Origin: Streptomyces griseiscabiei
Lineage (GTDB): Bacteria > Actinomycetota > Actinomycetes > Streptomycetales > Streptomycetaceae
NCBI RefSeq assembly: GCF_020010925.1
Contig: NZ_JAGJBZ010000005.1
Coordinates: 62,001 to 126,000 of the forward strand
Length of the DNA: 64,000 nt
Direction of reading: 5' to 3'
Position numbers and translations under genes: made by a program. The notes under the pieces are model-generated. The model ran no database searches, had not been told where the DNA came from, and saw only the letters and a program-made list of their open reading frames with translations. Shown piece by piece: positions 1 through 64,000 of this stretch (positions are counted from its first letter, which is position 1; each line of letters starts with the position of its first letter).

Positions 1-1155
1 GTTCACCGGGCCTTCCAGGGCCGGCTCGGTCTCGAGATCCCCGAGTGCAGCAGCGGGGCGCTGGACATCCTCGGGCTCGACATCGTCGAACGACTCCTGC
101 TGCCAGCCCTCCCCCGACAGCACCGGACCCTCGTCCTCGGCTTCCTCCGCGTGCGGCGAACCGTGCGCACACGACGGACAGGCCGCGGCAGGCTCCGGCT
201 CCTCGACGCCGTCCTCGACGACAACCTGCGGCGCCGCACCGCGCCCGAACGCGGACGCGATCGCCGGCACCACCAGCCGGCCCTTGCCGTACTGACCCGA
301 CTCCGTCGTCCCGCGCACCACCTCGACCAACTGCAGCCGCTCCAGCCGGTCGACGACCTTCCCGCCGCCGGAAACCGAACAGCCCAGGGCCTTGGCGACC
401 GTGGCGTCCGCCCGCCCGCGGCCCTCCTTCACCGAGCCGCCGACCAGACGAACCCGACCGTCAGGCCGGGTCTGCAGAGCAAGGAGAAGCAGAGCCAGCC
501 GGTCCGTCGCCGCACCCCTCCCCCGCCGAACCGCAAGCAGCCCCGGCGGCGTCACCGGACCGTCCTTCGGGGCCCAGCCCGGCGCGAACAGGGCCTCGCA
601 GAACCGCAACAACGTCGCCAGGTCCTTACGGGCCAAAGCGAGCGGGTGCATCGGATCGCCGCTCTCCCGCGCGGCGAGCAGCGGAAGCAGCTTCCACTCA
701 AGGCCGGTCACCCGACCGGACTCCTCGGTCAGCGCCTCGGTCTCCACCACGCCGGCCTCGCGCATCGCGGGCAGCACCTTGTGGTCGACGTACGACTCTG
801 AAAACCCGAGCCACCGCCCCATCTCCCCCGCGCGAAGGCGGAGCACGGCACTGCGCGCCGGCGCCTTCGCCAACAGGACCACCGCGGCCAGGCGGACCGA
901 ATCCGGCGCTCGTTCAAGGGACTTGTTCGCCAGGAGACACCGCACGGCAGCGTGCAGGCGGGCCCGCATCGCCCGGTTCAGCACCAGCGGATCTCCAGGA
1001 CCCGACTCCGGGACCGGACCCGCCAACTCAGTAACCCCGTCCGCGCGCGCGTCGCGACGCCAGGACGAGCCAGAACGCTTAGAACGAGCCGCCCGATCAG
1101 CCGTTTTCGGCATGACTGAGCCAGCCCTCGAACGGACAGCGATGATCTGCTCCAT
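1..1155 (-). CDS. Two-winged-helix protein, possible plasmid replication or regulatory protein (truncated by window edge)
   Basis: The leftward reading frame is open for 385 codons from the ATG at 1155 and leaves the window without a stop, so the C-terminus is missing. Residues about 85-145 contain a helix-turn-helix-like stretch (GEMGRWLGFSESYVDHKV). A second region near residues 225-300 (ATVAKALGCSVSGGGKVVDRL) looks like another winged helix. The tail is acidic and has a CPSC motif. Two winged helices next to a parAB locus fit an iteron-type replication initiator, but a regulator is equally possible and no family was recognised. An in-frame ATG at 1113 is an alternative start; neither has a strong ribosome site. 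Confidence 0.6.
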   Translation of the reverse strand, partial: MEQIIAVRSRAGSVMPKTADRAARSKRSGSSWRRDARADGVTELAGPVPESGPGDPLVLNRAMRARLHAAVRCLLANKSLERAPDSVRLAAVVLLAKAPARSAVLRLRAGEMGRWLGFSESYVDHKVLPAMREAGVVETEALTEESGRVTGLEWKLLPLLAARESGDPMHPLALARKDLATLLRFCEALFAPGWAPKDGPVTPPGLLAVRRGRGAATDRLALLLLALQTRPDGRVRLVGGSVKEGRGRADATVAKALGCSVSGGGKVVDRLERLQLVEVVRGTTESGQYGKGRLVVPAIASAFGRGAAPQVVVEDGVEEPEPAAACPSCAHGSPHAEEAEDEGPVLSGEGWQQESFDDVEPEDVQRPAAALGDLETEPALEGPVN

Positions 1156-1397
1156 AATCGAGGTGGGAAGGGGGCACCGTCACCGCGGTCCGACTGGCTA
1201 GGGCAAGCACGAGAGACGGACCCGGCGACACCGGCATTCAGCTGGCGATCTGGCTGACCAACACCCCCTCCACGCAGTGCGAACGGCCCGGGATCGTCAG
1301 TCCCGGGCTCTTCGCGTTTCGGATGACTCTGCGGCAGGAGGCCTGTGGAAAAGATCCGGTCATCACAAAGGCGGCGATCGCTTCAGCGCGAAAGGTC

Positions 1398-1463
1398 GGG
1401 CGCCCGTGTGTCCGGGTGGGAAGCCGCCGCGTCTCGGCTTCCCACCCGGACACACGGGCGCCC
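1398..1463. repeat. Perfect 29-bp inverted repeat with 8-nt loop
   Basis: Arms 1398-1426 and 1435-1463 are exact reverse complements, each beginning or ending with GGGCGCCCGTGTGTCC. The loop is 1427-1434. There is no T tract. It could act as a terminator for the gene at 1648-2535, an extruded cruciform in an origin, or a single-strand initiation site. Confidence 0.85.
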
Positions 1464-1594
1464 AGTACGGACGAAGCCGGCCTGGAGCGCGCTTCGCCCG
1501 TCGGTGGCAGCTGTGTGAATCTGGGTTTTCCCGGCGGTGCATGCATACTGGAGCTGTCCTTACGATCCCGCGACGGCATATCCGAAGCGGCTCT

Positions 1595-1629
1595 CAACGG
1601 CGGCCCCAGTTCTTCAGGGGCCGCCGTTG
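1595..1629 (-). terminator. Hairpin terminator downstream of the 1648-2535 gene
   Basis: CAACGGCGGCCCC (1595-1607) and GGGGCCGCCGTTG (1617-1629) form a perfect 13-bp stem with a 9-nt loop, just past the leftward stop codon at 1648. No U run follows, as is common in Streptomyces. Confidence 0.65.
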
Positions 1630-1647
1630 TCTGCTTCGCTGGGCAGG

Positions 1648-2535
1648 TCACTCCGCTGTGGGAGCGGCGTCGAGGAAGGGGTCTGTTGTGCTGTCCGCCC
1701 AGGCGCCGACGGGAAGACGGACGAAGGGGTGATCGTCCGATTCGTCGATCAACCACTTCAGGGCCTCCCCTGCGGTGTGGGTCACCACGGCGTTGTTCGG
1801 CGTTGCCCATACGCTTGTGTGGATCGATAGCTCCGGGCTTGCGAGGGCCTGGCGTGCGGCTCGCAGAGCGGCAGAAACCCACGTGGCGAATCCCTGGTGC
1901 AGTCCTGTGGTGAAGGCGGTCTGCGACCAAGCCACACCATCCAATGACGCAGCCGCCTTGAGCACGATTACGTCGTGTGCACTCAGGTGGTGCAGGTCAG
2001 CCAGATCCGCGGCCGCGAGGCGTTGCAGCAGAGACAGAGGAGTGCCAGCTGCGCGACACACGATGCGGGTGTCTTCGTCGAAGTCTCGCGTCGCATAACG
2101 GATTTCAAACGGGTGCGGGAGGGCAGCTGCCCATGCTCCGACCGGGAGTTTGACCACCGTGCGGTCTGACGTCCGGGCAGCGTAGGCCCCCGCGTCCTGC
2201 GGCGTGTGAGTAGCAACGGCTCCCTCCTTGCTGGCCCAAACGACGGTGTCCGGGTTCGTCTCGGGTGAAGTGAGGGCGTCACGCACGGTGTTGAGGGCCA
2301 GCTTCTGCCACAAGGCCGTCTGCCGTGAGTCCTTGGGGTCGCGGCGCTCGCCGGGCCAGACGATGCGGTCCAGGAACGCGTAGCTCCGAATCACGATGAC
2401 GTCTTCGCCCTCGAGCGCCGATCCGTCTACGAGGCCTTCGTTGATGGCTCCAGACACCCAGCGGGTGTTGACGTCTGCAGCTGTGGCCACGCGATGTGGG
2501 GTGTGGCCGCTGCGTCCGTCCGTAGGGCTCGACAT
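1648..2535 (-). CDS. Unknown protein built of two copies of a ~105-residue domain
   Basis: A 295-residue protein starting at the ATG at 2535, chosen because GGAAGGAG lies about eight bases upstream. It is not recognised. Its two halves are clearly related. Each runs DVIV-x-LD-x-W, then AL(T/A)SPE, then a VWA block followed by AV-THT, and ends with (K/R)LPVGAWA and DPF. This pattern shows internal duplication of a domain. No signal peptide, membrane segment or catalytic motif is evident, so it is probably cytoplasmic. It stands alone between a terminator-like hairpin and an AT-rich repeat array, next to the partition genes. Confidence 0.75.
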   Translation of the reverse strand: MSSPTDGRSGHTPHRVATAADVNTRWVSGAINEGLVDGSALEGEDVIVIRSYAFLDRIVWPGERRDPKDSRQTALWQKLALNTVRDALTSPETNPDTVVWASKEGAVATHTPQDAGAYAARTSDRTVVKLPVGAWAAALPHPFEIRYATRDFDEDTRIVCRAAGTPLSLLQRLAAADLADLHHLSAHDVIVLKAAASLDGVAWSQTAFTTGLHQGFATWVSAALRAARQALASPELSIHTSVWATPNNAVVTHTAGEALKWLIDESDDHPFVRLPVGAWADSTTDPFLDAAPTAE

Positions 2536-2837
2536 CGAAGGGCTCCTTCCTGAGTTCGCCGCGGCGCGCTCGATCCGCATGTGATCGGTCCGCGAGTCGC
2601 ACCGTCGCGAGGAATGTTACGCCGTATCAACGTCCGCGCGCGCCAAGGGCGTCAAGTGGGCGTTTCGCGCGTTTCGTTCGCTCGCTGAAGCGTTGATCTC
2701 TTCACGTCGTATCGAAAGAGCTGTGTGAAGTGGGGCGGATGAGACGCTGCGTCTCGGAACCACGTCAGGGTTAGGCGGGTTAGCGCTACGGGCGAAGCTG
2801 AGTATGGAGGTCGGCTTGAGACATGCGAGCCTGCATC

Positions 2838-2945
2838 CCTACGTAGATAGGCAGCTAGGTAGGAAGGTGCCTACCTAGCTGCCTATCTGACTAACTATGT
2901 ACCTACTTAGGTACCTATTCAGTAACCTATCGACATCCCTATGTC
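2838..2945. repeat. AT-rich CTAGGTA/TACCTA repeat array (left of parAB), centromere candidate
   Basis: A patch far richer in A+T than its surroundings, made of repeated words such as GCTAGGTAGG, CCTACCTAGC, GTACCTA and AACCTATC. Inside it, 2845-2863 and 2870-2888 are a perfect 19-bp inverted repeat with a 6-nt spacer. It lies just beyond the 3' end of the parB-like gene. Similar words recur at about 5960-6160 on the other side of parA, so the pair may be the sites bound by the partition protein. Confidence 0.6.
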
Positions 2946-2973
2946 TGCTGGTCAGGGCGATGTGGCGCACGCA

Positions 2974-3008
2974 CTGGTGCCCCCCTGTGCTGCACAGGGG
3001 GGCACCAG
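2974..3008 (-). terminator. Hairpin terminator of the parAB operon
   Basis: CTGGTGCCCCCCTGTG (2974-2989) pairs perfectly with 2993-3008 across a 3-nt loop, directly after the stop codon of the leftward parB-like gene at 3034. Confidence 0.7.
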
Positions 3009-3033
3009 GTGATGCTGCGGCGAGGATGTGAAG

Positions 3034-3927
3034 CTACTGCTCCTCGTCTTCCTCCGGCCAGATCAGAGGTCCGTCCTCCTCGAGTTCGTCGAGAAGGCGC
3101 TGGACAGCAGCCGAGAACACGTGGACGGCGGTGCGTCCTCGCCCTGCAGACTTCATGTCCATGGGCATGGACTGAACCAGTTCCGCAATGTCCGGTCCGA
3201 CACGATACGTTGACTGTTTTCCAGTCGTTCCGACGCGTCCTGAACGCACATAGGCTGCCGCCAGTGCCACCTGCTCCTCGATGGTCTTCGGCAGGTGCCT
3301 TCTGAACGCGGCGTCGACGTACACGGCCTGCGTCATCCGCTTGCCTGTTGCTGCAGAGTCACTGACCATTCGCTTCGTGAGTTCCTGTGCCATCCCCTTG
3401 GTAAGGCGGACAGGAACGGACGACCATTCCCTAGCCCCGAGCATCAGGTCGAGCGTGCTTTCGGTCCAGGAGTGGGCCACAGCGCGGTGCGCGTCGGTCG
3501 GCTCAGGCGTACTCTCCTGCTTCTTCTTCCGGGAGTTCGGCTTCTTCGCAGGCTCCTTCGGGATGCTCTTGGCGGAGGTTTCGCCCTTGCCGTCGTCGGC
3601 GTTGCCGGGCGACTGGGAGGAATCTTCATCCTCACCTGCGGGAGGCGTCGCGACGTCGTCGGCCGGCGGAGCCTCGGACGCCGCCCTGTCCCCCACCTGC
3701 TCTGTGCGGGGCCCTGCTTCACCAGCCGATTCAGTGACTTCGGGTGCATGCGCCTCGGACGAAGCGTCCTGCTGAGCCGGCACGGGCGAGTGCTCAGCTT
3801 GCTGACCAAAGACGGAGTAGCCGACAACATCATCGGCACCGGCGAATGCCGGGTTGTCCAACAGGTTCCCGCCGAGCGGTGCCGCCTTCTTCCTCGCTCG
3901 AGACCTGGCCGGTTTCTCGTCAGGCAT
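3034..3927 (-). CDS. Plasmid partition ParB-like DNA-binding partner of ParA
   Basis: A 297-residue protein whose ATG (3927) overlaps the parA stop codon by eight bases, so the two are translationally coupled. Residues 1-15 are basic. The middle, about 45-140, is acidic, Pro/Ala-rich and probably disordered. The last ~120 residues carry a compact domain (RLTKGMAQELTKRMV, then VYVDAAFRRHLPKTI, then a basic GKQSTYRVG stretch) that could be a ribbon-helix-helix or helix-turn-helix fold. It lacks the classic ParB CTPase motifs. Position and coupling argue for the centromere-binding partner of ParA; the domain assignment is inference. Confidence 0.65.
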   Translation of the reverse strand: MPDEKPARSRARKKAAPLGGNLLDNPAFAGADDVVGYSVFGQQAEHSPVPAQQDASSEAHAPEVTESAGEAGPRTEQVGDRAASEAPPADDVATPPAGEDEDSSQSPGNADDGKGETSAKSIPKEPAKKPNSRKKKQESTPEPTDAHRAVAHSWTESTLDLMLGAREWSSVPVRLTKGMAQELTKRMVSDSAATGKRMTQAVYVDAAFRRHLPKTIEEQVALAAAYVRSGRVGTTGKQSTYRVGPDIAELVQSMPMDMKSAGRGRTAVHVFSAAVQRLLDELEEDGPLIWPEEDEEQ

Positions 3928-4825
3928 TGGTCACGGCTCCCTCGGCATCGTCGACGTCGAGGTGCTCAGCCCGCGGCGTCGGAAGCCGCCACTGGTCTCC
4001 AGGGGTCGCGAGGCGCTGGAGGATTTCTTCTGTGAGGGCCGTGTACGAACGGGCGACCACTCCGCCGGCGGTGACGACTGCCGGAACGCCGGTGCTGTAC
4101 GCCTTCGAGATGAGGCGGTTACGCCTGATCTCTGCGTTGAACGGCAACAGGTTGCCCTGGAGCATCATGCTTCGGACGTCAGCGTCCTCGCGAGTCTCAG
4201 AGGTAGGCGGGTTCGCCCGGTTGAGAAGCGCTCCAAGGAACGTGGGGCGGCCCTCTGCCTTCCCGAGCGCCTCGACTGCTGATCGAAGGACTCGTGCCCC
4301 CTTGACCGTGGCGTACTCGGGGTTGCAGAGGGTGATGACGGCGTCCGATGCCTGCAGACCGACCAGGTTCAGGCTGGAGACGGCGGGGGGCGTGTCGATC
4401 ACGGCGATGTCGTACTTGCCGGCAGCGCTCTGCAGGAGCTTGCGGAGGATGTAGGTGTCGACGTCCTGCGACTGCACGAAGGACTCCTGCGCCCGGGTCA
4501 TCGTGTGCTCGAGCGAGGCGAGAACGGCGAGGGTGCCGGCTCCCTCGAAGGGCTCCAGCATCGCCGAGACGTCGCGTACGTGAGGGAGGATGTCGGGGTC
4601 GTCCACTCCCTGGAGCACAGACTGCATGATCCAGCCGAGAGAATGAGCGACATCGGGGCCCCTGGGGGCGAGCGTGACTCCGAGAGCGGTGCCTGCCTGC
4701 GCCTGCGGCTCCAGGTCCACGACCAGGACGCGCTTCCCCGCCATAGCGAGTCGGGCTGCCAGGTTCACTGTCGTTGTCGTCTTGCCCACGCCGCCTTTTT
4801 GCGTGGCGACGGCCAAAATCCACAT
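3920..4825 (-). CDS. parA: ParA-type partition ATPase
   Basis: A 301-residue P-loop ATPase of the ParA/Soj family. The deviant Walker A (KGGVGKTTTTVN) sits at about residues 10-21, followed by LVVDLEPQAQAG near residue 35. IAVIDTPPA, the Walker B-like switch, is near residue 150. It drives segregation of plasmid copies by nucleotide-dependent binding to the nucleoid. The ATG at 4825 is chosen because GGGAG lies six bases upstream and the P-loop is at the usual distance from the N-terminus; a longer frame from 4858 lacks these. It is first in a two-gene operon with the parB-like gene. Confidence 0.93.
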   Translation of the reverse strand: MWILAVATQKGGVGKTTTTVNLAARLAMAGKRVLVVDLEPQAQAGTALGVTLAPRGPDVAHSLGWIMQSVLQGVDDPDILPHVRDVSAMLEPFEGAGTLAVLASLEHTMTRAQESFVQSQDVDTYILRKLLQSAAGKYDIAVIDTPPAVSSLNLVGLQASDAVITLCNPEYATVKGARVLRSAVEALGKAEGRPTFLGALLNRANPPTSETREDADVRSMMLQGNLLPFNAEIRRNRLISKAYSTGVPAVVTAGGVVARSYTALTEEILQRLATPGDQWRLPTPRAEHLDVDDAEGAVTNA

Positions 4826-5054
4826 AGCGCTCTCCCTATTGTCCTTACGATCGCGCACATCCTACGGCGTAGTGACGCTCGCCGTGTTGAGGCACTCGGA
4901 GTGGCAGGGAACGTCCGTGTTGTCCCTCTGAGGGTTGCCACGTAGTAACAGCTCTTTGGAGCGGGCTGGCGTCTGGGCGTGTCCTGGCGCCCCAAGGGTG
5001 CGGCCGTGGTGCCGCAGGTGCTGAGAAGGGCTCATCGCGTTGCCGCAGGCACGA

Positions 5055-5342
5055 GCGGAGCTGTGGGGCGCGGCGAAGCGCTGGTCTGGAAGACGGCGGG
5101 GTGACAACGCCACGTGCCCGCGCGAGGCAGCAGAGCCACAAGACCGTGAAGCGGAGCTGTGGGGCGCGGCGAAGCGCTGGTCTGGAAGACGGCGGGGTGA
5201 CAACGCCACGTGCCCGCGCGAGGCAGCAGAGCCACAAGACCGTGAAGCGGAGCTGTGGGGCGCGGCGAAGCGCTGGTCTGGAAGACGGCGGGGTGACAAC
5301 GCCACGTGCCCGCGCGAGGCAGCAGAGCCACAAGACCGTGAA
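5055..5342. repeat. Three exact copies of a 96-bp unit
   Basis: Units start at 5055, 5151 and 5247, each beginning GCGGAGCTGTGGGGCGCGG and ending CACAAGACCGTGAA. A fourth copy begins (GCGG) and breaks off at 5346. Because 96 is divisible by three, all frames stay open through it, which produces misleading long ORFs; no ribosome site supports translation. It lies about 230 bp upstream of parA. Confidence 0.9.
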
Positions 5343-5961
5343 GCGGTGATAGTTCAAGTCGCGTGCAGCTTCGCTCCTGAGAGCCTCGGTGCTTCAGCGC
5401 ATCGCAGAGCAGCGCGATCTCGCGAATCTGTGAATAGTCGAAGTTGGAGACGAGCCGATACGCAGGTGCGTATGCCCTTCCGCGAAAGGGCGACGTGAAG
5501 AGTGCGGAAGCAGTGGTGAGACTGCTTCAAGCCAAGCGTGCATGGCAGGCTTCCTGCAAGAAACCTTGCTGACATCAACAAGCCTCAAAGCCTGCGCTAG
5601 ACGACATGCAGACGTAGCCGTCGCTATCGAGCAAACAGTCGTCGCTCAACTCGGAGCACATTGGTATGGGGGACAACAACAGCCAATGGAGAGGCGGCCA
5701 AATGCCACACAGGTACACGAGCAAGTAACAGGCATCGGTTCGTGCATGAAGTTGCAAAACAGTGGATGGTGGGTTCTCTCGAAGTACTCAACAGAGCCCT
5801 GAGAAGTGCACAAGAAGGGGCTGGATGACCGAAGCGATGAATCAAACGGAGTCGGCAAGAGTAGATGACCATGACGCGCGAACCATGCATCAAGTAGACA
5901 CGCAGCGCAATAACGTAGTCAGCGCCTGAAAGCGCGGGGCAATACACAGCTACCTGCATAC

Positions 5962-6160
5962 GTGCCTAGGTAAATAGGTAGCTAGGTGACTGCCTATCGG
6001 GCTAGCTATGTGCATAGCTATCTAGCTACCTACGTACCTACTAGGATAGCTATTTGCATAGCTACTAGCATGCATACCGGCATGGCTATACTCCGACCTA
6101 CCGCCATACCTACAGTCTCACCTACCGAGCTGCCTATGTGGGCAGGTAGACAGCCTGACA
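5962..6160. repeat. AT-rich TAGCTA/CTAGGTA repeat array (right of parAB)
   Basis: Dense repeats of short words: CTAGGTA, TAGGTAGCTAGG, GCATAGCTA twice, TAGCTACCTACGTACC, CATACCTAC and CACCTACC. Many are inverted relative to one another. The words match those of the array at 2838-2945, so the two arrays bracket the partition genes. They could be centromere repeats or replication iterons. Confidence 0.6.
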
Positions 6161-6262
6161 GATGCAACGAGCCTATCTCTCAGGGCGACCTGAGACATGG
6201 GCGTGGAGTGCTGTGTTCGGCACTCGCACGCGCCCCGACACAGAGGGCTCTTGCGGAGCGCT

Positions 6263-6277
6263 GACTCTGTCCACAGG
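6263..6277 (+). promoter_or_regulatory. GACTCTGTCCACAGG element upstream of the spread gene
   Basis: One of a family of near-identical elements in this window, each pointing toward the following gene. Here it ends about 45 bases before the GTG of the DUF2637 gene. The core CTGTCCACAG is an imperfect palindrome that also matches most of the Streptomyces DnaA box TTGTCCACA. Confidence 0.55.
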
Positions 6278-6322
6278 TGGGTCGCTGCACGCTTCTCTGA
6301 CTCGGATCAGAGGGAGTGAGAA

Positions 6323-7714
6323 GTGGAGCGCAGCGAAGGACACATTCGCTTGAACCGAACCCAGCGCGGCCTGATCGCCGTAGTGGTGGCGGGAGCCTTG
6401 GTCATCGCGGCGATCGGCTTCGCTGGATCGTACTCGGCAGTGCGGGAACTCGCGATCCGCAAGGGCTTTGGAGCCTTTGCCACTGTGTTCCCGATCGGCG
6501 TCGACGCTGGCATCGCGGTACTTCTGGCCCTGGATCTGCTGCTGACGTGGCTCCGGATGCCGTTCCCGATGCTGCGCCAAGCTGCGTGGCTCCTCACCGC
6601 TGCGACGATCGGCTTCAACGCGGCGGCGGCTTGGCCGGATCCGGTGGGGGTCGGAATGCACAGTGTCATTCCGATCCTCTTCGTGGTGACGGTCGAAGCG
6701 GCCCGGCACGCTGTCGGTCGCCTGGCTGCCATCACAGCGGACCGACACATGGAGAGCGTGCGTCTGTGGCGATGGATCCTTTCCCCGCTGCCCACCTTCA
6801 AGCTCTGGCGCCGGATGATGCTGTGGGAGATCCGGAAGTATGACGACGTGATTCATGCCGAGCAGCAGCGGCTGATCTACCAGAGCCGGCTACGAGGGCG
6901 GTACGGACGGGGGTGGCGTTGGAAGGCGCCTGTTGAGGAGCTACTGCCGCTGCGAATCGCGCGGTTTGGAGTCCCCCTGGAGGAACCCAGTCAGCCGCAA
7001 TCTCGCGCGTCAGGAGTGTGCGCCGATTCAGCCACCCACGAACTGGAGATGTCCTCGGACAGCTGTCGCCTGACTGTGAAGAACGATGCGAGCGCGATTC
7101 GAGCAGGTCACCTTCGGGGCACGGAGCCCGTGGCTGGCGAGCCGATACTCGACGACGTGAAGGTCGAAAGGGCCGTCGGTGATGGCTCGCGAGATGAACA
7201 AGAGGACTACTCGCCAGAAGGAGAACCGTCCTCGGGCGAGTCCTCGGTTGGGGCCGTAGGAGCCCGGAGCGTAGCGACGCAAGATCCGGATGCCCAGGAA
7301 GAGGTCGGCGGCGATGAGCTGATGCCGGCGAAGCACAGCGCAGATCGCGTGACGAAGGATCTCGGCGGTGAGATGCCAGCTGGCAAAACCGGATCCGAGC
7401 CTGTGGAGCCGAGCTCGGGGGAGGGGCCGAGGGCTGGCCGCGGCGAGGGTGCCCCTGAGATGGGTGACTCAGGTGAACACCGCGGTCCGGCGAGTGCTGA
7501 GCACGAGGCTGCCATCGAGCGTCTGAAGTCGAATGCCGCGGCGGTCCGGTACGCGATGACGGTGCTCGGCTCCACACATACCCCGACTGTGGTCGATTGG
7601 CTCGCGGCCCACGGTCGTGACGTGAACCGGGGGCAGGCTCACCGAATCACGAAAGACGAGGAGGAGAGGCAACTGAGCGGTCGGCCCTTGACCGTGGTCG
7701 AGGGGTCCACATAA
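6323..7714 (+). CDS. DUF2637 membrane protein (SpdB-like plasmid spread protein)
   Basis: A 463-residue protein starting at GTG 6323, with AGGGAG seven bases upstream. Residues about 15-140 hold hydrophobic segments ([66 protein letters not shown]) typical of the DUF2637 family found in Streptomyces plasmid spread (Spd) proteins, which aid movement of transferred plasmid through the mycelium. A long charged linker follows, then a C-terminal block near residues 390-450 that resembles a helix-turn-helix (TVVDWLAAHGRDVNRGQAHRI). The paralogue at 51866-53617 shares the membrane domain closely but not the linker. Confidence 0.85.
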   Translation: MERSEGHIRLNRTQRGLIAVVVAGALVIAAIGFAGSYSAVRELAIRKGFGAFATVFPIGVDAGIAVLLALDLLLTWLRMPFPMLRQAAWLLTAATIGFNAAAAWPDPVGVGMHSVIPILFVVTVEAARHAVGRLAAITADRHMESVRLWRWILSPLPTFKLWRRMMLWEIRKYDDVIHAEQQRLIYQSRLRGRYGRGWRWKAPVEELLPLRIARFGVPLEEPSQPQSRASGVCADSATHELEMSSDSCRLTVKNDASAIRAGHLRGTEPVAGEPILDDVKVERAVGDGSRDEQEDYSPEGEPSSGESSVGAVGARSVATQDPDAQEEVGGDELMPAKHSADRVTKDLGGEMPAGKTGSEPVEPSSGEGPRAGRGEGAPEMGDSGEHRGPASAEHEAAIERLKSNAAAVRYAMTVLGSTHTPTVVDWLAAHGRDVNRGQAHRITKDEEERQLSGRPLTVVEGST

Positions 7715-7955
7715 GACCACACGCCGTTGCTCGTAAGGTCGGGCGCTGCGAGTCAGACTGGACCGGCTGAGGCGGACGACCTGCCGGTCGGTGTGCGGCC
7801 GAGGAAGAGGTCGGGGTAGAGATCGGCCCGCAGTAGCGGAGCATGTTCGATCTGTTCGATTCTTCGTCAGGAGCGATCCTAAGCGTCGGTCGCTAGGGTC
7901 CGGCATTGGCGGCGTACGTCAGGATCGCCGCATCTCGCGCGAGCGTGGGGGAGTC

Positions 7956-8528
7956 TCAGGCATCGGAGTGACTACTGCGGCCGCCGATGGTCTCCGTGAT
8001 CTCGCTGAGGATGCCGAAGATCGCACCCGCTTCGCCTTCGCCCCCGCCCTGGCTGGTCAGGGCTCGGCGTACGTTGCGGCGGGCCTTGAGGTGTCCGGCC
8101 CGCGTCTGAAGCGCCGCGGCCACCGTCGCCTCGAGGTCGTTGATGCGCTCGACCTGCTTCTCGGCGTCAGCCAGGTCGTCGGCGGTCACGGGCCCGCGGC
8201 TCATCCGCGCGTTCGCAGAGGACACCGCTTCGATTGTGGTGAGGGCGTCGGACCTGCCCTTGATCAGCCTCGGGAGCACCGGACGGCCCTGGGCATCGCG
8301 AAGCTCGGCGGGGCAGCTTTTGACCACCTGCAGGACGAGTAGCGTGCACAGGTCGAGCAGGCCGGCCGCACCGTACGGCTTCAAGCGCATCATCAAGGAC
8401 TCCACGTCAGACCAGTCGCCGGGCGCATTTGCCCCTCGGCTCCGGGCGAAGCTGCCGGCTTCCCGGGCCAGCATCGACCAGTAGGCGGGGGTCCCGGCAG
8501 CCGGGCCTGCAGAGGAAGTGGGGTGCAT
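7956..8528 (-). CDS. Hypothetical helical protein
   Basis: A leftward gene of 190 residues if started at ATG 8528; a longer frame to 8774 is possible but its N-terminus reads like non-coding sequence. The protein is mainly helical: a hydrophobic stretch near residues 45-65 (AGLLDLCTLLVLQVV), then a heptad-like region (DDLADAEKQVERINDLEATVAAAL) suggesting a coiled coil, and a Gly/Glu-rich patch before the C-terminus. No family is recognised. It converges with the spread gene and diverges from the coupling ATPase. Confidence 0.6.
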   Translation of the reverse strand: MHPTSSAGPAAGTPAYWSMLAREAGSFARSRGANAPGDWSDVESLMMRLKPYGAAGLLDLCTLLVLQVVKSCPAELRDAQGRPVLPRLIKGRSDALTTIEAVSSANARMSRGPVTADDLADAEKQVERINDLEATVAAALQTRAGHLKARRNVRRALTSQGGGEGEAGAIFGILSEITETIGGRSSHSDA

Positions 8529-8760
8529 GCTCTGACGGTAGCGGCTCGGGGGCGCGGCACGTGGGTTGGGGTGAGAACTCGCGGGCGCCCGGCTGTGGTT
8601 GAGAGGCATTCCGTGTCGGGCCGAGCTCGCCACCTCATCGGCGACGGCTCCTCGCACGAACCCGGTCGAGGCGCGCCCTCCGACCGGGGCTGACCACCGG
8701 CGAACGGCAGTGCTTCTCCAAGGAGTTCGCGGACTGGTGCGTCCACGGGGCGGGCGGGCG

Positions 8761-8817
8761 CGGACTCTGTCCACAGGTTGATCTTTCTACGTTCGCTCCT
8801 GATCGTTCTTCCGCGAC
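8761..8817 (+). promoter_or_regulatory. Regulatory region of the coupling ATPase, duplicated at 10889-10942
   Basis: Contains CGGACTCTGTCCACAGG (8761-8777), then TTCTACGTT and, about 20 bases on, TTCCGCGAC. The same three blocks in the same order and nearly the same spacing recur upstream of the TcpC-like gene, implying a shared promoter or operator. Confidence 0.6.
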
Positions 8818-8862
8818 CGCGGGGGAGCTGGAGGGAGCTGACCGTGGAAGGGGAAGTGGGCC

Positions 8863-10788
8863 GTGGCGCAGACTAAGTTCGACAAGCAGCTCGAAGACGG
8901 CCTGGAGCAAGGGGCCATGGTTTTCGGGCGGTTCGTCAGCGGGGCTCCGCTGGATGGTGAGCCAAGACCACCGGGGAGCCTGCCGCGGTGGGGGATAGCC
9001 CTGCTGCGCCTGGTGCTTCTGATCTGGGCCGGCTGGGCTGCGTGGATGTGGTGGTGGGTGAAGGACCACGATCGCGTGATCCGCGTGTCGATCATCGCTG
9101 CGGCCATCGCGATCCCGATCGTGGTCGTCGCCGCGATCCGTGGACGCGGCCGGCGCCAGCACATGCGGGCTCTGGTGATCCCGATGTCCATGGCGCTGAA
9201 GGACCTGCTCTCGGAGTGGGACGATCACCAGCGGCTGCGCGCTCTCACCATCCCGATCGACCGGTCGTTCGTCGCGGTGCGTCTCCCCGACGGCTGGCAC
9301 GATCCCGGCGGCTTCAAGGACCAGATGAGGGAGCTGATCCAGGACCGTATGGGCGGGCAGTGGGCGGGGGAGTGGAACCTCAAGAACCACCCGTTCAACG
9401 TGGTGTTCACCCCGCAGAAGCCGAAGCCGAAGCTGGAGCCCCCGGAGACGGTCGACTTCTTCAGCGACGAGGTGCAGAAGGCGATCGCCGCGTGCGAGCC
9501 GGGCCAGCTTGTCCTCGGCATCGACGAGCGGCAGCGCCCGGTCACCAAGGAGATGACCGGAGAAACCGCGATGTGGGCCCTGTCCGTGGGCTCCGGCGGC
9601 GGTAAGTCGTCGTTCCTGCAGATGATCATCACTCAGCTGGTGCGTCAGCGGGCGACGGTTATCGGCATCGACGTGAAGATGGCGTCCATCAATTGCTTCG
9701 AGGGCGTCGAGGGCGTACACCTCTACACCGACCCCGGAAATATCGGGGACATGCGGTCCGCGATTTCCTGGGCTGCCCGCGAGGTGGAGGCGCGGAACTA
9801 TGTGAAGAAGGGCAACCCGCGAAAGAACTTCGACCGTCTCACCCTGATTCTCGAAGAGGGCAATGAATTCGGTGACGCGTCGAAGGAATGGTGGAACGAG
9901 AACAAGGAGAAAGGCGAGCCCGCCAGCGACCCCATCTGGGGCGACATCGCGTCGATCATGCGCATGGGCCGGCACGTCAACGTGACGATCATCGGTGTGT
10001 TCCAGGACCTTCGGGAGGCCGCGGTCGGCTCCCGGGGTCTGCGCAACATGTTCCGAATGATCCTTATGGGCAACTTCAACGCAAATCAGTGGAAGATGAT
10101 CGTCAACACGACGCCGGTTCCCGAGAGCGTCGACCGGGCCGGCCGCATGATGATCATCGAGGGCAACCGTCGCGTCTGGATCCAGGTCCCGTACGCGGAC
10201 CCGGAGGACTTCCGCACCCACAGCATGGAGTTGCGCGCCAAGCTCGGCTACAGCACCGAGGACCTGTACGGCGCTCCGCCGGCGCGCAGTCCTCAGCGGC
10301 TGCCGTCCCTGCTGCAGAAATCGACGCCGCTGTTCACGAAGGACGCCGACCCCGACAAGCAGGCCATCTCCGCAGGCCAGGGCGGTGGTGACGGAGGACG
10401 GCCGTCGGTGGACATGGTCAAGGACGATCCGCCGGCCTTGGAGGGCGGTGCCGAGCAGGATGGCGCCGGCGAGCCGGGGGAGGAGGTGGAACTCCTGCCG
10501 CTGGCGGAGATCTCCCGGCGGCTGGCTGAAGAAGGGATCGAGGTCAGCGCCGAGCTGATGCGGCAGCACAAGCGGCGCCGGAAGGACTTCCCGACCGGTC
10601 ACGTCGTCGACGGCAAGGAACTGTTCGCCCTGGCCGACCTCGCCGAGTACTACGGGCCCGACGAGGACGAGGAGCCCGAAGAACCCGATGAGGAGCATGA
10701 CGACCAGGACGAGGCGGCCGAGGACGTCGACGGCGATGACGACGACCAGGCCGAGGAGCAGCAGAGCGGCGACGCCGGCCAGGACTGA
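8863..10788 (+). CDS. FtsK/TcpA-like conjugative coupling ATPase
   Basis: A 641-residue membrane-anchored DNA-pumping ATPase. Two transmembrane segments lie at about 43-62 and 73-90. The motor domain has Walker A SVGSGGGKSS near residue 241 and a Walker B-like LTLILEEGNE near 326. A C-terminal region (LAEISRRLAEEGIEVSAELM) looks like a small winged helix, and the tail from about 600 is very acidic. Two transmembrane helices plus an FtsK motor match TcpA of pCW3 and the Tn916/ICEBs1 coupling proteins. GTG 8863 is preceded by a purine-rich GGAAGGGGAAG. It is first in the transfer region and has its own terminator, with the rest of the cluster in a separate unit. Confidence 0.88.
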   Translation: MAQTKFDKQLEDGLEQGAMVFGRFVSGAPLDGEPRPPGSLPRWGIALLRLVLLIWAGWAAWMWWWVKDHDRVIRVSIIAAAIAIPIVVVAAIRGRGRRQHMRALVIPMSMALKDLLSEWDDHQRLRALTIPIDRSFVAVRLPDGWHDPGGFKDQMRELIQDRMGGQWAGEWNLKNHPFNVVFTPQKPKPKLEPPETVDFFSDEVQKAIAACEPGQLVLGIDERQRPVTKEMTGETAMWALSVGSGGGKSSFLQMIITQLVRQRATVIGIDVKMASINCFEGVEGVHLYTDPGNIGDMRSAISWAAREVEARNYVKKGNPRKNFDRLTLILEEGNEFGDASKEWWNENKEKGEPASDPIWGDIASIMRMGRHVNVTIIGVFQDLREAAVGSRGLRNMFRMILMGNFNANQWKMIVNTTPVPESVDRAGRMMIIEGNRRVWIQVPYADPEDFRTHSMELRAKLGYSTEDLYGAPPARSPQRLPSLLQKSTPLFTKDADPDKQAISAGQGGGDGGRPSVDMVKDDPPALEGGAEQDGAGEPGEEVELLPLAEISRRLAEEGIEVSAELMRQHKRRRKDFPTGHVVDGKELFALADLAEYYGPDEDEEPEEPDEEHDDQDEAAEDVDGDDDDQAEEQQSGDAGQD

Positions 10789-10812
10789 CCGGCAGACCGG
10801 CTAGCACCCCAA

Positions 10813-10847
10813 GGGGGCCACGGGATTTCCCGTGGCCCCCATTTTTT
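10813..10847 (+). terminator. Intrinsic terminator after the coupling ATPase
   Basis: GGGGGCCACGGG (10813-10824) pairs with CCCGTGGCCCCC (10829-10840) across an ATTT loop and is followed by ATTTTTT. This is the one textbook U-tract terminator seen in the window. Confidence 0.92.
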
Positions 10848-10888
10848 GTGCCCTCGCGCCCGGGGCCCGGTGGCGCTGCCGAATCGCC

Positions 10889-10942
10889 GGAACTTATCCA
10901 CAGGTCAACGATTCTACGTTTCCCGTGTGAGCTTTCCGCGAC
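10889..10942 (+). promoter_or_regulatory. Regulatory region of the tcpC-led transfer operon
   Basis: TTATCCACAGG (10894-10904), TTCTACGTT and TTCCGCGAC appear in the same order as upstream of the coupling ATPase (8761-8817). It sits between that gene's terminator and the long transfer operon, so it most likely drives the operon. Confidence 0.6.
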
Positions 10943-11020
10943 AAGCGTGAGGACGCATGACAACCCGTCATGCCCTTATGCGCGGAGGTCGGTTATTGGG
11001 AATTGGCCGAGGAGTACGGG

Positions 11021-12064
11021 ATGAGTGCGCTGCGGAAGATGCTGAATCTTCCACCGAAAGAGCCCAAGGGCGGTGATGAAGGAAACACCGCCGCCGAGGA
11101 CGCCTCGGTGGGGACGCCTTTGCCGGAGGCGGGGGAGGGGAGGGCGACGCCGTCGCGGGCGCCGGCCGCGCTGGGCTGGGCGGAAGAGGAGGAGTCCTCG
11201 GGACGCTCGGCCGCCCGCAAGGCGGGGCGGGTGGCGATCTGGCTGGTCATCGGACTGGCCGCGTTCACCGGCGTGCGGACGTGGATCTTCCCCACCAAGC
11301 CGCCGGCCCCCGTCGAGCAGACGGACCCGCAGGCCGAGGCGAGGAAGAACAACGTGCCCGAGGCCGAGGCGCAGCAGGTCGCCGCCCGGTTCGCGCGCTC
11401 GTACATGAACTGGAACGCAGCTGACCCCGACTCCCGGGCGAAGGAGCTCGAGGCCGACCTCGCCAAGGGCGTCGACCCGAAGCTCGGGTGGAACGGCGCA
11501 GGCGTCCAGTTGGTCGCGCAGACCATCCCCGGCACCGTCACCCAGGTCGGCGGCAAGCGGGCCCGGGTCCGAGTCGACGTCCGGGTGAGCGTCGTGACCG
11601 GCAGCGGCAAGAACCAGCGGACCGCGACGAGTTGGCGCGGCCTGGAGGTTCCGGTCGCTCAGGGGAAGGGCCGGGTCGTGGTCACCGGTCAGCCCGCGAT
11701 GGTCGGCATGCCGACCGCCGCCGACTATAAGGCGCCGGACGGTCCCGAGGCTGACTCCCAGCTCTCCGGGCTGACCCGCGACACGGTCAAGGACTTCCTC
11801 AAGTCCTGGGCGGCGGGCAGCGAGGACCAGGCGGCCGCGCCCGGCGCCGACATCCAGCCGCTCGGCCTCGGGCTGTCCCTGGACACCCTCGACTCGTGGG
11901 TCGTGGACGCCGGCAGCGGCGACAAGCGCCTCGGCACGGCGACCGTGCGCTGGAAGCTCGGCGGCGCACAGATCCAGCAGACCTACCAGATCACCCTCAC
12001 CAAGGTCTCGGCCAGCAGCGCGAGCCGCTGGCAGGTCGAGGCGGTCACCGCCAAGACCGCGTAG
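11021..12064 (+). CDS. TcpC/VirB8-like conjugation channel protein
   Basis: A 347-residue bitopic membrane protein. A cytoplasmic acidic N-terminus of ~65 residues precedes one transmembrane segment (VAIWLVIGLAAFTGV, about 70-88). The remaining ~255 residues are extracellular and appear to form two similar domains, one near 115-215 with AARFARSYMNWN and one from about 235, the arrangement known for TcpC, whose domains have the VirB8 fold. The ATG at 11021 is chosen over 10970 because GAGGAG precedes it by six bases. TcpC proteins bridge the membrane and contact the VirB4, VirB6 and hydrolase partners, all encoded downstream here. Confidence 0.82.
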   Translation: MSALRKMLNLPPKEPKGGDEGNTAAEDASVGTPLPEAGEGRATPSRAPAALGWAEEEESSGRSAARKAGRVAIWLVIGLAAFTGVRTWIFPTKPPAPVEQTDPQAEARKNNVPEAEAQQVAARFARSYMNWNAADPDSRAKELEADLAKGVDPKLGWNGAGVQLVAQTIPGTVTQVGGKRARVRVDVRVSVVTGSGKNQRTATSWRGLEVPVAQGKGRVVVTGQPAMVGMPTAADYKAPDGPEADSQLSGLTRDTVKDFLKSWAAGSEDQAAAPGADIQPLGLGLSLDTLDSWVVDAGSGDKRLGTATVRWKLGGAQIQQTYQITLTKVSASSASRWQVEAVTAKTA

Positions 12065-12159
12065 CCGCCCCCCGCCCGTCACCGCGGCGGCTGCCGCGGG
12101 CCCGCCGCTCGGCCGGCCCGTCAACACCCATCCCCACCAACCCAAGGAGTGGATCCCCC

Positions 12160-12390
12160 ATGGGCGGAGACAACGCGCTCGTTTCCTGGATTCTCGCCGT
12201 CGTCGGCTCCCTGTTCGTCGCCGTCCTGGCCGTTCGTGGCTTCGGGCACTGGATGAAGAAGGAGTGGGGCGCGCTGATCACGCACATGGTCGGCGGCGCC
12301 GTCGTCGCGGTCATGATCTTCACGCCGAACCAGGCCGTCACGATCCTGAAGTTCATCGGCGCCAAGATCGCCACGGTCTTCACGGGCTGA
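12160..12390 (+). CDS. Small two-helix membrane protein of the transfer system
   Basis: A 76-residue protein with two hydrophobic segments, about 7-25 (LVSWILAVVGSLFVAVLAV) and 43-57 (MVGGAVVAVMIF), joined by a short basic loop, with both short ends charged or polar. AAGGAG precedes the ATG by 11 bases. Its place between the TcpC-like and TcpE-like genes matches small membrane subunits (TcpD/ConC-like, or VirB2-like) of Gram-positive type IV systems. The exact counterpart cannot be fixed from sequence alone. Confidence 0.75.
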   Translation: MGGDNALVSWILAVVGSLFVAVLAVRGFGHWMKKEWGALITHMVGGAVVAVMIFTPNQAVTILKFIGAKIATVFTG

Positions 12391-12400
12391 GGCGGCGGCG

Positions 12401-12988
12401 ATGCGAACCTCCAACACCTACACCCGGCACTGGGACTTGGAGACCCGGCAGCACGAGCTGCTGGGCCTGGACCTGGGCGAAGGCCTGCCGCGGACCACCT
12501 TGAAGTACGGCGCCGTGATGTTCCCGCTGTGGTGGGGCGCCTGGCTGCTGCTTTTCGGGTTCCCGCTCAAGCCGCTGATCCCGCTGTTCCTGCTGCCGCC
12601 GCTCTTCTTCACCTACTACGGGGCGAAGCGGTCCACCACGTACTGGCGGCGGACCAACCTCCTGCTGTGGGGGGTGCGGCTCAACTTCCTCAATCACGGC
12701 GTGAGGCCGGTCATCGGCCGCGGCCGCATCCCCGCCCCGAAGGTCGGCCTGCGGCTGCGTACCCAGCGCCTGGCCGAACGGGCCCCGCAGCTCGCCGAAA
12801 TGCCGGCGTTCTCCTCCTACTTCACCACCGACGGCGACTCCCCTGACGCCGCCGAGTCCTGCGGCAAGCCCGCCCACCTGCGGCCCCGCCTGCGCATGTA
12901 CGGCCCCGACGCCGTCGCCAAGGCCCGCACCAAGACCGCCAAGCGGCGCCGCAGCGCCGCCCGTCATGCACCGAAGGGCAGCAGCTGA
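12401..12988 (+). CDS. TcpE-like conjugation protein
   Basis: A 195-residue protein. A hydrophilic ~38-residue N-terminus is followed by a double hydrophobic stretch (AWLLLFGFPLKPLIPLFLLPPLFFTY, about 46-72) that may form a hairpin in the membrane, then a basic region with RRTNLLLWGVRL and a strongly basic tail (KRRRSAARH). Size, topology and position between the small membrane protein and the ATPases match TcpE/ConD (VirB3-like) proteins. Its stop codon overlaps the next ATG. Confidence 0.72.
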   Translation: MRTSNTYTRHWDLETRQHELLGLDLGEGLPRTTLKYGAVMFPLWWGAWLLLFGFPLKPLIPLFLLPPLFFTYYGAKRSTTYWRRTNLLLWGVRLNFLNHGVRPVIGRGRIPAPKVGLRLRTQRLAERAPQLAEMPAFSSYFTTDGDSPDAAESCGKPAHLRPRLRMYGPDAVAKARTKTAKRRRSAARHAPKGSS

Positions 12989-13812
12989 TGAGCTCCCAGA
13001 CCTCCATCCCGATCCAGGCGCTGCGCAAGGCGGTGCGCCTCACGGACCCGCACACCCTGCCCGCGCTCAACGCCGCCCGCACCCCGCTGCTCGGCCTCGC
13101 CGACGGCGACAAGCCGGTCCACCTGCACGCCGGCGCCGAGCACGCCCTGGTCGCCACCGGCGCCGGCGGCGGCACCACCACCCTGCTGCGCTCCCTGACC
13201 GCGCAGGCCCTCGCACTCGGCGCGAGCGTCGACCTCATCGACCCGGGCGGGGCGGGACACCACTGGGCCCGCGACCTGCCCGGCGTGCGCTACCTGTCCC
13301 GGATCCCGGAGATCCACGACCACCTGCTGCTCAACGTGGCCGCCCTGCAGGACGGCACCGGCGACTGGGACGGCAGCTGGCGCGGACGCCACGTCATGGT
13401 CGTCGAGCACCTGGGCACCGTCGCGTACGGGCTGCGCGAGTACTGGTCCCAGACCCGCCCGGAAACCCAGCTGGAGGAGGCCCCCGGCGTCGAGGCCCTC
13501 GGCGTGCTCCTCGCCGCCGGCCCCGCCTTCGGCATCCAGGTCTTCGCCGGCAACCCGCGCGTCGGCCTGCCGGGCCTGGGCGCCGTCCCCGTCAAGGACG
13601 TCTTCCCCACCCGGATCCTCGCCTACGGCGGCGCCGCGCTGTGGCAGCGCGTCGCCCCCGAGGTGTGGTCCATCCCGCCCTACTCCACCATCCCGGGCCG
13701 CATGCACGTCGTCGCCGACCAGAAGGTCACCGCGTTCCAGGCCCTCTACCTCAGCGACTCCGAAGCCCGCGCCCTGGCGCGCGGCGTGATCGAGACGGGT
13801 GAGGCGGCATGA
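12988..13812 (+). CDS. FtsK-related P-loop protein lacking the Walker A lysine (first of a tandem pair)
   Basis: A 274-residue protein related along its length to the next gene. The nucleotide-binding loop reads ATGAGGGTTTLLRSL near residues 56-70: the glycines and hydroxyl residues are present but the catalytic lysine is not. A hydrophobic strand followed by an acidic residue (HVMVVEHLG, near 135) stands where Walker B would be. It is probably a structural or regulatory relative of the coupling or VirB4 ATPases rather than an active motor. Start and stop overlap both neighbours, so it is made together with TcpE and its paralogue. Confidence 0.7.
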   Translation: MSSQTSIPIQALRKAVRLTDPHTLPALNAARTPLLGLADGDKPVHLHAGAEHALVATGAGGGTTTLLRSLTAQALALGASVDLIDPGGAGHHWARDLPGVRYLSRIPEIHDHLLLNVAALQDGTGDWDGSWRGRHVMVVEHLGTVAYGLREYWSQTRPETQLEEAPGVEALGVLLAAGPAFGIQVFAGNPRVGLPGLGAVPVKDVFPTRILAYGGAALWQRVAPEVWSIPPYSTIPGRMHVVADQKVTAFQALYLSDSEARALARGVIETGEAA

Positions 13813-14678
13813 GGTTCCTGTCCCGACGCCGCCCCAGCCCACCCCGAGAGCCGAGCGTTTCAAGCGAGCCGGGTACACCTCGCCTGCCGCAACCGCACGT
13901 CGACCTGACACACGGCGCCGGGCAGAAGGCCGCCCGGCTGAGCGAGCACCCGCTGATCGGCCTCGACGCCGAAGGCGGCGCCGTCCATCTCACCCCCGCC
14001 GACGGGCACGTCCTGGCGGTGGCCCCGCCCGGCATGGGCACCACCGAACTGCTGCGCAGCCTCGGCGCGCAGGCCCTCGCAGCCGGCCAGCACCTGGACA
14101 TCCTCGACGTCCACCACGTCGGGCACGACTGGGCCCGTGGCCTTGACCGCGTCACGTACGTGGACGACCCCGACCAGCTGCACCGGCACCTGATCGGCCT
14201 CGCGCACCAGGCCCGCGGCCGCGCCGCGAAGGGACACCCCGGGCCCAGGCGGCTGCTGTTGGTGGAGAACGACGGAACCACCCAGGTGCTGCTGGACCAC
14301 CAGGCCGACCCCCGGCCCAACGGCGTCGCCCTGGACGCGCTCACCGCGGTCCTGGCCCACGGCCGCCTGGCCGGCATCCAGGTCGTCCTCGCCTGCCGGG
14401 AACTGCCCGGCCCGCTCAACGGACTGGCCCGGGACCTGTTCTCTACCCGCCTGCTGATCGAGCCGAACGACCGGACCTGGCGCATCGCCGGGCTCACCGA
14501 CCGGACGCGCCCCCCGAGCACCGGCTTCCGCCCCGGCCTGTGGCACCACCTCACCCGGGATGGCGACCACCGCCTCGTGCAAGCCGCCCGGATCGCCCAG
14601 GACGCCGCCGCCACCCTCGCCCACCGCGCCCCCGACCAGCCCCCCGCCGTCTGCCGCACGAAGGAGTTCCAGCGATGA
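13809..14678 (+). CDS. FtsK-related P-loop protein lacking the Walker A lysine (second of pair)
   Basis: A 289-residue paralogue of the preceding protein. Shared blocks include LLRSLGAQALAAG, a following (D/L)ILD strand and GHDWARGL. The loop reads APPGMGTTELL near residues 74-84, again without lysine. RLLLVEND near residue 155 aligns with the Walker B-like strand of its neighbour. Both therefore lost the lysine, suggesting a conserved non-hydrolysing role or an atypical nucleotide site. The ATG overlaps the previous stop (ATGA), and the stop overlaps the VirB4 start. Confidence 0.7.
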   Translation: MRFLSRRRPSPPREPSVSSEPGTPRLPQPHVDLTHGAGQKAARLSEHPLIGLDAEGGAVHLTPADGHVLAVAPPGMGTTELLRSLGAQALAAGQHLDILDVHHVGHDWARGLDRVTYVDDPDQLHRHLIGLAHQARGRAAKGHPGPRRLLLVENDGTTQVLLDHQADPRPNGVALDALTAVLAHGRLAGIQVVLACRELPGPLNGLARDLFSTRLLIEPNDRTWRIAGLTDRTRPPSTGFRPGLWHHLTRDGDHRLVQAARIAQDAAATLAHRAPDQPPAVCRTKEFQR

Positions 14679-17275
14679 GCACCACCACCAAGGCGGCGAA
14701 GAAGTCCGCGAGCAAGTTCGGCCGGCTCCTCGGGCTGGGCGCCGAACGCCTCATGAAGGAACCGCAGTTGGTGGCCATCGCCGACGGCCTGGTCGTCACC
14801 GACGTCGCCGCCGAGGCGTGGTTCACCCTGTCCTCCTCCAACACCGACCTGATGCCCGAAGACCGTCAGGACATGGAGCAGGACGCGGCCGCACTGGCAC
14901 TCGCGAAGGTCCTGCCCGGCTACGACTGCCACCTCAAGGTCATCTGGGCGCGCCTGGACGGCGAGGACTACCGCGAGGAAGCACGGCAGATCTTCACCGC
15001 CGGCGACGTCGAGGCGGTCGCCGCGATGTGGGCGCAGCGCCTGGACACCCTCGACCTTCCCCAGCGGCACATCCTGCTCGGCATACGCCTCGTCGAGCGG
15101 GACTCCGCGGCCAACGCCACCGTCAAGAACGGCGTCGCCGGCGCGCTCGGCATCGGCCACACCGGGCTGGACGAGACCGAACTCGCCCACCTCGACGGGC
15201 TCGCGCGGCGGATGGAGCGCCGCCTGGAGACCACCCCCTGGCGCGCCCGGATCGCCCCGGCCGAGCTGATCGCCTGGGCCGTGTCCCGCGAGTCGTTCCG
15301 CCCGCAGCCGGCCCCGCCGCACCTGCCCACCATCCAGGGCGCCTCCCTGGTCCGCCTGACCCAGTCCAAGGCCATCCCGCACTCCGATCACGTACGGATG
15401 ATGGACGCCCGCGGTGAGACCGCCGCGTGGGTGAGCGTGCTGGCGATGCCCGCCTTCCCCGAGGAGTTGATCACTCCCGGCGAGCAGGAGTGGCTGCGTT
15501 GCCTCTCCGAGATCAGCTACACCCACCCGGTCACCGGCGACGACGCGCTGGTGTGCCCGGAGGCGAGCGTGCGCTTCTCGGTGTGGCAGAAGGGCGCCGC
15601 GATCAAGTCCGTCGACAAGCAGCGCCAGTCCGCCAAGGAGCAGCGGCGCAGCGCGGCCGAAGGGTCGGCCGGCGAGACGTTCGCGGAGACCGAAGAGACC
15701 GAAGCGGTGATGGAGGACCTGCGCCGGCAAATGTCCCGCGACGGCATGACGCTCCTGGAGGACCACCCGCGGATCATCGTCTCCAGCACCGAGTCCCTCG
15801 AGGACCTGCGTGCCCGCACGGACGCGGTCACCTCCCACTACGCGGGCCTGTCCATCGACGTCACGGTTGCCTCCGAGGAGCAGCGGGAGCTGTGGCTGGA
15901 GGCGCAGATCGGCGACATGCTCCGCGTGCTCGACCTCGGGCACATCCGCACCACCGACGCGCTCGCCGCCAGCATGTTCTGGGGCGGGTCGGAGGCCGGG
16001 GACGACGAGGGCCCGATCGCCGGGCTGCTCACCGGCACCACCCCGGGCGTGTGCCGCATCGACATCACCGCCGGCTCGGCCAGGGGCGACGCGACGACCA
16101 CGGCATTCGTCGGCCGGTCCGGCCGCGGCAAGACGACCAGCATGATGCTGGCGACGCTGATCGCCGGCCTCAAGGGCGCGTTCAGCCTGATGCTGGGCTT
16201 CAAGGGCGACGAAGGCGGCCTGGTGAAGGCCGGCGAGTACCTGGGCCTGGACTCGCACCACGTGACCTGCGGTGTCGACACCCCGGCCGTGGCCGACGTC
16301 TTCCGCCTCCTGCCCAAGGGCGACGCCGCCCTGCAAGTCGTCTCCCAGCTGCTGATCATCCTGCCGGAGCGGATGCGGGACGCCGGTGTCGAGACGCACC
16401 TGCTGCGGGCCTGCAACGCGGTCGCCCAGCACGAGGACGCGGCGACCTGGCGGGTGGTCGAGTACCTGCTGGCCAGCAGCGACCCGCTCGCCAGGGAGGC
16501 CGGCGAGGCGCTCTCGGAGCTGTCGCAGACCCAGCTTGGCGCGCCCCTGCTCGGCAACCCGCACGACGGCGCCTCTCCGCTGCGCCCGGAACCGGGACTG
16601 TGGCTGGTCCAGGTGCCCGGCCTGACGATGCCGCAGGCCGGCACCCGCCCGGGGGAGATGACGATGACCGAGCGGGTCTCCCTCGCCCTGATGCGCGGTC
16701 TCATCGCGTACGCGTTGAACACGTCCGCCCGCGCTGACCTGCGCAATCTCCCCAAGGTCGTGGCAATTCCCGAGGTGCACGTGCTCACCGGGACAGACGA
16801 CGGCAGGCGGTTCATCGACTACATCGCCCGTACCGGACGAGCGCTCGACACCTCCCTCGCGATCGACACCCAGGACCCGAAGTCCCTCCTCGGCATGGAC
16901 GGCGTACTGGAGGCAATTACGACGGTTTGCGCCTTTGAGCAGAGCACTCGCTCTCAGCAGGACGCGATGGCCGAACTGCTGCGCCTGCCCGTCTCCGACA
17001 GCACCCGCGCCCTGATCCACGGAGTCGGCAAGGACGCGCACGGCGACATCCGTCACGGCCACTGCATCGTCAGGGACCGCCGTGACCGGGTGGCGACCAT
17101 GCAGTGGGACGCCCCCTCCTACGAGCTGCTGCGCGCCCTGTCCACCAACCCCAAGGACCAGGCCGAGGACCGCGAGGCCGCCCTCCAGGACGCCGTGCCG
17201 CTGGACAAGACCCCCGGCGCCGAATCCGCGGACTCTGTCCACAACCCGCCGCAGGAAGGGTCGGAAGCCGCATGA
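14675..17275 (+). CDS. VirB4/TcpF-family conjugation ATPase
   Basis: An 866-residue protein. The N-terminal ~450 residues are the VirB4-type membrane-associated domain. The ATPase core has Walker A FVGRSGRGKTTSMM at about 478-491, a Walker B-like VVAIPEVHVL near 696 and a following DTQDPKSL block near 730. It powers assembly and function of the transfer channel. The ATG at 14675 overlaps the preceding stop and has AAGGAG eight bases upstream. The final codons contain a CTGTCCACA word of the dispersed element family, 180 bases before the VirB6-like gene. Confidence 0.9.
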   Translation: MSTTTKAAKKSASKFGRLLGLGAERLMKEPQLVAIADGLVVTDVAAEAWFTLSSSNTDLMPEDRQDMEQDAAALALAKVLPGYDCHLKVIWARLDGEDYREEARQIFTAGDVEAVAAMWAQRLDTLDLPQRHILLGIRLVERDSAANATVKNGVAGALGIGHTGLDETELAHLDGLARRMERRLETTPWRARIAPAELIAWAVSRESFRPQPAPPHLPTIQGASLVRLTQSKAIPHSDHVRMMDARGETAAWVSVLAMPAFPEELITPGEQEWLRCLSEISYTHPVTGDDALVCPEASVRFSVWQKGAAIKSVDKQRQSAKEQRRSAAEGSAGETFAETEETEAVMEDLRRQMSRDGMTLLEDHPRIIVSSTESLEDLRARTDAVTSHYAGLSIDVTVASEEQRELWLEAQIGDMLRVLDLGHIRTTDALAASMFWGGSEAGDDEGPIAGLLTGTTPGVCRIDITAGSARGDATTTAFVGRSGRGKTTSMMLATLIAGLKGAFSLMLGFKGDEGGLVKAGEYLGLDSHHVTCGVDTPAVADVFRLLPKGDAALQVVSQLLIILPERMRDAGVETHLLRACNAVAQHEDAATWRVVEYLLASSDPLAREAGEALSELSQTQLGAPLLGNPHDGASPLRPEPGLWLVQVPGLTMPQAGTRPGEMTMTERVSLALMRGLIAYALNTSARADLRNLPKVVAIPEVHVLTGTDDGRRFIDYIARTGRALDTSLAIDTQDPKSLLGMDGVLEAITTVCAFEQSTRSQQDAMAELLRLPVSDSTRALIHGVGKDAHGDIRHGHCIVRDRRDRVATMQWDAPSYELLRALSTNPKDQAEDREAALQDAVPLDKTPGAESADSVHNPPQEGSEAA

Positions 17276-17421
17276 CCCCCATCCGCAGCGGGCCGGCCGA
17301 AGCCGCCTGCGAACCCAGGGAGGCAGCCGCCGTGACCCCACGACAGCGCAACCTGACCGCCACGGTCGCGGCCGGCGCCACCGTCACCCCGGTGGCCGAA
17401 GTTCGGGAGCCGATGGCATGA
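17272..17421 (+). CDS. Small linker ORF between virB4-like and virB6-like genes
   Basis: A 49-residue open frame whose ATG overlaps the VirB4 stop (ATGA) and whose stop overlaps the next ATG (ATGA). It is rich in Ala, Thr and Arg and has no recognisable motif. It may be a true small subunit or only a translational bridge that couples VirB4 to the VirB6-like protein. Confidence 0.5.
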   Translation: MTPIRSGPAEAACEPREAAAVTPRQRNLTATVAAGATVTPVAEVREPMA

Positions 17422-19496
17422 AGGACCTGCTGAAACGATTCCGCTACGCGGCGATCCGGCTCTGGCTCGCCCTGCCGCGGCTGCGCACCCTGATGCTCCC
17501 CACCGCGGGGATCCTGGCCACCATCGGCGTCCTCGCCCCGGCCGCGGCCGCCGACGACTCCGACAAGTACAAGCCGGGCGGCATTGGCGACATGATGCCG
17601 AGCCCGTTCAAACCCCCGGGCCAGGGCACCCTGTTCGAGTCCTACAGCCCCGAGGTGTACCAGCTCGACAAGCAGTTGAGTGACGACCTGACCGGCGGCG
17701 ACTTGATCGACGGGTGGCTGCACGGGTTCGGGAACATGCTGATGCAGGTCCTGACCCTGGTCGGCCGGGCCGCTGTGGTGGTGGTCGGGTGGTGCTTCAA
17801 CGTGGTCAACCTCCCGGAGATTGAGGGCGCCATCTCCAAGGCGATCGGGGCCGCGGCCGGCCCGATGATGACGACGTTCCTGCCGACCGCCGTCGCGGTC
17901 GGAGGGTTCGTCGCCTGGGCCAAGAAGTCGGAGTCCTCCCCGCTGGGGCAGATCGCCTGGGTCGCGGCGTCCGCGGCGATCGCCACCACCTTCCTCGTCG
18001 CCCCCGCTACCTGGGTCAAAGGTGTCGACAACGGACGGCAGTTGGGCGCCTCGGTCGCCATGTCCACGATCGGGGCCGGCCTGTCTGGCAACGACGACTC
18101 GGCGATGCCGTTCAAGACCCCCACCCCGAAGTGGTCGGACAACGAGAAGGACAACACCGTCCGCAAGGCCGGCGACGCGGTGTGGCGAACGTATGTCGCA
18201 ACACCGTGGTGCATAGCGGACCTTGGGTCCGTCGCCGCCTGCCAGAAGTGGGGCAACGAGGTCGTCAAGCTCGGCACCGACATGGAGGCACGCGAGGACT
18301 ACCTCTCCGAGACGCTCAACGACGAGACCGTCGGCAGCGAAGCCGTCCAGTGGCGCCAGGGCCACACCCCCGGAGGCCGGATCGGCGTCCTGATCGCCGG
18401 CATCATCAGCTGCGTCATCTTCTGCGCCCTCGCCCTGACCTTGGCCTTCACGACGTTGGCCAGCCTCATCGGCGCCTTGATGCTGCTCGTCTGCGGCGTC
18501 GCATTCGCCACCCTCTGGTGCATTCCAGGTAAACCCCGCCAATGGGGCGTGCAATGGTTCGAAATGCTCCTCGGGCTGGTGATGGTGTCGTTCACCGCGA
18601 CCATGCTCCTCGGCTCGGTCATGGTGGTCTGCGTCGCGATGATGTCGCTGCTGCCGACCTACGGCTGGCTCATGGTCAGCGCCCTCAACATCTGCGCGGC
18701 CGCCATGGCGTTCAAGGTCAAGGGACGCCTCGACGGGATCGTCAGCGCCGGCGGCGCCCAGATGGCCGGCCGCGGCGTGCTCAGCACCCTGGGCCGGATG
18801 GCCTCCGCGCGCCGTCTGCGTAGCGCCGTCAGCGGCCGGCGCCGCGGCGGCTTCGGCGACACGGACCGCCACCCCGCCCCCGAACCCCGCGGCGGCGGCC
18901 GCGGAGGAAGCGACGACAGCGGATCGAGCGGGTCGTCCAACACCGGCGACGTCCGCAGCCGCCCCAGCCGCACGATCCCGCCGCCGCCGAGCTACCCGCC
19001 CACCGCGCACCGGCCCGGCGGGCCGGGCACCCCGGGACTGCCCGGCGCACCGACCGGACCCCACGGACCCGCCGGCACCGGCCCCGGAGGCACCGGGCCC
19101 GGCGCGCCCGGCGGACGGCGCACCCGCCCCGGCACCGGGCCCCGCCCCGGACCGCCCCGCAGGCCCGGCGGCCCCGGTCGCACCGGACCGGGCGGAACCA
19201 CCGCAGGCGGCCACACTGTGCGGCCCGGAGCACCGCGGCGCACCGGAGTCCCGCCGGCCAACCCGTCCCACCGGCCCACCACCATCCAGGGCACCGTCAT
19301 CAACCGGCCGGCCAACCCGACCGGCGCCCGGTTCCGCACGTACCCGCCGCCGGCCACACCCCGGCCGCCGCGTACGCCCGGCAGGACCCCAGGCAGCAGC
19401 GCCCTGCCGGCCAGCGGAACCCGCCACGGACCGCCCCGGGGCCATCTCGCCATGCCCGCATACCCCTATGCGCCGCCCGTACGGAGCCCGCCGTGA
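17418..19496 (+). CDS. VirB6/TcpH-like polytopic channel protein with long Pro/Gly tail
   Basis: A 692-residue membrane protein. A hydrophobic N-terminal segment (about 25-45) ends in an AAAADD stretch that may be a cleavable signal. Several transmembrane helices follow (VLTLVGRAAVVVVGWCFNVV near 110; the 155-200 region; and a cluster at about 325-430 including VLIAGIISCVIFCALALTL). From about 475 the protein is a hydrophilic, Gly/Pro/Arg-rich disordered tail of over 200 residues. This is the layout of VirB6/TrbL-like channel proteins such as TcpH and ConG. Both ends overlap neighbouring genes. Confidence 0.85.
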   Translation: MKDLLKRFRYAAIRLWLALPRLRTLMLPTAGILATIGVLAPAAAADDSDKYKPGGIGDMMPSPFKPPGQGTLFESYSPEVYQLDKQLSDDLTGGDLIDGWLHGFGNMLMQVLTLVGRAAVVVVGWCFNVVNLPEIEGAISKAIGAAAGPMMTTFLPTAVAVGGFVAWAKKSESSPLGQIAWVAASAAIATTFLVAPATWVKGVDNGRQLGASVAMSTIGAGLSGNDDSAMPFKTPTPKWSDNEKDNTVRKAGDAVWRTYVATPWCIADLGSVAACQKWGNEVVKLGTDMEAREDYLSETLNDETVGSEAVQWRQGHTPGGRIGVLIAGIISCVIFCALALTLAFTTLASLIGALMLLVCGVAFATLWCIPGKPRQWGVQWFEMLLGLVMVSFTATMLLGSVMVVCVAMMSLLPTYGWLMVSALNICAAAMAFKVKGRLDGIVSAGGAQMAGRGVLSTLGRMASARRLRSAVSGRRRGGFGDTDRHPAPEPRGGGRGGSDDSGSSGSSNTGDVRSRPSRTIPPPPSYPPTAHRPGGPGTPGLPGAPTGPHGPAGTGPGGTGPGAPGGRRTRPGTGPRPGPPRRPGGPGRTGPGGTTAGGHTVRPGAPRRTGVPPANPSHRPTTIQGTVINRPANPTGARFRTYPPPATPRPPRTPGRTPGSSALPASGTRHGPPRGHLAMPAYPYAPPVRSPP

Positions 19497-20317
19497 CGCA
19501 CGAGAAGAAGCCCCGAACCTCCGACAACGAGTCCGCCGCATCCCGCGGGAAGTCCGGCCGGGCGCCGGTCCCGCAGAGCGCCGCCGAGTGGCGCGAGCTG
19601 CTCCGCGAAGAGGAACTCCCGCCCGAGATCGACGAGTTGCGCGGACGCAAGCGCCGCAAGGCCAAGCGCCGGTGGCACTCGGCCCGCCGCGACGAGCGCA
19701 CCGAGTGGATCCGCGAGGAGCGCAAGAAGACCCCAACCCCCACCGTCATCCCGGTCATCGCCCTGATCCTGGCCGCGGCCGTGGCCGGCGCCGCCTGGCT
19801 GTGGCCCGACCGGCACGGCGCCGACACCGCGAAGCCCAAGGCCACCCCGACCGTCGAAGCCCCCGAGGAGCAGGCCAGCGCCTCGCCCACGCCCACCGCG
19901 AGCGCGCCCACGGTCGCGGATGAACCCGAGGCCGTCGCCAACGCGTTCGTCACCGCCTACACCCTGCGCCGCCCGGTCGAGGACGGCAGTCACAAGGCGG
20001 CCGTCGAGCGCGCCGCCCCATACGCCTCCACCCCGCTGGTGGAGAACCTGAAAAAGCACGACGACCGCGACTTCAACGAGCTGGTGGCCGCCCAGGCCAC
20101 CGAGGCCAAGCCCACCAAGGTCGACATCGGCCAGCCCAGCGCGAAGGACCGGCCCGCCCCCGACACCTCGGTCCGCGTGTACCTGCAGGCCGACGTCAGC
20201 CTCGACGTCAAGGCCACCGAGTCCTACCGCTACACCCGCCACCTGACCATCGAGGTCGCGCGCGCTGATGCCGCCTCGCGCTGGATGGTCACCCGCGTCC
20301 TCGGGCTGAAGGAGTAG
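19493..20317 (+). CDS. Bitopic membrane protein of the transfer system (VirB8-like candidate)
   Basis: A 274-residue protein from a GTG overlapping the previous stop (GTGA). About 80 highly charged residues (ELRGRKRRKAKRR) lie inside the cell, followed by one transmembrane segment (VIPVIALILAAAVAGAAWLW, about 84-103), a Thr/Pro/Ala-rich linker and an extracellular domain from about 145 (ANAFVTAYTLRR to MVTRVLGLKE). The single-pass layout and ~130-residue outer domain resemble a second TcpC/VirB8-like subunit. It ends two bases before the hydrolase gene. Confidence 0.7.
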   Translation: MTHEKKPRTSDNESAASRGKSGRAPVPQSAAEWRELLREEELPPEIDELRGRKRRKAKRRWHSARRDERTEWIREERKKTPTPTVIPVIALILAAAVAGAAWLWPDRHGADTAKPKATPTVEAPEEQASASPTPTASAPTVADEPEAVANAFVTAYTLRRPVEDGSHKAAVERAAPYASTPLVENLKKHDDRDFNELVAAQATEAKPTKVDIGQPSAKDRPAPDTSVRVYLQADVSLDVKATESYRYTRHLTIEVARADAASRWMVTRVLGLKE

Positions 20318-20319
20318 CC

Positions 20320-21519
20320 GTGGACCAGCGGGATCTCATGCGCGGCGCCCTCAAGGCCTCCGGCGTCGTCAAGAAGGGCGCGCAGCTCAAGTTCGGCGCC
20401 ATCGCCCTGGTCGTCTTCTTCGTCGGGCTGCTCCTGCTCGGCATGTTCTTCCCCGCGGGGCAGGCCAGCGCCGCCGACTGCGAGGACACCGGACCCGGCA
20501 CCGCGGACGCCTCCGCCGTCTCGGAGACCGACGGCGCCGGCAACCAGGCCACCGGAACCCTGCACGAGCAGCAGGTCGAGTACGCCAAGGTGATCGACAA
20601 CGCGGCCAAGAAGGCCAAACTGCCCGGCCGGGCCACCCTCATCGGGCTCATGACTGCGATGCAGGAAAGCACGATGCAGAACCTCGGCCACGGCCACCTC
20701 GACAGCGTCGGCCTCTTCCAGCAGCGGCCCTCCATGAACTGGGGCACCAAGCAGCAGATCATGACGCCGAGCTACTCCGCCGAGTCGTTCTTCCTCGGCC
20801 GCGGCACCAACGACGGCCTCGTCGACATCAAGGGCTGGGCCAAGCTCCCCCTCGGCACGGCCGCCCAGAAGGTCCAGAAGTCGGCCCACCCCGAGCTGTA
20901 CGCCGGTCACGAGACGGCGATGCGCAAGCTCGCCAAGGACGCCGGCATCAACCTCGAGCGCGGTGGCTCCCCCACCGGCTCCGCCGACTCTGCGGCCGCC
21001 GGCGACGACAGCGAGCCGGTCACCAGTGAGAACAACGGCTGCGGCGTGGCCAAGCCGGGAGCCGGCGGCACGGGCGGCAGCGCCGGCGGCAAGTTCACCG
21101 ACGGCAAGCAGACCTGGAAGCTCAACAACCCGCGTTCCGTGGACGAGGCCATCGCCTGGGCCAAGAAGAACTCCGGATCGGGCTCCTCCAAGGAGTGGTA
21201 CCAGCGCTGCCTGGCCTTCACCGCGATCGTCTACGGCTGGAACTTCAGCGGCGTCAACTACGCGATCGACCACTACAGCGTCGTGCCGAAGTCCATGCAG
21301 CACGACGGCGACCGGCATCCGCCCGCCGGCGCCCTGATGTATTGGGACACAGGCCACAGAGCCGGGCATATTGCCGTCTACCTCGGCGACGGCAAGGTCG
21401 CCAGCAACGACATCATGCGACCGGGCTACATCGACGTCGTCGACGCCGAGCTCTTCGAGACCAAGTGGGGCGCGAAGTACATCGGTTGGACCCCGCCGGT
21501 CTTCCCCAAGGCCGGATAA
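20320..21519 (+). CDS. Two-domain peptidoglycan hydrolase of the transfer system (CwlT/VirB1-like)
   Basis: A 399-residue exported or membrane-anchored enzyme starting at GTG 20320. One hydrophobic segment (IALVVFFVGLLLLGMFF, about 28-45) is followed by a lysozyme-like domain at about 85-205 (GLMTAMQEST, whose Glu is the likely acid, and SVGLFQQRPS). A Ser/Gly linker leads to a C-terminal NlpC/P60 or CHAP-like domain with candidate Cys in WYQRCLAFTAIVYGW (near 300) and His in HIAVYLGDGKV (near 350). The double layout matches CwlT of ICEBs1, which opens the wall for the channel. Last gene of the transfer operon. Confidence 0.85.
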   Translation: MDQRDLMRGALKASGVVKKGAQLKFGAIALVVFFVGLLLLGMFFPAGQASAADCEDTGPGTADASAVSETDGAGNQATGTLHEQQVEYAKVIDNAAKKAKLPGRATLIGLMTAMQESTMQNLGHGHLDSVGLFQQRPSMNWGTKQQIMTPSYSAESFFLGRGTNDGLVDIKGWAKLPLGTAAQKVQKSAHPELYAGHETAMRKLAKDAGINLERGGSPTGSADSAAAGDDSEPVTSENNGCGVAKPGAGGTGGSAGGKFTDGKQTWKLNNPRSVDEAIAWAKKNSGSGSSKEWYQRCLAFTAIVYGWNFSGVNYAIDHYSVVPKSMQHDGDRHPPAGALMYWDTGHRAGHIAVYLGDGKVASNDIMRPGYIDVVDAELFETKWGAKYIGWTPPVFPKAG

Positions 21520-21727
21520 GCGCCGGCCCGATGAGAACCGCTCGTACGCAGCCGCACTTCCCGCGCCGCAGTGTCCGCCCCGTCAAAGTAGCGCCCCCGC
21601 GTTGGCGGCGGGCCACCTGCTCGAACCTGCGGAAACGTGCACGATCGCGCCCGGAACGGCGCAGGGCCCGAGCACGGCAGTTCCCCGGTTGTCGGGCACC
21701 ACCGGCCCATGAGGGCTCCTCCGCGTC

Positions 21728-21756
21728 AGCTGGCCCGTCTCCCGGGCGGGCCAGCT
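21728..21756 (+). promoter_or_regulatory. Hairpin in the MFS leader region
   Basis: AGCTGGCCCG (21728-21737) and CGGGCCAGCT (21747-21756) form a perfect 10-bp stem about 60 bases before the MFS start. It may end the transfer operon transcript or serve as an attenuator. The ~300-base interval 21520-21817 otherwise shows no clear gene. Confidence 0.5.
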
Positions 21757-21817
21757 CCCTCCTCCCGCGCCGCAAGCGCGCTCCCTTCCTGCGTACGACA
21801 CCAAGGACCGCCCGCCC

Positions 21818-23089
21818 ATGACCATCAGCCCCCTCCTGCACCCCCCGCGCAGACCCCCTGTGCAGCCGGCTGCCCGCTACCGCGACGTCCTGGCCACCCC
21901 GTACGTCACCCGCCTCCTCGCCGGCGCGGTCATCGGCCACCTCCCTGTCGCCATGGCCCCGCTGGCGATCCTGCTCGCCGTGCGCGCCGACGGCGGCACG
22001 CTGAGCCTGGCCGGAATCCTCGCCGCCGTATACGGCCTGGCCGCCGCGATCGGACAGCCGCTGTGGGGCCGCCTGCTGGACCGACACGGCCACCGTCTCG
22101 CCATCGGCCTCACCTCCCTCGCCTCCACCGCCGCCTTCCTGACCCTCGCCCTCCTCCACCCGGCCGACCACCCCACCCCCGCCGCGGTCATCGCCGCGGC
22201 CGCGGGACTGTGCACCCCGCCCCTGGAGGCCGCGCTCCGCGTCCTGTGGCCGCACGTCGTCGACGATCCGCAGCATCGCCGGGCCGCGCTCGCCCTCGAC
22301 GCCTGCGCCCAGGAGATCGTCTTCATCGGCGGCCCGCTCCTCGTCCTCGGCCTCGACGCAGTGACCGGCACCGTCCTCGTGCTCACCGGCACCGCCGTCA
22401 TCGGACTGGCCGGCGCCGGGCTGTTCCTCTCCGCGCCGCCCACCCGCACCTGGCAGCCGCTTCCCACCCGCACACACTGGCTCGGCCCGATCCGCGTCCC
22501 CGGCCTGCGCGCCCTGGCCGGCGCCCTGTTCGGCGCGGGCATCACCCTGGGGGCCCTGAACGTGGTGGCGCTCGCGGCGGGGGAGCGCCACCACGCCGAC
22601 TACCTGTCCACGCTGATCCCCGCCGCACTCGCCGTCGGCAGTCTGACCGGCGGGCTGCTCTACGGCCGCCGCACCTGGCCCGGCTCCCCCGCCCGTCAAC
22701 TCCTGTGCATCGGCGGCGGGTTCCTGATCGGCTCGCTGCCCATGCTCGCCGATCCCGCCCCCGCCTTGGCCATCGCCGCCGCCGTCCTGCCCGGCCTCTT
22801 CCTCGCGCCGCTCCTTGTCACCGGCTTCCACGCGCTCGACGTCCTCGTCGCGAAGCACACGCTGGCCGAAGCCTCGGCCTGGCTGATCGCCTGCCTGGGC
22901 CTGGGCCAGGCAGCCGGCACCGCTCTCGCCGGCCTCGTGCCCTCCACCCTCCCGGCCGCACCTGCCGAAGTCGCGGCCGGCGGCGCCGCGCTCGGCCTGC
23001 TCCTGCTCCTGGCCACCCGCCGCCACCTCGCCCTCACCCCGGCGGGTGCGGAGAGCAAATCAGCCGAGCCGCTGGCCGGATCGAAATGA
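21818..23089 (+). CDS. MFS transporter (drug-efflux-type candidate)
   Basis: A 423-residue protein with about twelve hydrophobic segments starting near residue 30. A GRLLDRHGHRLAIG motif near residue 88, between helices 2 and 3, is the MFS signature-A loop. The helices are Ala/Leu-rich. Substrate is unknown; nothing specific distinguishes a drug exporter from other MFS members. It stands alone, 300 bases after the transfer operon, and its only leader feature is a hairpin at 21728-21756. Confidence 0.85.
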   Translation: MTISPLLHPPRRPPVQPAARYRDVLATPYVTRLLAGAVIGHLPVAMAPLAILLAVRADGGTLSLAGILAAVYGLAAAIGQPLWGRLLDRHGHRLAIGLTSLASTAAFLTLALLHPADHPTPAAVIAAAAGLCTPPLEAALRVLWPHVVDDPQHRRAALALDACAQEIVFIGGPLLVLGLDAVTGTVLVLTGTAVIGLAGAGLFLSAPPTRTWQPLPTRTHWLGPIRVPGLRALAGALFGAGITLGALNVVALAAGERHHADYLSTLIPAALAVGSLTGGLLYGRRTWPGSPARQLLCIGGGFLIGSLPMLADPAPALAIAAAVLPGLFLAPLLVTGFHALDVLVAKHTLAEASAWLIACLGLGQAAGTALAGLVPSTLPAAPAEVAAGGAALGLLLLLATRRHLALTPAGAESKSAEPLAGSK

Positions 23090-23200
23090 ACTCGCGCAAT
23101 CGCCTCCGCACCGGGCAGACCCGCGGCTACCGTGAGTGCAGAGCCCGGCGCGCATCCCCCGTGTGTGCGTCGGGCCTCACGCTGTCCGGCGTCCTCTCGC

Positions 23201-23476
23201 TCACGAAGAGCGGCGCCTGGCCGCCCACTCGGGATCGAACTGCGGCGCGTCCACCCGCGGCTCCTGCTGCCACGAGCGGGCGTTGCTCACGCTCCGGCGC
23301 GGGTGGACGACGTACATCACGAGCACCGCGACCGCGAGCACCGGCTGAGCCGGCCACCACGCCGCGGTGCCCACCTCCTGGCGCTGCGCCCACCGCACCA
23401 CCCGCCGGGCCGGACGCCAGCACCTGATCAGGTACCCGGCCACGGTGCCGACGACGAGCGCGATCACGAGGGTCAT
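23201..23476 (-). CDS. Small membrane protein
   Basis: A 91-residue leftward gene starting at ATG 23476. There are two hydrophobic segments, about 2-17 (LVIALVVGTVAGYL) and 48-62 (VLAVAVLVMYVV), with an Arg-rich loop between and a polar C-terminus ending RRRSS. Function is unknown. It converges with the MFS gene and diverges from the surface protein. Codon bias is good, but no strong ribosome site precedes the ATG. Confidence 0.6.
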   Translation of the reverse strand: MTLVIALVVGTVAGYLIRCWRPARRVVRWAQRQEVGTAAWWPAQPVLAVAVLVMYVVHPRRSVSNARSWQQEPRVDAPQFDPEWAARRRSS

Positions 23477-23630
23477 CGCCCCATGGTGACAGGCCCAGGC
23501 CGGCGCGAACCGACGAGCGGCCCGAGCCCGGTCCTCGGCCCGCAGATGCCGCGGCAACTCCCCCCATTCCGGGCGCCGCGTTCTGTGTCCACAGGCCTCT
23601 TCCGCGTGGCTGGCTCAAGCCCGGAAATCT

Positions 23631-23648
23631 CCGGACTCTGTCCACAGG
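23631..23648 (+). promoter_or_regulatory. CCGGACTCTGTCCACAGG element upstream of the LAHTG surface protein
   Basis: A full-length copy of the dispersed element, about 100 bases before the next start codon and in the same orientation. A related TGTGTCCACAGG lies 50 bases earlier (23583-23594). Confidence 0.55.
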
Positions 23649-23749
23649 CCGTCACTTCCATGATCGCTTCACCAGCAGGTACTTCGCCTCGGCGCAGCGT
23701 GCGCTGACCGGTCGAGCCTGCCGTGCAGCAGTGGAGGCTGATCTCACCC

Positions 23750-24559
23750 ATGCGAAAGACCCGACCAGGCGTGCTGCGCCGCGTCGCGGCGACCACCGTC
23801 GTCGTGGCCGCCTCGGCGGCGCTGGCCGCCCCGGCGGCGATCGCCGCCACCGGCTCCCCGGAGCCGAAGGCATCCGTCTCGGCGGATGAGGGATTGCTCG
23901 ATCTGAAGCTCGAGGTCTCGGCGAACGCCGACACTCCGAGCCCGGGGCCGACCGGCGAGCCGGGGACCGACCCGACCGACCCGCCCACGACCGATCCGAC
24001 GGACCCGCCGACCACCGACCCGACCGAGCCGGGGACCGATCCCACGGACCCGCCCACGACGGACCCGACCGATCCTCCGACGACCGATCCGACGGACCCT
24101 CCGACGACGGACCCGACGGACCCGCCCACGACCGATCCGACGGACCCTCCGACGACGGACCCGACGGACCCGCCCACGACCGATCCGACCGATCCTCCGA
24201 CGACGGACCCGACGGACCCGCCCACGACCGATCCGACGGACCCGCCGACAACGGACCCGGGCACCGACCCGACCACCGAGCCGTCGCCGGACCCGACCAC
24301 GGGCAGTGAGGGCTCCGACAAGGGCGACGCGGGCAAGGGCGGCTCCGACAACGCCAGCACGCCCAAGGGCGGAACCACCGAGCAGATCAGCGCCAGCGAC
24401 AACCTCAAGCCCGCCGGGAGCCTCGCGCACACCGGCGCGGACGGGAACACGGCGCTGGCCCTGACCGCCGGCGGCCTCCTCGCCGCCGGCCTGGCAGCCG
24501 TGGGCGCTGTCGGCTACGGCAAGCGCCGCACCGGCCGCCAGGGCGCCGACCAGGGCTGA
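23750..24559 (+). CDS. Sortase-anchored surface protein with PTDPTDPP repeats
   Basis: A 269-residue secreted protein. Residues 1-33 form a signal peptide (MRKTRPGVLRR followed by a hydrophobic core ending in APAAIAA). Residues about 60-185 are an almost pure repeat of TDPTDPPT, with GTDP variants, a stiff wall-spanning stalk. A charged Gly/Ser/Lys segment leads to LAHTG near residue 225, a hydrophobic segment and a basic tail (KRRTGRQ). LAxTG is the form used by Streptomyces class E sortases. The Met at 23750 is chosen because it begins the signal peptide. The stalk may display the protein during mating or act as an adhesin; that is inference. Confidence 0.85.
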   Translation: MRKTRPGVLRRVAATTVVVAASAALAAPAAIAATGSPEPKASVSADEGLLDLKLEVSANADTPSPGPTGEPGTDPTDPPTTDPTDPPTTDPTEPGTDPTDPPTTDPTDPPTTDPTDPPTTDPTDPPTTDPTDPPTTDPTDPPTTDPTDPPTTDPTDPPTTDPTDPPTTDPGTDPTTEPSPDPTTGSEGSDKGDAGKGGSDNASTPKGGTTEQISASDNLKPAGSLAHTGADGNTALALTAGGLLAAGLAAVGAVGYGKRRTGRQGADQG

Positions 24560-24566
24560 CATCCCC

Positions 24567-24620
24567 GCCGGGGCGCTGCACGGCGCCCCGGCTCCGGTGG
24601 CCCGCACCAGCGGGCCACCG
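24567..24620 (+). terminator. Two tandem hairpins after the surface-protein gene
   Basis: The first stem is 24567-24576 with 24583-24592 (GCCGGGGCGC and its complement). The second is 24595-24605 with 24610-24620 (CGGTGGCCCGC and its complement). Both are perfect and lie between the stop at 24559 and the next start. Confidence 0.75.
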
Positions 24621-24654
24621 GGCCCATCCACCTCATGAAAGGGGCTTGAAGGCC

Positions 24655-24990
24655 ATGCCAGCACTCAAGCGCTTCGCCACCGTCGCCCTGTCCGTCTCCC
24701 TGCTGGCCGGCGGCGCCGCCGCGCTCGCGCCGACCGCGTCCGCTGCCAGCGGCTGCTCCACCTACGACCAGAGCGCGGAAGTCGACGGCAACGGCATCAA
24801 CTTCCGCACCGGCCCGTCGACCTCGTACAAGTCGAAGGGGCTGGTCTACGACAAGGACCAGCTGGCCCTCTACTGCAAGAGCGGCTCCTGGTACAAGGCC
24901 AAGCTCAAGAAGCGGTCCAAGGGTGGACTGCCGGCCGGCACATACGGCTGGATCCGCCAGGACATGATCAAGTTCCACCTCGCCGGGTAG
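24655..24990 (+). CDS. Small secreted SH3-like protein
   Basis: A 111-residue protein with a signal peptide (MPALKRFATVALSVSLLAGG, ending near APTASAA, residue 30) and one compact domain. The motif NGINFRTGPSTSYKSKGLVY is typical of bacterial SH3 (SH3b) domains, which bind peptidoglycan, and GTYGWIRQDMIKF is the usual closing strand. Two Cys residues may form a disulfide. ATG 24655 has GAAAGGGG ten bases upstream. It is followed by a second secreted protein of the same type, so the pair may act together at the wall. Confidence 0.8.
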   Translation: MPALKRFATVALSVSLLAGGAAALAPTASAASGCSTYDQSAEVDGNGINFRTGPSTSYKSKGLVYDKDQLALYCKSGSWYKAKLKKRSKGGLPAGTYGWIRQDMIKFHLAG

Positions 24991-25118
24991 CGCGGCATTT
25001 CGTCCCGGCCGCCCCGCGGGACAGCCGCGCGGCGCGCACCGTGCCCCACCGGGTCGCGGCCGGGACCCCCGCAGCCTGCGGACATCCGCATCCCCCCACT
25101 TCGCCCAAGGGAGTTCTC

Positions 25119-25460
25119 GTGCGTCCTGTCATTCGCCGCGCCGCGACCGCGGCCGCCGCAACCAGCGTTCTGATGGGCGGACTTGCCCTCACTGCCTCAC
25201 CGGCTTCGGCCGCCGTCGGCAGCGGCGCCTGCACCCGCAACGACGCAAACCACACGATCTACGCGCCCAACCTCACCTGGCCGGCCGTCCACAGCGGGCC
25301 CGGGGCCGGATACAAGGTGACCGCCCACGTGGACAGCGCCCAAGGGTTCTACGTGAAGTGCTCGGCCAAGTCGAAGGCCGGCAACCGGTGGTACTACGGC
25401 CACGTCGAGGCCGGCTCCGACAGCGGCCGGTACGGCTGGGTCTGGGCCGGCAACTTCTAG
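25119..25460 (+). CDS. Small secreted SH3-like protein (second)
   Basis: A 113-residue protein starting at GTG 25119, with AAGGGAG six bases upstream. It has a signal peptide (RPVIRRAATAAAATSVLMGG, ending ASPASAA) and a mature domain with WPAVHSGPGAGYKVTAHVD and GRYGWVWAGNF, the same SH3b pattern as the preceding protein, plus two Cys residues. Sequence identity to its neighbour is modest, so this is an old duplication or independent recruitment. It is closed by a hairpin at 25578-25608. Confidence 0.8.
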   Translation: MRPVIRRAATAAAATSVLMGGLALTASPASAAVGSGACTRNDANHTIYAPNLTWPAVHSGPGAGYKVTAHVDSAQGFYVKCSAKSKAGNRWYYGHVEAGSDSGRYGWVWAGNF

Positions 25461-25577
25461 CCGCCCCCGGCCCCCACCCCCTCCGCGACAACACCACCCC
25501 TCCAGGTACAGCCAACCCTTCGGGGCAGAACTGCACCCACCTGCGGGCTATTTGCCGGTTTTCCGGAGGACCTGACG

Positions 25578-25608
25578 GGTGGGCCCGGACATACACCCCG
25601 GGCCCACC
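25578..25608 (+). terminator. Hairpin between the SH3-like gene and the TrpA-like gene
   Basis: GGTGGGCCCGG (25578-25588) and CCGGGCCCACC (25598-25608) form a perfect 11-bp stem with a 9-nt loop. Confidence 0.65.
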
Positions 25609-25676
25609 CGGTCCCCACGGCCGCGCGACACCCCCTCCGCGCTCGCCCTCGCTCGCCCCGTGAAAGGCGCCTCGCC

Positions 25677-26516
25677 ATGACCACTGTGACCCCCGCCGCG
25701 GCCGGCCTGACCGCACTCCTCGCCAACCGCCGCCGCCCGGCCCTCGGCGCGTTCCTGCCCGCCGGCTTCCCCAACTGGACCGCCGGGATCGAGACGCTCC
25801 GCGCCTTCACCCGCCATGGCGCCGACTTCCTCGAGGTCGGTGTCCCGCACCGCACCCCGACCCTCGACGGACCGGACATCTGCGCCGCCCATGCCCAGGC
25901 CCTGAGCCAGGGCGCGCGCATGGCGCACGTCTTCTCCACCATCCGCCTGGCCGCCTCCAGCACCGGCGTCCCGGTGGTCGCCATGAGCTACTGGGCGTCC
26001 GTCCTCGACTTCGACGGACCCGCCCGCTTCGCCCAGGACCTCGCCCAGGCCGGCGCCGCCGGCGCGATGATCCCCGACCTGCCCGTGTCAGCGGCCGCCG
26101 AATGGATCGACGCCGCCCGAGCGGCCGGCATCCACACCCCGCAGTTCGCCCCGCGCGACGCCGACGACGACCACCTGGCCGCCATCGCCGAGGCCGCCTC
26201 CGGCTGGATCTACGCCCCGGCCGCCTCTGCCCCCACCGGCTACCAGGGTGAACTGGACCTGCCCGCGCTGAGCGACTTCACCGCACGGCTGCGCACCCAC
26301 TCCCACCTGCCCGTCGTCGGAGGCATCGGCATCTCGACGCCTCAACTCGCGAGCCAGGTCGCCCCGTTCCTCGACGGAGTCGTGATCGGCTCCCCGCTGA
26401 TCCGGCCCCTGCTGCAGGAACACGCACCGGCCGGCCTCGACGGCGCCGTGGAACAGGTCAGGGCCTTCGCGCACGCCCTGCACACCCCTGCCTCGTCCCA
26501 CCCGCTCACTGCGTGA
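25677..26516 (+). CDS. Tryptophan synthase alpha-subunit-like protein without a beta partner
   Basis: A 279-residue TIM-barrel protein. The N-terminal block LGAFLPAGFPNW corresponds to the TrpA AYLTAGYP motif, FLEVGVPHRTPTLDGPDI keeps the two catalytic acids (Glu near residue 59 and Asp near 70), and GGIGISTPQLAS is the phosphate-binding loop. TrpA splits indole-3-glycerol phosphate into indole and glyceraldehyde phosphate and normally feeds TrpB. No trpB or other trp gene lies nearby. It could supply free indole like the stand-alone plant and bacterial homologues, or be an altered-function barrel. The changed HRTPTLDGP sequence hints at divergence. Confidence 0.8.
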   Translation: MTTVTPAAAGLTALLANRRRPALGAFLPAGFPNWTAGIETLRAFTRHGADFLEVGVPHRTPTLDGPDICAAHAQALSQGARMAHVFSTIRLAASSTGVPVVAMSYWASVLDFDGPARFAQDLAQAGAAGAMIPDLPVSAAAEWIDAARAAGIHTPQFAPRDADDDHLAAIAEAASGWIYAPAASAPTGYQGELDLPALSDFTARLRTHSHLPVVGGIGISTPQLASQVAPFLDGVVIGSPLIRPLLQEHAPAGLDGAVEQVRAFAHALHTPASSHPLTA

Positions 26517-26574
26517 TCATCAAGGGGCGCCGCGGCCGCGGCGACCACCCGGACCCGGAAGAGGTACCTCCGAG

Positions 26575-27321
26575 TTGAACCCCACCACCCGCCGCACGGC
26601 ACTGGCCGGCCTCGCCCTCGCCGCCACACTGACCGGCTGCTCCGCCGCCACCGACCACCCCGACAATGCGAAGGCCGCCGTCCAGAGCCCGGCGGCGGCC
26701 GGCACCGCCCAGCACGCCCTCGCCCAGCTCGCAGTCAAGGGCCCCGCCCCGATGACCGGATACGACCGTGAGGCCAAGTTCGGGTCGGCCTGGTCGGACA
26801 CCACCACCGCACCCGGATCGGGCAATTCATGCGATACCCGAAATGATGTTCTGCGTCGCGACCTGCAGAACATCACGTACAAGGGGACCTCCCGCTGCGT
26901 GGTCGCCACCGGCACCCTCGCCGACCCCTACACCGGCAAGAACATCCACTTCGTCCGCGGCCCGCAGAGCGCGCAGGTCCAGATCGACCACGCCGTCGCC
27001 CTCGGCGCGACCTGGCGGGTCGGGGCCGCCCAACTCACCCAGGAACAAAGGCGCGCCCTGGGCAACGACCCCCTCAATCTGGTTGCCGCCTCGGGCCCGG
27101 CGAACTCCGCGAAGTCCGACGCGGACGCGGCCACCTGGCTCCCCCCGAACAAGACCTTCCGCTGCTCGTACGTCGCACGGCAGATCGCGGTCAAGGCCAA
27201 GTACCGCCTGTGGGTCACCAAGCCGGAGAAGGCAGCCATGGCCCGCGTCCTGAACGGCTGCCCCGACCAGCCGCTGCCCACCGACACCAGCACGGGCGTC
27301 GCCCTGCCGGGCCAGAAGTAG
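26575..27321 (+). CDS. Exported HNH-type nuclease lipoprotein (DUF1524/GmrSD C-terminal-like)
   Basis: A 248-residue protein starting at TTG 26575. The signal peptide ends in a lipobox (TLTGC, Cys near residue 22), so it is anchored outside the membrane. The C-terminal domain has QIDHAVALGATW (near 140, the His-containing strand), NDPLNLVAASGPANSAKSD and TWLPPNKTFRC, closely following the DUF1524 branch of HNH nucleases, many of which are secreted in actinobacteria. It may degrade DNA outside the cell, or act during mating as an entry or exclusion factor. Two Cys pairs may form disulfides. Confidence 0.82.
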   Translation: MNPTTRRTALAGLALAATLTGCSAATDHPDNAKAAVQSPAAAGTAQHALAQLAVKGPAPMTGYDREAKFGSAWSDTTTAPGSGNSCDTRNDVLRRDLQNITYKGTSRCVVATGTLADPYTGKNIHFVRGPQSAQVQIDHAVALGATWRVGAAQLTQEQRRALGNDPLNLVAASGPANSAKSDADAATWLPPNKTFRCSYVARQIAVKAKYRLWVTKPEKAAMARVLNGCPDQPLPTDTSTGVALPGQK

Positions 27322-27336
27322 AACGAGGAGACGTTC

Positions 27337-27561
27337 GTGCACACCCAACGCCGCATCCCGCCGGGCCGCACCGCCGGCGCCGGACGCCGACCCCGTCCCG
27401 CCCCGCTGTCCCCGCACCCGGAATGGCGGGCCCAGCACCTGTTCGTGGAACCCCGCTACAGCGGCAGCCCGGCCAGTGACGACGTGGACGACGACGTCGC
27501 CGTGCCGGCCCCCGCCGAGCCGCCCGGCTTCCAGCCGCGCCGCCGCCCCTACCTCCCCTGA
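27337..27561 (+). CDS. Small hydrophilic protein
   Basis: A 74-residue protein from GTG 27337, with GAGGAG six bases upstream, 15 bases after the nuclease gene and probably co-transcribed. The N-terminus is Arg/Pro-rich, followed by HPEWRAQHLFVEPRY and an acidic DDVDDDV stretch. No signal peptide or known domain is seen. It could be an immunity or accessory partner of the nuclease, but only the spacing suggests this. Confidence 0.6.
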   Translation: MHTQRRIPPGRTAGAGRRPRPAPLSPHPEWRAQHLFVEPRYSGSPASDDVDDDVAVPAPAEPPGFQPRRRPYLP

Positions 27562-27666
27562 CCCTCCTCGATGTCGCCGACGCGGAGCCGCGCCCGTGAG
27601 GCCGGCTCCCCGGCACCCCCCTCGACGTCTGGAGCCCCCGCCGCGCATCACTGACCCGGAGGTCGC

Positions 27667-28512
27667 ATGTCCATCGACATCCCGCAGAGACCCACCTCCT
27701 CGGCGTACTGGTCCCCGCCCGCCGTCCCCCCGGTCCTGGCCGCCATGACCGACAGCCGCCAGCCGCCGCAGTCCGCCGGCCGCGGCTTCCGCGTCCTTCG
27801 CGCGCTGCTGCGCCTGGGCGCCGACCAGGAACACCAACTCGCCGACATCGCCCGCGCCGCGGGCCTGCAGCCCTCGCACGCCTCCAAGCTCCTCAAGGCC
27901 GCCGCCCTGGAGCACCTCGTCGAGTCCGGCACCCGCCGCGGCACCTACCGGCTCGCCCGCGACGCCGCACCGCTCACCCCCGATCCCACCGGCACGGCCG
28001 CCACGACGGAGCCGGTCCGCCGCATCGTCGAAGACCTGCAGCACGAAACCGGGCTCGCCACGGCCTGGCACGAGCCGCGCTTCCGGCTCGGCCTCGGACT
28101 GCACCTCACCCTCATCGACCTGGCCTGCCCGCTCCCCGGGCTGCGCACCGCGGCCGCGCAGCAGCACGACGACCTGCGTGCCACCGCCGCCGGCCGGGCC
28201 GCGCTCGCCTACGTACCCGCCGAGCTCGCCGTCAGCGCCGACGGCCGGCCCCTCGGCCTGCCAGCCGCCACCGGGGACACCATCCGCTCCACCCGGATCG
28301 CGCTGCGCCGATGTCCCGGCCTGTGCACCCTGGCCACCCCGGTCCTGTCCGGGCCGCACCTGGTCGCCGTCCTCAGCGTCACCGGAGCAGACCCGCTGTT
28401 CCAAGAGCCGCTGCGAGCGCAGGAGTACGCGGTCCTCCTGCGCCGGGCTGCCGGCCGGGCCGTCGGAGCCCGCCGGGATACGGCCCCCGCGCCCAGCCGC
28501 CGCATCGCCTGA
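27667..28512 (+). CDS. IclR-family transcriptional regulator
   Basis: A 281-residue protein. The N-terminal winged helix, about residues 42-100 (FRVLRALLRLG, then LADIARAAGLQPSHASKLLKAAALEHLV), is followed by a ligand-binding region with EDLQHETGLATAWHE and a CTLATPVLS block typical of IclR effector domains. ATG 27667 follows AGGTCGC, a weak ribosome site. Its target is unknown; the TrpA-like gene, the transporters and its own downstream partner at 28552 are candidates. Confidence 0.78.
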   Translation: MSIDIPQRPTSSAYWSPPAVPPVLAAMTDSRQPPQSAGRGFRVLRALLRLGADQEHQLADIARAAGLQPSHASKLLKAAALEHLVESGTRRGTYRLARDAAPLTPDPTGTAATTEPVRRIVEDLQHETGLATAWHEPRFRLGLGLHLTLIDLACPLPGLRTAAAQQHDDLRATAAGRAALAYVPAELAVSADGRPLGLPAATGDTIRSTRIALRRCPGLCTLATPVLSGPHLVAVLSVTGADPLFQEPLRAQEYAVLLRRAAGRAVGARRDTAPAPSRRIA

Positions 28513-28551
28513 CCGCCCTGTCGCCGCCCCTGCTCGAAGGACACCACGACC

Positions 28552-29790
28552 ATGGCTTCACACCGACTCCTCGCAAACGGCGCCAGCACCGACCACCCCG
28601 TCCCCGGCCTGCCGTTCGTCGACGACACCCACCTGACCGCCGACCCGCCCCCGGGCGCTGGTACGTCCCGGCCGACGCCGGACCCGCAGCGCGCCGGCTT
28701 CGCGTGGATCGTCCACGCCCACCCGCAGATGGGCCGCACCGTCCTGCTGTACGGCACCGGCCCCGACGGCACCGGCCCGTGGGACTGGCAGCCCGGCCAG
28801 CCGCTGGTCTCCCGGGCCGGCGGCTACTGGTGGGACGGCACTCGCTGGCTCCGGCCGCCCCAGCTGTGGGACGAAGACGCCGGCGCCTTCGAGGAACAGC
28901 CCGTGCCCGGCGCGGCCACCATCACCGCCCCCGACCTCCTCGACGACCCGCACGCCGACCCCGTCCGCGGACACCTGCACCAGGCCTCCACGCTCACCGG
29001 AATGAGCGAGGCCGTGGACGCCGCGCAGTGGCTGCACGACCTGGCCCTCTGGGCCGCCCGCCGCACCACGGCCGCCGACCGGCTGCCGCTTCAGTCCTGC
29101 GTGGTCACCCTCACCGCTCCCGAACTCGCCGGTGACCGACTGATCGGCACCCCAACCCTCGCCGCGGCCGCCTCCATCAGCGCCTCGGCGCTGCGCGCCT
29201 ACATCAGCCGCGGCCAGGGCGCCGTTCCCGAACCGCAGGCCATGGTCGGCAACCGGCCCATGTGGTCACGGCCCGTCGCCGAGAACTGGGCCGCCCACCG
29301 CCGCCGCCCCGCCGCCTCCCGCTGGCCAACCCGCCGCGACCGCCCGGCTCTGCCGGCCCACGCCGAGCAGCTCCGCCGGCGCCTCGACCCGGTCCTGTTC
29401 TCCGCCCTGTGGGACGACCCCGAGCGGCGCGCCCGATGGGCCCTGCGTCATCGCACTGCGGACTCCGTCCGGGAGGTCGCCGCGGACCTCGCGCACCTCG
29501 CGGCCGACCGCCTGCACGACACCCTCCCCGCTCAGGCACTCGCCGAGGTGATCACACGGGCCGCGCTCGCCGACTTCGCGGCGGGCTCCGGCCGTTCACC
29601 TGCCGTGCAGCAGCTCCTCGGCTGGCTCGCCCATCACCAGCCCCACACGGCCGAGGAGACCGTCGCCGCCATCACCGACCAGGCGGCGCTGCAGTTCGGC
29701 ATCCCGCGACCCGACCTTCTCCAACTGCTGCGTCCCGCCACCTCCTCCGCACCGCTGGAGCCGGCAGACCCCCACGGCTGCGCGGCGTGA
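28552..29790 (+). CDS. Hypothetical protein with an HTH-like middle region
   Basis: A 412-residue protein, unrecognised. Residues about 45-115 form a Trp-rich segment (WIVHAHPQMGRTVLLYG, then GGYWWDGTRWLRPPQLWD). Around residues 200-240, TLAAAASISASALRAYISR and GNRPMWSRPVAENW look like a helix-turn-helix with wing. The C-terminal ~120 residues are helical. No signal peptide is present. It probably forms an operon with the IclR gene and ends at a strong hairpin. Confidence 0.65.
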   Translation: MASHRLLANGASTDHPVPGLPFVDDTHLTADPPPGAGTSRPTPDPQRAGFAWIVHAHPQMGRTVLLYGTGPDGTGPWDWQPGQPLVSRAGGYWWDGTRWLRPPQLWDEDAGAFEEQPVPGAATITAPDLLDDPHADPVRGHLHQASTLTGMSEAVDAAQWLHDLALWAARRTTAADRLPLQSCVVTLTAPELAGDRLIGTPTLAAAASISASALRAYISRGQGAVPEPQAMVGNRPMWSRPVAENWAAHRRRPAASRWPTRRDRPALPAHAEQLRRRLDPVLFSALWDDPERRARWALRHRTADSVREVAADLAHLAADRLHDTLPAQALAEVITRAALADFAAGSGRSPAVQQLLGWLAHHQPHTAEETVAAITDQAALQFGIPRPDLLQLLRPATSSAPLEPADPHGCAA

Positions 29791-29811
29791 CCGTCGGCCT
29801 CACCCGGTAAA

Positions 29812-29861
29812 CGGTGCACCCCGGACATGCTTCATCTTTCAAGCATGTCCGGGGTGCACCG
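29812..29861 (+). terminator. Perfect 21-bp hairpin terminator
   Basis: CGGTGCACCCCGGACATGCT (29812-29831, continuing one base) pairs exactly with 29841-29861 across an 8-nt loop, 21 bases after the stop at 29790. There is no U tract. Confidence 0.82.
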
Positions 29862-29944
29862 GAACGGCCACTGCCCTGCTGACCTGCCCATACCTTCACC
29901 ACATCCCCATCCCGGGGGCCGGCACTAGTGAAGAGGAGAGGCTC

Positions 29945-30007
29945 ATGCGCCCTTGCCGCAAGAGTTCCGTCCGATCCGTCCGATCCGTCCGCTCCGTGCG
30001 CCCGTAA
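29945..30007 (+). CDS. 20-codon leader peptide upstream of the MFS gene
   Basis: A tiny open frame of 20 residues with a strong ribosome site (GAGGAGAGGC) directly before its ATG. The peptide begins MRPCRKSS and then repeats S-V-R four times, ending in Pro; the coding DNA is three near-copies of GTCCGATCC. A 13-bp stem-loop starts 18 bases after its TAA, and the MFS start is about 110 bases downstream. This is the arrangement of translation-controlled attenuators of resistance genes. Whether the peptide stalls ribosomes is inference. Confidence 0.6.
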   Translation: MRPCRKSSVRSVRSVRSVRP

Positions 30008-30024
30008 GGCACACGAGCATCACA

Positions 30025-30061
30025 CCGAAGGCGGCCGCACCTCTGGTTCGGCCGCCTTCGG
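30025..30061 (+). promoter_or_regulatory. Attenuator-like stem-loop between leader peptide and MFS gene
   Basis: CCGAAGGCGGCCG (30025-30037) and CGGCCGCCTTCGG (30049-30061) form a perfect 13-bp stem with an 11-nt loop. It has no U run and lies between the leader stop codon and the MFS ribosome site. Confidence 0.6.
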
Positions 30062-30114
30062 GCTGTCCACCCCCAACCTGACAACCGCAGACGGGATCTG
30101 CAGGGAGACGCCGC

Positions 30115-31350
30115 ATGGCCACACACGCACCGGCCACCGCCGCCGTGCCCACCGCGGAGACGGCACGCTCCGTCGTCCGGATCCTGATCATCAGCTCGCT
30201 CGTCGTGAAGGCCGGCGGATTCAGCTGGGACTTCCTCGGCTACTACGTGGCCGACGGGGCCGGACACGGCACTACCGCGGCCGGCGCCGCGCTCACGGCC
30301 TTCGGGATCGGCTGGTGCCTGGGCCAGGCCTCGGCCGGCGCGCTCACCGACCGGCTCGGCCAGCGCACCGCCCTGGTCTCCCTGATGATCTTGTCCGCGC
30401 TCGCGTGCCTCGCGCTCGCCGTCGCCACCTCCCTGCCCGCGCTGCTCGCCGTCGCTGTGTGCCTGGGGCTGACCATGGAGGCCCACCGGCCGGCCGTCTC
30501 GGCCGCCATCAACGAGGCGATCCCCACCGAGGCCGGCCGCACGCGCGCCCAGACCTGGACCTACTTCGCGAGCAACGTGGGCATCGCGGTCTGCGGCGGC
30601 GCCGGCGGCTACCTCGCCCACCATCACGGCTACCGGGCCTTGTTCGTCATCAACGCCGTCGTGTGCCTGGCCTTCGCGCTCGTCGCCCGCCGGTTCCTGG
30701 CCCCCAAGGCGGCCATCGCCGGCGCCCCCTCGGTCGGCTACCGGCAGGTCCTCGGCGATCCCACGCTGCGCTGGATCACCGTGGTCGCCGTCTGCTCGAT
30801 GATCTGCGCCTGGGGGCTCGTCTCGGTCCTCCCTCTCCTGATGACCGACGACCAGCTCCCCGCCACGGGATTCGGGCTGGCCATGGTCGCCAACACCGTC
30901 GCGGTTCTCGCTCTGACTCCGCCTCTGATGCGTCTGCTCGTCGGCCGCGGCGACACCGTCCGCTTCCCGATCGTCCCCGTGCTCGCCACCGGCTCCGCGA
31001 TCCTCGGCCTCGGCATCACCATCGCCGCCTTCCAGCACACCGTCACCGGATACGCGATCGCCGCCGTCGTCCTGGTTCCCGGCGAGGTCCTCTACAGCGT
31101 TGCCGTCGGCGCCTACATCTCCACCGCCGCCCCGCCCGGCGCCACCGGCCGCTACCAGGCCGTCGTCAGCGGGGCGACCGCGCTCGCGTCGCTGCCGCCG
31201 CTGGGCATCGCCCTCGCCCTCGACGCCGGCGGCCGCCCGCTGGTCGCCGTGCTCCTCGCCGCCAGCGCCGCGCTCGCCGTCGCCGCCTGCTACCCCCTCG
31301 CCCGCTCCCTGCGCACCCACGCCCTCACCCGCCCCGACACGAGGAGTTGA
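30115..31350 (+). CDS. MFS transporter under leader-peptide control
   Basis: A 411-residue membrane protein with about twelve hydrophobic segments. ALTDRLGQRTALVS near residue 78 is the MFS loop-2/3 signature. Only weakly similar to the MFS protein at 21818. CAGGGAG precedes the ATG by seven bases. The upstream leader peptide and stem-loop suggest inducible expression, as for exporters of ribosome-active compounds, but the substrate is unknown. A 47-residue peptide gene follows two bases after its stop. Confidence 0.87.
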   Translation: MATHAPATAAVPTAETARSVVRILIISSLVVKAGGFSWDFLGYYVADGAGHGTTAAGAALTAFGIGWCLGQASAGALTDRLGQRTALVSLMILSALACLALAVATSLPALLAVAVCLGLTMEAHRPAVSAAINEAIPTEAGRTRAQTWTYFASNVGIAVCGGAGGYLAHHHGYRALFVINAVVCLAFALVARRFLAPKAAIAGAPSVGYRQVLGDPTLRWITVVAVCSMICAWGLVSVLPLLMTDDQLPATGFGLAMVANTVAVLALTPPLMRLLVGRGDTVRFPIVPVLATGSAILGLGITIAAFQHTVTGYAIAAVVLVPGEVLYSVAVGAYISTAAPPGATGRYQAVVSGATALASLPPLGIALALDAGGRPLVAVLLAASAALAVAACYPLARSLRTHALTRPDTRS

Positions 31351-31352
31351 CC

Positions 31353-31496
31353 GTGACCTCCAAGTTCACCAACGTGCCCTGGCCCGCCTCGCCCCTGCCG
31401 GACACGCCCCCGCAGCCGCCGACGTCCCGGGAGCCGACAGCAGCCGCAGAGCCCGCCCCGGACGCAGCGGACGCGACACCCTCGTCCCCCGGCTGA
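31353..31496 (+). CDS. 47-residue Pro/Ala-rich peptide
   Basis: Starts at GTG 31353 with GAGGAG six bases upstream, immediately after the MFS stop, so it is made from the same message. The sequence begins MTSKFTNVPWPASPLP and is rich in Pro, Ala, Ser and Asp. There is no signal peptide, membrane segment or modifying enzyme nearby. It may be a small regulator or a product of the transporter operon. A terminator follows at 31524-31580. Confidence 0.55.
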   Translation: MTSKFTNVPWPASPLPDTPPQPPTSREPTAAAEPAPDAADATPSSPG

Positions 31497-31523
31497 GCGC
31501 GATGACGCTCCCCGCACGCACAT

Positions 31524-31580
31524 CGAGGGCCCGGCCCCACAGCTGTCACAGCTGCGGGGCCGGGCCCTCGACGTACACCA
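31524..31580 (+). terminator. Long hairpin terminator of the MFS operon
   Basis: CGAGGGCCCGGCCCCACAGC (from 31524, two more bases) pairs with the segment ending at 31580; about 22 base pairs with one mismatch. Confidence 0.8.
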
Positions 31581-31645
31581 GCCCCCGCCCGACGCCCGGC
31601 GGGCCGGAGAACACCTGACATGACCCAGCCGCGAAAGGAACACCG

Positions 31646-32245
31646 ATGCCCGATCACCTCGTGATCCAGTGCCCGAAGTGCCCGAGCGACGAAGTCGAAG
31701 CCCAGCTCGCCCCCTCCTCCGGCGCCCCCTCCGTCGCCGCGTTCGCCTGCCTGCTGTGCGGCTACCGCTGGCAGCCCGCCGAGCTCCCGGACCTCCTCGC
31801 ACCCGACTACGACCAGGCGTACGGCACGGCCCCGGCCCTGGACGAGGAGGAGCTGACGCTGGCGCTGTGGGCCGAGGGCATCAACCTGCGCGCGCAGGCG
31901 GCCCGGGACGGCCACGGGCCGGCAGTCGACGCAGGCGGATACCGGCTCTTCTACCTGCGCCAGGCCGCCTACCTCGACCGGGCCGCCCACCTGATGGAAG
32001 TCGCCGCGCACGGAGCCCTGGTCGACGAGGAGTCCGCAGCCGACGCCGGCGACGCAGCCGTGATGGCCGCCGACCTGCTTCTGCACCTCGACCTCGAGCT
32101 CGACCAGGTCCACGTGGAAGGCCTACTCGGTGCTGACTCGCCCCAGTGGCAGTCGGCCGAAGGACTGCGCGGCTACGTGCGTCAGGAGTACACGGCGTGG
32201 CAGGAGTGGGAGGCCACCGCCCGCCGTGACCGGCAGCGCCGCTGA
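31646..32245 (+). CDS. Zinc-ribbon hypothetical protein
   Basis: A 199-residue protein. CPKC near residue 9 and CLLC near residue 35 make a four-Cys zinc ribbon at the N-terminus. The rest is helical and acidic (LDEEELTLALWAEGINLRAQAA; AGGYRLFYLRQAAYLDRAAHLMEVAAHGA). GCGAAAGGA precedes the ATG. It converges with the PP-loop gene at 32292. No family is recognised; the ribbon suggests nucleic-acid or protein binding. Confidence 0.68.
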   Translation: MPDHLVIQCPKCPSDEVEAQLAPSSGAPSVAAFACLLCGYRWQPAELPDLLAPDYDQAYGTAPALDEEELTLALWAEGINLRAQAARDGHGPAVDAGGYRLFYLRQAAYLDRAAHLMEVAAHGALVDEESAADAGDAAVMAADLLLHLDLELDQVHVEGLLGADSPQWQSAEGLRGYVRQEYTAWQEWEATARRDRQRR

Positions 32246-32291
32246 GCCGCCGCCGATCCGGCACACGGCTCACGCCCCCTCGGGCGCCCGG

Positions 32292-33833
32292 TCAGGCCAG
32301 CTCCAGGGCGGGTACGTGCTCCACGCCCGAGGGCCGGATGACCGGCACAACGCGCGAGCCGCGCCGGACCGGGTGGTGAACCAGCGGCCGCACGGGCTCC
32401 CACCGGGTTCCGATGAGACCGGTGATCTCGGTCCACTTGCGCTCGAAGGAGCCCCGGTTCTTGTCGTCGGCGCCGCTCGGCGCGGCCACAAGGTAGGCCT
32501 CCGCCGAGGGGTAGCCCTCGCCGCGCTCCAGGTAGTGCAGCCGGTTGATCCGCGAACTCTCGCCGCGGCGCAGCCGCACGCCCTGTTCCCGGGACCAGTC
32601 CAGCAGGGTGAACTCCGCCTCCAGCCGCGAGCCTTCCCACACCGTACGGACCGACCGCCACGCGGCGCCCTTGACCTGGCTGCCGCGGCAGCCGTCCTCG
32701 AGCCCGGCGCACTGCGGCGGCAGTTCGGCCTGCTCGCCGTCCGCTGCCGTCTCGAACGAGGAGTGGGCGCGCCGGCACACGGTGGTCCGCTCGGTGCGGC
32801 ACCACCACGAGGGCCGGGGACACCGAGCTCCGTGATGGCGGCGGCAGTCCTTGGTGCGGCCGGGCAGGTACACGCGGCGCACCTCGTACAGGGAGAACGG
32901 CGCCGCGTCCAGGCGGTCCTCGAACGCGGTGAGCACGGCGTCGTTGCGCTCGTCCTCGGCGAGCTGCTGGTACAGCGACCGCGTCCCGTACAGCGACATC
33001 GGCTCGTTCAGCGCCATCGAGGCGTACTCCATCATCAACGCCTCGGCGGCGAGGTCCGGGTGCTCGCGCAGCCGCGCCTCGTGCCGATCCCGGGATGCGC
33101 AAACGCCACTGAAGGGACAGAAGGTGCAATAGCTCTTCTGGATGGGCTCGCCGAGACGCTCCAGCACGTACGCCTCCACCGCGGCCCGGTCCATCCCCGC
33201 GTCCACCAGTGGATACGAGGGCTCGCAGATCACCCGGCCGGCCTTCTCGTTCAGCCGGTCCTGGATCTTGGTGTCCTTCTCCATCCGGGAGCGCTCGCCG
33301 GCGTGATAGCCGATCACCCGCCGGAACGCGGACTGGCCGAACTCGGCGACCGCCCAGTGATCAAGTACCCATCCCTTAAAACGAATTGAGCAGGTCCTGC
33401 GCCCGGAAGCCATCTGGGGCACGGTGCCGCCGGTCAGCAGCCAGTCCGACAGCCGCCACGGCCCGGCCTGGTGGATGCGGCGGGTGGACCGCGAGTCCTC
33501 GAGGACCAAGACCCCGTCGGAGTCGCTGCGCCCCATCCTCGCCACCTGGACCACCCGCACCTTGCGCTCGGCGAGCAGCGGGAGCACGAGCCGGTCGACG
33601 TACGACAAAGAGGTCGGCCACTCGTTACCGGTGACGGCGTGCAAAACAATCAAATCGGACAGGTCGGGTGCGAGTCCGTAGCGCACGGGGTCCGCGAGAA
33701 ACATCAGCAATATCGCGGTCGAGTCGGCGCCGAGACCGTACGACAGCACCGTCTTCCGCTTGACGGGCCGGGCCGGCCCTCGGGGAGCCGGCAGGGAGAA
33801 CAGAGCGGGAGCGGCAGGCGCGGCAGTGGGCAC
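32292..33833 (-). CDS. PP-loop ATP-pyrophosphatase (PAPS-reductase-like) with Cys-rich tail
   Basis: A 513-residue protein from GTG 33833, chosen because AAGGA precedes it by eight bases; the frame extends to 33872. The PP-loop reads LSYGLGADSTAILL near residue 30, a variant of SGGKDS. Later come RRTCSIRFK and YCTFCPFSGVC (near 235), a Cys set that could hold an iron-sulfur cluster. Residues about 325-395 form a second, zinc-like Cys/His-rich segment (KDCRRHHGARC, then WWCRTERTTVC). PP-loop enzymes activate a substrate with ATP for sulfur or nitrogen transfer. It is last in a long operon that contains a second, different PP-loop enzyme at 35956-37236. Confidence 0.75.
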   Translation of the reverse strand: MPTAAPAAPALFSLPAPRGPARPVKRKTVLSYGLGADSTAILLMFLADPVRYGLAPDLSDLIVLHAVTGNEWPTSLSYVDRLVLPLLAERKVRVVQVARMGRSDSDGVLVLEDSRSTRRIHQAGPWRLSDWLLTGGTVPQMASGRRTCSIRFKGWVLDHWAVAEFGQSAFRRVIGYHAGERSRMEKDTKIQDRLNEKAGRVICEPSYPLVDAGMDRAAVEAYVLERLGEPIQKSYCTFCPFSGVCASRDRHEARLREHPDLAAEALMMEYASMALNEPMSLYGTRSLYQQLAEDERNDAVLTAFEDRLDAAPFSLYEVRRVYLPGRTKDCRRHHGARCPRPSWWCRTERTTVCRRAHSSFETAADGEQAELPPQCAGLEDGCRGSQVKGAAWRSVRTVWEGSRLEAEFTLLDWSREQGVRLRRGESSRINRLHYLERGEGYPSAEAYLVAAPSGADDKNRGSFERKWTEITGLIGTRWEPVRPLVHHPVRRGSRVVPVIRPSGVEHVPALELA

Positions 33834-33886
33834 GGGTGGATTCCTTGCAGTGGAGGACGTCGGAGGATGCACGGCGTGGGCCGCGG

Positions 33887-34510
33887 CTACAGGCCCAGCG
33901 CCCGCAGCGCGGCGAGCAGCTGCTCGGCCTGCGCGTCGTCGAGGCGGGGGCGCGGGCTGCGGCGCAGCGGGCGGATCCGCAGCACGGGGGCGTCGAGGTC
34001 GACCCCGAGGAGCCGCCCGGGCCGATCCGCATCCCGCTTGATCCGGTAATGGGTGTCGCGGATCATCCAGGAGTCCCAGTCATCCGCCGGCTGCCCCGCG
34101 CGAATGGCGTGCTGGGCATCGGGAGCGATCCGCGGGCACGGGCACCCCGGATCGCTGCACGGGCGCCCGGCGGGGTGAGTGAGGGCCGCCGGCGCGCTGC
34201 GGTAGCCGGTCGCGGCGCCGTTCATCATGGGGCAGGCCCTGGCGGTGTAGGCCAGGCATTCCGGGTGAAGTCCCGGCTCGGGAGCGACCCCGGCCCGCAC
34301 GTCCATGGGCCGGACGGTCAGGCAGATGCGCTCCTCGAGCCGCTGGCCGCAGATCTGGCAGAGCTGGTGCAGCAGGGCCTGGGCACGACGGTGGGGGTCG
34401 ACGCTCCCGAACAGCGCGTGGCCGCCGTGCTCGTAGGAGATGAAGGGCACCACGAGGCCGCCGACGCGGGGGCGGGCAGCACAGCGCACGGGAACGGGAG
34501 GCTGGCTCAC
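33887..34510 (-). CDS. Cys-rich hypothetical protein
   Basis: A 207-residue protein from a GTG (34510) overlapping the stop of the gene before it (GTGA). It contains CQICGQRL near residue 55, then HPECLAYTARACP and CSDPGCPCP, so it likely binds zinc at two sites. The C-terminal ~60 residues are basic then helical (LDDAQAEQLLAALRALGL). No known family. It is part of the PP-loop operon. Confidence 0.65.
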   Translation of the reverse strand: MSQPPVPVRCAARPRVGGLVVPFISYEHGGHALFGSVDPHRRAQALLHQLCQICGQRLEERICLTVRPMDVRAGVAPEPGLHPECLAYTARACPMMNGAATGYRSAPAALTHPAGRPCSDPGCPCPRIAPDAQHAIRAGQPADDWDSWMIRDTHYRIKRDADRPGRLLGVDLDAPVLRIRPLRRSPRPRLDDAQAEQLLAALRALGL

Positions 34511-34851
34511 GCGCGTACCTCCGGTGTCGAAGGCGTGCTCGGTGCGCGCAGGACCATCCGCTGGCGGGAGGGATCCCAGTCGCATTCGGTGTAGAGCCTG
34601 TTGAGGTCCGGCATCGGCGGAAGCCCGGAGGCCTCACCTTCGGGGCCCGGGTGGATCAGGAATCCGTACTCCCAGCACTCGGCGTCGCCGGGCCAGTGGC
34701 CGCTCCAGCGGGTGTTGCAGGAGGCGCCCGGGTGGGGGCATCCCAGGCGCTGGCGGCCGGTTTCGGCGCAGCGGGCGACGTCGCAGCCGTGACGGTGCAG
34801 CTGACCGGGCAGGACGCTGCAGTCGGGGCAGGCGGTGGGGTGGTCGAGCAT
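34507..34851 (-). CDS. Small Cys/His-rich protein
   Basis: A 114-residue protein. CPDCSVLPGQLHRHGCDVARC at the N-terminus and CPHPGASCNTRWSGHWPGDAEC give a likely zinc-binding module. A short tail has DWDPSRQRMVLR. Similar small proteins occur in actinobacteriophages, from general knowledge. It is coupled to the following gene by a GTGA overlap. Confidence 0.68.
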   Translation of the reverse strand: MLDHPTACPDCSVLPGQLHRHGCDVARCAETGRQRLGCPHPGASCNTRWSGHWPGDAECWEYGFLIHPGPEGEASGLPPMPDLNRLYTECDWDPSRQRMVLRAPSTPSTPEVRA

Positions 34852-34926
34852 GACTCCTCGAAGACGAAAGGGGCGCCCAAGGCGCGGACGGATGAAGAAG
34901 GGGAGCGGAAGCGGCTGGCCGGCGGG

Positions 34927-35274
34927 TCAGCCCCGGAGCGCGGGAACGGATCCGGGGTGCGGCAGGCGCTGGGCCAACTCCGCCGCCCAGCCGGTGAAGG
35001 CGGCGGGCGGGCGGAATCCGGCGGCCGCCATGACCGCTCCGAGCTCGGCCGTGGTCAGCAGCACCTGCGGCACTGCGGCGCCGGGTGTGAGCGGCGGCCG
35101 GAAGTCGAGGGCGCGGGCGATGTCGCGGACGAACCACAGCACCTCGCCGTCGCGCACCCGCACTCGCAGGTGCGAGGAGTCGTAGACGACCGTCGTGGTG
35201 CGGCTCCGGGCGTCCGGCTTTCGACCGGCGGGTGCCGGGCGCGGGGCGGGCGCCGCGATCGTGCGCTGGTTCAT
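34927..35274 (-). CDS. BRO-N/antirepressor-like domain protein
   Basis: A 115-residue protein. VVYDSSHLRVRVRDGEVLWF and VRDIARALDF (about residues 28-60) are the core of the BRO family N-terminal (phage antirepressor) domain, which binds DNA. Only that domain is present; the usual C-terminal effector part is absent. The ATG overlaps the stop of the previous gene (ATGA). It may regulate the operon or be a phage remnant. Confidence 0.65.
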   Translation of the reverse strand: MNQRTIAAPAPRPAPAGRKPDARSRTTTVVYDSSHLRVRVRDGEVLWFVRDIARALDFRPPLTPGAAVPQVLLTTAELGAVMAAAGFRPPAAFTGWAAELAQRLPHPGSVPALRG

Positions 35275-35723
35275 GACTGGGTGACGGCGCCGGTGAGCAG
35301 GTCGACGGTGAGCGTCTCGTCACCGAGGAGGTGATCGGTGCTGGCCAGGTCGGCCAGGAGCTCACTCACGTCGTCGAAGGCGAAGTCGATGGTGCTGACC
35401 GTGCCGTCGAGGTGACGGGCCTCGGCGCTGTATTCGCACCAGAACCAGCCGTTCTCCCACTGCCAGGTGTCGAAACTGACGGAGACGACCGGCCAGCGTG
35501 AGTCGGCCTCCTTGGCCGCGACGACCTCGCGGGTGCGGTGGCGCAGCGCGGTGACCAGCTTGTCGGCGTAGTGCGCGTTCTGCCGCCGGACACATGCGAT
35601 CTCGATGTCGTTGAGCTGCGAGGCGTCGAGGGTGTCCAGGAGCCGGGCGAGTTCGGCGTCGAAGTCGGTGGTGCCCACGAGCGGCAGCAGGGCGGCGGGC
35701 GAGGGTGCGGGGGCGAGGAGCAA
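35271..35723 (-). CDS. Hypothetical protein
   Basis: A 150-residue protein if started at TTG 35723, which has GGAAGG eight bases upstream; a longer frame to 35918 would overlap the small gene at 35770-35937 and reads like non-coding sequence. It is acidic, with helices (FDAELARLLDTLDASQLNDIEIACVRRQNAHYADKLVTAL) and a Trp-rich strand region (VSFDTWQWENGWFWCEYS). No family is recognised. Stop overlaps the BRO-N gene start. Confidence 0.6.
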   Translation of the reverse strand: MLLAPAPSPAALLPLVGTTDFDAELARLLDTLDASQLNDIEIACVRRQNAHYADKLVTALRHRTREVVAAKEADSRWPVVSVSFDTWQWENGWFWCEYSAEARHLDGTVSTIDFAFDDVSELLADLASTDHLLGDETLTVDLLTGAVTQS

Positions 35724-35769
35724 GTGCGAGACCTTCCGTGCGGGGACAGGGGCTGCGGACAGCGGCCGG

Positions 35770-35937
35770 TCAGGGGCGGCGGCCGGTGCGGGAGCGGCGG
35801 GCGAGCATGCGGGTCTTGATCTGCTGCTGGGTGGGCGAGGTCCACTGGTGCCATCCGGCCGCCGGGGTCCACCGCTGTGCGTGTTCGCGGTGGCCGATGC
35901 CGCAATGCCGGCAGGCACTCGGGATGGTGGTCGTCAT
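35770..35937 (-). CDS. Small CxxC/His protein
   Basis: A 55-residue protein from ATG 35937. CRHCGIGHREHAQRW resembles half a zinc finger, followed by a TPAAGWHQW segment and a basic tail (KTRMLARRSRTGRR). No strong ribosome site, but the gene lies just after the second PP-loop gene and follows its codon style. Short proteins of this look are common in Streptomyces phages, from general knowledge. Confidence 0.5.
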   Translation of the reverse strand: MTTTIPSACRHCGIGHREHAQRWTPAAGWHQWTSPTQQQIKTRMLARRSRTGRRP

Positions 35938-35955
35938 GAGCGGGTCCGTTCGTTG

Positions 35956-37236
35956 TCAGGCGGCGAGTGCCAGGCGCTGGAGGTAGGCGGTGGCCGCGTC
36001 CTCGCCGAGGTGGTGGCGGATCGCGTCGCCCCTCCGCCAGGTGAGCGGTCCCTCTTCCGCCTCCTGGCGGGAGGCTTCCTCGACGACCTGGGCCAGGCTG
36101 AACTGGTTCTTGAAGCGGTGCCCGATCCGCTCCTCCAGGTCGACGTACGTCTTGGGGGTCGGGAGGCCGAGCACCCAGCAGAGCCGGACGGCGCGCACCA
36201 GCACATCGAAGGACGCCAGGATGCAGAAGATGCAGCTCAGGCGGGGGATGAGGGTGTCGTACACCGGGTGGTAGTCGAGCGCCTGGTCGGCGATCTCCTG
36301 CCAGATCTCCTCTTCGGTGAGGTGGAACACCGGGTGCCACGTCAGCACGAGGCGGCGGCCGTTGCTGGCGCGGTGGTCGATGGCGAGCTCGTGCTTCTTG
36401 CGGCGCGAGGGAGACTCGGCGGCGCGGATGCCCAAGCAGTTGACGATCAGGGCCTGATCGTCGAGGCCGAGCTCGTCGACGATCTGGGTGAACAACTTGG
36501 CCGCCTCGTCCCGCTTCAGCGTCGAGGTGCACAGCCGGTTCTGGGCGTCGGGCCACAGACCGCGCTTCTCCACCATGCCGAGGAATCCGACAGACGCCTT
36601 GACCACCATGAACCGCAGCCCGTACCGCTCGGCCTGCTGCTGGGCAAGGTCCCGAACCCCGGGCCACTCGGCTTCCTGGCCGATATCGGCGTGGACCACG
36701 ACGACCTTGGACAGGCAGCCTGCGGCCTTCGCCCAGCGCACGACCAGGTCGAGCGCCACCACCGAGTCCTTGCCCGCGCTGGACTGCACGAGGATGGCGT
36801 GCGCGGCGTCGAGCAGCTTCTTCGGCATCGCGGCGAGTTCCGCCAGCAGCGCGGCCTCCGCCTTCGCGCGGCCGCCCTTGGTGCGCGGCTGGTCCGACCC
36901 GGTCAGTTCCCGGGTGACGGCGAGCTCGTCGCCGAGCCGGGCATCGGCCCGCGCGCTCGCGGTGAAGGCGCGGCGCCACCGGGCACCGGCCGCCTCGGTG
37001 TCCGCCGAGCGCGCGTTGAAGGCGAGCTCGGCGTCCTCGAGCGCCTGCCGCGCCGCGTCCAGTTCGGCGCTGAGGGTGGTGCGCAGCTGCAGGCGGAGCC
37101 GACGGCGGGTCGCGGCGGCTTCCTTCCGGCGGGCCGAGGCCCTGCGGGCCGCGCGGTCGGCGGCACGGCAGGAGCTTTCGGCGCTGGCCGAGAGCCGGAT
37201 GAGGTTCAGCAGGTGCAGGCGTGTGGTCAGGTCCAT
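35956..37236 (-). CDS. PAPS-reductase-family PP-loop enzyme with N-terminal coiled coil
   Basis: A 426-residue protein. Residues about 20-135 are highly charged and helical, probably a coiled coil. The catalytic part has the PP-loop VQSSAGKDSVVALDL near 150, VVVHADIGQEAEWPG, RLCTSTLKRDEAAKLF near 240, GIRAAESPSRRKK near 275, and a Cys pair SCIFC near 335. These are hallmarks of CysH/DndC-type PAPS reductases. The family uses ATP to adenylylate substrates, in sulfate reduction or in DNA phosphorothioation. No cysteine desulfurase or Dnd/Ssp partner is nearby, so the substrate is open. Confidence 0.82.
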   Translation of the reverse strand: MDLTTRLHLLNLIRLSASAESSCRAADRAARRASARRKEAAATRRRLRLQLRTTLSAELDAARQALEDAELAFNARSADTEAAGARWRRAFTASARADARLGDELAVTRELTGSDQPRTKGGRAKAEAALLAELAAMPKKLLDAAHAILVQSSAGKDSVVALDLVVRWAKAAGCLSKVVVVHADIGQEAEWPGVRDLAQQQAERYGLRFMVVKASVGFLGMVEKRGLWPDAQNRLCTSTLKRDEAAKLFTQIVDELGLDDQALIVNCLGIRAAESPSRRKKHELAIDHRASNGRRLVLTWHPVFHLTEEEIWQEIADQALDYHPVYDTLIPRLSCIFCILASFDVLVRAVRLCWVLGLPTPKTYVDLEERIGHRFKNQFSLAQVVEEASRQEAEEGPLTWRRGDAIRHHLGEDAATAYLQRLALAA

Positions 37237-37275
37237 GGCGGCAGGTCCCCCGGGAGCGGAAGCGGGCGGTGGGTG

Positions 37276-38064
37276 TCAGGCAGTGAAGGCGTCGTCGTCC
37301 CCGTCGGTGAGCCAGGCGGCGAAGGAGGCCGCCATGCGGGTGCTCTCCTCCTGCACGCCGAGGTCGTTCGGCAGGTGCTTCTCGACGGCCCCGTCGGTGC
37401 CGTAGGTGATCAGTGCGGTCCAGGGCTTGTTGTGCATCCAGGACGGGTGCCGGGCGCTGTAGGTGTAGAAGCCGGGGTTCCAGACCTCGCGGAAGAACTG
37501 CGCGTGGATGTCGCCGTCCCGGAAGACGACGCGCGTGTTTCCGCTGCTGTCCCTCTCGATGCCGGCGGTGATCCCCTTCGCCGCGAGCGCGGCGAGCAGG
37601 TAGTCGCCGGCCGGGGTGGTGTCAGCCTGGGGCAGGCCGACCAGGAGGCGGCCCAGGTTGGTGATGTACGGGAACTGTTCCTGGTCCTCGTCCTGTTCAC
37701 CGTGCCGGGTGAGCCGGGTGACCAGCCCTTCGCGGACGAGCGAGTGGAGGATCTGCTGCTGCACCGGCAGCTTGAGGAGGCCGGGCTCGGCGGATACGAG
37801 GACGCTGAGCAGGGCGTCGGCCTTGCCGACGCTGAGCAGCGCGAAGCGGCCTTCGGGGGTGGCCTCGTGGCGGAGCTGCTGCGGGTCGTCATCGGTGGCC
37901 GGGACGGCCTTGAGCCACCCGCGCTCCCGCATCAGGCTCAGCGAGCGCAGGGGCACGCCGAGCGGCATGAGTCCGTCGTGGGCGCGGAGCGCCGCGAAGA
38001 GCCAGGTGCGCTGGCGGGAGGTCGGCGTCGGGGCGTTGGGGTCAGCGGACAGGAACGTAGGCAA
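37276..38064 (-). CDS. Hypothetical protein of the PP-loop operon
   Basis: A 262-residue protein starting at TTG 38064, with AGGAG seven bases upstream. It has no clear motif. The N-terminal ~90 residues contain RQRTWLFAALRAHDGLMPLGVP and WLKAVP, possibly a winged helix. The middle has a regular helical region (LKLPVQQQILHSLVREGLVTRL), also winged-helix-like. The C-terminus has Trp and aromatic residues. Possibly DNA-binding. It sits between a Cys-rich protein and the coiled-coil PP-loop enzyme. Confidence 0.62.
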   Translation of the reverse strand: MPTFLSADPNAPTPTSRQRTWLFAALRAHDGLMPLGVPLRSLSLMRERGWLKAVPATDDDPQQLRHEATPEGRFALLSVGKADALLSVLVSAEPGLLKLPVQQQILHSLVREGLVTRLTRHGEQDEDQEQFPYITNLGRLLVGLPQADTTPAGDYLLAALAAKGITAGIERDSSGNTRVVFRDGDIHAQFFREVWNPGFYTYSARHPSWMHNKPWTALITYGTDGAVEKHLPNDLGVQEESTRMAASFAAWLTDGDDDAFTA

Positions 38065-38080
38065 GTCGAATCTCCTGTGG

Positions 38081-38536
38081 TCAGCGGGACAGGGCGACGC
38101 GCAGGTGCTCGCCGGGCTCGGCGCGGCCGAGATCGCAAAGGGCTTCCTCCACGTCGCTCCCGAAGTCGTGGAACCTGGTGCGCGGGCCGTAGTGGAGGGT
38201 CGCGCCGTAGCTGAGCCACTCGTTGCCGAAGTCCTTTTCGAACGTCACCGCGTCCGGAAGCCGCTTGCCCTGGTAGGCGAAGTGCTCCTTCAGCAGGGCG
38301 CGCAGATCCTCGAAGTCGTCCGGGTGGGCGGACGGGGGCACCCGGTCGCCGACGCGGCGGCCGTCGCGCTGGCGACCGCACCCCTCGCACAGTTCGTGCG
38401 CGGGGGTGTTGTCGAAGCGGCAGGTGAGGCTCTTGCACTGCCAGAGCAGGCCGGCCTTGCGGAAGACGTCGCGAACGACCTCCTCCTGCTGCTCGTTCGC
38501 TGCCCGGAGTGCCTTCTCGATCACGGTGTCGGAAAT
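38081..38536 (-). CDS. Zinc-finger hypothetical protein with a probable ATT start; first gene of the PP-loop operon
   Basis: A protein of about 151 residues if it begins at the ATT at 38536, which is six bases downstream of a perfect AGGAGG. The upstream in-frame ATG (38686) lies before the predicted promoter, so it cannot serve that transcript, and the next GTG (38524) is too far from AGGAGG. The sequence has CKSLTCRF and CEGCGRQR (a four-Cys zinc finger, about residues 35-60) and an acidic C-terminal half. Function is unknown. Confidence 0.6.
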   Translation of the reverse strand: MSDTVIEKALRAANEQQEEVVRDVFRKAGLLWQCKSLTCRFDNTPAHELCEGCGRQRDGRRVGDRVPPSAHPDDFEDLRALLKEHFAYQGKRLPDAVTFEKDFGNEWLSYGATLHYGPRTRFHDFGSDVEEALCDLGRAEPGEHLRVALSR

Positions 38537-38587
38537 GGGTGTCCTCCTGGGGTTGCGTACGAGCAGCAGTCGGAACCGTTGCCCTTT

Positions 38588-38639
38588 GACGCTTCTAAGT
38601 TTACCTAAAAGCTCGCTATGAGGCAACTTAAAAGCGTCA
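38588..38639 (-). promoter_or_regulatory. Promoter with inverted GACGCTTYTAAGTT operator arms
   Basis: Read leftward: -35 TTGCCT (38621-38626), 17-bp spacer, -10 TAAACT (38598-38603). GACGCTTCTAAGTT at 38588-38601 and its inverted near-copy at 38626-38639 flank the core promoter. The same GCGTCA-type word lies beside the -10 box of other promoters in this region. Confidence 0.65.
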
Positions 38640-38732
38640 ATGTGATTAGGGTGATCCCCGTGATGAAGTCGCTGGTAGCCCGGCATCGGGCGGGAGTTGA
38701 CGCCGCTGTGTCCGGCGCGGTGACTGGCCGGG

Positions 38733-39272
38733 TCAGTCGGCGTCGAGGATCTCGCCGGGCCGCAGGAAGCGCCCGGTGTCGATGAAGTGCTGGCGGGAGG
38801 CGGAGGATTCGGTGTCGTAATCGCCGTACCGCCCGAAGGCGGTGTCGCATCCGCAGGTGCACGGCGGCATGGGCTCGCCCTGCCCGCTGCGGGTCAGGTG
38901 GCAGCCGCCGCACTGGCTCTCGGTTGCGGAATTCTCGAACGCGCAGGCACAGATCCAGGGGGCGCACAGGGCGCACAGGGCGCCGTCCTCGGCCTGGTCC
39001 TCGGTGAGCGCGCCGTTGCAGTTGTCGCACCAGCCGGCGGGCCAGGTGAAGCCGAGGTTCTCCAGCCCCGCGGTGACCTCGGCGTAGACGTCGGCGCCCG
39101 ACAGGTTCTGGTCGGCGATGTGCGTGAGCACGATCCGGGTTGCGGCCACCGGGTTGGGCACGCGGGAGCGGCGGGCCGCGTGGTCGGCGAGGAAGAGCAG
39201 GGTGCGGGCGGCGCGGTCCGCGATCGCGGCGGCGGCGCGGGAGACGAGCGGGGTGTGCACGAAGGAGGTCAT
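38733..39272 (-). CDS. Cys-rich zinc-finger hypothetical protein
   Basis: A 179-residue protein from ATG 39272, with GGAG eight bases upstream. The N-terminal half is helical (AAAAIADRAARTLLFLADHAARRS). The C-terminal half has four CxxC-type pairs (CDNC, CALCAPWIC, CGGC, CTCGC), probably two zinc sites. No known family. Apparently part of the phage-like block. Confidence 0.65.
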   Translation of the reverse strand: MTSFVHTPLVSRAAAAIADRAARTLLFLADHAARRSRVPNPVAATRIVLTHIADQNLSGADVYAEVTAGLENLGFTWPAGWCDNCNGALTEDQAEDGALCALCAPWICACAFENSATESQCGGCHLTRSGQGEPMPPCTCGCDTAFGRYGDYDTESSASRQHFIDTGRFLRPGEILDAD

Positions 39273-39430
39273 GGGTGCTCCAGAGATCAAGGTCGCGGGG
39301 GTGCGCGGCCTGGGCAGGCCGCTAACCGGGTGGTGCGCACAGGGGCTCCAGGGGAGGGTGAAATGGCCGGTGGGTGTGGTGGCTGGCGCCGGACGCCGTG
39401 GCGGCCGCGGATGCGGCCGCCACGCCGGCG

Positions 39431-40402
39431 TCACGATGCGTGGACGTCCTGCGGGGCGGCGGACTGCAGGGACCTGCCGCGCCGGGTGATGTAGTCGTCC
39501 ATGCGGATGAGGGTCAGCCCGTCGTCGTCGGCCATCAGCACGTCCTCCAGGAAGCGGCGGCGGACGGTGTCCCGCAGCTGACCGAGCTCGGCGAGGGTCG
39601 CCTCGGGGTGGCGTGCCTGCGCGATCAGTTCGGTGACGGGTACCGGCCGGGTGGCCGGCGCACCGTCCTCCAGCCAGTCCCGCACCCGGGTGGCGAACTC
39701 GGCCCCGGGCCGGGCCACGACCGCGCCGGACAGGTCCGGCGAGAGCGCCTTGAGCACGACGAGCGTGTTGTCGGAGTCCATTGCGCCGACGAGGTTGAAC
39801 TCGTACTCGGCGCCGTCGCGGTGCTCGGGCTTGCCGCCGAAGCGGCGCATGGCGTGACGGCCCTGCTCGTCGGCCTCCAGGTGGTAGTCGGTCTTCGAGC
39901 GCAGCGTCACGATGACATGGCCGGGGTAGGCGAACAGCGCGTCCCACATCCGGCGTTCACGCGGCCTGACCTCGGTCCAGCCGGACTTGCTTCCACTGGA
40001 GCCGCGCTTGGCGGCGTCGTCGACCTGTTCGAGGACACCGCCGTTGCCGGACCAGAACAGCGTGTACGGGTCGACGATCACCGTCTCGTAGCCCTGGGCC
40101 GCGCATTCGGCCAGGGCCGCAACGAGAGCCTCCGGCGAGCAGTACGTCAGGGGCGGGCAGGTGTGGAAGTCGAACCGGTCGGCGTACTTCGAGGCGTGTC
40201 CGTGGACTGCCTCGATGACCGCGGTGGTGGAGCCGAGCGCCGCGGCCAGCTCCAGCGCGGTGTACGTCTTGCCCGATCCGCTGGGACCCATCAGGGCAAT
40301 GCGCCCGTGGAACTGGGTCTTGACGGCGGGGCCGAACGGGAACTGCGGGTGGAGCGGACGTGCGGCGGGGGTTTCCTGTGGGTGCGTCATGGTGTCCGTC
40401 AA
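39431..40402 (-). CDS. Phage-type RecA/Sak4-like ATPase
   Basis: A 323-residue protein. Walker A GPSGSGKTYTALELA at about residues 39-53 and a Walker B-like ETVIVDPYTLFW near 107 mark an ATPase. The later block GKPEHRDGAEYEFNLVGAMD and the motif TLRSKTDY are typical of the short phage ATPases annotated with Sak4-like single-strand annealing or recombination functions. TTG 40402 has GGAGG four bases upstream; an ATG four codons later is the alternative. It has its own promoter (40501-40539) and likely works in recombination or replication of incoming DNA. Confidence 0.75.
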   Translation of the reverse strand: MTDTMTHPQETPAARPLHPQFPFGPAVKTQFHGRIALMGPSGSGKTYTALELAAALGSTTAVIEAVHGHASKYADRFDFHTCPPLTYCSPEALVAALAECAAQGYETVIVDPYTLFWSGNGGVLEQVDDAAKRGSSGSKSGWTEVRPRERRMWDALFAYPGHVIVTLRSKTDYHLEADEQGRHAMRRFGGKPEHRDGAEYEFNLVGAMDSDNTLVVLKALSPDLSGAVVARPGAEFATRVRDWLEDGAPATRPVPVTELIAQARHPEATLAELGQLRDTVRRRFLEDVLMADDDGLTLIRMDDYITRRGRSLQSAAPQDVHAS

Positions 40403-40500
40403 GGGCCCTCCGGGAACACCTCGGGGATTCAGGGGCCGGGTTCACACGGCCGCGCGCGGCGGGTGCAACAGCACCCCCGGGGCCGGACCCGACTCCCTCT

Positions 40501-40539
40501 GACGCTTTTAATTGTACCACAGGAACATTGGAGAATCGC
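40501..40539 (-). promoter_or_regulatory. Promoter with GACGCTTTTA word at the -10 box
   Basis: Read leftward, TACAAT (40511-40516) is followed at once by TAAAAGCGTC (40501-40510). The -35 is weak. Its arrangement matches the promoter at 38588-38639. Confidence 0.55.
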
Positions 40540-40554
40540 AGGTCAGAGGGTATT

Positions 40555-41253
40555 TCAGTCCTGCTCGGAGGGCATTTCCTGGACGCCTTGGCCGGCTTGC
40601 TTCGCGGCCTGCTGGGCGTAGTAGTTGGTCCCGGGCAGCAGCCGGAAGGGCTGACCCTCCGGCGTGAATCCGTCCGGCTTGTTGCCGGCGTATCGCGCCG
40701 CCTTTCGCTCCGGGGCCTCCTCCTTCCAGCGCTCTAGGGTCTCGGCGAACCAGTACGGGCGCTCGAGCTCGTCGATCCCGTCGGGCTCAGGCGCGCGGCC
40801 TTTGCTGCGGGAGGACGTGAAGCTGGCTTGGGATCCGAACCCAGCCATCTCCCAGGCGTGCGGGATGTAGTGACGGATGCGCCCCCCGGACTGCGGATCG
40901 ACCTTGAACGGCTTCTCGCCGGAGTCCGGGGCCGGCTGCTCCACGGGGCGGGGGTCGATGGTCGGACTGGTCGGCGCCCACTTGCCTTTCCCCTCGTGCC
41001 GCTCCATGGGGCTCTCGTCCGCGTTCATGTAGCCCACGGCCTTCAGGAATCCGACCACCACCTTGCGGGGGTAGCGCGGGGAGTCGTCGTTCGCCTGCGG
41101 CACCCCGACTCCCATGGCCTCGGCGACCATGCGCAGCGGCGGCTTCCCGCCGGTCTTGCGGGCCACCTGGTGCCACTTCTGCGCGGCCTGCCGGCCGACG
41201 CCGGCCAGCTTCGCGATCTCGTTCAGGGTCAGTAGGTCGTCCTTGCGGGCCAT
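40555..41253 (-). CDS. HTH DNA-binding protein
   Basis: A 232-residue protein from ATG 41253, with AAGGAG five bases upstream. The N-terminus (LLTLNEIAKLAGVGRQAAQKWHQVARK, about residues 6-32) is a MerR/AlpA-like helix-turn-helix. The rest is charged and low in complexity, with KWAPTSPTIDPRP and an aromatic PYWFAETLERWKEEAPERKAARYAG region. It could be the regulator of the shared GCGTCA promoters or a phage-type excisionase or terminase-like helper. Confidence 0.68.
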   Translation of the reverse strand: MARKDDLLTLNEIAKLAGVGRQAAQKWHQVARKTGGKPPLRMVAEAMGVGVPQANDDSPRYPRKVVVGFLKAVGYMNADESPMERHEGKGKWAPTSPTIDPRPVEQPAPDSGEKPFKVDPQSGGRIRHYIPHAWEMAGFGSQASFTSSRSKGRAPEPDGIDELERPYWFAETLERWKEEAPERKAARYAGNKPDGFTPEGQPFRLLPGTNYYAQQAAKQAGQGVQEMPSEQD

Positions 41254-41264
41254 CACGGCTCCTT

Positions 41265-41302
41265 GTCGCTAAAAAGTAGATTCACGGCCGATGGTACGGC
41301 AA
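41265..41302 (-). promoter_or_regulatory. Promoter of the HTH protein gene
   Basis: Read leftward: TTGCCG (41297-41302), 18-bp spacer, TACTTT (41273-41278), then TTAGCGAC, a weaker match to the regional motif. AAGGAG and the start codon follow within 20 bases. Confidence 0.5.
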
Positions 41303-41460
41303 GTTATCTGGGTCAGGTACTGGATGGCGCGGCCCGTTCACCGCGCGGTAGCGCGGAGGGTGGACGCCGAAAGCCCCGGGAAGCGGGCTCCCGGGGCTCA
41401 AAGACGGACAGGGCGAGTACGTCCGGGCAGCCCGAAGGTGGGCGGGTCGCCCGGTGGCGG

Positions 41461-41844
41461 TCAGCGAAAGGCGAGGTCGCGGCAGCCGCAGTGGCCGTGC
41501 CGGCAGGGCAGCAGGCCGTTCGCGGTCAGCCGCGGGGAGTGGGTGGCTGCCGAGTGCGTGCACCGGCACGGATCGCCCAGCGCGGCCCCCGCGGCCGCGC
41601 GCCGCCGGTGCCGCTCGGCGAGCCCCGCGTTCAGGTCACGCTCCGCCTCCGCCTCCGCCAGCGCGACCAGCAGGTTGGCCGTGTCCAGCGCACCCTTCAT
41701 CTCCGTGGTGTCGACCTGGGCGAGAGCGAGCGCCAGATCCGGCTCGGCGGCGGCGCGGGCAAGCAGCAGCTGCAGCGCCGCGGCTTGCTCGCCGGCCGCC
41801 TGGGAGGCGTCGCTGTAGGTCGCGTGGAGAGTCGGATTGCTCAT
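41461..41844 (-). CDS. Hypothetical helical protein with C-terminal Cys/His cluster
   Basis: A 127-residue protein. Residues 1-85 are helical and Ala-rich (GEQAAALQLLLARAAAEPDLALALAQVD; ALAEAEAERDLNAGLAERHRRR). The last ~35 residues have CRCTHSAATHS and CRHGHCGCRDLAF, a probable zinc site. Unrecognised. It stands between the VWA gene and the HTH gene. Confidence 0.6.
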   Translation of the reverse strand: MSNPTLHATYSDASQAAGEQAAALQLLLARAAAEPDLALALAQVDTTEMKGALDTANLLVALAEAEAERDLNAGLAERHRRRAAAGAALGDPCRCTHSAATHSPRLTANGLLPCRHGHCGCRDLAFR

Positions 41845-41927
41845 CGTGCGTCCTGTTCTTCACTCGGGCGCGGTGGAGGTCCGCGCGCTCAGCTGAGGCT
41901 AGAGGGGGCCGGCGGCCTGGCGGGCGG

Positions 41928-42662
41928 TCACCGCCGGGCCGGCTGGCGGTCGAGGAGCCAGGGGACGAACTCGTGGGTGATGCCGTCGTAGAGCTCCTCG
42001 TCGCTGATGTGCTCGGGCTCGTCGGCCTGGAACAGGGAGACGCGGTCGTCCTTGAGTCCGAGGACGTCGAGCGTGCGCAGGAACCCCACCTCCTTGCCGA
42101 AGGCGACGAAGGCGATGAACGCGTCGATGCCCTCGTACTCACCCTCCTTCTCGCCAACGATCTCGTGCAGCAGCGAGATCACCTCCGCCCGGTCGTCCGG
42201 GCCGCCGTCCGTCTGGAACACGATCAGCGCGGGCACCGTAGCGCCGGACTGCCGATGCTGCTCCAGCGCGGCCCGGATGCCCTTCGCGTAGAAGGTGCGT
42301 CCCATGTGGCCGAGCCTGCTGTGAGCTTCCTCGATCCGGCCCGCGTAGTCGTCCACGCTCACCGTGAGCGTGCCGTCGACTTCGGTCGAGAAGAACGTCA
42401 CCGGCACCGACCCGTCGTCGTCCAGGTTCCGGGCCAGTCCCAGGATCCGCTCGGCGAGGTACTGCACCGTGCCGTCGCTGTAGTACTTGCGCATGGAACC
42501 CGAGCGGTCCAGGACGAGATAGACGGCCGCCCGCTGCCCGGACAGCCCGGACTTGCGCAGGCTGTAGGCCGCCTTCGTGGTCAGCTCGGCGAGCGATGCC
42601 CGCACCGGCGCCGCAGGCTGCGCGGTGGGCGTGGAGGATTTGGTGAAGAGCTTCTTGAACAT
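41928..42662 (-). CDS. VWA-domain protein (TerF/TerY-like)
   Basis: A 244-residue protein from ATG 42662 (AGGA six bases upstream; the frame starts at 42677). A von Willebrand A domain fills residues about 45-240: VYLVLDRSGSMRKYY is the metal-binding DxSxS motif (about 49-63), with FFSTEVDGTL and VFQTDGGPDD completing the site. The full set of MIDAS residues is present. Proteins of this group accompany tellurite-resistance-type and phage stress systems. Its start lies just after a CCTGTGGACAGAGTCCGG element (42726-42743). Confidence 0.8.
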   Translation of the reverse strand: MFKKLFTKSSTPTAQPAAPVRASLAELTTKAAYSLRKSGLSGQRAAVYLVLDRSGSMRKYYSDGTVQYLAERILGLARNLDDDGSVPVTFFSTEVDGTLTVSVDDYAGRIEEAHSRLGHMGRTFYAKGIRAALEQHRQSGATVPALIVFQTDGGPDDRAEVISLLHEIVGEKEGEYEGIDAFIAFVAFGKEVGFLRTLDVLGLKDDRVSLFQADEPEHISDEELYDGITHEFVPWLLDRQPARR

Positions 42663-42725
42663 GGGGATTCCTGTCATCGGGCCAGGTCGGCCGTGGAGTG
42701 GATCAATGCACGGTGCGCGGCGCGG

Positions 42726-42743
42726 CCTGTGGACAGAGTCCGG
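42726..42743 (-). promoter_or_regulatory. CCGGACTCTGTCCACAGG element upstream of the VWA gene
   Basis: An exact leftward copy of the dispersed element, about 65 bases before the VWA start and in the gene's own orientation. Confidence 0.55.
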
Positions 42744-42758
42744 TCGCCGGGTGGCGCC

Positions 42759-43469
42759 CTACGGGCGGGCGCGTCCCCGGGTACGGGAGGGCCGGTACAG
42801 ATCGGCGAAGAACGCCAGGTGCTCGCCGATGCCCCGGGCCGCCAGTGGGTGCTCGAGGGCAGGCCAGACCGTGCGGGCGAGGTCCGCGTACGCCTTGCCG
42901 GCGAAGACCGTCACGCGCGCGCCGCTCACGCCGAGGAAGTGGGCCTGCCGGGCCAGGACCTGCGGGGACACCGTGCCGCTCTGGCCGGCGCGCAGGTCGT
43001 AGTGCAGGATCCGGTCCTCATCACGCAGGAGCCCGAACTTCGCGGACAACGTGAGGACGAGGGCCGATCCGTCCGCGGAGGCGGCAGTCGCGGCCTTGCG
43101 GGCGGCGACGTGGTACGGACCCACGTACATCTCGGCGGCGGGAGCGACCGGGACGTCGAGCTTGCCCGCGGAGCAGGGCACCAGCAGGACGCGCGGCGGC
43201 TCCTCGCGGCGGGCCCGGGTGCGGCCGGCGCCGGTGATGCGGTAGCGGGGAGCGCGCGTCAGGGGGCCAGCCCGGTCGGAACTGGACTCGGCCAGCGCCT
43301 CCACCAGGCCCAGCTCAGTGAGCCGGTGTGTCTCGGCGTCGGGCAGGGACGGCGGGACATGACCCTGGGCGTGCACGGCAGCGGCATGAAGCCCCGCACG
43401 CTGCGGGGCGCTGAGCGACGCGACCTCGGCCGCACACCTTGAACTGTCCGCAGGATGACGCTGGTTCAC
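42759..43469 (-). CDS. DUF6884-like protein
   Basis: A 236-residue protein if started at GTG 43469; the frame is open to 43679 but its first ~70 residues look non-coding. RVLLVPCSAGKLD near residue 95, AAEMYVGPYHVAARKAA, VLTLSAKFGLL and ILHYDLRAG follow the pattern of DUF6884 (YaaA-related) proteins found in phages and mobile elements. Its function is not known. Promoter candidate at 43696-43724. Confidence 0.68.
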   Translation of the reverse strand: MNQRHPADSSRCAAEVASLSAPQRAGLHAAAVHAQGHVPPSLPDAETHRLTELGLVEALAESSSDRAGPLTRAPRYRITGAGRTRARREEPPRVLLVPCSAGKLDVPVAPAAEMYVGPYHVAARKAATAASADGSALVLTLSAKFGLLRDEDRILHYDLRAGQSGTVSPQVLARQAHFLGVSGARVTVFAGKAYADLARTVWPALEHPLAARGIGEHLAFFADLYRPSRTRGRARP

Positions 43470-43695
43470 AGGCTCCGTCCCCCGCCGATCAGGGCGCGCG
43501 GCATGTCCCGGCTCGCAGCAGGGTGGTAGCTGGGCAGGCGAGGGCAGGTTCTCCTCCAGGGCGATGGGTGGGCCGGGGCGGCAGGGCCAGCAGCCAGCTC
43601 GGAAAGTTCCTGCCGCCCCGGGACGGTGAGGGTGAGGGGCGGACCGCCCCTCACCCGGCCCGGTGGTGGAGCACCCCACCGGCGTGACCCTGGAA

Positions 43696-43724
43696 AGCTA
43701 ACGCAAGTGCACGTCATGCGTCAA
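43696..43724 (-). promoter_or_regulatory. Sigma70-like promoter of the DUF6884 gene
   Basis: Read leftward: TTGACG (43719-43724), 17-bp spacer, TTAGCT (43696-43701). The neighbouring GACGCTTAAA (to 43736) repeats the regional GACGCTT word. Confidence 0.5.
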
Positions 43725-43727
43725 TAT

Positions 43728-44318
43728 TTAAGCGTCACGCGGGGTGTGGGGAAGCCTGTCCTCGGTCGTCGGCCGCGAGTAGTCGACGACCGTGAGCTCC
43801 CGCAGTGCCATGCCCACCGGACCGGCGGCACCGCCCTGCCGCTCCGCGTCCCCGCGCAGCCGTTCCAGATGCCAGCGGACATCGTCGACGCTCAGCAGCC
43901 CGCCGCCCTGAAGTCCTTCGATCTCGTAGAAGCGCGCCGCCGTACGGCCGTGCGGCGGGTTAGGGGGAACCGGTGACGGCCACCCTTCACCTGGCAGGTC
44001 GAACTCGGTGATCACGCGGCGCGTCACCTCGCGGACGTGCTCGGTCAGTGCGACCCGGGCCACCCACGGCCGCTCCAGCGCGAGGTTCACGTGCTCGCGG
44101 ACCAGGTCGGGCGAGGTGAGGCGGTGGCTGGTGTACTCGTGGACCTCGTCATCCCCCGACTTGCGATAGACGGACACCGACCACGTCACCCGCCCGTCGA
44201 CGGGAGGGGGGTCCTCCGGCTCCATGGAGATGTTCAGCTGGTCGATGGGGGAGCACCTCCTCACGCGCCGCGGCGCGGCCGTCGTCGGCGGGTAAGGGGC
44301 GAGCGCGGCGGCGGGCAT
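43728..44318 (-). CDS. Hypothetical protein
   Basis: A 196-residue protein whose ATG (44318) overlaps the preceding stop (TGATG), supporting the long start over the internal ATG at 44225. A mostly beta/alpha middle (RVTWSVSVYRKSGDDEVHEYTSHRL) follows a low-complexity N-terminus. PHGRTAARFYEIEGLQGGGLLSVDDVRWHLERL is a possible second domain. No family recognised. Confidence 0.62.
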   Translation of the reverse strand: MPAAALAPYPPTTAAPRRVRRCSPIDQLNISMEPEDPPPVDGRVTWSVSVYRKSGDDEVHEYTSHRLTSPDLVREHVNLALERPWVARVALTEHVREVTRRVITEFDLPGEGWPSPVPPNPPHGRTAARFYEIEGLQGGGLLSVDDVRWHLERLRGDAERQGGAAGPVGMALRELTVVDYSRPTTEDRLPHTPRDA

Positions 44319-44782
44319 CAGGCAGGCACCCGGTGCATCGGTGCGGCGTGCGACGGGCGCTCCCGCGTCCGTCCGTGCGCGCTGTCACCGGAAGGCGGGC
44401 GCGTGCGAGAGCTGAGGCACCACGAACACCGCACGTGAGGTGCCGAGTCGAGGGGGCGCTCGATCACCGGCGAGCGGGTCAGGCGCGTACAGCTGCCGCA
44501 GGTGTACCAGCCCAGCGCGTTGAGGCCGGCCTCGGTGATCGTGTACCGGGCGGTCGCGCTCGTGCGTGTCACGTAGCCGCGCTGCACCAGCGTGTCCAGG
44601 ACGCGGATCGTGTACGCGGCCGAACGGAGCTGCCAGCCGCAGCCGGAGGTCCAGGCCCCGCCGTTGAGGCGAGCGAGCGCGCTGAGGACGGTGAGCTGGT
44701 GGCGGCCGAGGGGGCGGGCCAAGGGACCTCCAAGGTGTCGGACTGCCGGTGGCGCGCAAATCGGTGCGGGGCGGCCACCCAT
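44318..44782 (-). CDS. Winged-helix regulator with Cys pair
   Basis: Up to 154 residues (ATG 44782), or 134 from a TTG at 44722 that has GGAGG four bases upstream. The predicted transcript begins within a few bases of 44782, so the longer form would be leaderless. Residues about 20-90 form a winged helix (RHQLTVLSALARL, YTIRVLDTLVQRGYV, ARYTITEAGLNALGW), followed by CGSC and CSWC, a zinc ribbon. It is a candidate repressor for the GCGTCA-marked promoters, including its own divergent promoter region. Confidence 0.65.
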   Translation of the reverse strand: MGGRPAPICAPPAVRHLGGPLARPLGRHQLTVLSALARLNGGAWTSGCGWQLRSAAYTIRVLDTLVQRGYVTRTSATARYTITEAGLNALGWYTCGSCTRLTRSPVIERPLDSAPHVRCSWCLSSRTRPPSGDSAHGRTRERPSHAAPMHRVPA

Positions 44783-44786
44783 TCAC

Positions 44787-44845
44787 TGTGACGCTAATAG
44801 TTTGACTGAATGGATCATCTCAAGTAAAGTTAATTGCGTCAACAG
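44787..44845. promoter_or_regulatory. Divergent promoter region with GCGTCA words
   Basis: Rightward: TTGACT (44802-44807), 17-bp spacer, TAAAGT (44825-44830), then TAATTGCGTCA (44831-44841). Leftward: a TATTAG -10 candidate followed at once by CGTCAC. Both transcripts therefore carry the same word just after the -10 box. Confidence 0.65.
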
Positions 44846-44905
44846 GTTGTTGGTCCGGCACTGGCGGCACCGCCCGCCGGTGCCCCTCTACGACAAGGGG
44901 CGAGG

Positions 44906-45265
44906 GTGAACACGCACGGCACGAGCACCAAGGACACGCACGGCGACGACGGCCAGGACCACACGAGCGAAGTCGTCGCCCTGCACGCCAAGGACCGCTC
45001 GCCGTGCCCCCTCACCGGAGACCACGAACACCGCCACCACCAGGGCAGGCCACTCAACGCGGAATGCGCCGCGCTCGGCGGCCGCCAGGGCTTCGGCGTC
45101 GTCTGCAGCTGCGGGACCGTCATCGACTCCGGCAGCAAGCTCGCCGCCATCGAGGACAAGGCCCGCCACCGCGCCCTCCACCGGGGCGACCTCCTGGTCC
45201 ACCGCGTCGTCCACGACAGCGACGGTCCCAGGGTGATCCACGAGATCCAGACCCTGGACCGCTGA
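44906..45265 (+). CDS. His/Cys-containing hypothetical protein
   Basis: A 119-residue protein from GTG 44906, preceded by AAGGGGCGAGG. It has CPLTGDHEHRHHQGR, then CAALGGRQGFGVVCSCG, likely a metal site, followed by a helical stretch and HRVVHDSDGPRVIHEI. First gene of the rightward operon that runs to 48367. No family is recognised. Confidence 0.62.
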   Translation: MNTHGTSTKDTHGDDGQDHTSEVVALHAKDRSPCPLTGDHEHRHHQGRPLNAECAALGGRQGFGVVCSCGTVIDSGSKLAAIEDKARHRALHRGDLLVHRVVHDSDGPRVIHEIQTLDR

Positions 45266-45390
45266 GCAACGCCTCGACGCGCGAGGCGGCGGCCGCTGTC
45301 CACAGCCCACCTGGCGGACAGTCGTGCCGCCGCGCCCCACACAGGCCAACTCCCCTTCCCGCACCACCAGAAAGTGAGACCCACCCCGCG

Positions 45391-45927
45391 ATGCTCGCCA
45401 CCACCCGCCAGCTCACGATCACCACGACCGCCGTCACCGCGGCCCTCCTGCTCACGGCCTGCGCCTCCACTGAGCCCCGGCCCAAGCCGCTGGAGCACGG
45501 CACCGTGAAGAAGAAGGTCCACGACGAGGCGACCCGCACGCCGATCTACGAAAACCGCTACCGCGAGACCAACTGCCGCAAGGTCACCACCAACGCGCTC
45601 ACCCTCACCGGCATCAGCCGGCCGACGACCGGCGGCTCCGGCGGACGCAGCACCACCACCGGCGGCAGCGGCGGAGGGGGCGTCTCGAAGGTGAAGCCGG
45701 GTACGCCGAACAACCGCAACAAGGACAACTCCTCCGGCTCCAGCGGCGAATCGAGCGGCGGCGGCACCCGCCGGGTCTGCGACCGCCAGTACCTCGGCCG
45801 CGAGCTGACCGGCTGGCACAGGACCCCGGAGGCATGGAAGGTCCTGATCGTCAAGGGCGAACGCTCCCGCTGGAAGCACGTCACCGAGGACAAGTGGCGC
45901 ACGATCAAGATCGGTGACTCCATCTGA
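45391..45927 (+). CDS. Lipoprotein
   Basis: A 178-residue protein with a lipoprotein signal (hydrophobic core TTTAVTAALLLTAC, Cys near residue 24). After a charged segment (KKKVHDEATRTPIYENRYR) comes a Gly/Ser/Thr-rich linker with VVTL-like composition, and a C-terminal strand region (GWHRTPEAWKVLIVKGERSRW). There are two further Cys residues in CRKV and VCDRQYLG. Likely outside the membrane. Function unknown. Confidence 0.72.
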   Translation: MLATTRQLTITTTAVTAALLLTACASTEPRPKPLEHGTVKKKVHDEATRTPIYENRYRETNCRKVTTNALTLTGISRPTTGGSGGRSTTTGGSGGGGVSKVKPGTPNNRNKDNSSGSSGESSGGGTRRVCDRQYLGRELTGWHRTPEAWKVLIVKGERSRWKHVTEDKWRTIKIGDSI

Positions 45928-45977
45928 CCCGGACGGCCGCCCCGGCCGCATCGCTGTCCACAGGTGCACGCCGAGCG

Positions 45978-45995
45978 CCGGACTCTGTCCACAGG
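45978..45995 (+). promoter_or_regulatory. CCGGACTCTGTCCACAGG element upstream of the membrane coiled-coil gene
   Basis: A full copy in the gene's orientation, 106 bases before the next ATG. A second CTGTCCACAGG lies at 45953-45963. Confidence 0.55.
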
Positions 45996-46100
45996 CAGTC
46001 CGGCACATCGTGATCCGGTCCTGACCCATCACAGGACACCGACGGGACCGTTCCACACGATCGGCCCGGCGGGACGCACCTCGTGAAAGGCCCCCGGCCG

Positions 46101-47006
46101 ATGCCACCGATGTCCACGACCGCCGCCTGGATACTCTCCCTCGCCGGTTCGGGTATGTGCCTGTTCCTCGCCGTCCAGACCGTCTGGTTCTGGATCACCC
46201 AGAACTGGCCTCGGATGTGCAGCACGCTGATCGGGGCCCTGATCGCTTCCACCGTCGTGTTCCGACCGACGCTCCCGCTAGAGCTGGCGGCCAAACTCCG
46301 GGCATCGCTCAGCAACGATCTCGAAGCTGACCCGCGCCCGACGACCCCGGACCCGACCGTCACGCACGGGCCGGGGACAGACGGCCCGCCCTGGGGCACG
46401 ATCGCGCTCGTCCTCGGCATCACGGTGGCCGCCATCGCGCTGCTCCTCGGCTCCCTCGCCCTCGCCGCCGGCCTGCGCCGCCACCGCGAGCGCGCCCGCC
46501 AGCAGCAGCGCCGCGCCGACGAACTCGCCCGGCGCCGCTCCGAGGTGGAGGAACGCCACGACGCGGTGCGCGACGCCCTCGGCGACTTCCAGATGAACCT
46601 GCTCGACAACCTCCACCGCCTCGCCCTGGCCGACGTGAACGTGCCGCAGACCGCCCGCCTCATCGACGCCCTCGACGCCGCCCGCGACGCACGCATCTCC
46701 ACCGCCCCCGAAACTCTCGACACCTACCGCCAGGCCGTCACCGCCCTCGAGTTGGCCTGGAGGAGCGCCGACCACCACGCCCGCACGACCGGCGCGAGCT
46801 ACCTCCCGCGCGCCGAGCGCCGCAACATCGAACAGGCCCAGGCTGCTCTCGCCGTCGCCCGCGACGAGCGCGGCTACGCGCCCCAGCGGCAACTCGCCCT
46901 GCGCCGCGCACTGAACCTGATCGAGAGCATCATCCCTGTCCCCCCGGAGGCGATCGCCGTTCTGGAGACCAGCACCCGACCCGCCCTCGCCCTGGCCAAG
47001 AACTGA
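46101..47006 (+). CDS. Membrane protein with coiled-coil region
   Basis: A 301-residue protein from ATG 46101 (GAAAGG ten bases upstream); a GTG at 46083 is the alternative. Two hydrophobic pieces lie near residues 8-55 (AWILSLAGSGMCLFLAVQTV and a second), and another at about 95-120 (GTIALVLGITVAAIALLLGS). From about 125 it is a long charged helical region (RERARQQQRRADELARRRSEVEERHDAV), probably a coiled coil. No family is recognised. Confidence 0.65.
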   Translation: MPPMSTTAAWILSLAGSGMCLFLAVQTVWFWITQNWPRMCSTLIGALIASTVVFRPTLPLELAAKLRASLSNDLEADPRPTTPDPTVTHGPGTDGPPWGTIALVLGITVAAIALLLGSLALAAGLRRHRERARQQQRRADELARRRSEVEERHDAVRDALGDFQMNLLDNLHRLALADVNVPQTARLIDALDAARDARISTAPETLDTYRQAVTALELAWRSADHHARTTGASYLPRAERRNIEQAQAALAVARDERGYAPQRQLALRRALNLIESIIPVPPEAIAVLETSTRPALALAKN

Positions 47007-47144
47007 GCATCGTCCGGCACTGCTGTCACACCCGGCTGCTACAAGGAACACCGAGGTCGCAGGCACCGGACCACCTCGATCGACCCGGCAGCCGACTGCT
47101 GCCCCGCCCCCCCGCACGATCCATGCACGACGTAAAGGACCCCC

Positions 47145-47948
47145 GTGAGCTACATCCGCTTTCAGGACCTCCACGGCTCCACCCACCTCAAGGGCCACGA
47201 GCGCCACTGGATACTCAGCCTGCTGCGCGACCACGCCCAGCGCGTACTCCTGGAGCACCCGGACGCCGCCGACCGAGCCCACGCGCTCTTCGACCTGCTC
47301 CCGCGCAAGCACGAACTCCGGGAGGTGCCCCCGGGCTGGCGGGTCAGCCCGCGGCGCTGGATGAATGCCTACGCCCGCACCCTGCAGGACGTCATCTTCG
47401 ACGACCCGATCGTCGACTACCGCGGCCACCGGGTTCGCCCCCTGACCCTGACCCTCAACACCGCGATGGAGACCGGCCCGGACCCGCTGCGCCTCGCCAC
47501 CCGGTTGACGGGCCAGTGCGAGCTCAACACCTGGGTCGACGGCCCGCACCGCAGCTGGCTGGCCGGCGTCGTTGCCGAGGGCCTCCGCGAGGGCTACTTC
47601 CGGGAGGCGTGCGGCTGGGAGGACCTGCAGAGCTTCCTCCTCGCACGCGACGACCAGCCCGTCGTCGTCTCCGTCAGCGAGTCCTTCCCGACCTGGTGGA
47701 CTTCCCGCCCGCGCACACCGGAGGGCGAGGACCTGGACGAGGATGCCGCCGAGCAGAGGTGGGAGGCGCTCACCACCGCCGAGCAGTGGGCCCGCGGCAT
47801 GGAGTCGCTGCGCAGCCGCACGGCCGAGCACCTGGAGATGACCCCGGACTGGGCGGACTACCGCTTCGGCTCGACCCTGTCCCTCAACGACCTGCTGGCT
47901 CCCGACTGCACCCGCCGCCTGGACCACGCCTTCGAGCTGACCGGCTGA
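47145..47948 (+). CDS. Hypothetical protein
   Basis: A 267-residue protein from GTG 47145, with AAAGGA nearby. It is mostly helical, rich in His and Trp early on (LHGSTHLKGHERHWILSLLRDHA), with a GQCELNTWVDGPHRSWLAGVV block near residue 125 and a TTAEQWARGMESLRSRTAEH stretch near 210. No known domain. Operon partner of the two neighbours. Confidence 0.62.
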   Translation: MSYIRFQDLHGSTHLKGHERHWILSLLRDHAQRVLLEHPDAADRAHALFDLLPRKHELREVPPGWRVSPRRWMNAYARTLQDVIFDDPIVDYRGHRVRPLTLTLNTAMETGPDPLRLATRLTGQCELNTWVDGPHRSWLAGVVAEGLREGYFREACGWEDLQSFLLARDDQPVVVSVSESFPTWWTSRPRTPEGEDLDEDAAEQRWEALTTAEQWARGMESLRSRTAEHLEMTPDWADYRFGSTLSLNDLLAPDCTRRLDHAFELTG

Positions 47949-47989
47949 GCCACGCCCTTCCCCGATCCGCACCCGAACAGGAGACTTCC

Positions 47990-48367
47990 TTGGACGTCAG
48001 CGTCTACCTCGACCGCACCGGCCTCAAGGACGCGGTCCTCACCCTCCTCATCCCGCCCACAGAGTCCGAACCTCGTCCGATGGTCGTCGCCACCGGCACC
48101 GAGATCAACGGGGAGGCGGAGAATCCGGCAAGCCTGCACCGGGTCCACCGGTACGTGGCCGACCGGATCGAGGAGCAGCGTCCCGACGACGGGGACGACG
48201 AGGACCTCCAGGACGAACTTGCCGAGCTCCTCAGCGCGGACGACGGCGCCATCGAGTCGGCCGACCCCGACGCAGACCGGGAAACGGCCCACCAGATCAT
48301 CGCCGCCCTGGCCGCGGCCTACCCGCTGGAGCCGGCCGTACGGAACAGCCTCCCGCTCGCGCCCTGA
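47990..48367 (+). CDS. Acidic hypothetical protein
   Basis: A 125-residue protein from TTG 47990, with CAGGAGA eight bases upstream. After a short beta-like N-terminus (LDVSVYLDRTGLKDAVLTL) it is strongly acidic (DDGDDEDLQDELAELLSADDG). The helix near the end (AHQIIAALAAAYPLEP) could be an interaction surface. Function unknown. The operon ends at a 28-bp perfect hairpin. Confidence 0.6.
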   Translation: MDVSVYLDRTGLKDAVLTLLIPPTESEPRPMVVATGTEINGEAENPASLHRVHRYVADRIEEQRPDDGDDEDLQDELAELLSADDGAIESADPDADRETAHQIIAALAAAYPLEPAVRNSLPLAP

Positions 48368-48525
48368 ACGTTCCGGCACCCCCTGCTCTTCAGTACCGGC
48401 CCGTCGGACGAACGGCTGGTCGGCGAAGAAGGGGAGAAGCCGGAGTTCCGGGCCGTGGCGGGCGATCGCCCGCTGTCCCAGCATCTGTCGTGCTGGGGGC
48501 GTTCGAGAATTCGGGAGCGGCACAA

Positions 48526-48587
48526 ACGAACTGACCCCAGGCAGCGACACATCGTGCGTGATGTGTCGCTGCCTGGGGTCAGTTCGT
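48526..48587. terminator. Perfect 28-bp bidirectional terminator
   Basis: 48526-48553 and 48560-48587 are exact reverse complements (ACGAACTGACCCCAGGCAGC and onward) with a 6-nt loop. It lies between convergent genes ending at 48367 and 48579; the right arm begins inside the last codons of the latter. Confidence 0.85.
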
Positions 48588-48842
48588 GAACGGGTGCCAG
48601 ATGCTCCAGAGGACGAGGAGACCGACGACCGCAGCGGCGACGGCGTCGCCTCTGGAGGGCCGCCAGGCCGTCGCGCGGTCGAGCGGGTTGGTCCGCGCGA
48701 TGCGCTGGATGCTCTCGCCCACGGGGTAGTCGCCGTCGTGATGCCGGCGGCGGTGGTGTGCGCCGTGGTTATCGGCGCCGGCGCGGAAGGTGTAGGGCCG
48801 GGACGCGGTGCCGCAGCGCGGGCAGTTGTACGTGAACGGCAC
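48579..48842 (-). CDS. Zinc-ribbon membrane protein
   Basis: An 87-residue protein from GTG 48842, with AGGAGG five bases upstream. NCPRCGTASRPYTFRAGADNHGAHH gives one CxxC pair plus a His cluster, and the C-terminal VAAAVVGLLVLWSIWH is a single transmembrane segment. It is separated by ~230 bases from the spread operon. No known family. Confidence 0.65.
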   Translation of the reverse strand: MPFTYNCPRCGTASRPYTFRAGADNHGAHHRRRHHDGDYPVGESIQRIARTNPLDRATAWRPSRGDAVAAAVVGLLVLWSIWHPFTN

Positions 48843-49071
48843 GGACGCCTCCTGATCCGATCGGTGGTCCCCGGATCGTAGAGGGCGAAGACAGCGGCCG
48901 TGGACGGGCAGGGGCGTTTTCGCGCCGCCGGCGAAGGGGCCGCAGCCCGTCGACGCGAGGTCGACGGGCTGTAGACGGGAGTGTCGACGGCCCGTCGACG
49001 GCGGTGAGATGAGCGGTAGATGCCCTGGTAGATGGGGGTGTAGATGGCATCTACGCCCCCACAGGGCCGGA
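48843..49071. repeat. GTCGAC palindromes and GTAGATG iterons
   Basis: CAGCCCGTCGAC and GTCGACGGGCTG (about 48946-48974) form a perfect 12-bp inverted repeat, with two more GTCGAC copies beyond. GTAGATG then occurs at 49016, 49028 and 49040, the last facing an inverted CATCTAC at 49048-49054. This is a likely protein-binding cluster just past the end of the spread operon. Confidence 0.6.
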
Positions 49072-50148
49072 TCATGTGACCGCGCCAGGGGAGGGATCGG
49101 GAACGGTCTGGAGGCGGGGCTGAAGAGGGGTGCTGTGTCCGGCCGGCACGGGGGCCTCCGCGGGGGGCGCGGTGAGGGGTGCGGTGAGGGGTGCGTCCGG
49201 GCCCGATTCCGCGGCCTGAGCGGGGGCCTCCGCGGGCCCCTCCGACGGGGCCGGGACAGGGGGCCCGGAGAGGGGCCGGGAGAGGGTCTCCAGGGCCTCG
49301 TCCAGAGAGGTGCCGAACGCCTGCTGCAGCTCGTCGGCGCGGACCCCCCAGGTGGGCCCCTTCCCCTTGGCCCGGACGTTCCTGCTGACGGGGATCCCGG
49401 CGGCAGTGCACCACTCCCGCAGTTGGAGCTGCTCCCAGTTGTCGAAACCCCGTGCCTCCTTCTGCAGCCGCTCAAGGAGCTCGGCGATGTGAACGCCCAT
49501 GTGCTCTGGCGCAGCATCTCGGACGGCGGCCACGATGAACTGGGCCAGCCCGCGGGCGAACCGGTCCCGGTCGGACTCCTGGTCGGACTTCTGGTCCTGC
49601 TCCCCCGCAGATTTTTCATGATCGTTTGGGGTGGCGCTCTCCCTCAGCGGGGGAGCGATCATCAACGCGGCGATCACCCAAAGCGCCCCGAGAACGGCGG
49701 CGCCGATCTTGGCGTACGGAGCGATGTGGGGCCATGCGAGCCATATGAACAGCCAGATGAGCCCTGCGATGACCACGATGACGAACGAAATGATCAGGCA
49801 TCCCAGACCGACCCGCTCGATCGCGTCGTCGGCGGAGGCCTGGGCCGCCTTCTTGGTGACCTTGGTGGTGCTCGGGCCCGACTCTCCGCCAGATCCCGGG
49901 TCAGCGCTCTCGTCGTCCTGGGTCTTGACGGCGGGGGCGGCCTTGGCGGCCGGAGAGTCAAGGTTCATGGCCGCTGAACAGCCGGCCTTGATGAGGCGTC
50001 CCACCTTGCGCAGCAGGTAGGACGCGATCAGGTACGACCCGGAGATCAACGGGAGCAGAAGGAGCAGCGACTGCCTGCCGCCCCGGAACGGGATGCTGAT
50101 CTCCGTGACGAGCGGGTTGGCCCTGATCCTCTTGAGCAGGGCTCTCAT
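49072..50148 (-). CDS. Membrane protein, last gene of the spread operon
   Basis: A 358-residue protein from ATG 50148 (overlapping the previous stop, ATGA). N-terminal hydrophobic segment at about 26-46 (LLLLLPLISGSYLIASYLL), then a Ser/Ala/Asp-rich stretch, then two transmembrane segments (about 115-165, CLIISFVIVVIAGLIWLFIW and beyond). The C-terminal half is soluble, with VHIAELLERLQKEARG and EWCTAAGIPVSRNVRAKGKG, which may bind DNA, and a Pro/Ala-rich tail. Spd proteins of Streptomyces plasmids are often small membrane proteins of unknown detail; this is such a candidate. Confidence 0.65.
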   Translation of the reverse strand: MRALLKRIRANPLVTEISIPFRGGRQSLLLLLPLISGSYLIASYLLRKVGRLIKAGCSAAMNLDSPAAKAAPAVKTQDDESADPGSGGESGPSTTKVTKKAAQASADDAIERVGLGCLIISFVIVVIAGLIWLFIWLAWPHIAPYAKIGAAVLGALWVIAALMIAPPLRESATPNDHEKSAGEQDQKSDQESDRDRFARGLAQFIVAAVRDAAPEHMGVHIAELLERLQKEARGFDNWEQLQLREWCTAAGIPVSRNVRAKGKGPTWGVRADELQQAFGTSLDEALETLSRPLSGPPVPAPSEGPAEAPAQAAESGPDAPLTAPLTAPPAEAPVPAGHSTPLQPRLQTVPDPSPGAVT

Positions 50149-50618
50149 GCGAGCTTCTCCAGCATCCCGCCGATCACCTTGAAGAGGATCCCCCAGAAGG
50201 CGCCGGCGAGGCCCCACGAGACGCCGGCCCCCAGACCGAAGAACGCGGGGGGAACACGACGCTGCCATTCGGGCAGGAACGCCAGGATGGTCATGATCAG
50301 TGCGAGTCCGGCCGGCGACAGCCCGGCGACGACGTTCGGATCGTTGAGGGTCGAGGCCGCCAGGTCGTGGGTGCCCTGGGCGATCATCCTCCAGGTGCCC
50401 CCGGCGATGATGAACAGGACACCGGTCACAGCAGCGAGCCCGGCAAGGTAGCGGCGGTCGTCGAAGTACTTCTTGGTGAGCTTCGAGCGGTTGCGGATAG
50501 CGATGACCAGGACGATGAAACCTGCGCCCGCGAGGGACGAGAGGCCAACGGCTCCCAGGCCCTGGGTGAAGCTGGCGCCGGAGGCAGGCGCGGCGAGCAC
50601 GGTGGTCATGGGGATCAC
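50145..50618 (-). CDS. Small polytopic membrane protein of the spread operon
   Basis: A 157-residue protein with four likely transmembrane segments (about 22-40 AVGLSSLAGAGFIVLVIAI; 58-75; 93-115; 125-150). The N-terminus ATGA junction links it to the next gene. A GTG at 50618 is the start used here; ATG 50609 is an alternative. It resembles nothing specific, but clusters of such small membrane proteins are typical of spd regions. Confidence 0.65.
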   Translation of the reverse strand: MIPMTTVLAAPASGASFTQGLGAVGLSSLAGAGFIVLVIAIRNRSKLTKKYFDDRRYLAGLAAVTGVLFIIAGGTWRMIAQGTHDLAASTLNDPNVVAGLSPAGLALIMTILAFLPEWQRRVPPAFFGLGAGVSWGLAGAFWGILFKVIGGMLEKLA

Positions 50619-50631
50619 GGGCGGGTGCCTT

Positions 50632-51873
50632 TCAGATGACAGGGCCGTTGGAGTACAGCGCGCAGACGAGCAGGGAAGTGGCCAGCGGGATGCGAGCGAG
50701 CCAGCGCTTGAGCAGGCCGCCGTAGCGGGTGCGCCACACCAGCCAGCCCGAGGCGCCGCACATGGTGAGGCCGACGACGAGCAGGGAGGTGTCGGTCTGG
50801 CTCAGGCCGACGTAGCGGGCGATCGTGCCGGAGGTGTACGGCAGGAGCTCCTGGCCGAGCCGGCGGCCGAGCTCGGCGGAGACGAACACCGCGCCGAGAC
50901 GGCCCAGGGAGCCGAACGGCACGAACGGCGAGAGCATTTCACTGCCCGCAACCTTCCAGGCCGTGAACCCCGCGCCGAGCGCCATGCCTGCCCCGAGCAG
51001 TCCACCGGCAGCAGTGACGGCGGCCGGCGGGAACTGGGACAGGTAGGCGTTCAGCCCGATGGCAGAGCCGACCACCGCAGCAGTTCCGTTGAAGGTGATG
51101 ACGCGCCAGAACCTCGTGGGACGCCACCGCTTCGCGGGCTGCGTACGGATCTGGAGAGTCGGCTGCGGCTTGTGCACATCGAGGACCTCCCGGCGGGCGG
51201 AGGGCTCCTCGGCCTCGCCCTCATCCGGCTCCGGGCTCTCGGGCTCCGGACTCTTCTGGACCTCGATGAGGACCGGTCCGCTGCCGGGCGGCACGGTCAG
51301 CACGTGCCCGGAGTAGGTGTCGAGGTCCGCGTCCTGGTCCTTGTAGAGGCGGTCCCACCAGCCGGACTTGGACTCACGTGGCGAGCCCTTCGCCGGGGCC
51401 GCGGCCTTCGGCTCACCCCGGGAGACGCGCCACCAATCCGGGTCGCTCTCCGGCGTCTCGGGCGGCGAGGCAGGCATGGGCGGAACAACAAGTTCCGCCT
51501 CGCTCCCCCGGGGGGCCGGTGCACCCCCTTTCGGGGCGCTGACCTGCGCATCTACAGCATCTACAGGGGCATCTACATCGGCTTCTGCAGGGGCTGGATC
51601 CGCCGGCTTGGCCGCCGCCTGGCCACCGGCAGGGCCCGTTGCCTCCGCGCGCGCCGCGGGTACGGGCACCTCGTCCGGCAGCGGCACATGGAACGGGTCA
51701 GCCTTCTCGTCTGCGGTGGTCATCTTCCCTCCCTCCTCGGAGGCTCCGGTGATCCGCTCGCCCCGCAGGGCGAGGTGGATCAGCATGTGTATGAACTTCT
51801 CGTTGTGGTCGGCGTCGTGGCAGGTCAGCGGCCCGGCCGCACTGGAGTGGGCCGCGTAGAGCGGCTCAGTCAT
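50632..51873 (-). CDS. Membrane protein of the spread operon with GTAGATG-coded VDA repeats
   Basis: A 413-residue protein whose ATG overlaps the stop of the DUF2637 gene by eight bases. Residues about 1-260 are soluble, acidic and Pro/Ala-rich. Near residues 100-110 it reads VDAPVDAVDA, encoded by GTA-GAT-GC, both rare codons in this GC-rich setting, so that the DNA repeats GTAGATG three times. The C-terminal 150 residues contain several hydrophobic segments (about 275-400; AAVVGSAIGLNAYL, AVTAAGGLLGAGMALGAGF, LLVVGLTMCGASGWLVW). SpdB-like candidate. Confidence 0.68.
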   Translation of the reverse strand: MTEPLYAAHSSAAGPLTCHDADHNEKFIHMLIHLALRGERITGASEEGGKMTTADEKADPFHVPLPDEVPVPAARAEATGPAGGQAAAKPADPAPAEADVDAPVDAVDAQVSAPKGGAPAPRGSEAELVVPPMPASPPETPESDPDWWRVSRGEPKAAAPAKGSPRESKSGWWDRLYKDQDADLDTYSGHVLTVPPGSGPVLIEVQKSPEPESPEPDEGEAEEPSARREVLDVHKPQPTLQIRTQPAKRWRPTRFWRVITFNGTAAVVGSAIGLNAYLSQFPPAAVTAAGGLLGAGMALGAGFTAWKVAGSEMLSPFVPFGSLGRLGAVFVSAELGRRLGQELLPYTSGTIARYVGLSQTDTSLLVVGLTMCGASGWLVWRTRYGGLLKRWLARIPLATSLLVCALYSNGPVI

Positions 51874-53617
51874 CGGCCGCGGCCTCGGCCTTCCGAGCCG
51901 CTTCCGCCAGGGCCTTGGACATCCACGCCGGCGAGCGGCCGAGACCCGCTACGAAGTCCTTCTGCGTCAGGCGCGGGTTCGCCTCCTTGGCGGCGAACCA
52001 GTCGGCTGCCGCCTTGGCCCGCTCCTCCTCTTCCGGAGTCGGGACGCCGACCATGGCGTGAACCGAGGTCGGCGCCGGCGCCTTCGCGGCGTGCACGCGG
52101 CGGGTGCGGCGTGAATTCACGTCGCCGTCGTTCACGCCGTCCTCGCCGTGGTTCACGCTCTCCTCTTCACGGTCGACGGGGTCCTCGTTCACGGCCTTGC
52201 CCGGCGTCGGATTCACGGTGCCGGCGCCGCGGTTCACGCCGTCCGATTCACGACCGGCGGGGTCCTCGTTCACGGCCTCGCCCGGCGTCGGATTCACGGT
52301 GCCGGCCCCGTGATTCACGCCGTCCGATTCACGACCGGCCGACGGGTTCACGCACAGCTGCACCGGGCGATTCACGCGCCAGTCCCCGCGATTCACGCAC
52401 CCGTCTTCACGCGTGAATTCACGGGGCTTCACGACCAGCGTGAACCCGTTCACGGTGCCCGTGACCTGCGGATTCACGGACTTCACGCTGTTCACGCCGG
52501 AGCCGTTCACGGTGCGCGTGAACCGCTTCATGCGTGAATCGAGGGCGCGCTCGGTCCCGTTCACGGGCGACCGTGAATCGACCCCGCGTGAACCGTTCAC
52601 GCGGGAAGTGGCCGGCGCGTGAACCGGGGGATTCACGCTCGAGTCGGAGTCCGGATTCACGGGGCCCGATTCACGCTCGGACGCCGTGTTCACGGTCGCC
52701 GGCCGCGACGCCGGCAGACCGCCGCCGCGACGGTTCACGATGTCGTCGGCGCCCGCGTTCACGGGGCGCGGCGGAACGTTCATGCCCTCGCCGACAGGAA
52801 GCGTCGACAGGGCGTCTGCGGCCGAGGCGATGGCGAGCGCGTCGGCAACGTGGGCCTCCAGAGCGTTACCCGCCGGCGCCTGCGCAGAGGCAGCCGCGGA
52901 GGCGCGACCGGAGCTGAGAGGCACGCCGTAGCGGGTCAGCTTCAGCGGCAGCCGGGCCTCGACCGGTGCCTTGCGGCGCCAGGCACGACCGAACCGGGTC
53001 CGCAGCCGAGCCTGGTAGACGAGGCGCTCCTGCTCGAGCTCGAGGACCCGCTCGTACGACCTGAGCTCCCACAGCTTCATCCGCCGCCACAGCTTGAACG
53101 TGGGCAACGGCGACAGCAGCCACCGGATGAGCCGGACCGGCTCCATGTGACGGCCGGCCGTGATGTTCGCCAGCTGCCCGATCGCATGCCGGGCGGCCTC
53201 GACCGTCACGACGAAAAGGACCGGGATCACCGCATGCATGCCGACGCCGAGAGGGTCCGGCCAGGCCGCCGCCCCGTTGAACGCGATCGTCGCGATCGTC
53301 AGCAGCCACGCCGTCTGCCGCAGCATGGGGAAAGGCATCCGAAGCCAGGTCAGCAGCAGGTCGAGCGCAAGCAGGACGAGGATGCCAGCATCGACGCCAA
53401 GCGGGAAAACGTGGGCAAACGTGCCAAATCCCTTGCGGATCGCCAGGTCCCGGACGGCGGCGTACGAGCCAGCGAATCCGATCCCGGCGATTACCACCGC
53501 GCCGCCGACCACGACACCGACGATCACGCGCTGCGCCTTGTTGAGCGGCTGCCGGTCCGGCTCGCCGGCCGGGGCCGGCGGGGGTGTCGTAGGGGGAGTG
53601 CTGGAGGTGGTGGTCAC
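51866..53617 (-). CDS. DUF2637 spread protein (second copy) carrying a dense CGTGAA array in its coding sequence
   Basis: A 583-residue protein from GTG 53617, with AGGAGA seven bases upstream; the frame extends to 54043 but reads as non-coding there. Residues about 20-200 are the DUF2637 membrane domain, closely matching the protein at 6323 ([49 protein letters not shown]). Residues about 276-512 are an unusual Val-Asn-rich disordered segment whose DNA repeats CGTGAA or its complement about 39 times. The last ~60 residues are a helix-turn-helix-like region ([22 protein letters not shown]). Second-to-last membrane component of the coupled spread operon. Confidence 0.85.
52080..52790. repeat. 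About 39 copies of CGTGAA/TTCACG inside the spread gene
   Basis: By hand count, 31 TTCACG and 8 CGTGAA on the given strand in about 700 bases; two are joined as the 12-bp palindrome CGTGAATTCACG (about 52110 and 52411). The coding frame reads them as GTG-AA(C/T), Val-Asn. About 13 of 27 Asn codons here are AAT, rare in such genomes, which argues for selection on the DNA word itself. Confidence 0.85.
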
Positions 53618-53769
53618 CGTACTTCTCCTGTGCGAGGCGGCTCCGGTGACGGAGACCGCGAGGGGGACATCGGGGGTTCTTCCGTCCCCGTGCGTTGCTG
53701 AGGGGCCGCCCGCACCAGCTGCCGCGACGTCGCGGCAGCTGGTGCGGGCGGGGACCGGCGGGGCCGTGG

Positions 53770-53931
53770 TCACGAGCGACCCGGTGCCCCCGCCCGGCGC
53801 ATCTTCTTGTAGGCGGTGTTCCGGTCGGCCGATCCGCGGCGGTAGTCCGCCTGGCACCGGTCGACCGTGGCGGGCTCGGCGATGATCGGGTTCTCGCGGG
53901 GGCGCCCGTCCTCGGGCGCGCTCTGCGTCAC
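53770..53931 (-). CDS. Small basic protein of the spread operon
   Basis: A 53-residue protein from a GTG (53931) overlapping the previous stop (GTGA). It begins [20 protein letters not shown] and ends with a basic stretch ([19 protein letters not shown]). One Cys. No family. The tight overlap supports real expression despite the size. Confidence 0.6.
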
Positions 53932-54446
53932 CGGGCACCTGCGGCGGCCGGCGTGGCGGTGATGTGGACGGTGGAGGTCCCGCAGTGCCCGCGGGCCTCG
54001 ACGTACCCGCCCGCGTCCCGCAGCCCCGGGGCGTTGATCGCACGGACCAGTGTGTCGATCAGCGGGTTGGGCAGCGGCCGGCCGAGGTGGACGGCCACGT
54101 CGGCCTCCAGCGGTGCCACATCGCTGATCACGTCGAAGAGACTGGCGACCAGGTCGTCATCGGTCAGCCCGCCCTGGTCGGAGCCGGGGGGCGGCGTGGC
54201 CGCCGGGACCGTGACGGTCAGCAGGCCGGCCAGGGCGCGCCGCATCTCCAGGACCGTCAGGACGAGCTCGTCCGCGGTCATGTGCGTCAGGTCGAGCTTG
54301 CTCGCCCGGAGCAGCACGTCGCTGGCAGCCTCGGCCGCCTGCACCCGGCGCTCGGCCGGGCTCAGGTTGCCGAGACGGCTGCGGGCCACTCCCGCGAACG
54401 CGGCCAGGCTCGGGTGCATCAGCTCGTAGTCGTTGAGGGTTGTCAT
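53928..54446 (-). CDS. Hypothetical protein of the spread operon
   Basis: A 172-residue protein. The first ~90 residues are helical (LAAFAGVARSRLGNLSPAERRVQAAEAASDVLLRA), the rest mixed, ending with VEARGHCGTSTVHITATPAAAG. Its ATG (54446) overlaps the stop of the leading 62-residue gene, and its stop overlaps the small basic protein gene. Function unknown, no transmembrane segment. Confidence 0.68.
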   Translation of the reverse strand: MTTLNDYELMHPSLAAFAGVARSRLGNLSPAERRVQAAEAASDVLLRASKLDLTHMTADELVLTVLEMRRALAGLLTVTVPAATPPPGSDQGGLTDDDLVASLFDVISDVAPLEADVAVHLGRPLPNPLIDTLVRAINAPGLRDAGGYVEARGHCGTSTVHITATPAAAGAR

Positions 54447-54634
54447 CAGCGCACCCCCTTGGCGGCGGCCGCGCTCGCGGCCAGCGTCAGGTTGGACAGG
54501 TACGCCCCGGCGACCTCCGCGGCGCGGGCCCGGGTGGCGGTGTCCACCGCGGCGGCGATCTTCTTGGAGTGCGTGGTGCTCGTCGTGCCGACCCGCGCGG
54601 CGGCGGGGGCGGGGTGCTTATTAATCTGGGACAT
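54446..54634 (-). CDS. Small first gene of the spread operon
   Basis: A 62-residue Ala-rich helical protein (MSQINKHPAPAAARVG, then THSKKIAAAVDTATRARAAEVAGAYL). Its ATT-AAT codons near the start are unusual here. The ATG is preceded by GAGGAGTCCGAACT. It overlaps the next gene (ATGA) and is nearest to the regulator's operator region. Confidence 0.62.
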   Translation of the reverse strand: MSQINKHPAPAAARVGTTSTTHSKKIAAAVDTATRARAAEVAGAYLSNLTLAASAAAAKGVR

Positions 54635-55218
54635 AGTTCGGACTCCTCGCTCAGTGAGGTGTTCGGATCAGGTCCGGTCCGGAGTGGCGACTCCTTCACG
54701 GGCCGAGTGGCCCCGTCCGGGAGGAACTCCTGGGCGGGGCTGTCTTGTTGGCCAGGTGGCCAAGGTCAAGGCCCGGCGCACGGCGTTCGTGCGCCGGACC
54801 TTGGGTGTCTGGACTTCTCAGGTGCGCCCAGCCTGTCGGCCGTGCGGCGATCGCGATGCCGCCGAGCCGCGCCGGGCGCTCAGTCCTATGTCCGCTGTGG
54901 AGTTCTCAAGCAACGACGCCATGCGGCGATTTGTGAGGAATTGGAGTGAATCGCGATCCGCAGGCGGCCGTTGCGTACGGCCAGACCCGCGCGACCCGAG
55001 CACCCAACCCAACTTCACTAGCCTCACTAGGTTCACAAGTGAAGTTGAGTGCGACCGTAGACCGGGAGCTGTCGCCCCGTCAACCGGATCGCGTGTAAAG
55101 GAGGTTGGGCCGAGGTGGATCAAGTGAGGTGCTGGTCAGCCGCGAGGTTGGAGCGGGGGCGCAATGATGGCCCGTTAGCTTCACTTGCTTCACTTGGTAA
55201 GTTGGCTACTCTGACGGC
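54635..55218. promoter_or_regulatory. Control region with repeated TTCACTTG-like sites between the spread operon and the GntR regulator
   Basis: Almost 600 bases with no supported gene. TTCACTAG, CTCACTAG, TTCACAAG and an inverted AAGTGAAG occur at about 55012-55045; CAAGTGAG at about 55122; and CTTCACTTGCTTCACTTGG at 55179-55197, within 40 bases of the regulator's start. The pattern is that of operators for a KorSA/TraR-type GntR repressor of transfer genes. Confidence 0.65.
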
Positions 55219-55998
55219 ATGACAAGCCGACCCAGAGAGCAAAGGCGTTGGAGTGCCCAGGAGATCGCCGAGGATCTACGCAGCCGGATCCAGGCCGGGG
55301 AGTTCAGCGAAGGCAGCCAACTGCCGGCGACCCGCAAGCTGGTCGAGGAGTACTACACCTCGCCGGAGACGCTGCGCCAAGCCGTCCTGAAACTCAAGAG
55401 CTGGGGGCTGGTGACCTCGCGGCAGGGCAAGGGGGTCTTCGTGCGCGTCATAGACCCCATCGAGTGGCACGTTCACTCGTTCGAGCGCGGGGAGCGCCGA
55501 GACGACCCCGCCCGCGGTGTCGACGACTGGAAGGCATCCATCGAAGAGCTCGGCCGCGTGCCGAGCCAGGACACCCCGGTCGTCACGGTCGAGCGGGCCC
55601 CCGAGGACATCGCCAAATGGCTTGAACTGGAGCCCGGATCCTTCGCCGTCGCACGCCGCCGCCTGCGTCGCGTCGACGGCGTGCCCTTCCAGCTCGCCGA
55701 CTCATGGTTCCCCACGGAGGTCGCCATGGACTCTCCGCTGATGGAGGAACGCGACGTCACCATGGCCGGCGGCATCCTCAAGAACATCGGCCACCCCCAG
55801 GTTCGCCGGCGGCACATCGTGCGCTCCTGGCTGCCCACCGACGAGGAGATCAAGCGGCTGGACCTCGACCCGGACGCCACCCACCCGGTCACCAGACACA
55901 CCCTCGTCGGCTACGGAGCCGACGGCAAGCCCGTCCGCTGCATGGTCACCATCGCCCCTGGTGACCGCAATGTTCTGATCTACGACTTCGAGGAATGA
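55219..55998 (+). CDS. GntR/HutC-family transfer regulator (KorSA/TraR-like)
   Basis: A 259-residue protein. The N-terminal winged helix, about 12-78 (SAQEIAEDLRSRIQAGEFSEGSQLPATRKLVEEYYTSPET... with TLRQAVLKLKSWGLV), is a textbook GntR domain. The C-terminal ~160 residues form a UTRA-like effector domain (VARRRLRRVDGVPFQLADSWFP, then TRHTLVGYGADGKPVRCMVTI). HutC-type GntR proteins such as KorSA and TraR silence plasmid transfer and spread genes in Streptomyces. The repeated TTCACTTG-like sites upstream suggest it controls itself and the divergent operon. Confidence 0.88.
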   Translation: MTSRPREQRRWSAQEIAEDLRSRIQAGEFSEGSQLPATRKLVEEYYTSPETLRQAVLKLKSWGLVTSRQGKGVFVRVIDPIEWHVHSFERGERRDDPARGVDDWKASIEELGRVPSQDTPVVTVERAPEDIAKWLELEPGSFAVARRRLRRVDGVPFQLADSWFPTEVAMDSPLMEERDVTMAGGILKNIGHPQVRRRHIVRSWLPTDEEIKRLDLDPDATHPVTRHTLVGYGADGKPVRCMVTIAPGDRNVLIYDFEE

Positions 55999-56002
55999 GC
56001 GC

Positions 56003-56572
56003 GTGCAAGATCTGATCCGACGAGCCACGGACGACGACGCCATGGCGCTGATGAAGCTGCGCCTGGAGGCCGAGGAATGGCTCGCCGCCCAGGGGATCGA
56101 CCAGTGGCGCAGCCCCGGGTTCCGGGACCGGGCACTCGACAAGTGGAGAACCGACATCGCCGCCGGCCGAACGTTCGTCGTCGAGGACGGCGACGGCGGC
56201 GTGATCGGAACCGTGACCCTCGCCCGGCCCGACACGGATTTCTGGGCCCCGGAGGACGGTCTCGACTCGGCGGTCTACATCGCCAAGCTCATCAGCTCCC
56301 GCCACACGGCCGGAGACCGGCTCGGGGGACGCATCATCGACTGGGTGGCATCCGTTGCGCGCAAAGACGGCCGGCCCTGGGTACGCCTCGACTGCGACCG
56401 CGCGAACATCCGCTTGCAGGACTACTACCTCCGCGAGGGTTTCACCCACGTCCGCACGGAGTGCCCAGACCACCGCCTGTCCGGATGGATGGGGCAGCGC
56501 CCTGCCGACGTCATCCAGCACCCGGACCATCCCCTCGTCGAAGCCGAGGAAGATCCCCGTGCGCTCCAGTGA
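56003..56572 (+). CDS. GNAT-family acetyltransferase
   Basis: A 189-residue protein from GTG 56003, five bases after the regulator's stop. It shows the GNAT plan: an N-terminal helix pair, a VIGTVTLARPD strand, YIAKLISSRHTAGDRLGGRI (the acetyl-CoA binding segment with R-x-x-G-x-G/A-like pattern near residue 100) and VRLDCDRANIRLQDYYLREGF. Substrate unknown. It is likely co-transcribed with the GntR gene. Confidence 0.83.
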   Translation: MQDLIRRATDDDAMALMKLRLEAEEWLAAQGIDQWRSPGFRDRALDKWRTDIAAGRTFVVEDGDGGVIGTVTLARPDTDFWAPEDGLDSAVYIAKLISSRHTAGDRLGGRIIDWVASVARKDGRPWVRLDCDRANIRLQDYYLREGFTHVRTECPDHRLSGWMGQRPADVIQHPDHPLVEAEEDPRALQ

Positions 56573-56636
56573 CGGGCTCGACCTCCTGCCCGATGTACGC
56601 CGCCCGCAGGAGCGGATGAGGGCCGCTGCGGAATGA
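56559..56636 (+). CDS. 25-residue peptide ORF
   Basis: Starts at GTG 56559 inside the end of the acetyltransferase gene, with GAGGAAG six bases upstream, and reads MRSSDGLDLLPDVRRPQERM and five more residues. Good ribosome spacing and codon use make it plausible, but it is too short to be sure. Confidence 0.35.
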   Translation: MRSSDGLDLLPDVRRPQERMRAAAE

Positions 56637-56739
56637 ATGACCGGGCGAAGCCGCCGTGCGCACGGGCTGCTTCGGCGAGCGGCGTCGCAGCTTCCCCTGC
56701 ATCGCTGTTGCCCGAATCGCCGGTCCCTGGCCGCCGCCC

Positions 56740-57174
56740 CTAGCGACCCTCCCGAGAGGAGGCGGCCAGCCACCGACCGGGAGCCGGGCCCTGCACCTCG
56801 TGCAGCGGCACCACCCGGGGATCGGCAAGCGGGATCACCGGCCCGTACGTCCACCGGGAGAGCTCTCCTCCGTGCCGGAGCCCGTAGACGAACCGGACAC
56901 CCGAGGCATGCGCGGAGGCCGCGGCGAGTGCGCCGAGCAGCCCGACGACCAGTTCTCCGCCGCGCACGGCAGGGCACGCGGCGACCTGAACCCAGAAAGT
57001 CTCCGGTCCGGTCAGCTGAGCCACGATCCACGCGCCCTGCTCCCCGGCTACCGGCTTGAGCGGCTCCTGGCGCCCGGCGTCGTCGGTGAGCGGCCCCCGG
57101 AGGTCTACGGCGACCACACGATCGGCACGGACGAGCCGGTCGTCGGACAGTCGAAGCCAGACTATTGCGGACAT
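56740..57174 (-). CDS. Hypothetical protein
   Basis: A 144-residue protein from ATG 57174, with GGAGA nine bases upstream. It appears to be a beta-rich domain (SAIVWLRLSDDRLVRADRVVAVDLR at the start, WIVAQLTGPETFWVQVA in the middle) followed by a Gly-rich helix and a Trp/Pro-rich end. No known family. A CTCTGTCCACAGC copy of the dispersed element lies about 50 bases upstream in its own orientation (57223-57235). Confidence 0.6.
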   Translation of the reverse strand: MSAIVWLRLSDDRLVRADRVVAVDLRGPLTDDAGRQEPLKPVAGEQGAWIVAQLTGPETFWVQVAACPAVRGGELVVGLLGALAAASAHASGVRFVYGLRHGGELSRWTYGPVIPLADPRVVPLHEVQGPAPGRWLAASSREGR

Positions 57175-57289
57175 ACAAGGGTCTCCGTTCCGTGATCGGG
57201 AACCGGACCGTACGGGCGCGAAGCTGTGGACAGAGACGGCATGGGTAGCACCCGTGCAGCCCGCGACGCTCTGGCACCGGAGGATCGGC

Positions 57290-58297
57290 ATGCAGCAAGT
57301 TCGGCACACGACCGCGAGCACCTTCTTCTTCGCGCGCTTCGGCACCCTGTGGCGCATGTGCATGGTGGAACACCCCCGACACGGCGGATACCTGGCTCCC
57401 GGCGGGCACGTCCGGGAAGAGCGCAACGAGCCGCCGGTGGACGCCGCCCTGCGCGAGGCGGTCGAGGAGTCCGGATTCCGCCCCCGACTCCTGCCGGCCC
57501 CGCTCCCCAGCGGCTACCCGCATGCCGGTGTCACCGGCCCGTGGTGGACGGTGGACATGGCCGCCGGACCCGACGGCCGTGCCGACGTCCGTCACCTGCA
57601 CCGCGATCACGTCTTCGTCGGCGTCGTAGCGCTGCCGTACGAGCCCCTGGGCACCCCGGAGCTTCCGGTGCGATGGGTGGACCGGAAGGAGCTTCAGGCC
57701 CTGGACGCCCCCGCGGACACCAAGATCCTCGGCGCTCACCTCTTCGACGTCATCGGCGCGGCCGTGCGTCCGCAGCGCCCGGCCACGCCGGACGATGACC
57801 TGGCCGCCGAACTACTCCGCCGTCAAGAGCTGGACCAGGAGGTGCGGCTGCTGCCGCGAGAGGACCGCACACCGGAGGCCTTGGAGCGGTGGAAGCGGAT
57901 CGACCTGGAAAACCGCCTCTGGCTGGAGCAGCTCGTCGAGGCGCGAGGGTGGCCGGGTATCTCCGAGATCGGGGAGCGCGGCGCCGCGGCGCTGTGGCTC
58001 CTCGCCCAGCACAGCGACGCCGTCCCCGACTTCCAGCGGCACTGCCGGGATCTGCTCGCGGACGCGGTGCTGGCCGGCGAGGCGGACCCACGGCATGGGG
58101 CGCTGCTGCAGGACCGGGTCCGTGTCGCCGAGGGACGGCCGCAGATCTTCGGCACGCAGCTTCTACTGGATGAAGCGGGCCAGTTGTCGCCGGCATCGGT
58201 TTGGGACGAGGAGCGGCTCGAGCAGCGGAGGAGCGAGGTCGGTCTGGGGCCGATGCAGGAATACCTCCAGACCTGCCGGACGACGGCCACGGGCTGA
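57290..58297 (+). CDS. NUDIX hydrolase fused to a DUF6624 domain
   Basis: A 335-residue protein from ATG 57290, with GGAGG six bases upstream. The NUDIX box is at about residues 36-60 (GGHVREERNEPPVDAALREAVEESGF), with the G-x5-E...REAxEEx-G pattern intact. After a linker, residues about 165-315 match the DUF6624 pattern: WKRIDLENRLWLEQLVEARGWPGISEIG, AAALWLLAQHSD and HGALLQDRVRVAEGRPQIFGTQ. NUDIX enzymes cleave nucleoside-diphosphate-linked compounds; the role of DUF6624 is unknown. Confidence 0.85.
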   Translation: MQQVRHTTASTFFFARFGTLWRMCMVEHPRHGGYLAPGGHVREERNEPPVDAALREAVEESGFRPRLLPAPLPSGYPHAGVTGPWWTVDMAAGPDGRADVRHLHRDHVFVGVVALPYEPLGTPELPVRWVDRKELQALDAPADTKILGAHLFDVIGAAVRPQRPATPDDDLAAELLRRQELDQEVRLLPREDRTPEALERWKRIDLENRLWLEQLVEARGWPGISEIGERGAAALWLLAQHSDAVPDFQRHCRDLLADAVLAGEADPRHGALLQDRVRVAEGRPQIFGTQLLLDEAGQLSPASVWDEERLEQRRSEVGLGPMQEYLQTCRTTATG

Positions 58298-58424
58298 GGC
58301 GCTCCGTTCCGGGCCGGGCGGCGTCTCGGCCGGAGACCGAGCGAAGGGCCTGCCCCACTCGCCCGTGAACATCGCGCGCGGCTCCGCGGGTTGCAGGCAG
58401 GCGCTGCTCGCCGGGCCGGACACC

Positions 58425-58459
58425 AGAGCGCCGCCCCGGACGGTCCGGGGCGGCGCTCT
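58425..58459. terminator. Hairpin between convergent genes
   Basis: AGAGCGCCGCCCCGGAC (58425-58441) and its complement (58443-58459) form a 17-bp inverted repeat around one central base. It lies between the NUDIX gene and the small leftward gene ending at 58487. Confidence 0.72.
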
Positions 58460-58486
58460 ACGGGATGTCGCGGGAGACGCTGGAAG

Positions 58487-58660
58487 TCAGAAGCTGCCTG
58501 CGAGTGCGTCCTTGTCGCGGTCCTCCAGCCGGCTGCAGGTAAGCCGGTCATTGAGTTTCTGCTGGCCGGCCTTCTGCTCGGCCGTGAAGCCGCTCGTCGA
58601 GGACGAAGTGGTCTGCGTGGAACTGGTGGTGCTGTCGCTCTTGCTCCGCCCGAAGATCAC
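58487..58660 (-). CDS. Small Ser/Thr-rich protein
   Basis: A 57-residue protein from a GTG (58660) overlapping the previous stop (GTGA). It begins MIFGRSKSDSTTSSTQTTSS and ends with a charged helical segment (EQKAGQQKLNDRLTC, then EDRDKDALAGSF). Unrecognised; the overlap and codon use support it. Confidence 0.55.
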   Translation of the reverse strand: MIFGRSKSDSTTSSTQTTSSSTSGFTAEQKAGQQKLNDRLTCSRLEDRDKDALAGSF

Positions 58661-58815
58661 CAGGCGGCCCCGGGTGCGGAGCCGCTGCCGGAGGTGCTGC
58701 GGTGCGCACGCTCACGGCTGATCCGGGCGGCGGCGGAGCGGGCGCTTTCCACGCCCTGCCTGCCAGTGAGGATGCGCCGAAGGCGATGGTCGCGGTCGTG
58801 GGTACGGTTGGCCAT
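58657..58815 (-). CDS. Small basic protein
   Basis: A 52-residue protein from ATG 58815, with GGAGC upstream. Arg/His-rich (MANRTHDRDHRLRRILTGRQ), then ESARSAAARISRERAHRS. It overlaps the next small gene. The basic composition suggests nucleic-acid binding, without further evidence. Confidence 0.5.
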   Translation of the reverse strand: MANRTHDRDHRLRRILTGRQGVESARSAAARISRERAHRSTSGSGSAPGAAW

Positions 58816-59072
58816 GCTGCTGAGCTCCTACCGGTTCGTGGTCTGTGGCTCGGTCGGCGAGGCCCTGGCCAGGTGCTGAAGACACCCGGCCAGGGCCGTC
58901 TCGTTGGGAAAGGCCCGGACGGCGCGGACCGGGCCGGGACCGCCCGTTCGCTGGTCGGGCCCCCGACGGGTGCTCGCGTCGTCGCAGAGCGGAAGCCGGG
59001 CGCGTCGGCTTGAGCCGGGCGAGGTTCGAATCCGCAGCGGCCGCATGCCTGGCTACCGGTCGACGCCAACGG

Positions 59073-59282
59073 TCAGTGGCCGTGCCGGTGCTCGGGATCG
59101 GCGATGCCGGCGAGCAGCGCCCCTTCGAGGGCGGCGATGTCTGCGGCCAGCAGGGTGCGGGCGTAGTCGGCGTCCGCTCGATCAGGGCCGGAACTCAAGG
59201 TCGGCAGGTTCTCGCTCGACGCCATGAGCTGGCGGACGAGGTACGCGCGGCGTTCGGCCAGGTGTTGGAGGTCGGCAGGCAC
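59073..59282 (-). CDS. Small helical protein
   Basis: A 69-residue protein that is nearly all helix (MPADLQHLAERRAYLVRQLM and DADYARTLLAADIAALEGALLAG), ending PEHRHGH. Length and composition resemble small heptad-type adaptor proteins. No family recognised. Confidence 0.58.
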   Translation of the reverse strand: MPADLQHLAERRAYLVRQLMASSENLPTLSSGPDRADADYARTLLAADIAALEGALLAGIADPEHRHGH

Positions 59283-59417
59283 GGGCCTCTCCTTGCTGTT
59301 GATGTGCGGGGAAGAGGGGACTCGCCGCCCCTGCCGCGCCGATCGGCGAGCAGAGGCGGCCGCCCGCGTCGCCCCGGTCGCTCGCGCGCGAGAAGGGGCG
59401 ACGGCCGGCGTGGAGGA

Positions 59418-59948
59418 TCAGCCGCAGCCGATGCTGCTGGGATCCGCGGTCGCGGCGATCTTCACGTAGCCGATGTACGCGCCCCAGCCGCCGTGCCCGC
59501 CGGTGAGCTGCTGGACCTTGACCAGGTTGGGGTTGCCGGGGTGGCAGGTGAGGACCCGCGCCCGGTCCCCCTCACCCATGAGGCCCTTGATCGCGCCTCC
59601 GGCATCGCGAAGGAAGAGGCCACCGGTGCCCGGGGCCGGCATCGTGGTGCCGGGCGTCACCGTCACCGTGACCCGCCCCGGCTCGCCCGTGATCGGGTTG
59701 GTGCCGCTCGCGTAGCTGCGGTCCGTCCTGTCCGAGCCGCCTCCGTCGCCGTGCTTGACGACGTCCGGGTACTCGGTGACCGTCGCCGTCTCCTTCTCAC
59801 CGGTCACCGGGTTGGTGCGCTCCTCGGTGTAGGTGCGGGTCGGCTTGTCGGGGTCGATCGTGTCGGCCCGCGCGGTGGTGGAGAGCAGTCCGAGCATTCC
59901 GACGGCCGCGGCGGCCGCGGCGCTCGCGCGCCTACTGGTGCTGTTCAT
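59418..59948 (-). CDS. Secreted protein with SH3-like C-terminus
   Basis: A 176-residue protein from ATG 59948. The signal peptide ends near residue 27 (ASAAAAAAVGMLGLLSTTARA). Two paired segments follow, TNPVTGEKETATVTE and TNPITGEPGRVTVTV, a clear internal repeat of the same 15-residue unit. Residues about 110-175 (MGEGDRARVLTCHPGNPNLVKVQQL, then GAYIGYVKIAA) look like a bacterial SH3 fold with two Cys. A wall-associated role like that of the SH3-like proteins at 24655 and 25119 is plausible. Confidence 0.7.
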   Translation of the reverse strand: MNSTSRRASAAAAAAVGMLGLLSTTARADTIDPDKPTRTYTEERTNPVTGEKETATVTEYPDVVKHGDGGGSDRTDRSYASGTNPITGEPGRVTVTVTPGTTMPAPGTGGLFLRDAGGAIKGLMGEGDRARVLTCHPGNPNLVKVQQLTGGHGGWGAYIGYVKIAATADPSSIGCG

Positions 59949-60108
59949 CGCGAGATTCCTCGGTTCGTGAGGGTGATCGGATCCGCCTACGACTGGTGCT
60001 GAAGACACCGGCCGTGACGGAAGGGCATGGCGAACCCCGCCTGTTCGAGGCTGAGGCGACGCCGTCGGTGCTTCCGCCCCGACGTGATCGACCGTAGCAA
60101 GAAACCTT

Positions 60109-60159
60109 GAAGTTCGGGAAGTTATGGAAGTTCGGGAAGTCTGCGCGTGTCCGTGAAGT
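60109..60159 (+). promoter_or_regulatory. Direct repeats GAAGTTCGGGAAGT upstream of the Phd-like gene
   Basis: GAAGTTCGGGAAGT at 60109-60122 and again at 60127-60140 (18-bp period), with a partial GAAGTC at 60154-60159. They lie 25-75 bases before the start codon and fit the operator of an autoregulated antitoxin. Confidence 0.6.
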
Positions 60160-60185
60160 CCTGGCAGTCCGTACACTTCCGGCCC

Positions 60186-60533
60186 ATGGAGACGACCAGC
60201 AGCAGCGCCGACGACCTGCGGTCGGGATGGAGCCCCGTCCTGGCCCGGGTACGCCTGAAGTCGGCACATCACGTGGTCACCCGGCACGGGCACGCGGCCG
60301 CCGTGCTGGTGCCGGCCGCCTGGCACGCTCAGGTCGGAGGAACGGTGGCGGACACCATCACCGCAGAGACCGCCGTACGCGGACTATCCGACCTGCTCGA
60401 CCGCGCGCAGGGAGGAGAGCATGTGGCCGTGACCCATCGCGGCAAAGCTGCGGCCGTCGCCGTCCCGCCCGAGTGGCACGAGCAGGTCACCAGCGCAGCT
60501 TCGGACGACCGGGACGACACCACGCCGCAGTAG
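60186..60533 (+). CDS. Double Phd/YefM antitoxin-like protein
   Basis: A 115-residue protein made of two related halves: LARVRLKSAHHVVTRHGHAAAVLVPAAWH and LDRAQGGEHVAVTHRGKAAAVAVPPEWH. Each matches the N-terminal DNA-binding part of Phd/YefM antitoxins (the (I/V)T(R/H)(H/R)G(K/H)xxAVLVP core). No toxin gene lies directly downstream. It may be an orphan regulator acting on the repeats before its own gene. Confidence 0.75.
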   Translation: METTSSSADDLRSGWSPVLARVRLKSAHHVVTRHGHAAAVLVPAAWHAQVGGTVADTITAETAVRGLSDLLDRAQGGEHVAVTHRGKAAAVAVPPEWHEQVTSAASDDRDDTTPQ

Positions 60534-60559
60534 CACACCGAACCAACGCGACACCTGCG

Positions 60560-60751
60560 ATGACCAGTACGACTCCGCCGCGCCCGTCCGCGGCCGAGCG
60601 GCTGCGCGCCGAGCACGGCCCGGCGCTCACACTCGGCGACGACTGCGGCCTGCCCGACGACCTCGTAGTCGAGATGTTGGCTGGCCGGCTCTCGGGGGTC
60701 AGCGGGTTGCGCCGAAGCAGCCCGCGGCGGCACCAGCCGCCCGTAACGTGA
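60560..60751 (+). CDS. Small hypothetical protein
   Basis: A 63-residue protein 26 bases after the Phd-like gene and seven bases before the reductase-like gene. It reads MTSTTPPRPSAAERLRAEHG, then LGDDCGLPDDLVVEMLAGRLSG, with a basic tail. It lacks the features of Doc or YoeB toxins. Function unknown. Confidence 0.5.
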   Translation: MTSTTPPRPSAAERLRAEHGPALTLGDDCGLPDDLVVEMLAGRLSGVSGLRRSSPRRHQPPVT

Positions 60752-60757
60752 GGCTGC

Positions 60758-61600
60758 ATGACTGTGCTGATCATCGGCGGCACCGGCTTCCTGGGCACCG
60801 AGCTGGTACGCCAAGAGGTATCCGCGGGCCGTCGTCCGGCCGCCACGTTCCACTCTCACCCCGGCGACCACGACGGAGCGGCATGGCATCACGTCGACGT
60901 CCGCGACCCTCTCCACCTGGAGGAGGCCCTCGACACGGCGGCCCCGACCGCAGTGATCAACGCGACGAGCGGCGGAGCGGACTGGGAAGTCACCGCCGAA
61001 GGCAGTATCCGCCTCGCCCAAGTCGCAGCCGAGCGCGGCATCCGCCTGGTGCACGTCTCCAGCGACGCGATCTTCTCCGGCACGGGCCGCCACCGGTACG
61101 ACGAGTCCTGCCTTCCGGATCCGCTCACCCCGTACGGGGCCGCGAAGGCGGCCGCCGAGACCGTCGTCCGTCTCCTGTGTCCCAGCGCGGTCGTCGCCCG
61201 TACCTCGCTGATCATCGGCAACGGCCGCTCCGAACACGAGCAACTAGTGCACGCGCTGGCCGCCGGCACCCAGCAGGGCGCCTTGTACACCGACGACATC
61301 CGTTGCCCCGTACACGTGGAGGACCTCGCCGCCGCCCTGTGGGAGATCACTCGATCCGACGCCGCCGGCGTCTTCCACCTCGCTGGCCCGGAAGCCCTGA
61401 GCCGTCACGAGCTGGGCGAGCTCATCGCCCGCCGTGACGGACTCGACCCGGCCCGGCTGCCCTCCGCACGCCGCTCGGACACGGGACTTCCCGGCGGGCT
61501 CGACGTACGACTCGACAGCCACGCCACCCAGCAGAAGCTGAACACCCGGCTCCGCGGCGCCCGCGAGTTCCTGAGCGGGAGCAGCCCGGAGCAGACCTGA
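60758..61600 (+). CDS. dTDP-4-dehydrorhamnose-reductase-like NAD(P)-binding protein
   Basis: A 280-residue extended SDR. The Rossmann motif is IIGGTGFLGTEL at about residues 5-16. Catalytic Ser region VHVSSDAIFSG and the YxxxK motif (YGAAKAAAE, Tyr near 130) are present, as is VHVEDLAAALW, typical of RmlD. RmlD makes dTDP-rhamnose; with no other rml genes nearby, it may instead reduce another sugar nucleotide or a small ketone. Confidence 0.82.
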   Translation: MTVLIIGGTGFLGTELVRQEVSAGRRPAATFHSHPGDHDGAAWHHVDVRDPLHLEEALDTAAPTAVINATSGGADWEVTAEGSIRLAQVAAERGIRLVHVSSDAIFSGTGRHRYDESCLPDPLTPYGAAKAAAETVVRLLCPSAVVARTSLIIGNGRSEHEQLVHALAAGTQQGALYTDDIRCPVHVEDLAAALWEITRSDAAGVFHLAGPEALSRHELGELIARRDGLDPARLPSARRSDTGLPGGLDVRLDSHATQQKLNTRLRGAREFLSGSSPEQT

Positions 61601-61814
61601 CGGGCGTGCTTTCCGGCGCTCCGAAGAGGGGGCGGGCCCCTGCGAGGCGGTCTGTCAGCGGCTGCGCGAGAGAACGAACGCGGGCCCGCCCTCACTGTGA
61701 CCGGCGTGCCAGCCCGCCCGTCACGGCCGGCGAGCCGGACAGGAACCACGCGGATCCGGCCGGGTCCACCGGACCTTCAGGCCACAGGGGCGGAGATGCC
61801 GTAGCGTCCGCGCC
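61601..61814. other. Short intergenic region, nothing specific
   Basis: About 210 bases between the reductase-like and nitrilase-like genes. No ribosome-bound short ORF or strong hairpin stands out. Confidence 0.4.
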
Positions 61815-62708
61815 ATGGCGAGGACATTGCGGCTGGCTGTCGCGCAGAGCACTGTGCCGGAGGATCCCACCGACCGAGGCGCGCTGCGAGCAGCCGGGCA
61901 GGAGATCCGGGCCCTGATGGCTGAAGCCGCCGACGCAGGCGCGCGCCTGGTGCAGTTCCCCGAGGGAGCGATCACTTACCCCAGCAAGCACGTGATGGCG
62001 GCCGGCCCCGACGGCGAGTTGTCCCCGGCCGACTGGAGCCGTGCCGCCTGGGACGTACTGCGCGAAGAAGCCGAGTCGATCGCCGCGCTGGCGGGAGAGC
62101 TACGGCTGTGGACGGCGTTCGGGTCGATCCACCCGCTCACACCGCCGAACCGGCCCCACAACAGCCTCTTCATCGTCTCCGACCGCGGCGAGCTAGTCGC
62201 GCGCTACGACAAGCGCTTCCTGTCGCACACCGAGGTCTCCTACCTGTACACCCCTGGGCGCGATCCTGTGGTCTTCGAGGTGGACGGCATTCGCATCGGA
62301 TGCGCGCTGTGCGTCGAGGCGAACTTCCCGCCACTCTTCGCCGAGTACGAACGCCTGGACGTCGACTGCGTCCTGCTCTCCGTGATGGTCGACGACGCGC
62401 CGCGGGCCCGGATCGCCCAAGCCTACGGAACTCTCTACAGCTACTGGCTCGGCTACTCCATCCCAGCCCAGTTCAGCACCACGGTGCCGTCCGGAATCGT
62501 GGCACCCGGCGGCCGGTGGCTAGCGCAGTGCCCCGCCGACGGGCAACCCGCTCTGGCGGTCGCGGACATCAACCTCGACTCGACCGACCCGGACATCAAC
62601 GTGGCCCTCCGCTACGCCCGGCCCTGGCGCCGTTCGGCACAGAACGGGCTCTACGACGGCCATCGGGTAACCGGGGATCCGCGAAGCGACACCCACACCG
62701 CTTTCTGA
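61815..62708 (+). CDS. Carbon-nitrogen hydrolase (nitrilase superfamily)
   Basis: A 297-residue enzyme. The catalytic Glu is in QFPEGAI (near residue 50), the Lys in YDKRFLSH (near 132) and the nucleophilic Cys in CALCVEANFP (near 165), the full triad. The family hydrolyses nitriles or amides, or transfers acyl groups. No pathway context is visible here, so the substrate is unknown. ATG 61815 is the only good start. Confidence 0.85.
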   Translation: MARTLRLAVAQSTVPEDPTDRGALRAAGQEIRALMAEAADAGARLVQFPEGAITYPSKHVMAAGPDGELSPADWSRAAWDVLREEAESIAALAGELRLWTAFGSIHPLTPPNRPHNSLFIVSDRGELVARYDKRFLSHTEVSYLYTPGRDPVVFEVDGIRIGCALCVEANFPPLFAEYERLDVDCVLLSVMVDDAPRARIAQAYGTLYSYWLGYSIPAQFSTTVPSGIVAPGGRWLAQCPADGQPALAVADINLDSTDPDINVALRYARPWRRSAQNGLYDGHRVTGDPRSDTHTAF

Positions 62709-62798
62709 GACCGCCGCCCTGTCCTCCAGAGCCACTTGGCGCCGCGGCGCAGGACACAGTGATGCGCTGGACGCCCTCGGCACGGCACTATCGACGCC

Positions 62799-63590
62799 AT
62801 GACCTCGCTGTTCCAGGCCGCCCCGGAATGGACGCTCACCGCCGTTCCCTACGGCAGCCCCGATGCCCGCTTCCTCGTCCAAGCCCTCCACCAAGAGCAG
62901 CTGGCTACCTACGGCACCGCCGACGACCCGGAAGCCACCGAGGACGCGGAATTCGACGCTCCCGACGGCCTGTTCCTCGTCGCACGGCTCGGGGACGGAC
63001 CGGCACTGGCGTGCGGGGGCTGGCGCACCCTCAACACCTCGGCCGCCGAGATCAAGCGGATGTACGTGCTGCCGTCCGTTCGCGGGCAGGGACTCGGGCG
63101 CCGGATCCTCGCCGCTCTGGAACAAGACGTGCTCGGCCGCGGTCCCACCGAGATCCTGCTGGAGACCGGTATACGCAACGTTGCCGCTCTCGGCCTGTAC
63201 ACCGCATGCGGCTACGAGCCGATCCGCTCGTACGTCCCCGGCCGCAACCCCAAGATCAACCGGGCACTCAGGAAAGTCATCCGGCAGCAGCCGGCGTCCC
63301 ACCCCCCACACCAGCCTGCTCATTTAGCCCGGCTTAGACCCAGGACTGCGGCCGTTCTTGCAAGCTCCTGGTCCTGCGCCGCAGCCTCGTCTCAGTCGGG
63401 TGCCGGGGCAGGGGCGAGGGTGATGTGCATCCACGGCACGGCGTGCTCGCGGAAGGAGTGGCCCAGCGGTTCGATGCCGTTCTGGTCGGTGAGGCTGAAC
63501 CCGGTGACCATGGCCATGTCGGAGTCGTCGGCGATGGACATGAGGTGTGTTCCGCAGTCGGGGCAGAAGCCTCGTCGTAGGGTCGGGTAG
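62799..63590 (+). CDS. GNAT acetyltransferase with an unusual C-terminal extension
   Basis: A 263-residue frame from ATG 62799. Residues 1-165 are a complete GNAT domain: GPALACGGWRTL, then EIKRMYVLPSVRGQGLGRRIL (acetyl-CoA loop with R-G-Q-G-L-G) and ETGIRNVAALGLYTACGYEPI. The last ~90 residues (from about 63300) are Ser/Arg/Trp-rich, do not look like a normal domain and run antisense to the gene at 63392-63868. A lost stop codon or frameshift near 63300-63330 is likely. Adjacent out-of-frame TAG codons support this. Confidence 0.78.
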   Translation: MTSLFQAAPEWTLTAVPYGSPDARFLVQALHQEQLATYGTADDPEATEDAEFDAPDGLFLVARLGDGPALACGGWRTLNTSAAEIKRMYVLPSVRGQGLGRRILAALEQDVLGRGPTEILLETGIRNVAALGLYTACGYEPIRSYVPGRNPKINRALRKVIRQQPASHPPHQPAHLARLRPRTAAVLASSWSCAAASSQSGAGAGARVMCIHGTACSRKEWPSGSMPFWSVRLNPVTMAMSESSAMDMRCVPQSGQKPRRRVG

Positions 63591-63868
63591 GTCGCATACC
63601 ACTTCGGCTCCCTGCCGGTCCCGGTCCAGATCAGGGAGTCCAAGGGGAAGCCCACCCACAGCACCGCGGGCCCACCGGAGATCCGCGTCTCATGGACACA
63701 TGAACACAAATGCGGATCATCTGGGACGCCGGTGACCTGGTAGGAGATCCGGCCGCACTGGCAGTGTCCTGTTCGAACCGGCGGTGGGGCATCCGATGCG
63801 GCTCTTGTGGCCGGCAGGGGCTGATCGGCTGCAGGGGGAGTGCTCAGGGCGGGGGATGTGTTGCTCAT
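63392..63868 (-). CDS. GFA-family (CENP-V/GFA zinc-binding) protein
   Basis: A 158-residue protein. HCQCGRISYQVTG near residue 35 starts the GFA fold; CSCVHETRISG and GFCPDCGTHLMS supply the remaining Cys ligands for two zinc ions, in the family order. Named for glutathione-dependent formaldehyde-activating enzyme, the group also includes proteins that bind small thiols or act on other substrates. ATG 63868 gives a Pro/Ser-rich N-terminus of ~30 residues. Confidence 0.85.
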   Translation of the reverse strand: MSNTSPALSTPPAADQPLPATRAASDAPPPVRTGHCQCGRISYQVTGVPDDPHLCSCVHETRISGGPAVLWVGFPLDSLIWTGTGREPKWYATYPTLRRGFCPDCGTHLMSIADDSDMAMVTGFSLTDQNGIEPLGHSFREHAVPWMHITLAPAPAPD

Positions 63869-63898
63869 GCGGGTCCTCGCTTCGAGATGGGCCGGGGG

Positions 63899-64000
63899 CT
63901 ACAAGGTGGTGAGGTCGGTGGCGTCAGGCAGTTCGGTGAGGGGCTGCCGCGCGGCACGGGGGATCCCGAGCCGTGCGCGGGCCTGGTGGACGGCGGCGAG
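63899..64000 (-). CDS. C-terminal fragment of a leftward gene at the window edge
   Basis: The last 33 codons of a gene that enters from the right, ending with TAG at 63899-63901. The visible end reads ARARLGIPRAARQPLTELPD and then ATDLTTL. Too short to identify. Confidence 0.4.
   Translation of the reverse strand, partial: LAAVHQARARLGIPRAARQPLTELPDATDLTTL

Follow-up and report, generated by a model that had tools for sequence, protein, structure and literature searches.

Clusters of short DNA words recognised by plasmid-encoded proteins have been described in Streptomyces, where the clt transfer loci are short-repeat clusters (the 8-bp TRS of pSVH1; TGACACC/CCCGCCC in pWTY27) whose words are recognised by a plasmid-encoded protein, to the extent that the openly available texts describe them. 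In the accessible part of PMC4170104, SpdB2 of pSVH1 is presented as a plasmid-encoded integral membrane protein that oligomerises, binds DNA and has a role in spreading, an spdB2 mutant of SLP2 is less stable, and SpdA of pIJ101 is a plasmid-encoded DNA-binding protein with a short site of its own. Centromere-like clusters of short sites, each acting with a DNA-binding protein, are represented by P1 parS/ParB and F sopC (PMC5016525, open portion of the text).

Here we describe an array of about 40 CGTGAA words that lies inside the coding sequence of a plasmid-borne membrane-protein gene of Streptomyces griseiscabiei. In the portions of the openly available literature on SpdB2, clt, TraB and DUF2637 that were consulted, we found no description of such arrays. 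We propose that these words probably constitute a binding-site cluster for the helix-turn-helix (HTH)-like tail of the same gene's product, which would tether the plasmid to the membrane.

A hexamer array inside a DUF2637 gene

The window, by which we mean the whole 64,000-nucleotide stretch analysed, covers positions 62001-126000 of a 355-kb contig in an assembly of 10.6 Mb. A preliminary description had reported an irregularly spaced hexamer array in both orientations within the gene of a spread protein. The array is real, since 31 TTCACG and 8 CGTGAA, counted on the forward strand, make 39 words at 52080-52790, and an extra CGTGAA at 52057 brings the number within the gene to 40. The irregular spacing and mixed orientation likewise held up, with 10.5-bp phasing absent, whereas the label "spread protein" proved to be a guess, the sole assignable domain being DUF2637. 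The locus comprises the following features.

51866..53617, minus strand: DUF2637 membrane-protein gene, ~583 aa (DUF2637 E=2.3e-42; the open frame reaches 54043)
53051..53515, minus strand: DUF2637 membrane domain
52057..52763, minus strand: array of 40 CGTGAA words within the linker that joins membrane domain and tail; relative to the gene, 31 words are sense and 9 are antisense
52406..52423, no strand assigned: abutting triple TTCACG-CGTGAA-TTCACG, with aligned sites in 6, 7 and 6 of 7 homologues
52110..52121, no strand assigned: palindromic pair CGTGAATTCACG at VNSR, the aligned sites being present in 6/7 and 5/7 homologues
51869..52081, minus strand: C-terminal tail with an HTH-like motif (21 residues), the proposed word reader
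55219..55998, plus strand: divergent GntR/UTRA regulator
53928..54446, minus strand: 172-aa protein, upstream and in the same direction, no Pfam match
50632..51873, minus strand: 413-aa protein overlapping the end of the array gene, no Pfam match
50145..50618, minus strand: 157-aa protein with three hydrophobic segments
49072..50268, minus strand: 398-aa protein with three hydrophobic segments

Within the 64-kb window, CGTGAA/TTCACG occurs 71 times against 22.8 expected from shuffles, with 31 of these words falling outside the array, and 26 of the 30 assembly-wide matches (10.6 Mb) to triplets of closely spaced TTCACG belong to this array. In bases 1-300000 of the related plasmid CP108096, 36 of 163 words fall within a single kilobase, the runner-up in density holding 3. 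The top-scoring control window of the array scan was a 24/48-bp degenerate tandem repeat at window positions 23965-24276.

The full open frame encodes 725 aa; the gene probably starts near 53617, as judged from P0001 of Streptomyces tremellae (583 aa), the nearest named protein, which is 96-97% identical. The product has three hydrophobic segments (Kyte-Doolittle), and its match to the DUF2637 profile (PF10935) scores 145.1 bits against a curated cut-off of 22.8. With E values up to 1 allowed, Pfam found no other domain in the complete protein, and no ParB-type domain at that threshold. When 11 tails were searched alone in Pfam, weak generic HTH matches were obtained, including KorB at E=0.11 in one tail, and the best PDB sequence match of the tail was P1 ParB, at a marginal E=0.063. 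The GntR regulator has counterparts of 93% identity at locus L096, 67% at L097 and 26-32% at L015, L016, L095, L098 and L266, and was not found at L258 and L267. Elsewhere the window encodes TcpC- and VirB4-like genes, together with a ParA gene at 3920-4858.

The DNA word and the encoded peptide

The words had been said to read Val-Asn, which is correct for 25 of the 40 if Val-Lys is included; the other 15 lie outside this register and read RE (6), SR (4), FT (3) or VH (2). The sole unused sense register is the one that would yield a TGA stop. The AAT codon, reported for about half of the Asn codons, actually occurs in 9 of the 23 VN words of the window gene.

We compared seven homologues, namely the window gene, L015, L016 and L095-L098. 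Synonymous shuffling (60 per gene) gave means of 7.1-11.6 words and a maximum of 17, against 33-45 words observed, in 7/7 homologues, and rare codons are forced wherever the word falls: TCA encodes Ser in 25/25 cases inside words vs 9/234 outside, GAA encodes Glu in 38/38 vs 33/176, and CGT encodes Arg in 38/63 vs 26/353. These results bear out the earlier claim that the DNA word, not the peptide, is kept. Free variation of the Val-Asn codons was not seen in the homologues, 134/140 pairs being spelled C.GTGAA[C/T], and 38/43 RE pairs are spelled CGTGAA.

Codon alignment of the 7 genes yielded 78 word sites, 33 present in at least 5 genes and 40 in one gene, while the residues flanking kept sites drift. 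Nine of the 33 widely kept sites are antisense, and since these are held in position we argue that double-stranded DNA, not RNA, is the thing read. Near-miss words are enriched in the arrays as well (CATGAA 12 vs 1.3 expected, TGTGAA 4 vs 0.4, CGCGAA 17 vs 5.2). Judged by these sequences, selection acts on the DNA word separately from the peptide, suggesting that a cluster of DNA sites is hidden inside the coding sequence. A repeat maintained at the level of the peptide, in which slippage and codon bias shaped a linker rich in VN, would suit the 81-bp tandem repeat that makes up part of the array in 2-3 copies, but it fails as an explanation of the whole in the face of five registers including antisense ones, the forced rare codons and the synonymous shuffles, and we regard it as scarcely credible.

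Tail classes and their words

In a survey of 103 genes, tails were assigned to classes D (n=10), E (n=5), C (n=5), B (n=11) and A (n=58), with GAEVARRL.VSPKTGQRR as the signature of class E and RKYLG as that of class C. The window gene has a class D tail. The array was present in 10/10 genes bearing this tail for which DNA was read, of which L258, L266 and L267 were located by the tail alone. These three contain 8, 33 and 14 CGTGAA words, respectively, against means (maxima) over 40 shuffles of 1.9 (5), 8.1 (16) and 3.8 (7), a second run for L258 giving 2.1 (6). L258 and L267 both sit on contigs longer than 8 Mb and have none of nine tested window neighbour genes, and in L258 a recognisable DUF2637 domain was not found. 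A tail search gave matches in 2/392 Streptomyces genomes, and a tail profile in 6/394 Streptomycetaceae, the window's own genome being included in both; three strong profile matches are true tails, whereas three weak ones are XRE-type regulators, and the genes of these three look-alikes contain 0 CGTGAA words. Among the 7991 best candidates of the protein search, at least 22 protein clusters carry linker plus tail. Across the genes compared, the class D tail and the CGTGAA word go together.

The other DUF2637 tail classes often show other words at the 3' end of the gene. Over the 103 genes, class D averaged 31.5 CGTGAA vs 0.53 elsewhere (label permutation 0/100000), class E 13.4 TCGGTCA vs 0.13 (0/100000), class C 5.6 GTTGGAA vs 0.05 (1/100000) and class B 4.7 TGCGCA vs 1.01 (4/100000), the words for B, C and E having first been picked within the loci that were also used for the permutation. 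The 58 class A genes reached maxima of 2 CGTGAA, 1 TCGGTCA, 0 GTTGGAA and 3 TGCGCA. A clear array was found in 3/11 class B and 3/5 class C loci, and every class except D has loci without arrays. The orientation bias is about 3 to 1 in both class D (190:65, seven genes) and class E (100:36, eight loci).

Because the B, C and E words came from the same locus set, we looked for fresh loci with protein searches. The class E search gave 13 places in 11/392 genomes, and 9 of these places have at least 6 TCGGTCA; L287 has 20 TCGGCCA and L289 has 11 (with 6 TCGGTCA), and neither a TCGGTCA nor a TCGGCCA array was seen in L283, L288 or L291 (broken frame). Fresh class C loci numbered 7, in 7/392 genomes, with 9, 9, 6, 6 and 6 GTTGGAA in L296-L300, 3 in L294 and 0 in L295, which has 8 GGTGGAA instead. 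As a control, 18/18 listed non-E DUF2637 loci in ten genomes with E tails have at most 3 TCGGTCA and at most 4 TCGGCCA.

The arrays of classes C and E lie mostly beyond the stop codon, a position that bears on whether the tail, when on the array, would do nothing more than repress the operon that encodes it and would play no part in tethering. Such autoregulation would fit sites placed within the gene itself, and a self-binding protein often represses itself; against it stand the arrays located past the stop codon and the number of sites, ~40 being, by our reckoning, far in excess of what an operator needs, and we consider this reading improbable.

In class E, helix position x of [S/A][P/A]xTGQR is Lys with TCGGTCA (T-word) and Arg with TCGGCCA (C-word). 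The idea of this pairing arose from L287 and L289, and L275 subsequently agreed with it (17 TCGGCCA, 1 TCGGTCA). We then chose nine more plasmid loci on protein identity, ahead of reading their DNA, and 8/9 fit: the Lys loci L334, L336 and L338 have 8, 12 and 11 TCGGTCA, and the Arg loci L331, L332, L333, L335 and L339 have 14, 14, 18, 18 and 16 TCGGCCA, the array being absent from the Arg locus L337. The tails of L331 and L332 are 91 and 87% identical to that of L275, and the L334 tail equals that of L282, so these loci add little. Over 25 E loci, with arrays called by thresholds set in the script (at least 6 words plus a margin over the other word), Lys tails comprised 13 with the T-word, 0 with the C-word and 1 unclear (L283), and Arg tails 8 with the C-word, 0 with the T-word and 2 with none (L288, L337). 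Fisher's test of 13/0 vs 0/8 gives p=4.9e-6 for an effective number of loci that kinship makes smaller than the number counted (close kin: L331/L332/L275; L334/L282; L284/L285), and on the tail tree the word base changed at least twice. L272 and L292 pass as T-word loci (TCGGTCA 7 and 6) yet have 10 and 6 CCGGTGA, and the Ser tail of L290 accompanies 14 TCGGTCA and 26 CCGGTGA, a possible third specificity. Across these loci, one helix residue and one word base change together, as is predicted if the tail reads the word directly. The one-residue code is a class E finding, the helix and word of class D hardly varying.

This shift of the word with DUF2637 tail class and helix residue speaks against a clt-type transfer site, at which the words would be read by a TraB/FtsK-like translocase domain or a type IV-like coupling ATPase that exports the plasmid. 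The clt loci of Streptomyces are indeed short-repeat clusters, the window has its TcpC- and VirB4-like genes, a CP108096 gene is labelled FtsK, and a DUF2637 gene of SCP2 lies near traB. However, L258 and L267 keep array and tail without any of the nine window neighbours, and we consider a clt-type site unlikely. Nine proteins encoded close to the array were scanned, and none had an FtsK/TraB-type Pfam match. Of the clt-like cis-acting locus suggested in the preliminary description, the DNA site cluster hidden in the gene stands, whereas a site read by a TraB-like translocase was not established. The same description had listed the HTH tails of DUF2637 proteins as candidate binders, and the comparisons point to one of them, the binder being probably the array gene's own product.

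Additional repeats were observed near DUF2637 genes. At the class B loci L064, L071 and L085, 11-15 copies of TGCGCA(A) span the gene end, near the DUF2637 stop codon, and at L056 (11370-11970) GTTGGAA is accompanied by recurring CCCATCG and GGTGAG(T), so that several words may be recognised at this locus. The tails encoded by the second DUF2637 genes of the window and of CP108096 are nearly identical, yet the upstream repeats differ (TAGCTA vs GGGTACC), which argues that not every DUF2637-adjacent repeat is read by its tail; these two sets of repeats probably belong to another protein. In the window, dense AT-rich repeats of the TAGCTA/TACCTA type occupy 5940-6170, upstream of the second DUF2637 gene, and adjoin ParA and a 297-aa protein without a Pfam match, a possible partition or origin site. 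A perfect 96-bp tandem repeat of 3.1 copies lies beside the ParA gene at 5054-5346. At L104 (41080-42480; CP108096 ~241080-242480), a large GGGTACCCGGGGTACCC palindrome array is flanked on one side by an annotated ParA and its hypothetical partner and on the other by the second DUF2637 gene. The chromosome of another Streptomyces carries an irregular cluster of CGTGAAGC-type words (G036:C1:1515041-1515282).

A candidate membrane tether and its relation to known systems

In the mechanism that we favour, the DUF2637 domain would anchor the protein in the membrane, the long linker, itself written by the array, would reach the DNA, and the C-terminal tail would read CGTGAA. Many membrane-anchored copies would then gather on their own array at one plasmid site, so that the plasmid would be held at the membrane and the array might serve maintenance, intramycelial spreading or transfer in the manner of a centromere or a spread locus. 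From a tail-word pairing drawn by comparison we infer that the tail physically binds the word, that the protein tethers the plasmid to the membrane and that it acts in maintenance or spread. Annotated ParA and ParB genes lie directly beside DUF2637 genes at 6/11 plasmid loci outside class D (L099, L273, L276, L278, L279, L280), and at other such loci DUF2637 genes are found near transfer genes. In SCP2, a DUF2637 gene comes before traB and is preceded by small frames and a GntR gene in divergent orientation, an order also seen upstream of the array gene. These neighbours, the SCP2 order and the SpdB2 data would favour maintenance or spreading.

The adjoining ParA and ParB genes would also suit a partition site, with the array acting as parS for the ParB of the plasmid or of the host. 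The window has a ParA gene, ~47 kb away, and CGTGAA is presumably half of the canonical parS palindrome, TTCACGTGAA. The full TTCACGTGAA, however, occurs 0 times in the window, as it does in the 300 kb of CP108096 that were searched, and CGTGAA is followed by A in 0/40 array words of the window, but in 6/33 of L098. A scan of nine proteins encoded close to the array found neither ParA nor ParB, nor is either annotated within ~12 kb at L095-L098, and L272 has a class E array without adjoining ParAB. Taken together, we judge a parS role very improbable.

Whether the tether model extends beyond this locus is, in our estimation, evenly balanced: DUF2637 proteins with HTH-type tails may form a family of membrane-integral, sequence-specific DNA tethers, each paired with an array of its own, at or within the gene that encodes it, under a code in which a helix residue sets a base of the word, and the present gene would be both tether and centromere, with the array running through five registers of the linker. 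The DUF2637 domain occurs in 310 of 72,556 plasmid records, 300 of the 310 from Streptomyces. Pfam gives it no function, and the tail-word code, if true, would supply one. The array gene is also a strong example of how a putative array of DNA-binding sites, probably bound by the gene's own product, can shape a coding sequence, and the paired tails and words offer a natural set for studying how specificity changes.

Among the described systems, TRS/clt resembles the present locus as a cluster of short words on a Streptomyces plasmid, but here ~40 words, oriented both ways, lie within a coding sequence, and their partner would be no translocase but a DUF2637 membrane protein, through its tail. 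P1 parS/ParB and F sopC share the centromere-like arrangement of short sites with a DNA-binding protein; unlike these, the array protein is without a Pfam ParB domain and has a membrane domain, no ParA was found beside the array, and the site cluster lies inside the proposed binder's own gene. For SpdA, the accessible text describes a single palindromic motif and no array in its own coding sequence (PMC4170104). SpdB2, likened by description, is similar in being a plasmid-encoded integral membrane protein that binds DNA, but its binding is called non-specific in the same portion of that source (PMC4170104), whereas the tail described here is predicted to read a word of its own.
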